In this document: piece after piece, positions 1 through 20,314 of the stretch
Numbering within the stretch: position 1 is the stretch's first letter
Layout: every line of letters starts with the position of its first letter
Assembly (NCBI GenBank): GCA_001871075.1
Contig: MNUP01000061.1
Span: 1 to 20,314, forward strand
Direction: 5' to 3'
Source: Candidatus Desantisbacteria bacterium CG1_02_49_89
GTDB taxonomy: Bacteria; Desantisbacteria; UBA1551
Length of the DNA: 20,314 nt
Notes under the pieces: generated by a model
Told to the model about the DNA's origin: nothing
The model's input: the letters and a program-made list of their open reading frames with translations, nothing else
Databases searched by the model: none
Made by a program: the position numbers and the translations under genes

Positions 1-27
1 AGAAATATTGTAAGGATATGTTCCATA

Positions 28-243
28 ATGCGAAAAATGAGAAGTAATGAGCTCAAGGAATGGCGGGAGAAATGCAGGCGTCAGCTCAAGCGAACCTTGA
101 AAGAGCGGATGGATTATGGATTTGTTTATACCTACAAACCAGTCATAGATGATGCTAAATCTCGAGTATTTGATACGATGGCAGAATATAGAAAATGGTG
201 TAAAAAAAATTTACCTCGATATTTAGGATACAGTAGAAAATGA
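28..243 (+). CDS. Small hypothetical protein, 71 aa
   Basis: I do not recognise this protein. It is short, very basic and rich in Lys/Arg, with an amphipathic helical N-terminal third (RSNELKEWREKCRRQLKR) and a C-terminal stretch rich in aromatic and basic residues (EYRKWCKKNLPRYLGY). There is no signal peptide or membrane segment. The ATG at 28 is preceded by a weak taagga at about 11-16. The stop overlaps the start of the next gene as ATGA (240-243), so the two are probably translationally coupled. Its DNA is visibly more AT-rich than the methyltransferase gene that follows. The ATGA coupling and the non-random protein ending are the main reasons to call it real. Confidence 0.55.
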   Translation: MRKMRSNELKEWREKCRRQLKRTLKERMDYGFVYTYKPVIDDAKSRVFDTMAEYRKWCKKNLPRYLGYSRK

Positions 244-965
244 ACAAATCGTTACTTGACAGGATTATTGATTTCTACAGGGAATTTGAGAACGCGAATA
301 TCGCGGGGGTGCTTGCGCGCAAGAGCAGGACCTTCAACAGATTCCTGAACTGGTGGCTGGGCAGGAAAAGAAGGCAGTTCCTTTCTTCAAAGAACAAGGA
401 AGAGCTGAACGAAAAGCTCGTAAGGTTTTACGCGCCGTTTTCGCTCTTTTACATGAACGCAAGGCCGGAAAAATATCTCGGCCAGGACATACTGGGCAGA
501 AGGGATTTCTTTATAAGGCACGCGAAACCGCGTGCGATCGACATCGGCATGCAGGACGGGTATTTCGTGCGCGAGATGAAGAAGAACGGCATTGACGCGG
601 TAGGAACTGACTGCCTCAGGGTCATGGTCGAAATGGCCGCCAGGTCTGACCCCGGCGGCGAATACCGCAGATGCTTTGCGGAGAAGGTTCCTTATCCCGA
701 TAATACGTTCCAGACAGCAATATGTTCACATATTCTGGAGCATGTTCTTAAACCAGAAGATGTTCTAACAGAGGCGCGAAGGATACTGAAGCCCGGCGGC
801 AGGATCATAGTTGTCGTGCCGTTCTTTCTTGACATAGAGCCCACTCATCTGCGGGAATACAATAATAAGGAAAGCCTGGTTGCCGAAGTCGGCAAATTCT
901 TCAGGATAGAGAGCTACCACGAAAAGGTCGGCGAAGGCCATGGTTGCATCGGCATCAAAGAATAA
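240..965 (+). CDS. Class I SAM-dependent methyltransferase (Methyltransf_11 type), 241 aa
   Basis: Predicted SAM-dependent methyltransferase with a Rossmann fold in its second half; the substrate is unknown. Motif I is around residues 99-109 (AIDIGMQDGYF), an unusual form in which the usual DxGxGxG glycines are partly replaced by M and Q-D. The acidic residue after beta-2 is D124 (VGTD). A post-motif region, HILEHVLKPEDVLTEARRIL, followed by LKPGGRIIVVVPFF (about 183-196) is typical of Methyltransf_11. The first 95 residues form a basic, helical extension with no recognised domain. The start overlaps the upstream small gene by ATGA. The C-terminus ends soon after the last strand, so the protein looks complete. 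A lipid, glycan or small-molecule target is possible; nothing here decides. Confidence 0.85.
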   Translation: MNKSLLDRIIDFYREFENANIAGVLARKSRTFNRFLNWWLGRKRRQFLSSKNKEELNEKLVRFYAPFSLFYMNARPEKYLGQDILGRRDFFIRHAKPRAIDIGMQDGYFVREMKKNGIDAVGTDCLRVMVEMAARSDPGGEYRRCFAEKVPYPDNTFQTAICSHILEHVLKPEDVLTEARRILKPGGRIIVVVPFFLDIEPTHLREYNNKESLVAEVGKFFRIESYHEKVGEGHGCIGIKE

Positions 966-1184
966 AGCGTGTCAGCGTATCAGAGCAAAAGCAAGGAATA
1001 TTATTGTAACTCAGGGCTTTAGCCCTGATATCAAACCTGAAGGTTTGAGTTACACTTCAAAGGTAGTCTCCCGCCCCGATGTCTATCGGGGCGAGGTCTC
1101 GCCCGCTGAAAGACGGGCGGACAGTGAATTCAGTGCCCTCAGTGTCAAAATAGTTTTTACACTGTAATCATATTCGGGGGTTCG
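966..1184. repeat. Palindromic repeat cluster, copy 1 (modules A and B)
   Basis: This spacer is almost entirely repeat. Module A (1006-1053) has an outer stem GTAACTC/GAGTTAC (1006-1012 with 1047-1053). It encloses two hairpins, CAGGGCT-tt-AGCCCTG (1012-1027) and TCAAACCT-ga-AGGTTTGA (1031-1048), giving a three-way junction. Module B has CGCCCCGAT-gtct-ATCGGGGCG (1072-1093) and CGCCCG/CGGGCG around ctgaaaga (1100-1119). The same A+B order recurs at 8697-8896, where A is interrupted. The first 40 nt (cgtgtcagcgtatcagagca) recur at about 7364-7410. No gene is supported here. Confidence 0.85.
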
Positions 1185-1481
1185 ATGGGATATGAAAAAT
1201 TCATAAAACAGGTGAGCGGGAAGAAAAAGAGCGACTTGATGCTGTTTACGCTGACCACCTGCGGGTGGTGCCAGAAAACAAAGAAACTGCTGAAAGAGCT
1301 GGGCGTGGAATATAAATACGTGGACGTGGACCTGCTTGAAGACAAAGACAAGCAGGAAGCCCAGAAAATAATGACGCGCTGGAACCCCAGGTGTTCTTTC
1401 CCGACCCTGGTTATTAATAACACCAGGGCCATCACTGGTTTCCAGGAAGACCAGCTGAAGGAGCTTGCGGATAATGCGTGA
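1185..1481 (+). CDS. Glutaredoxin-family protein (CGWC active site), 98 aa
   Basis: Small thioredoxin-fold disulfide oxidoreductase of the glutaredoxin family. The active site is C26-G-W-C29 after the first beta strand ([12 protein letters not shown]). The cis-proline loop is SFPTLV at about 71-76, followed by the family's GF motif (ITGFQEDQL). A further Cys (C70) lies next to the cis-Pro loop. Length is normal for the family. CGWC rather than CPYC suggests a thioredoxin-reductase-like or ferredoxin-dependent partner rather than glutathione. It overlaps by 8 nt the following gene, an FTR/rubredoxin fusion that is a likely electron donor. The ATG at 1185 follows a purine/G-rich cggggg, a weak ribosome-binding site. 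Confidence 0.88.
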
Positions 1482-1992
1482 TGTCAGCGATAAAGATATA
1501 GATGCTCTCTACGGGATTTTTAAAAAAGACGCGGAGAGCGGCGGGTATTACCTTAATCCCGACACTGGTTTTGCGAAAGAGCTTGTCAGGGGGCTTATTG
1601 CAAATGAAGAAAGATACGGCTATCAGTCCTGTCCCTGCAGGCTTGCTTCGGGTATTAAAGAGGAAGATCTGGATATAATATGCCCCTGTGATTACAGGGA
1701 CGAGGACATTGGGGAATACGGCGCGTGTTACTGCGCGCTTTATGTTTCCGGGGAGATCGCTGAAGGCAAAAAGAGCGCCGGTTCAATCCCGGAGCGCAGG
1801 CCGGCTGCAGAACAAAGAAAGAAAATGAAAACGGAAAAAGAAACAGGCAGGATTGAAAATGGCGGCAAGCTTTCTTTGCCTTTACCGGTGTGGAGGTGCA
1901 AGGTGTGCGGCTACCTGTGCGCCAGGACAGAACCGCCGGAGATCTGCCCTGTCTGTAAGGTAAAAAAAGACCGCTTTGAGCGATTCCTTTAA
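1474..1992 (+). CDS. Ferredoxin-thioredoxin/disulfide reductase catalytic domain fused to rubredoxin, 172 aa
   Basis: The N-terminal domain (about 1-95) carries the three paired-Cys motifs of the FTR catalytic subunit: C53-P-C55, C70-P-C72 and C85-Y-C87. These would bind a [4Fe-4S] cluster beside a redox disulfide. The third motif is CYC rather than the plant/cyanobacterial CHC. After a charged linker (about 96-138) comes a rubredoxin-like domain with C142-x2-C145 and C158-x2-C161 ([22 protein letters not shown]). This FTR-rubredoxin architecture matches what is known as ferredoxin:disulfide reductase in methanogens and some anaerobic bacteria. I chose the ATG at 1474 over the upstream TTG at 1465 because gaaggagc (1457-1464) is well spaced from it. 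It overlaps the glutaredoxin gene by 8 nt, so the pair probably forms a ferredoxin-to-glutaredoxin relay. Confidence 0.88.
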
Positions 1993-2007
1993 CCCAATGC
2001 AAAATAC

Positions 2008-2056
2008 AGTTTATATAGTTTACAGAGTTTACAAAGTTTATATAGTTTACAGAGTT
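2008..2056. repeat. Direct repeat, 22 nt x 2 (period 27)
   Basis: Two copies of agtttatatagtttacag-agtt occur at 2008-2029 and 2035-2056, separated by acaaa-like spacing. Each is itself built of the word agttta/agttt. It is one of several gap-specific word repeats in this window and lies just after the FTR/rubredoxin stop codon. Confidence 0.9.
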
Positions 2057-2071
2057 GAAATCCGTGCCGTA

Positions 2072-2182
2072 GCCCGCCACGAATATTGGCGGGCGAAGGT
2101 CCCTGCGCTAAGCTGCGCAGCAGCTGCAGGGGGCACTTTCGTGTCCCGAAGGGATCCCTTTGGGACTTTCGTGGAAATCTTT
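2072..2182. repeat. Palindromic repeat cluster upstream of araB (modules C and D)
   Basis: It contains GCCCGCC/GGCGGGC (2072-2094, 9-nt loop). A nested hairpin CTGCGC/GCGCAG lies inside CCCTGC/GCAGGG (about 2101-2131, module C). Module D (2144-2165) is a near-perfect palindrome, TCCCGAAGGGATCC then CTTTGGGA, flanked by 9-bp direct repeats ACTTTCGTG (2135-2143, 2165-2173). Module C recurs at about 8928-8972 and D in altered form at about 7511-7533. The last 16 nt (2167-2182) are an exact inverted copy of 3890-3905 beyond araB. Confidence 0.85.
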
Positions 2183-2192
2183 GGAGGAGGTT

Positions 2193-3890
2193 ATGCGTAA
2201 GTATAGTATCGGGCTGGACTTCGGGACGAACTCGGTAAGGGCGCTTCTGGTTGACGTCTCTGACGGCAGCGAAATAGCCACCCATGTCCACGGTTACGGA
2301 TCCGGGGACGCCGGCATTATAACCGACCCGAAGGACGCCAACCTTGCGAGGCAGAATCCGGCTGACTGGATAAAGGGAATAGAGGTTTCGGCAAGGAACG
2401 TGCTCGCGCAGGCGAAAAAAAAGAAAGGTTTCAGGCCTGATGACGTGATCGGCATAGGGGTTGACACGACCGGAAGTACGCCGGTGCCTGTTGATAAAAG
2501 CGGCACCCCGCTTTCGTTTAATAAGGAGTTCAGGAGCAATAAGAACGCGCTTGCGTGGCTATGGAAGGACCACACCGGCATTGCGGAGGCGGAGGAAATA
2601 ACCGCGCTTGCCGCAAAAGAGCATCCCGAATACCTGGCGAAATGCGGCGGCACTTATTCCTCCGAGTGGTTTTTCTCGAAAATACTCCACTGCATCCGCG
2701 TGGACCCGAAGGTGTTTGACGCGGCTTTTTCCTGGGTTGAGTTCGCGGATTACATCCCGGGAAAGCTGACAGGCATAACAGATCCTTTGAAGATGAAACG
2801 CAGCGTCTGCGCTGCGGGCCACAAGGCAATGTACAACGAGGGATGGCAGGGCCTGCCATCCGCTGATTTCCTGGCGAAGCTTGATCCGAAGCTGGGGGAG
2901 CTGAGGAAGAACAGGCTTTACGCGAAAGCGCGCACATCGGATATTTCAGCGGGAAAGCTCAGCCTTGAATGGGCTAAAAAACTGGGCCTGCCCGAAGGTA
3001 TTGCGGTCACGGTCGGGGCTTTTGACGCGCACATGGGCGCGGTAGGCGCTGGAATAAGGCCGGGCGTTCTCTCGAAGATCATCGGCACATCCACCTGCGA
3101 CATGATGGTTGTCCCGCATTCAGAAAAGCTTGCGGATATCCCCGGCCTTTGCGGCATTGTTGACGGTTCGATACTGCCCGGGTATTTCGGGCTTGAAGCT
3201 GGCCAGTCCGCTGTTGGCGACATATTCAACTGGTTTGTCAGTAAAAGCGTGCCGGATGCGTACCAGAAAGAAGCCAGTAAGAAGGGCCTGGATGTCCACG
3301 CGCTTCTCACAAAGAAAGCGGCAAAGTTAAGGCCGGGGGAAAGCGGGCTGCTCGCCCTTGACTGGAACAACGGCAACCGTACCATTCTGGTAGACGCGCG
3401 GCTGACAGGCCTGATGCTGGGCCAGACACTTCACACAAGCGCTGAAGAGATGTACCGCGCCCTGATCGAGGCAACGGGTTTCGGCGCGAAGGTGATAATA
3501 AACCGTTTTGAGGAATACGGCGTCAAAGTAAATGAGGTAGTGAACTGCGGGGGTATAGCCGAAAAGAATCCTCTCCTCATGCAGATCTACGCCGATATAT
3601 TCGGCAGGCCCATGAAGATCTCAAGGAGCGCCCAGACCTGCGCGCTTGGCGCCGCGATATTCGCGGCTGTCGCTGGCGGAGCCTACGGGAGAACCGAGGA
3701 CGCGCAGAAAGCGATGTGCGGGCTTAAAAAAACAGTTTATACGCCGGATGCCGGGAACCGGATGGTATATGAAAAGCTTTTCGGCCTTTACAGGCAGCTG
3801 CACGACGCTTTCGGCGTGAAAGAATATTCGGGCGGTCTTTCGCACGTCATGAAAGAGCTGCTTTCCATAAAAACAGAAGTTAAACGTTAA
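2193..3890 (+). CDS. araB: Ribulokinase, FGGY carbohydrate kinase family, 565 aa
   Basis: Phosphorylates L-ribulose (and probably related ketopentoses) with ATP in the cytoplasm, on the route to xylulose 5-phosphate. The N-terminal FGGY domain starts with GLDFGTNSVRALLVD (about 7-21) and continues with GVDTTGSTPVPVD. GGTYSSEWFFSKILH matches the substrate-binding region of ribulokinases. The catalytic-base segment is AFDAHMGAVGAG, followed by GTSTC. The C-terminal ATP-binding domain has NCGGIAEKNPLLMQIYADI. Length equals that of classical AraB (about 565 aa). The ATG at 2193 has ggaggagg at 2183-2190; an upstream TTG at 2160 lies in a palindrome and is rejected. No araA or araD is visible nearby, so the pentose pathway must be completed elsewhere. 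Inverted 16-bp repeats bracket the gene. Confidence 0.93.
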   Translation: MRKYSIGLDFGTNSVRALLVDVSDGSEIATHVHGYGSGDAGIITDPKDANLARQNPADWIKGIEVSARNVLAQAKKKKGFRPDDVIGIGVDTTGSTPVPVDKSGTPLSFNKEFRSNKNALAWLWKDHTGIAEAEEITALAAKEHPEYLAKCGGTYSSEWFFSKILHCIRVDPKVFDAAFSWVEFADYIPGKLTGITDPLKMKRSVCAAGHKAMYNEGWQGLPSADFLAKLDPKLGELRKNRLYAKARTSDISAGKLSLEWAKKLGLPEGIAVTVGAFDAHMGAVGAGIRPGVLSKIIGTSTCDMMVVPHSEKLADIPGLCGIVDGSILPGYFGLEAGQSAVGDIFNWFVSKSVPDAYQKEASKKGLDVHALLTKKAAKLRPGESGLLALDWNNGNRTILVDARLTGLMLGQTLHTSAEEMYRALIEATGFGAKVIINRFEEYGVKVNEVVNCGGIAEKNPLLMQIYADIFGRPMKISRSAQTCALGAAIFAAVAGGAYGRTEDAQKAMCGLKKTVYTPDAGNRMVYEKLFGLYRQLHDAFGVKEYSGGLSHVMKELLSIKTEVKR

Positions 3891-4206
3891 AAGATTTCCA
3901 CGAAATCACTCTGCCCGTCTTTCAGCGGGCGAGACTTCGCCCACCTGAAAGGATGGGCGAGGAAACCACGAAAAAGGCTTTTTACAGGGATCTTCGAAAG
4001 AGATTTAAATTCCGTCTTACGTCGTAAGTCGTACGTCGTTCGCAAATGATTTTAATAACACGTAAGACGCTCGACGCATGACGCACGACGGTATTATTCA
4101 TCCCGCTGAATCCCTGTTAAAATGTTTAGGATTTTACCCGTAATCATTTTTAAATAATCACTGCAATCTCTTTTAAAATCACTGTAATCAAAAAAAAGGA
4201 GGAAAA
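3891..4206. repeat. 316-nt spacer: inverted palindromic modules and acg-word repeats; no gene
   Basis: It begins with the 16-bp inverted partner (3890-3905) of the sequence before araB. From 3909 to 3936 there is an inverted copy of module B: gcccgtctttcagcgggcga is the reverse complement of part of 1093-1120. The hairpin CGCCCA/TGGGCG follows (about 3935-3957). From 4013 to 4090 lies a word-repeat hairpin in which CGTCTTACG (4013-4021) pairs with CGTAAGACG (4061-4069) and further tcgt/acga words pair; it may terminate araB transcription. From about 4140 the word aatcact(g)taatc repeats up to the strong ribosome-binding site of the next gene. No convincing promoter was found. Confidence 0.8.
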
Positions 4207-4500
4207 GTGATCCTGCTTTGGCCTGTGATTATGCTGTTGCTGGGTATTAAAAAACTGATACTGTTGCTTGTCAGCCTGCACTCCTGGATAGTGTGCCTGA
4301 TAGCGATATTGATGCTTATGTCCGTGCTTATGTGGGACTTCAAGAAGAAAGGGAGGCATCTTTCATATAACCTTGATTCACCGTTTGAACCAAGCCTTAT
4401 GCCCGGTATCTGGGCAATAACATCCGTTGTCATACCTGAAATAAGGGATATAGAGCTTCCGTCCGGGACGTATAAGGTGGGTAAGGTGTGCTGGAACTGA
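4207..4500 (+). CDS. Small predicted membrane protein, 97 aa
   Basis: I do not recognise a family. The first 43 residues are strongly hydrophobic and look like two closely spaced membrane helices (about 1-21 and 25-43) with a short KK-containing break. A basic stop-transfer segment follows (DFKKKGRHL), then a roughly 50-residue soluble tail rich in Pro and Ile/Val (IPEIRDIELPSGTYKVGK). The charge pattern suggests the tail is cytoplasmic. The start is GTG at 4207 with an excellent aaaggaggaaaa (about 4194-4205), the strongest argument that the gene is real. It stands alone between araB and a URO-D-like gene, with repeat spacers on both sides. Confidence 0.6.
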   Translation: MILLWPVIMLLLGIKKLILLLVSLHSWIVCLIAILMLMSVLMWDFKKKGRHLSYNLDSPFEPSLMPGIWAITSVVIPEIRDIELPSGTYKVGKVCWN

Positions 4501-4503
4501 TTT

Positions 4504-4598
4504 TGGTTTGCTGGTCAGTCAGTTTGCTGGTTTCCTGGTTTATAATATAAAATTCCTTTAACCAGCTGACCGATAAACCAGCTAACCAGCTAACACGG
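4504..4598 (+). repeat. ctggtt-word repeat forming a long imperfect hairpin; possible terminator
   Basis: The left arm consists of words gtttgctggt, cagtttgctgg and tttcctggttta. The right arm consists of their complements (aaccagctgacc, taaaccagctaaccagctaac). The arms are separated by an AT-rich loop around 4544-4557. It could act as a factor-independent terminator for the small membrane protein gene, although there is no clean U-tract after it. The right arm runs up to the ribosome-binding site of the next gene. Confidence 0.6.
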
Positions 4599-4606
4599 GA
4601 GTATTT

Positions 4607-5677
4607 GTGTTATACAAAGAAGACTGGGAACAGGCCCAAAAAAGGTTTAAAGCCCTATGGAAGCGCGAGATCATAGACAGGGTGGCGGTGCAGGTTACCG
4701 CGCCCAGGAAAGACTCTGCCGGTTCGTCCAGCTGGGATGGGTGGATGCTTATGAGGGAGCGCGATAATCCCGAAATCGCGATCGCCGAATTTGAAAAATA
4801 TTGCGCCATGACGTATTTCGGCGGCGAGGCTTTCCCGCAACTCTGGATCAACTTCGGCCCCGGGTTCATGGCAACCTATATCGGGGCGGAGCCGAAATTC
4901 GCACCTGACACGGTCTGGTTTGAAACACCCAAGGAATGGCAAGAGCTTAAGGATGTAAGGTTTGACGCGGAAAACAAATGGTGGAAACTGACAAAGAAAT
5001 GCACTGAGCTTTCTTCCGCCGCGGGAAAAGGCAAGTGGATAACCGGAACAACAGACCTGGGCGGACCGCTGGATATAGCCGCATCCCTGAGGGGCACGCA
5101 GGCGCTCCTGCTTGACCTTGTTGAATGCCCGGACAGGGTCAAGGCCCTCACCAAAAATATCAACAGTCTGTGGGCTGATTATTACAACGGGTTTTTTGAG
5201 ATCACTAAGAAGAACGGCATGGAAGGGACCGGGGCGTGGATGGGCCTGTGGTCGCCCCGTAAGTGGTATCCGTTCCAATGCGATTTTTCCGCGATGATCT
5301 CCCCCGAGATGTTTAAGGAATTCGTTGTTCCCGACTTGCTGGAACAGTGCAGGTATCTGGATAATCCAATATACCACTGGGACGGGCCCGGGCAGATACC
5401 CCACCTTGACCTGTTGCTTGACATACCAAAGCTTGACGGCATACAGTGGGTCCCCGGCGCGGGCCAGCCCGGATGCGAATCGCGGAAGTGGTTCCCTCTT
5501 TACAAGCGGATCCAGGAAAAAAAGAAAATGCTCATACTTGGCGGGATCCCGCCCAATAACATAGAGGAGCTTCTGAAGGAAATTTCTCCGAAGGGCCTTT
5601 TGATCAGCACCTGGGCTGCTTCCGAGGACGAGGCGAAGGACCTGCTGAGCAAGGCTGCGAAGTGGTCCGCGCGTTAG
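4607..5677 (+). CDS. URO-D superfamily protein (corrinoid methyltransferase-like), 356 aa
   Basis: Soluble TIM-barrel protein that looks like a divergent member of the uroporphyrinogen decarboxylase / corrinoid-methyltransferase superfamily. N-terminal LWKREIIDRVAVQVTAP is typical of the branch often labelled 'trimethylamine corrinoid protein 2-like'. Further landmarks are TDLGGPLDIAASLRG (about 149-163), GLWSPRKWYPFQCDFSAMISPEMFKEFVVPDL (about 218-249), YHWDGPGQIPHLDLLL and the C-terminal IPPNNIEELLKEISPKGLLIST. The canonical heme-pathway residues are not evident and it should not be called HemE. The substrate is unknown. GTG start at 4607 after cacgggag. It follows araB and a membrane protein with gaps, so a shared operon is uncertain. 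Confidence 0.78.
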   Translation: MLYKEDWEQAQKRFKALWKREIIDRVAVQVTAPRKDSAGSSSWDGWMLMRERDNPEIAIAEFEKYCAMTYFGGEAFPQLWINFGPGFMATYIGAEPKFAPDTVWFETPKEWQELKDVRFDAENKWWKLTKKCTELSSAAGKGKWITGTTDLGGPLDIAASLRGTQALLLDLVECPDRVKALTKNINSLWADYYNGFFEITKKNGMEGTGAWMGLWSPRKWYPFQCDFSAMISPEMFKEFVVPDLLEQCRYLDNPIYHWDGPGQIPHLDLLLDIPKLDGIQWVPGAGQPGCESRKWFPLYKRIQEKKKMLILGGIPPNNIEELLKEISPKGLLISTWAASEDEAKDLLSKAAKWSAR

Positions 5678-5783
5678 CGCGGCTAGCGCCGCAAGTTTCA
5701 CAGTTTCGCGGCTTGAAGGTTTCGCAGTTAAAAATTTGCAATTTGCAATTTGAGATTTGAGATTTGCAATATAAGGGAGAAAA
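5678..5783. repeat. Word-repeat spacer (gtttcgcag / atttgca words)
   Basis: The left half repeats gtttc(a/g)c(a/g)g words. The right half (about 5725-5771) is a run of 7-nt words: atttgca, atttgca, atttgag, atttgag, atttgca. GCGCGGCTAGCGCCGC just after the stop of the URO-D gene can form a short GC hairpin. The spacer ends at aagggaga, the ribosome-binding site of lpxA. Confidence 0.75.
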
Positions 5784-6551
5784 ATGATCCACAAGACGGC
5801 AATAATACATCCTAAGGCGGAACTGGGCAAGGATTGCGACATAGGCCCTTACGTTATCATAGGCGAACACGTAAAAATGGGCAAGGGCGTCCAGGTTATG
5901 CCGCACGCGGTTATCGACGGCTGGACCACCATCGGGGAGGGATGCAAAATATTTCCCCACGCCGTCATAGGCATGATCACGCAGGACCGTAAATACAAGG
6001 GCGGCAGAAGTTACGTGATAATAGGGAAAAACACGACGCTGAGGGAATTTGTGACAATCCACATGGCAACGCCGGAAGAGGGAAAGACCGTTGTCGGGGA
6101 TAACTGCCTTTTGCTTGCCTACTGCCACGTCGCGCACGAATGCATCCTGGGGAACGGCATTATAATGTCGAATGCCGTGAACCTCGGGGGCCACGTGGTC
6201 GTTCAGGACAACGCGATAATCGGAGGCATGACAGGCGTGCATCAGTTCTGCCGCGTCGGTAAGTATTCGTTTACCGGCGCTTGCTCTAAGATCTCCCAGG
6301 ATGTCCCGCCCTATATGCTCGGTGAGGGCAACCCGCTCAAGATCTACAGCCCGAACGTGGTGGGGCTTGAGCGAAATAACTTCTCTGACGAAACCAGGGA
6401 CGCGCTTAAGAAAGCGTACAAGCTCCTCTATATTTCGGGCCTGAACGTTTCCCAGGCAATCGAGAAGATAAAACAGGACCTGCCTCAGATACAGGAAATA
6501 CAGGAACTGCTTACTTTTATAGCGGAGAGCGAGCGGGGAATTACCAAATGA
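5784..6551 (+). CDS. lpxA: Acyl-ACP--UDP-N-acetylglucosamine O-acyltransferase, 255 aa
   Basis: First committed step of lipid A synthesis: transfers a 3-hydroxyacyl chain from ACP to the 3-OH of UDP-GlcNAc in the cytoplasm. The left-handed beta-helix is visible as hexapeptide repeats from residue 5 to about 180 (IHPKAELGKDCDIGPYVIIG and onward). H118 in CHVAHEC aligns with the catalytic His125 of E. coli LpxA. H137 (GGH) and H153 (GMTGVHQF) align with its His144 and His160. The C-terminal helical domain follows (FSDETRDALKKAYKLLYISG). Length is as expected. The ATG at 5784 follows aagggag, and the stop overlaps the next gene as ATGA. lpxB is 2.5 kb downstream rather than adjacent; lpxC, lpxD and fabZ are absent from the window. 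Confidence 0.95.
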   Translation: MIHKTAIIHPKAELGKDCDIGPYVIIGEHVKMGKGVQVMPHAVIDGWTTIGEGCKIFPHAVIGMITQDRKYKGGRSYVIIGKNTTLREFVTIHMATPEEGKTVVGDNCLLLAYCHVAHECILGNGIIMSNAVNLGGHVVVQDNAIIGGMTGVHQFCRVGKYSFTGACSKISQDVPPYMLGEGNPLKIYSPNVVGLERNNFSDETRDALKKAYKLLYISGLNVSQAIEKIKQDLPQIQEIQELLTFIAESERGITK

Positions 6552-7354
6552 CCGATTGGATAATTAGTAAGATCCCAGTTTCATTAAAAATTATTTTAGT
6601 TTGTTCGGTAATCCTGCTATGGACTATGGTCTATGGACCATGGACTAGTAGCTTTGCGCAGCAAAGCTACTACTTCGGCTACAAGCTTTCCTTCTACAAT
6701 CTGTTCTCGCCGCAAATGTACGCTTTCCGCCGGGCCCACCAGTTCACGGTCGGCTGCGAAGGCACATATCTCCCCAGCCCCGCGGTTTTCAACATTGAAG
6801 CCCAGTATAACTGGATCGACGAAGTGAACGGGAAGGTTTCTTCCCACAACCTGACTGCCTGGGTCATGAGCATCAGCGGGATATCAAATGGCACAGACAC
6901 CGTGAAGATGCAGTTCAGGCGCTTCGTGAACCTTGTGAACCATGAGCTGGATAACAGCTGCGTCTCGCTCGAATACCAGAAGATCTTTACGGCAGGTTGC
7001 GACAACCTGTTCGCCAGGGTTCGGGCAGGCGCCGGTTTCTCCGGGAAACTTCTGCCTTTATACGGGGCGAATTTGCAGTACCAGCCTTCGTCCAATTCGT
7101 CAATCAATGTCAACCTGAACTGGCTTGAGGACGGTGAGGATAACCCCGAGTTTGTTTTTAAGCTGCCGGTTTCAGCCGGCATTGAAGGCAGGTTCAGGTC
7201 GCAGGATACATATCTGGGATGGCAGCCTGCCGGGGACGGCATAGGCGCTGAATTCGTCTGGGATCCTTTGAAAACGAATATGATGACCAGCAGTGAGGGC
7301 AAAATAACGCACTACTGGCTCAAAGGCTACGTCGGCAACCGCTTTCTTTTTTAA
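6548..7354 (+). CDS. Secreted beta-rich protein, probable outer-membrane or periplasmic, 268 aa
   Basis: No named family recognised. The N-terminus has a long signal peptide: a basic start (ISKIPVSLK), hydrophobic IILVCSVILLW, then a cleavage-like SSFA|QQ at about residues 34-39. The mature part is rich in alternating aromatic/polar strands (YYFGYKLSFYNLFS, HQFTVGCEGTYLP, FNIEAQYNWI, SINVNLNWLEDGED), and the chain ends in aromatic GNRFLF. Both suggest a small beta-barrel or outer-membrane-associated protein. It is coupled to lpxA by ATGA, consistent with an envelope role. The DNA for the signal peptide contains word repeats (ctatgga) and a perfect 12-bp-stem palindrome at the cleavage site, as if spacer repeats had become coding. 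Confidence 0.7.
   Translation: MTDWIISKIPVSLKIILVCSVILLWTMVYGPWTSSFAQQSYYFGYKLSFYNLFSPQMYAFRRAHQFTVGCEGTYLPSPAVFNIEAQYNWIDEVNGKVSSHNLTAWVMSISGISNGTDTVKMQFRRFVNLVNHELDNSCVSLEYQKIFTAGCDNLFARVRAGAGFSGKLLPLYGANLQYQPSSNSSINVNLNWLEDGEDNPEFVFKLPVSAGIEGRFRSQDTYLGWQPAGDGIGAEFVWDPLKTNMMTSSEGKITHYWLKGYVGNRFLF
6616..6672 (+). repeat. Word repeat plus perfect palindrome inside the signal-peptide coding region
   Basis: The words ctatggac, tatggt, ctatgga and ccatggac (6617-6645) include the hairpin ATGGTC-tatg-GACCAT. Directly after comes TAGTAGCTTTGC-gca-GCAAAGCTACTA (6646-6672), a perfect 12-bp stem with a 3-nt loop. It encodes the residues around the predicted cleavage site (SSFAQQSYY). Confidence 0.9.
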
Positions 7355-7794
7355 GGCGTATCAACGTGTCAGCGTATCAACGTGTCAGAGCAACAACAAG
7401 GATTTTTATTGCCCGCCCCTTTGGGGCGAGGTCTCGCCCCGATGGACATCGGGGCGGATAACTCAGGGCTTTAGCCCTGATTCAAATAAGCTCCTTCATT
7501 TTTAATTTTGTTCCGAAGGAATCCCTTTGGGACATTTTGCATTTTTAATTAAGACTATGGACAATGATCGCCACTACGGCGACCCGCCGAAGGGGCGAGC
7601 GCTGGTCTTGAAAGAAGAAATGTTTAATTGAATTAAATGTTGTAAAATCAGAGGTTTTTGAGGATTAGGGCCAGACTTCGGTTTTTGCAGACTTTCACAC
7701 AGTTTCATAGAGTTTCTCGGGTTTTCATTTACTGTGTCAGTAAGACCAGGAGTCTCTGCAGAAAAGGTGGTTTAGGATCAAATGAGGCAGATTA
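7355..7794. repeat. 440-nt spacer: rearranged palindromic modules B, A and D; no gene
   Basis: It starts with gcgtatcaacgtgtca words (7358-7388), related to 967-990. Hairpins CGCCCC-ttt-GGGGCG (7414-7428) and CGCCCCGATG-ga-CATCGGGGCG (7435-7456) are a variant of module B. They are followed, in reversed module order, by the CAGGGCT/AGCCCTG hairpin of module A (7464-7479), truncated afterwards. A module D variant is at about 7511-7533. Between 7571 and 7615 are tcgcc/ggcga and cgcc/ggcg hairpins and gctggtcttgaaag, which recurs at 8639-8652. From about 7620 the DNA turns AT-rich and without clear repeats; the promoter of the lipoprotein gene presumably lies here, but none is convincing. Confidence 0.75.
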
Positions 7795-8361
7795 ATGTTT
7801 AAAAGAAGACTAATAGTATTTGGTATATTTTCAATATTGTTGGGTTCATTGATATTAAGTGGGTGCACTCAGAATATCAAATATGGATTTATGATTCCCC
7901 AAAAACAGTTTTTTCAAATAGTAAAAACTGTTGCGGTCATCCCTATTTTATTTAATTATTATGAAAATGCGATGATAGTACAAGAAGGATCACAAATAAC
8001 CCAAGATTGTATTCTTGAAGAATTAAAAAAAATTGGCATATTTAATATTCTTCCCCTTGAGAATACACGGGATTTATGGAAAAAAACTTTAAAAGAAACG
8101 CACATGGAAAAATTTTCTAATAATACAATGAGTAAGTTTGATAGGGAGGAATTCAACAATTGTATAAAATATTTTTTAGCAAATGCTAAAGTAGATGCAG
8201 GGTTATTAGTAACTTACAGTATAGAAGATGGAAAAGGAACATATTGGGCTTGGAAGTGGTATGCAGGAATCATGTATATGGCACCTTTTTTTACGGAAAA
8301 CGAACGTACAATTCCAGTGCTAACATTGTTTGCAGAGGAATTCTGGGGACACAATACTTAA
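7795..8361 (+). CDS. Putative lipoprotein, 188 aa, AT-rich
   Basis: Function not recognised. The N-terminus is a lipoprotein signal peptide: MFKRR, a hydrophobic core (LIVFGIFSILLGSLIL), then lipobox L-S-G-C with C24 as the lipidated Cys. The next residue is T rather than D, so the mature protein probably goes to the outer membrane. The body (TVAVIPILFNYYENAMIVQEGS, then a helix and VDAGLLVTYSIEDG) resembles small lipoproteins with a nucleotide-free alpha/beta core, but I cannot assign a family. Base composition and codon use are clearly more AT-rich than in lpxA or lpxB, suggesting recent acquisition. The ATG at 7795 follows gaggca. The stop at 8361 is followed by a hairpin-rich spacer. Confidence 0.7.
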   Translation: MFKRRLIVFGIFSILLGSLILSGCTQNIKYGFMIPQKQFFQIVKTVAVIPILFNYYENAMIVQEGSQITQDCILEELKKIGIFNILPLENTRDLWKKTLKETHMEKFSNNTMSKFDREEFNNCIKYFLANAKVDAGLLVTYSIEDGKGTYWAWKWYAGIMYMAPFFTENERTIPVLTLFAEEFWGHNT

Positions 8362-9012
8362 TTATGATATGAAGATTTGTTAATATCACCGTGCCTCCAC
8401 GGCAGGTGAGGTAGTAGGGTTGCCGACCTGTCCGCCGAAGTGGCGGAAGTGGCAACCCTCTAATGAAATAATTATATAAGGTAATGATGGTGTGGTCGCC
8501 CCTTCGGCGACCAGCCGTCGAGGCTGGAGAGGTGGCCTGTCTGACGAAATTTCAATGTAGTCAGGCCGAGTGTCATACTACACTCTCTCTGGGTAGATTC
8601 GGGGGAGAAAGTCGAGTTTCGTAAGATAAAGCTGATGGTGCTGGTCTTGAAAGCCAGTGCTATGAAGGCTATTGAGCGAATCTTTTGTATATAATGATAA
8701 CTCAGGGCTTTTCGAATACCCGCCTCCGCCTTAAGAATTGGCGGATGCGCCAATATTTAAGGTGCAAATCTTTAAGGAGGGAGCCCTGATATCAAACCTG
8801 AAGGTTTGAGTTACATCAAAGGTAGTCTCCCGCCCCGATGTCCATCGGGGCGAGGTCTCGCCCGCTGAAAGACGGGCGGATAGTGAATTCAGTGCCACAG
8901 GGATCATCAGCTAAGTTCTGATCCGAAGGTCCTTGCGTTATAGCTCCAGTTTCATCGGAGCTGCAGGGGCACTCAGTGGCAAAATGTATCTTTTTGCGAT
9001 AGGCGATAGGCG
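8362..9012. repeat. 651-nt spacer: dense hairpins, interrupted A module, B and C modules; no gene
   Basis: In order: CCGTG-cctc-CACGG; a large hairpin GGGTTGCC/GGCAACCC (about 8418-8458) enclosing CCGCC-gaagt-GGCGG; GGTCGCC-ccttc-GGCGACC (8494-8512); CCAGCC-gtcga-GGCTGG (8511-8527); GGCCTG/CAGGCC (about 8534-8567); GAGTGT-catact-ACACTC; a CTGGT/GCCAG arm (8641-8657). Then come module A with an insertion (8697-8814), module B (8827-8879), the tail agtgaattcagtgcc (8882-8896) and module C (about 8928-8972). The last 20 nt before lpxB are tandem gcgatagg words. I see no protein gene or known RNA here. Confidence 0.8.
8712..8781. mobile_element. 70-nt palindromic insertion in the loop of a module A hairpin (MITE-like)
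   Basis: In copy 1 (1012-1027) the hairpin reads CAGGGCTTTAGCCCTG. In copy 2, CAGGGCTTT (8703-8711) is separated from AGCCCTG (8782-8788) by 70 nt. The insert has terminal complementarity (CCTCC near its left end, GGAGG at its right end). It also has an internal nested palindrome, CCTTAA-ga-ATTGGCG / CGCCAAT-at-TTAAGG (about 8729-8762). No protein is encoded and no clear target duplication is seen. Confidence 0.7.
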
Positions 9013-10164
9013 ATGAGCGATAAGCGTAAGTTGAAGATAATGATGGTGGCTGGCGAGATTTCCGGTGACCTGCAGGGCGGGATGCTCGCGCAGGCCATAA
9101 AAGAACTTGCCCCGAGCGCTGTCCTGTTCGGCATGGGCGGCCAGAAAATGAAGGACGCCGGGGTTGACATCCGTTTTGACGTGCTGCGTCACGCGAGCAT
9201 AGGTATATGGGAGAACGCTAAAAATTATTTCCTGACAGTCCGCGCGGTATTTAACCGGATGAAAAAAGTTGTTGAAGAGGAAAAGCCCTCCTGCATAGTT
9301 CTCATAGATTACCAGGGATTCAATCTTGAGCTCGCGAAGTTCGCGAAAAATAAGGGCATCCGGCTCGTTTATTATATACCTCCCCAGTACTGGGCGTGGC
9401 GCACCGGGCAGGCAAAATACGTTTCCCGGCTTATAGACCAGATCATAGCGATACTGCCTGAAGAGGAGGAGGCATACAGGAAAGCAGGAGCGAACGTCAC
9501 TTTCGTCGGAAGCTCGCTTCTTGAAAGGGTCAGGGTTCCGGGGACGCAGGAAGAGCTGAGGGACACGCTGAGCGTTAAAAAGGGATCGAAACTCATCGCT
9601 TTGCTTCCGGGAAGCAGGTTTTCAGAAATTAGAAGGCTTCTTCCGGTGATACTTGGAGCGGCCAGTATCCTGAAGGGAAGGGTTCCTGAGATAGAATTTG
9701 TGATGCCGGTTGCAGCACCTTATCTTAAACTAGAGATAGAAACGCAGGTTAAGAGGTCCGGCCTGCCTATAAAAATAACAGACGGCGATGCGTATGAAGT
9801 ACTGAAAGCCAGTGATATTTCAATTATCTGTTCAGGCCTTGCCACGCTTGAAGCAGCGCTGCTTGGGACCCCGATGGTCGTGGTATACAGGGTGTCTTTC
9901 CTGACATCCCTGATAATGAGGATGTTGATACGGATCCCGAATGTCAGCCCGCCGAATATCCTTGCAGGCAGGGCGATAGTTCCCGAACTGTTGCAGGAAA
10001 GGGCAAACGCCCGGAACGTGGCTGACACCGCCTGCAACATAATGATGGATCCCGATGCAATAAGCGAAATGAAGAAAAATCTTTCCGGAGCGGTTTCAAG
10101 GCTGGGAGGCCCGGGTGCGTCCCGCCGCGCCGCGGAGATAGTGCTGAAAGTGGCAGGCCTTTAG
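9013..10164 (+). CDS. lpxB: Lipid-A-disaccharide synthase, 383 aa
   Basis: GT-B (GT19) glycosyltransferase that joins UDP-2,3-diacyl-GlcN to lipid X at the inner face of the cytoplasmic membrane. Signature segments: MMVAGEISGDLQGGML (10-25), VLIDYQGFNLELAKFA (96-111) with D99 at the position of the essential Asp98 of E. coli LpxB, PPQYWAWR (123-130), LLPGSRFSEIRRLLPVI (198-214) and NILAGRAIVPELLQ. Length matches the family. The usual FxGHP segment reads FVGSSLLE (164-171), so the conserved His is missing. The start at 9013 lies inside tandem gcgatagg/gcgataag repeats without a strong ribosome-binding site, so the true start could be the TTG at 9031 or an ATG at 9040/9043 just before the first conserved strand. 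Confidence 0.94.
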   Translation: MSDKRKLKIMMVAGEISGDLQGGMLAQAIKELAPSAVLFGMGGQKMKDAGVDIRFDVLRHASIGIWENAKNYFLTVRAVFNRMKKVVEEEKPSCIVLIDYQGFNLELAKFAKNKGIRLVYYIPPQYWAWRTGQAKYVSRLIDQIIAILPEEEEAYRKAGANVTFVGSSLLERVRVPGTQEELRDTLSVKKGSKLIALLPGSRFSEIRRLLPVILGAASILKGRVPEIEFVMPVAAPYLKLEIETQVKRSGLPIKITDGDAYEVLKASDISIICSGLATLEAALLGTPMVVVYRVSFLTSLIMRMLIRIPNVSPPNILAGRAIVPELLQERANARNVADTACNIMMDPDAISEMKKNLSGAVSRLGGPGASRRAAEIVLKVAGL

Positions 10165-10199
10165 GAATAATTGCAGGAATCTAGATTGGAGGCATAAAA

Positions 10200-10679
10200 A
10201 TGTCAGAACTTATTAAAAAAGCAATTGACCTTGCTGTTGAGGCGCACAAGGGGCAGAAAGATTCCCGTGGGGAGGAATATATAGAGCATCCTTTTGAGGT
10301 TATGCGCAGGATGATGAGGGATAAAAGGCCTGAGATCGAGCTTGCGGTCGCGGTGATGCATGATATACTTGAGGACACGCCCAGGACCGAAAAAGACATA
10401 TACAATGCGGTAAGCGCTTGCTGCGCGGACAAGGCCTTGCTGGTTACCGAGGCTTTGAAAGCTATTACAAAGGCAAAAAATGAAGACTACGATGAATATC
10501 TTGAAAGGCTTAAAGGGAATGTTATCGCGAGGATGGTCAAGCTGTATGACCTTGAACATAACATAGAGCGGAATCTGAAGACCTTCAAGGAAGATAAAAA
10601 AAGCGCGCAGCGCCTCCTGAAATATATCAGGGCGTATGACTATCTTGGCGGCACAAATCAACCTTATACCACCTCGTAG
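10200..10679 (+). CDS. HD-domain phosphohydrolase, RelA/SpoT hydrolase-like (small alarmone hydrolase type), 159 aa
   Basis: A stand-alone HD hydrolase domain related to the (p)ppGpp hydrolase half of RelA/SpoT and to MESH1-like enzymes. AHKGQKDSRGEEYIEHPFEV (15-34) provides the first metal-binding His (H30). VMHDILEDT (53-61) gives the HD pair and the downstream ED. KLYDLEHNIERN (about 114-125) corresponds to the KLADRLHNM segment of the family, with the second Asp kept. There is no synthetase or TGS/ACT domain. It could hydrolyse ppGpp or another nucleotide pyrophosphate; this cannot be settled from sequence. The ATG at 10200 follows ttggaggca. It lies 35 nt after lpxB and may be cotranscribed with it. 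Confidence 0.82.
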   Translation: MSELIKKAIDLAVEAHKGQKDSRGEEYIEHPFEVMRRMMRDKRPEIELAVAVMHDILEDTPRTEKDIYNAVSACCADKALLVTEALKAITKAKNEDYDEYLERLKGNVIARMVKLYDLEHNIERNLKTFKEDKKSAQRLLKYIRAYDYLGGTNQPYTTS

Positions 10680-10723
10680 GTGGAACAGGCATTTTTAAAA
10701 AAACAATAAAAAGTATTTAAAAC

Positions 10724-10752
10724 TTGACAAATTGAATAAAATGTGTTATAAT
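10724..10752 (+). promoter_or_regulatory. Strong sigma-70-type promoter of the met/cys operon (P1)
   Basis: TTGACA (10724-10729), a 17-nt spacer, and TATAAT (10747-10752): both boxes match the consensus exactly. The -10 is preceded by tgtgt. Nearly the same promoter, including the aacttgacaaat and gtgttataatgtt context, stands at 18129-18157. Transcription should begin near 10759. Confidence 0.93.
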
Positions 10753-10763
10753 GTTTCTAATAT

Positions 10764-10785
10764 AACAATTCCTATAGGAATTGTT
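10764..10785 (+). promoter_or_regulatory. 22-bp perfect palindromic operator, Rrf2/CymR-like
   Basis: Perfect inverted repeat with half-site AACAATTCCTA followed by its exact complement TAGGAATTGTT. It lies just downstream of the expected transcription start, where a bound repressor would block initiation or escape. The GGAATT/AATTCC half-sites resemble those I recall for CymR, the Rrf2-family cysteine repressor of Firmicutes. A second copy is at 18167-18186 behind the other sulfur promoter. The regulator gene is not in the window. Confidence 0.85.
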
Positions 10786-10813
10786 GACATTAAGATTTTA
10801 GCAAAATTATGAT
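10784..10813 (+). promoter_or_regulatory. Possible secondary promoter overlapping the operator
   Basis: TTGACA (10784-10789) overlaps the right end of the operator. After an 18-nt spacer comes TATGAT (10808-10813), one mismatch from consensus. If used, it would also be blocked by the repressor. At the second operator the TTGACA is present (18186-18191) but no -10 follows, so this may be chance. Confidence 0.3.
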
Positions 10814-10819
10814 TTAACC

Positions 10820-10839
10820 CCCCGCGGCTTGCCGCGGGG
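10820..10839 (+). promoter_or_regulatory. Perfect 8-bp GC hairpin in the mRNA leader
   Basis: CCCCGCGG-cttg-CCGCGGGG. It is in the transcribed leader 41 nt before the leader-peptide start and has no U-tract, so it is not a classical terminator. It could stabilise the 5' end, pause RNA polymerase to synchronise it with the ribosome, or be a repeat insertion. Confidence 0.6.
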
Positions 10840-10879
10840 TAATTCAAATATCTGAACGAAGGTAGAGGGGAGCATCGCA

Positions 10880-11026
10880 GTGAAGAAGCAACTGTTTGAG
10901 AACACAGACATTTTGAATTCTAACGAAGCTCATCATCCGCGCAATAGCGCAGAATCTTGTATGTGCTGCGGAATTGCTATGTGCAACTGTCTGCGGATAA
11001 TGGGCATTGCGGAGGTGTTGTCATAA
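10880..11026 (+). CDS. Cys/Met-rich leader peptide, 48 aa (attenuator control peptide)
   Basis: A short gene with GTG start (10880) and gagggga (about 10866-10871) at good spacing, ending at TAA 11024-11026. It encodes MKKQLFENTDILNSNE..., and residues 27-37 are C-M-C-C-G-I-A-M-C-N-C: five Cys and two Met codons within eleven (10958-10990). It sits between a sulfur-type promoter/operator and metY and is followed by an intrinsic terminator. The last codons include GATAATGGGC (10996-11005), the exact complement of GCCCATTATC in the terminator's 5' arm (11071-11080). By analogy with trp/his/leu leaders, slow translation at the Cys codons would favour the antiterminator. A small metal-binding Cys peptide is the alternative. 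Confidence 0.75.
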   Translation: MKKQLFENTDILNSNEAHHPRNSAESCMCCGIAMCNCLRIMGIAEVLS

Positions 11027-11105
11027 TATAATAAGGAAAGAAATCCGGAAAAGACTTATGGAAACCCTAAGCCCATTATCAGAAGACTGATGGTGGGCTT
11101 TTTTT
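10996..11105 (+). terminator. Attenuator: antiterminator strand plus 13-bp intrinsic terminator
   Basis: The terminator stem is AGCCCATTATCAG (11070-11082) paired with CTGATGGTGGGCT (11087-11099): 13 pairs including two G-U, loop aaga, followed by seven T (11099-11105). GATAATGGGC (10996-11005), inside the leader gene, is fully complementary to 11071-11080. It can therefore form a mutually exclusive antiterminator hairpin. It stands between the leader peptide and metY, exactly where transcription attenuation would act. Confidence 0.82.
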
Positions 11106-11113
11106 GTTTTTAA

Positions 11114-12502
<1,389 letters not shown>

Positions 12503-12506
12503 AAAA

Positions 12507-12548
12507 AATCCCCCTTATTCCCCCTTTAAAAAGGGGGATGGGGGGATT
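12507..12548 (+). repeat. Intercistronic double-stem hairpin between metY and metX
   Basis: The outer stem AATCCCCC/GGGGGATT (12507-12514 with 12541-12548) encloses the inner stem CCCCCTTT-aa-AAAGGGGG (12520-12537). There is no U-tract, so it is probably a repeat or mRNA-processing/stability structure rather than a full terminator. A longer relative lies at 15478-15568. Confidence 0.85.
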
Positions 12549-12566
12549 GGGTTATGGGGAGAAATA

Positions 12567-13718
12567 ATGACGGATAAAAAAGGTATTGGGACTGTTGAAA
12601 CGCAATATTATACGTTTGCGCATCCGCCGGGTTCATTTATTCTTGAAAACAGTGGAAGGCTTGGTTTGGTTACGCTCGCGTACGAGACGTACGGCAGGCT
12701 GAACAACGAAAGGTCAAACGCCGTGCTCATAGCGCATGCCCTGTCCGGAGACGCCCACGCAGCGGGTTTTCACAAAGGTGACGAGAATCCGGGCTGGTGG
12801 GATAATATGATAGGGCCGGGCAGGGCATTTGATACCGATAAATATTTCGTTATCTGCTCGAATGTCATCGGTGGATGCAGGGGGTCAACCGGCCCGTCTT
12901 CCATAGATCCAGAGACACGCAGGCCGTACGGCCTTGATTTTCCGTCCATAACCATAACGGATATGGTAAATGCCCAGAGACTTCTTATTGATCATCTGGG
13001 CATTGAAAAACTTCTTTCCGCGGCAGGCGGTTCAATGGGCGGAATGCAGGTTCTGGAATGGATGGTTTCCTATCCGGGGCGGATCAGAAGCGCCATACCC
13101 ATTTCCACGGCAGCAAGGCACTCGCCGCAGCAGATTGCTTTTAATGAAGTCGGCAGGCAGGCTATTATGGCTGACGCCAACTGGAAAAACGGTTATTATT
13201 ACGGGAAAGAACCGCCTGACAGGGGGCTTGCTGTGGCGAGAATGGTGGGGCACATCACTTTTATGAGCGATAGATCAATGGCTGAGAAATTCGGCAGGCA
13301 GTTAAAGAACAGGAAAGAATTCTCCATGTTTGGGGCTGATTTTGAAGTGGAGGGATACCTGCAATACCGCGGCAGCAGTTTCGTAAAAAGGTTTGACGCC
13401 AATTCCTATCTTTACATCACCAAGGCAATGGATAATTACGATGCGTCCAGGGGCAGGGAACTCAGCGAGGTTTTTAAGGGCATTGACGCGAGAGTCCTGG
13501 TCCTGGCTTTCAAATCGGACTGGCTTTATCCGGCATACCAGTCCCTGGAAATTGTCAAGGCCTGCAAGCTTGCAGGGCTGGAAGCCAGTTACTGCGAGAC
13601 AGGTTCCGCATACGGTCACGATGCCTTCCTGTTAGAGACGGAAGAGGAAACGCATCTTATAAAACATTTCCTGGAGAAGGTTTTTCTCCGGAGGGTGAAT
13701 GGAGAATATGAGATATAA
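12567..13718 (+). CDS. metX: Homoserine O-acetyltransferase, 383 aa
   Basis: Alpha/beta-hydrolase-fold enzyme that acetylates L-homoserine with acetyl-CoA, making the substrate of MetY. The nucleophile is S156 in AAGGSMGGMQVLEW. The triad is completed by Asp in FKSDWLYP (about residue 314) and His in YGHDAFLLE (about 351). Other MetX signatures are LIAHALSGDAHAAG (54-67), WWDNMIGPGRAFDTDKYFVICSNVIGGCRGSTGP (77-110) and VGHITFMSDRSMAEKFGR. Length is typical. Succinyl- versus acetyl-CoA use cannot be read with certainty, but the neighbouring MetY argues for acetyl. ATG start at 12567 after atggggag. It overlaps metW by 20 nt, a gene pair common in many bacteria. Confidence 0.94.
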   Translation: MTDKKGIGTVETQYYTFAHPPGSFILENSGRLGLVTLAYETYGRLNNERSNAVLIAHALSGDAHAAGFHKGDENPGWWDNMIGPGRAFDTDKYFVICSNVIGGCRGSTGPSSIDPETRRPYGLDFPSITITDMVNAQRLLIDHLGIEKLLSAAGGSMGGMQVLEWMVSYPGRIRSAIPISTAARHSPQQIAFNEVGRQAIMADANWKNGYYYGKEPPDRGLAVARMVGHITFMSDRSMAEKFGRQLKNRKEFSMFGADFEVEGYLQYRGSSFVKRFDANSYLYITKAMDNYDASRGRELSEVFKGIDARVLVLAFKSDWLYPAYQSLEIVKACKLAGLEASYCETGSAYGHDAFLLETEEETHLIKHFLEKVFLRRVNGEYEI

Positions 13719-14340
13719 TTCTGCCGGGCCAGAGCAAAAAATAATTTTTGAGCTTGTAAAACCCGGCTCGTCTGTTCTGGACCTCGGATGCGGGGATGGA
13801 GAATTACTGTCCCTGCTGGCCAGAGAAAAAAAAGTTAAAGGTCAGGGGATAGAAATAAACGAGAAGTCGATACATGAATGCGTGGCAAAGGGGCTTAATG
13901 TATTCCACGGCGACATAGACTCGGGGCTGTCCGATTACCGGGATAAGTCCTTTGACTACGTGATACTCAACCACAGCCTGCAGGAGGCCAAAAAGCCGGA
14001 GGTCGTTTTAAGGGAAGCCCTGCGGGCAGGCAGGAAGGCCATAGTGAGTTTCCCGAACTTCGCCCATTACTCGGCGCGCCTGCAGATATTTTTCAGGGGA
14101 AAAACTCCCGTTACCCCTTCTCTGCCCCACAGATGGTATGACACGCCCAATCTTCATTTCCTGAGCATTTCAGATTTTGCCGAATATTGCCGGGAGAGGA
14201 ACATCATGATAGAAAAATCCTTGTTTATCGGAAAGAACAAAGCTGTATATATATTCCCGAACCTGTTTGCGCTGGCAGGAATATTTCTTATCGCAAACGG
14301 AAAACCGGGAAAGTTTCTGATGAAAAAGGAGGATGTATGA
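13699..14340 (+). CDS. metW: MetW, methionine-biosynthesis methyltransferase-like protein, 213 aa
   Basis: Class I methyltransferase fold of the MetW family, which is found with metX and is thought to assist homoserine acetylation; its reaction is not established. Motif I is SSVLDLGCGDGELLSLLA (24-41), followed by GQGIEINEKSIHECVAKGLNVFHGDIDSGL (48-77). The family's signature stretches FDYVILNHSLQE and RKAIVSFPNFAHYSARLQIFFRGKTPVTPSLPHRWYDTPNLHFLS (about 113-157) are intact, as is the ending KNKAVYIFPNLFALAGIFLI. The start at 13699 has gagggt just upstream; an alternative ATG is at 13708. The metX overlap and the ATGA junction with the next gene indicate a tight translationally coupled trio. 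Confidence 0.93.
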   Translation: MENMRYNSAGPEQKIIFELVKPGSSVLDLGCGDGELLSLLAREKKVKGQGIEINEKSIHECVAKGLNVFHGDIDSGLSDYRDKSFDYVILNHSLQEAKKPEVVLREALRAGRKAIVSFPNFAHYSARLQIFFRGKTPVTPSLPHRWYDTPNLHFLSISDFAEYCRERNIMIEKSLFIGKNKAVYIFPNLFALAGIFLIANGKPGKFLMKKEDV

Positions 14341-15479
14341 ATGAGTATAGGTATCTTGAACTCAAGGCAGAATTGCTTGCCGAAGGCATCCAGGCATCGG
14401 AAGAAGCCCTGAGTGGAGTGGGCAATGAATATAAGGAGCAGAATCATGGTCTGTTTGGATGGGATTTTGAGGACCATGTCGGAACGAGTCTCCCGGATGA
14501 TTTCATGCTTCCGGATGGAACGATTGTCCAGTTCAGGAAAAACAGCCGCTCGCCGTATAAAGTTTCCGGGAAAGGAAACAACCTGACCCTGTCAAAAGGA
14601 GAGGAGGAAATATGCAGAGCCGAATGGCTGCCGAGACCCGCATATTATAATAAGGAAACCGCGAACAACAACAAGATGGTGAAGATCGGGCAGGTAGGGG
14701 GCGGGGACTGCCTGTTCTTCTGCTATCAGAATTACTGCAGCCATTTTGCCGGGAACGAAGAATGCCTTTTCTGCAACCTTGTCTCAACCTTAAAGACCTA
14801 TGACTCTGTGCTAAAAAAGAAGGATACCGAGGATATAGGGGAAGTCGCGGGAGAAGCTTTTTCCGAGGGCAAAGTAAAGCACGTCTTGCTCACCGGCGGA
14901 TGCTTCAATCATCAGAAAGAGATAGAGCTTGTTGCAGATATTATGAAATCAATACGGAAAAAGACGGGTTTCAGCCGCGTCCCGGGGACAATCCTTCCTT
15001 CTCCCGCGAAAGGCGAAGACGAAATAAAGAAATATTATGATACAGGAATTCAAGCGATCGGTTTCAGCATGGAGATATGGGATGAAAAATTATACCAGGC
15101 AATCTGCCCGGGAAAATCCAAAAATACAAGCCGCGGGACTTTTGTCAATTCAATAGAAACAGCGGTTAAGATTTTCGGGGCAGGCAACGTATACGGAGTG
15201 TTCGTTATGGGATTGGAACCGAAGAGAACATTCCTGGAGGGTGTCAGGGAAATCACAAATATGGGGGCAAACGTTGTTCCGTTCGTATGGTCGCCCAATC
15301 CGGGCTCAAAACTCGAAGGTCACAGGGCTCCGGCAGGCGGGTGGTTTGTTGAAACAACGCTGGAAGCCTCAGAAATAGTATGTAACGCAGGAGTCCCGTC
15401 AGGAATTGAGAACCATTGCTATAAATGCGACGGGAACTCCCTGCTCCACGATGCACTGCGCTTAAAAGGAATTGAGTAA
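14337..15479 (+). CDS. Radical SAM protein, biotin-synthase-like, of unknown role in the metX-metW operon, 380 aa
   Basis: Iron-sulfur radical SAM enzyme; substrate unknown. The cluster region is CLFFCYQNYCSHFAGNEECLFC (residues 125-146). The most likely ligands are C134, C143 and C146, a CX8CX2C spacing rather than the canonical CX3CX2C, with two extra Cys (C125, C129) before them. Barrel landmarks follow: HVLLTGGCFNHQKEIELVADIM (the GGE-like strand, 182-203), GIQAIGFSMEIWDEKLYQAICPGKSK (237-262) and GNVYGVFVMGLEP (283-295). A C-terminal pair CYKC (361-364) may bind another metal. A roughly 120-residue N-terminal extension has no known domain. The ATG at 14337 overlaps the metW stop (ATGA) with aaaggagga upstream, so cotranslation with metX-metW suggests a sulfur or methionine role. 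A frame-open extension to 14187 is rejected. Confidence 0.82.
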   Translation: MNEYRYLELKAELLAEGIQASEEALSGVGNEYKEQNHGLFGWDFEDHVGTSLPDDFMLPDGTIVQFRKNSRSPYKVSGKGNNLTLSKGEEEICRAEWLPRPAYYNKETANNNKMVKIGQVGGGDCLFFCYQNYCSHFAGNEECLFCNLVSTLKTYDSVLKKKDTEDIGEVAGEAFSEGKVKHVLLTGGCFNHQKEIELVADIMKSIRKKTGFSRVPGTILPSPAKGEDEIKKYYDTGIQAIGFSMEIWDEKLYQAICPGKSKNTSRGTFVNSIETAVKIFGAGNVYGVFVMGLEPKRTFLEGVREITNMGANVVPFVWSPNPGSKLEGHRAPAGGWFVETTLEASEIVCNAGVPSGIENHCYKCDGNSLLHDALRLKGIE

Positions 15480-15568
15480 TCCCCCTGCAATCCCCCTTTA
15501 TAAATCCCGGTTATATCAGTATGGGATCCCGTATGCGAATGTATCGGGAAGGGGGAATAAGGGGGATT
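15478..15568 (+). repeat. Long intercistronic hairpin before cbs, a longer relative of 12507-12548
   Basis: AATCCCCC (15478-15485) pairs with GGGGGATT (15561-15568), and CCCCCTT (15492-15498) pairs with AAGGGGG (15549-15555). The loop that is 2 nt at 12528-12529 is here about 50 nt. It contains its own inverted sequences (TCCCG/CGGGA and the palindrome GGGATCCC), as if a further element had entered the loop. It begins inside the stop codon of the radical SAM gene. Confidence 0.8.
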
Positions 15569-15585
15569 TGAAAACGGAGGCATAA

Positions 15586-16953
15586 ATGGGCCGGGAATTT
15601 AGCAACGTGCTTGAGACTATCGGCAGGACGCCGCTTATCAGGTTAAACAAAATGACGAAAGAGATCAAATCAAAGATATACGTCAAGGCTGAATCGTTCA
15701 ACCCGGGCGGAAGCGTAAAAGACAGAATAGGCCTTGCCATGATAGAAGCAGCTGAAAAAGAAGGACTTGTAAAACCCGGAGGTACGATTGTCGAGGCTAC
15801 AGCAGGCAATACCGGCGTTGGTCTTGCGCTTGCGACTGCAATCAAGGGTTACAGGACGATATTTGTCATACCGGATAAAATGAGCGAGGACAAGGTCGTC
15901 CTGCTGCGGGCATACGGGGCAGAAGTTGTCATTACTCCGACTTCCGTGCCTCCGGATTCTCCGCAGAGCTATAACGGGGTGGCTGACAGGCTTGCCAGGG
16001 AAATACCCGGGGCATTCAGGCCCAACCAGTTTGCCAATCCGAACAACCCCCTTGCCCATTATCAGACGACCGGCCCGGAGATCTGGAAAGACTCAGGCGG
16101 CAGGGTTGAGGTGTTTGTGGCGGGAATGGGCACAGGCGGCACAATTTCGGGAATAGCAAAATATCTAAAAGAGAAAAAATCAGGCATAATCATAGTCGGG
16201 GCAGACCCTGAGGGCTCAATACTTTCAGGGGACAGCCCCAGGTCGTATAAGGTGGAGGGAATCGGGGAGGATTTCATACCCAGGACGTTTGACCGCCAGA
16301 TAGTTGACGAAATGATACGAGTCAGCGACAAGGAATCGTTTAATACAGCCAGGCGGCTTGCCAGGGAAGAGGGCATTCTTGCAGGCGGCTCGTCCGGAAC
16401 AGCCGTTGCAGCCGCCCTGAAATTCGCAATGCGGCTGGAAAAACCGAAATACATAGTTGCGCTCCTGCCTGACACCGGCAGAAATTACCTGACGAAGATA
16501 TTCTCAGACTCCTGGATGCAGGAGAACGGCTTCTGGGAAGGCAGGGACATAAGGCCGTTAAAGGTCGGGGAAATCCTTGCGAAGAAGAAAGATTTCCCGC
16601 GGATGATTTCTGTCAGCCCGAAGGATATTCTAAGCAAGGCGGTAAGGCTGATGCATAAATACGGCATTTCGCAGATTCCTGTAGTTGACAGGGGAAAATC
16701 CGTGGGCAGCTTAGACGAGGCGTCCCTGATGAAACTCCTGCACGACGGAATAGATTTCAGCAAGCAGAATATTTCTGCGGTTATGGGCAGGCCCCTGCCG
16801 GTGCTTGATGAGGAAACAGACGTATCAGAGGCATACAGAATACTCCTGTCAGGCACGACCGGCTTTATTGTTGCCAGAAAAGGCGTGTCTGCCGGGGTTA
16901 TCACCAGGACGGATTTAATAAATTACTGGATCATAAAAAAGGAGGGCGGATGA
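15586..16953 (+). CDS. cbs: Cystathionine beta-synthase with C-terminal CBS-domain pair, 455 aa
   Basis: PLP enzyme, fold type II: L-serine (or an activated serine) + L-homocysteine gives cystathionine. FSNVLETIGRTPLIRL (5-20) begins the catalytic domain. PLP Lys is K45 in NPGGSVKDRIGL, the asparagine loop is EATAGNTGVGLALA, and the phosphate-binding loop is MGTGGTISGI; GGSSGTAVAAAL follows. From about residue 335 a Bateman module with two CBS motifs follows (RMISVSPKDILSKAVRLMHKYGISQIPVVD, then ISAVMGRPLPVLDEETDVSEAYRILLSGTTGFIVA). This points to CBS rather than plain cysteine synthase, perhaps with adenosyl-ligand regulation. ATG at 15586 after aacggaggc. It overlaps the gamma-lyase gene by ATGA, which supports a reverse transsulfuration role. 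Confidence 0.9.
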   Translation: MGREFSNVLETIGRTPLIRLNKMTKEIKSKIYVKAESFNPGGSVKDRIGLAMIEAAEKEGLVKPGGTIVEATAGNTGVGLALATAIKGYRTIFVIPDKMSEDKVVLLRAYGAEVVITPTSVPPDSPQSYNGVADRLAREIPGAFRPNQFANPNNPLAHYQTTGPEIWKDSGGRVEVFVAGMGTGGTISGIAKYLKEKKSGIIIVGADPEGSILSGDSPRSYKVEGIGEDFIPRTFDRQIVDEMIRVSDKESFNTARRLAREEGILAGGSSGTAVAAALKFAMRLEKPKYIVALLPDTGRNYLTKIFSDSWMQENGFWEGRDIRPLKVGEILAKKKDFPRMISVSPKDILSKAVRLMHKYGISQIPVVDRGKSVGSLDEASLMKLLHDGIDFSKQNISAVMGRPLPVLDEETDVSEAYRILLSGTTGFIVARKGVSAGVITRTDLINYWIIKKEGG

Positions 16954-18086
16954 GATTTGAGACAAGGGCGATACATTCTGGCCAGGACCCGGATTCGGCA
17001 ACCGGAGCGGTCATCGTGCCTGTTTACCAGACATCCACATACAGGCAGGATGCGATAGGAAAGCACAAGGGCTATGAGTATTCGCGCACGGGAAATCCGA
17101 CGCGAAAGGCGCTTGAGGACGCCCTTGCCTCTCTGGAAGGCGGAAAGCACGGGCTTGCCTTTGCTTCTGGGCTTGCCGCAACGACGGCCGTGTTCAGCAT
17201 TTTAAAAAAAGGAGACCACGTTATAGCCGGGGATGACATTTACGGCGGGACCTACAGGCTGCTTGAAAAGGTATTCAGGCGCTGGGGCCTAGAAGTCACC
17301 TACGCGGACGCGGACGACGGGGACGCCTTTCAGGGTGCGGTCCAGGAGAATACAAAACTCATCTGGATTGAAACGCCCACTAATCCGCTTCTGAAAATCG
17401 TTGATGTTAAAAAGCTTTCCGAGATAACAAAAAAGGAAAATATAATTCTTGCGGTGGACAACACGTTTGCAACCCCTTATTTTCAAAGACCTCTTGAGCT
17501 TGGGGCTGATATCGTTGTCCACAGCACGACAAAATACCTGTCAGGGCACAGCGATATAATAGGCGGCGCCGCAATAACTTCAAGGCAGGATATATACATA
17601 GATTTGAAGTTTTACCAGAATGCCGCGGGAGCGGTTCCGGGCCCCTGGGATTCCTGGCTTGCTCTCCGCGGAATTAAAACCCTTTCCGTCAGGATGAGAG
17701 AACATGAAGGCAATGCCTTATATTTAGCCGGTTACCTTTCGGGGCATCCACGTGTAGAGAGGGTCTATTATCCCGGGCTGCCAGGGCACAGCCGGCATAA
17801 GTTAGCAAAAGAACAGATGAGCGGTTTCGGCGGGATGATAAGCTTTGAACTGAAAGGCGGTTTTCCCGAAGTTGAAAAATTCGTCTCCAGGCTGAAAATA
17901 TTTTTACTTGCAGAAAGCCTGGGCGGAGTGGAATCACTTGTTTGCTATCCTCCAAAGATGACGCACAGTTCTTTTTCCGCGGAAGAGAGGGCGAAAAGAG
18001 GGATCAAGGATAATTTAATAAGGCTTTCCGTGGGCATAGAGCATAAAGATGACCTCAAAGACGATTTAGAGCAGGCGCTGGGGTGA
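16950..18086 (+). CDS. mccB: Cystathionine gamma-lyase (trans-sulfuration PLP enzyme), 378 aa
   Basis: Splits cystathionine to cysteine, 2-oxobutyrate and ammonia, completing homocysteine-to-cysteine conversion; such enzymes can also release sulfide. Family marks: TRAIHSGQDPDSATGAVIVPVYQTSTY (5-31), YEYSRTGNPTR (42-52), ETPTNPLLKI (141-150), VDNTFATPY (169-177) and the Schiff-base Lys K195 in VHSTTKYLSGHSD. The ending is LGGVESLVCYPPKMTHSSF, then IRLSVGIEHKDDL. Cystathionine gamma-synthase (MetB) is very similar; I favour lyase because cbs is directly upstream with an ATGA overlap and MetX/MetY already provide homocysteine by direct sulfhydrylation. ATG at 16950 follows aaggagggc. Last gene before the second regulated promoter. 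Confidence 0.88.
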   Translation: MRFETRAIHSGQDPDSATGAVIVPVYQTSTYRQDAIGKHKGYEYSRTGNPTRKALEDALASLEGGKHGLAFASGLAATTAVFSILKKGDHVIAGDDIYGGTYRLLEKVFRRWGLEVTYADADDGDAFQGAVQENTKLIWIETPTNPLLKIVDVKKLSEITKKENIILAVDNTFATPYFQRPLELGADIVVHSTTKYLSGHSDIIGGAAITSRQDIYIDLKFYQNAAGAVPGPWDSWLALRGIKTLSVRMREHEGNALYLAGYLSGHPRVERVYYPGLPGHSRHKLAKEQMSGFGGMISFELKGGFPEVEKFVSRLKIFLLAESLGGVESLVCYPPKMTHSSFSAEERAKRGIKDNLIRLSVGIEHKDDLKDDLEQALG

Positions 18087-18128
18087 AATATGACGCTTTT
18101 TATAGACTTCTAAAAAATACATTGAGAC

Positions 18129-18157
18129 TTGACAAATCGGAAAAGGTGTGTTATAAT
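18129..18157 (+). promoter_or_regulatory. Strong sigma-70-type promoter of the thi4-cysH operon (P2)
   Basis: TTGACA (18129-18134), 17-nt spacer, TATAAT (18152-18157), both exact consensus. The flanks match P1 at 10724-10752 closely (acttgacaaat, ggtgtgttataatgtt), so the two probably arose by duplication or share a factor. The expected start is about 18164. Confidence 0.93.
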
Positions 18158-18166
18158 GTTATTATG

Positions 18167-18186
18167 ACAATTCCTATAGGAATAGT
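18167..18186 (+). promoter_or_regulatory. Palindromic operator, second copy (one mismatched pair)
   Basis: ACAATTCCTA followed by TAGGAATAGT: identical to the operator at 10765-10784 except for one base in the right arm. It overlaps the expected transcription start. Unlike P1 there is no leader peptide or terminator; the thi4 ribosome-binding site follows within 35 nt. This operon therefore appears to be controlled by the repressor alone. Confidence 0.85.
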
Positions 18187-18218
18187 TGACAATAATAAAA
18201 CAAAGGAGGAAAGAGCTT

Positions 18219-19009
18219 ATGGCAGAGAAAGTAAGTTTTAGTCCAGTTGGTGAAAAGGAAGTTACGCGAGCAATAGCAGAATCTTTTTTGAAGCAATTTC
18301 AGGATTATGCTGACAGCGACGTAATCATTGTAGGGGCAGGTCCGTCCGGGTTAATGGCCGGAAGAGATCTGGCGAGTAAGAAAATTAAAGTTTTAATAAT
18401 AGAGAGAAATAATTATCTCGGAGGAGGTTTCTGGATAGGTGGTTATCTGATGAACAAGGTTACGGTGAGGTCCCCGGGAGAAAAAGTCCTTGAAGAACTG
18501 GGCGTGCCGTTTGAAAAGGCGGTAGAGGGATTATTCGTAGCAGACGGTCACATGCTTGTTCAAAACTGATTGCCGCTGCCTGCGATGCAGGCGTGAAGTT
18601 TGCAAATATGACTATTTTTGACGATGTAATTTTGAGAGAAAACAACAAAGTTGGCGGCGTGGTAATTAATTGGACGTCCGTATCTGCGCTTCCCAGAGAG
18701 ATTACCTGCGTGGACCCCGTTGGTCTGGAATCGAAACTGGTCATCGATGCCACGGGCCACGATGCAGTGGTGGTGAAAAAACTCGAAGCAAGAGGTCTAA
18801 CTAAAACAAAGGGTTTTGGAGCAATGTGGGTGGAAAAATCAGAAGACCTGCTGGTGGAACACACAGGGGAAGTACATCCCGGGCTTGTCGTTGCAGGGAT
18901 GGCTGTAACCACTACTTACGGTTTGCCGCGAATGGGTCCAACTTTCGGAGCGATGCTTTTGTCCGGCAGAAAAGCGGCAGAGTCTGCGACGCAGATGTTA
19001 AAAAAATGA
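18219..19009 (+). pseudogene. thi4: Thi4-type thiamine thiazole synthase, split by a one-base frameshift (263 aa if rejoined)
   Basis: Makes the thiazole phosphate precursor of thiamine from NAD and glycine. Frame 1 (ATG 18219, after aaaggagg) carries ITRAIAESFL-like start, DVIIVGAGPSGLMAGRDLA (FAD/NAD Rossmann motif) and LGGGFWIGGYLMNKVTVR. It ends at TGA 18567-18569. The remainder continues in the -1 frame from AAA (18563): [16 protein letters not shown]..., [12 protein letters not shown] and the typical ending [18 protein letters not shown]. One A missing from CAAAAC would restore a full-length protein, so this may be an assembly error, a real mutation or recoding; the slippery site is poor. 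Residue C164 (TCVDP) aligns with yeast Cys205, the sulfur donor, where sulfide-using archaeal enzymes have His. It is coupled to the next gene by ATGA. Confidence 0.85.
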
Positions 19010-19860
19010 AGAAGTTCCACATTATTTATTTGTATGGTGAGCCTTCAACGGAAAATTTACAGGTGAAAGAACTCGGTGAATATTTGAAGGGAAAGTTACC
19101 AGGTTTAAAAACAGAGGTTCGTCAGGATTTTTTTCTTCATCATCTCAAGAGGTTTACGCAGAGCCAAATGGAGGAAAGAATAGAAATTCTTGCAGAGGGT
19201 TTTGCAAGAACAAGGGTTCACAACATTGGAAGGGATACAGGGGAAGGGGCACCTTTGCCGATGGAGATTCAGTACGAAATTAAAAATATTGAAAATCCAG
19301 CTGCTCGCAAGCGCGGCATTCTTTATGATGGTTTTTATGTCCAGAATCTTCTAAAAGAACTAATCCCGGCACAAGAACGGACTCCGGAGCATATTCATAT
19401 AAATTTTACGAACCAACTGTTGGGAACGATGGGTGATGACAATCGCTATCATACCAGGGTAGCGATATATGGCTATCCTGTGCTGATTTCTACGACCGGG
19501 GTTGTTGAAGCACCGGCAAAACCCAAGGAGTTTTATGTATTGAAAGAAAAATATCACACCATGGGAATGGGTGAAGTTGGGATTCAGAGACTCAAAGAGG
19601 AATTCAGGGAAAAATTCATTGACTACAACGATAGTCGTCTTACGGAAGTGTTAAAAGGATATGTTTTGCAGACTTTATTTTATTATTTGGCAGGAGACCC
19701 TTTTTGTCAGGACAAGAATTGCCGGCTTTTCAATGCACACTGGCAGGAAGAAATGATTCATGCGCAACTCAAGACCCCCTATGAATTATGCACCTTTCAT
19801 AGAGGAATTTTAGAAAGAATGATAGAAGAGGAGGAAATAAATGCAAGAGATATTAAATGA
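19006..19860 (+). CDS. DUF6775-like putative metalloprotein/metallopeptidase, 284 aa
   Basis: Matches from memory a conserved family of unknown function, well known in methanogenic archaea and annotated as a putative metallopeptidase (DUF6775). Characteristic segments: [10 protein letters not shown] (about 67-76), [68 protein letters not shown] (about 130-178) and [31 protein letters not shown]. The final metal-site-like stretch is [22 protein letters not shown]...LCTFH (about 236-267), with HxxxExxxH-like spacing and several Cys/His. There is no signal peptide. The real start is the ATG at 19006, overlapping the thi4 stop (ATGA), not the open extension to 18826. It overlaps cysH by 20 nt. 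Its place between thi4 and cysH under a sulfur operator suggests a role in sulfur handling. Confidence 0.78.
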
Positions 19861-20314
19861 ATTTGAGGATTTAGAAACTAAGAGCGCGGAAGAAGTTGTC
19901 AAATGGGCACTTGAGAAATACGGCGATAAAATTGCCTTGGCTTCAAGTTTTGGAGCAGAGGATATGGTATTGACGGATATTATATTGAAGATTAATTCTC
20001 GTCCGATGCTTCGATCGGACTCTCCGAAAGCGAGAATTTTTACTCTCGATACCGGAAGACTTCCACAGGAAACCTATGAGGTTATGGAAAAGACAAGAGA
20101 AAAGTATAAAGCAAAAATCGAAGCCTATTTTCCGGACACGTCCTCTGTAGAAAAAATGACCGAGGAGCATGGACCAAACCTGTTTTATAAAAGTGTTGAC
20201 CTGCGCCATTTATGCTGTAAGGTAAGAAAAATTGAGCCGTTGAACCGTGCTTTTTCAGGTCTGTCGGCATGGATATGCGGTCTCAGGAAGGAGCAGGCGG
20301 TGACCAGGGCAGGG
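19841..20314 (+). CDS. cysH: APS/PAPS reductase (CysH family), 5' part of gene, 158 codons visible
   Basis: Reduces adenylyl sulfate or phosphoadenylyl sulfate to sulfite in assimilatory sulfate reduction; cytoplasmic. PP-loop type N-terminus: KIALASSFGAEDMVLTDIILK (30-50), with SSFGAED forming the nucleotide-binding loop. FTLDTGRLPQETYEVME (67-83) follows. LRHLCCKVRKIEPL (121-134) has the Cys pair that, with a later C-x2-C outside the window, would bind a [4Fe-4S] cluster, so APS is the likelier substrate. WICGLRKEQAVTRAG is the family's WxxGLRxxQ region. The ATG at 19841 follows gaggagg inside the previous gene (20-nt overlap). Residues 53-61 (SRPMLRSDS) interrupt the usual KINPKARIFTLDTGR and are encoded by a palindrome. 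The gene continues beyond 20314. Confidence 0.92.
   Translation, partial: MQEILNEFEDLETKSAEEVVKWALEKYGDKIALASSFGAEDMVLTDIILKINSRPMLRSDSPKARIFTLDTGRLPQETYEVMEKTREKYKAKIEAYFPDTSSVEKMTEEHGPNLFYKSVDLRHLCCKVRKIEPLNRAFSGLSAWICGLRKEQAVTRAG
19997..20023 (+). repeat. 27-nt palindromic in-frame insertion within cysH
   Basis: A perfect hairpin GTCCGAT-gcttcg-ATCGGAC (20001-20020) is bounded by TCT at 19997-19999 and 20021-20023. It adds nine codons (SRPMLRSDS) where the family reads continuous KINPKARIF. The stem resembles the CCGAT/ATCGG hairpins of the spacer module B. Confidence 0.75.

Follow-up and report, generated by a model that had tools for sequence, protein, structure and literature searches.

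The gene for O-acetylhomoserine sulfhydrylase, metY, is preceded in a 20,314-nt stretch of DNA from Candidatus Desantisbacteria bacterium CG1_02_49_89 (the whole stretch is referred to as the window) by a short, cysteine-rich open reading frame (ORF) and a hairpin, which raises the question of how expression of this gene is controlled. In the trp, his, leu, thr and ilv attenuators of enterobacteria, a short translated leader containing control codons is followed by a competing antiterminator and intrinsic terminator, with a biosynthetic operon downstream. The window has the same layout and differs in having Cys and Met control codons and an operon led by metY. Our analyses indicated, with a probability of about 0.86, that the element in the window is a trp-type ribosome-mediated attenuator that senses the charging of tRNA-Cys and, very probably, that of tRNA-Met as well. 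The features of the region are listed in Table 1.

Table 1. Features of the metY region, with positions in the window
Feature	Position	Strand	Remark
Consensus sigma-70 promoter (TTGACA, 17 nt, TGTTATAAT)	10724..10752	+	12/12 match
Perfect 22-bp palindrome AACAATTCCTATAGGAATTGTT, probable operator	10764..10785	.	just after transcription start
Shine-Dalgarno sequence of leader ORF, GAGGGGAG	10865..10872	+	direct reading; 7 nt before start
Leader ORF	10880..11026	+	48 codons, GTG 10880 to TAA 11024-11026; peptide (V/M)KKQLFENTDILNSNEAHHPRNSAESCMCCGIAMCNCLRIMGIAEVLS
Strand 1, CATCATCCGC	10931..10940	+	can pair with strand 2 absent a blocking ribosome; fold of 10880-11108 without ribosome
Control codons Cys-Met-Cys-Cys-Gly-Ile-Ala-Met-Cys-Asn-Cys	10958..10990	+	recomputed from sequence
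Strand 2, antiterminator 5' arm	10993..11005	+	10996-11005 perfectly complementary to 11071-11080
Strand 3, terminator 5' arm	11069..11082	+	
Strand 4, terminator 3' arm (11087-11100) and T-tract	11087..11110	+	
metY, O-acetylhomoserine sulfhydrylase (Cys_Met_Meta_PP)	11195..12502	+	PF01053, E=1.5e-130; 71-88% identical to relatives
Likely operon genes downstream of metY	12567..18086	+	listed per gene below
metX	12567-13718	+	
metW	13699-14340	+	
Radical-SAM protein	within 14187-15479	+	
PLP-dependent cysteine synthase/CBS-type enzyme with CBS domains	15586-16953	+	
Cystathionine lyase/synthase-type enzyme	16950-18086	+	

Reading and recomputation of the sequence confirmed the leader gene of 48 codons reported in the preliminary description, with five Cys codons (10958, 10964, 10967, 10982 and 10988) and two Met codons (10961 and 10979) within 11 codons. 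This cluster of end-product codons recurs in other lineages. The Shine-Dalgarno sequence was graded good, and translation is predicted for this short ORF, which lies with its ribosome-binding site upstream of the operon. The peptide matched no Pfam family, and a protein similarity search of 59 genomes of other families detected chance-level matches only; judged by these searches, it is not conserved as a protein.

An intrinsic terminator with a T-tract is present between the leader and the first gene, as had been described, although its stem has 14 pairs (11069-11082 with 11087-11100) rather than 13. It starts 42 nt past the leader stop codon and consists of this stem, a 4-nt loop and the T-tract TTTTTGTTTT. 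Recomputation also upheld the complementarity that had been claimed for the leader gene: the segment GATAATGGGC, which lies immediately past the Cys cluster, is fully reverse-complementary to the positions in the terminator 5' arm given in Table 1. A further stem formed by GCAATAGCGCAG with CTGCGGAATTGC exists as proposed, but the predicted fold of the whole leader instead pairs CATCATCCGC with GCGGATAATG (10993-11002). When the leader is not translated, the predicted structure thus has strand 1 paired with strand 2 and the terminator formed by strands 3 and 4. A search of the window with Rfam covariance models at gathering scores gave no match, including to the SAM riboswitch.

The influence of ribosome position on these structures was examined in a scan along the leader. 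At equilibrium, the terminator won wherever the ribosome was placed on the leader of the window, and likewise in nearly all relatives. Because the equilibrium probability of the terminator was uninformative for this reason, engagement was measured as the hold exerted on the terminator 5' arm while the 3' arm has yet to be transcribed. When the A site was placed at 10958-10985, strand 2 lay downstream of the ribosome and the upstream RNA held the 5' arm with 7-14 kcal/mol; from the last Cys codon (10988) onwards, the ribosome covered strand 2 and the hold was reduced to 0-4 kcal/mol. By this energy profile, the antiterminator would be free when the ribosome stalls and masked otherwise, whereas equilibrium folding favors the terminator. 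With the terminator so favored, control must, in this model, be kinetic, as in trp, and exerted while the leader is being transcribed. For the window taken by itself, the hold was only modestly higher than in shuffled sequences (p=0.02 by duplex and p=0.11 by ensemble calculation). Counting against the model, a ribosome at the leader stop codon is ~20 nt past strand 2.

The ORF, its codons, the complementarity, the terminator, the energy profile and the recurrence in other lineages were directly established; we infer that the leader is translated and that charged tRNA is the signal, and likewise the direction of control. When both tRNAs are charged, a ribosome trailing RNA polymerase would pass the Cys/Met codons and cover strand 2; strand 3 would then pair with strand 4, and transcription would stop near 11105. 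When either tRNA is uncharged, the ribosome would stall on the cluster and leave strand 2 free to capture the nascent strand 3, in which case the terminator would form too late and metY-metX-metW and the genes behind them would be transcribed. In the absence of a ribosome, strand 1 could hold strand 2, and the default would be termination. The bacterium would, very probably, switch its sulfur pathway on when cysteine or methionine runs short.

The phylum of the window is represented by two genomes, the other of which has no metY, and the comparison was therefore drawn from other groups. It comprised 80 metY loci from GTDB genomes and further loci from genome searches, giving a total of 239 distinct upstream regions. 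A short ORF in which Cys and Met codons are clustered and interleaved, with an intrinsic terminator behind it, was detected in ∼29 of these 239 regions, which is not an estimate of prevalence, the sample having been partly drawn around leader-bearing clades. The cluster in these leaders ends some 15-50 nt before the terminator and roughly 90-170 nt before metY. Leaders were present in Desulfobacterota, Verrucomicrobiota/Kiritimatiellota, Bacteroidota and unnamed lineages, and the distribution was patchy, most metY genes having none. Examples of the cluster are FMIMCCVTMCC in a deltaproteobacterium (L029), MIMCCCTGACC in Syntrophus (L073), GMCMCC in Verrucomicrobia (L064), MGCCMC in Kiritimatiellae (L060) and SMIMCCMCCCCMC in Bacteroidales (L030), together with MMMCCPM (L032), MMCMC (L069), MCCLMCCMMC (L128) and MCMMMCM (L271). 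The attenuator reading of the preliminary description was supported by the finding of this arrangement ahead of metY in unrelated phyla, along with the ribosome-position modeling. In a Syntrophus-like genome (G391), two metY paralogues (L073 and L201) each have a different Cys/Met leader and a terminator, the second leader being MMMCCHM.

Further leaders were found in Bacteroidales (MCCCC, MCCCCC, MCMCCC, MCCC and MMCRMMM) at 86-168 nt before metY. No evident intrinsic terminator was seen in those inspected among these poly-Cys or, in one case, Met-rich leaders (L291, L304, L309, L310 and L315), which resemble the mycobacterial polycysteine type. These leaders end in or near the Cys run at the stop codon, with no clear terminator, as would be expected if metY were controlled by translational coupling or Rho-dependent termination, as proposed for mycobacteria, and not by an intrinsic terminator. 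For the window and the 29 main members, such control is improbable, as an intrinsic terminator follows the leader in all of them.

The engagement of the terminator 5' arm was then compared with that in dinucleotide-shuffled sequences. When the ribosome occupied the first Cys codon, the hold exceeded that of the shuffles in a set of 15 nonredundant leaders (Fisher p=1.8e-6), and a similar excess was detected in seven more leaders, identified later on a different criterion (p=2.6e-4). In most leaders the hold dropped where the Cys/Met cluster ends or shortly past it. Ordinary terminators elsewhere in the same loci had a mean z of 0.6, compared to 2.2 for the leaders (p=0.024, with only 12 controls). 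A first negative control set was itself enriched (p=0.002), and ORF fragments in some of these loci suggest that they hold riboswitches. Between L128 and L271, the pairing of strands 2 and 3 exhibited a compensatory change on both sides, from A-T to T-A. No good match for strand 2 was found in L196, L221, L239 or L205, and the model thus fits the members unequally.

These comparisons also bear on whether the ORF encodes a functional Cys-rich small protein, binding a metal or a thiol, with the hairpin merely the end of its mRNA. The ORF is indeed rich in Cys, and its peptide is only presumed inert; but the lack of a Pfam match, the divergence between members in spacing, in length and in the residues that flank the Cys/Met cluster, and the presence of a strand 2/strand 3 complementarity and of a drop near the cluster end, neither expected for a protein gene, make this explanation highly improbable.

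The preliminary description had put tRNA-Met forward as a possible second signal. Among leaders selected on Cys only, Met accounted for 42 of the 148 non-Cys residues near the Cys cluster (28%) as against 16 of 327 elsewhere (5%; p=5e-12), and Met was present in the core of all 15 nonredundant leaders chosen by Cys alone. The Met codons are therefore a systematic part of the signal and not incidental to it. Leaders of the thr and ilv operons mix codons of several end products and sense them. Because Met is enriched near the Cys cluster, the leaders at metY probably sense both sulfur amino acids, through tRNA-Cys and tRNA-Met. Near-pure Cys runs (L304, MCCCCC; L291, MCCCC) and the poly-Cys leaders of mycobacteria (PMC1262725) would fit a simpler arrangement in which cysteine alone is sensed and Met is incidental, but this was judged unlikely in view of the Met enrichment and of leaders in which Met outnumbers Cys (L271, MCMMMCM; L229, MLMGLMWMC).

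Relatives were found to have a SAM-I riboswitch (RF00162) in the same place before metY, which, unlike the leader of the window, binds S-adenosylmethionine directly and contains no ORF. In the class around G215, 13 of 16 metY genes had a SAM-I riboswitch and 3 had a leader, with none having both or neither. This distribution indicates that leader and riboswitch replace each other at metY in this class, a clear example of an exchange between two unrelated types of RNA regulator at one gene. In a Bacteroidales locus (L030), a SAM-I riboswitch (2607-2719) and a Cys/Met leader are present in tandem before one metY, the leader lying before 3001.

The preliminary description had called for comparison with related metY leaders, and the outcome for the closest relatives was divided: among the four closest metY genes, a leader is lacking in two (88% and 85% identical) and present in the other two (86% and 85%). 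The two without a leader would be compatible with a chance juxtaposition of a random Cys-rich ORF and the ordinary terminator of the upstream gene. However, an ORF with a Cys pair and a downstream terminator was detected 23 times in the sense orientation (about 20 being real-looking leaders) and only once in antisense among 165 distinct regions. This recurrence, the exact match of strands 2 and 3 in the window and the finding that leaders and SAM riboswitches exclude one another in one class largely rule out a chance explanation.

The genes behind metY were examined for their relation to cysteine. The set led by metY is presumably cotranscribed; judging from the family names, it produces homocysteine from sulfide, which can then be converted to methionine or, through reverse transsulfuration, into cysteine. 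In loci with a leader, the next gene after metY was of the cysteine-synthase/CBS type in 20 of 25 cases, compared to 45 of 147 without a leader (p=6e-6, uncorrected for kinship). Such a neighbor fits a need to sense cysteine.

Comparison with known systems identified partial likenesses. Polycysteine leaders precede the cys operons of mycobacteria and cbs of Bifidobacterium and are cysteine responsive; they have no conserved terminator, and Rho or translational control has been proposed (PMC1262725; Canestrari et al. 2020, as cited in PMC13236596). These leaders resemble that of the window in being Cys-rich ORFs before sulfur amino acid genes, but they occur in Actinobacteria, before other genes, and their Cys runs are near the stop codon. 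The window leader has no uninterrupted Cys run near its stop: Cys is interleaved with Met, the last Cys is 11 codons before the stop, and a terminator is present. The uORFC-8-2 motif before cysS of Rhodobacterales combines tandem Cys codons in a short upstream ORF with an intrinsic terminator (PMC8632094); it differs from the window in having two Cys codons only, in preceding an aminoacyl-tRNA synthetase gene and in being confined to one alphaproteobacterial order. The metL leader before metNIQ of Streptomyces lividans (...GARCMCRRMCAF) has interleaved Cys and Met codons and is described as methionine dependent, but its transcript is leaderless and no Rho-independent terminator was found (PMC8079986). 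Interleaved Cys/Met codons precede a methionine gene in both cases, metNIQ being uptake genes and not metY.

No report of a Cys/Met leader at metY was found in the open literature, subscription papers being outside the search. A dual Cys/Met attenuator at metY appears to be undescribed; ribosome-mediated attenuation and Cys leaders as such are already known. It is reasonably likely that these leaders form an undescribed class of attenuator whose interleaved Cys and Met codons serve to sense both sulfur amino acids at once, which originated at metY, or spread there, in four or more bacterial phyla, and which stands in for the SAM-I riboswitch where homocysteine is the source of both methionine and, through reverse transsulfuration, cysteine. 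The results indicate that metY, which is controlled by a SAM riboswitch in relatives, is regulated in many lineages through the ribosome, in response to charged tRNA-Cys and probably also to charged tRNA-Met. The leader also provides a sequence signature for sulfur starvation control in uncultured bacteria.

Upstream of the leader, the consensus promoter was present as described, with TTGACA-17-TATAAT matching at 12/12 positions. The palindromic operator that had been placed ahead of the leader is likewise a real 22-bp palindrome, but it is a separate module that does not generally accompany the leader in other loci. One further copy, differing by a single mismatch, was located at 18167-18186, and no other was detected in the 2.48-Mb genome at up to 3 mismatches. 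The promoter and operator together (TTGACA-17-TATAAT, ACAATTCCTATAGGAATAGT) are near-identical at 18129-18186, with the promoter copy at about 18129-18157, directly before a thi4-like gene and with no leader or terminator. This repetition suggests that metY and thi4 probably share one regulator and that a second, leader-based layer of control would be confined to metY. CymR/Rrf2 was rejected as the regulator, as no PF02082 match was found in the genome (G000, 93.5% complete), while this family was found in 13 of 14 control genomes.

The Thi4-family gene (18220-19009) is interrupted: the frame stops at 18569, and homology resumes in another frame just after. This looks like a single-base frameshift near an A run, whether true or a sequencing error. 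The closest MetY relative (88%; L027) lies directly behind a thi4-like gene and has no leader, so that thi4 and metY are linked again in this locus. A second promoter-like site at 10784-10813 was considered doubtful; its TTGACA is part of the repeat shared with thi4, and the remainder of the site is not shared. At 10817-10841, 5' of the Shine-Dalgarno sequence of the leader ORF, there is a strong, G+C-rich perfect hairpin (CCCCGCGG-CTTG-CCGCGGGG) with no T-tract.
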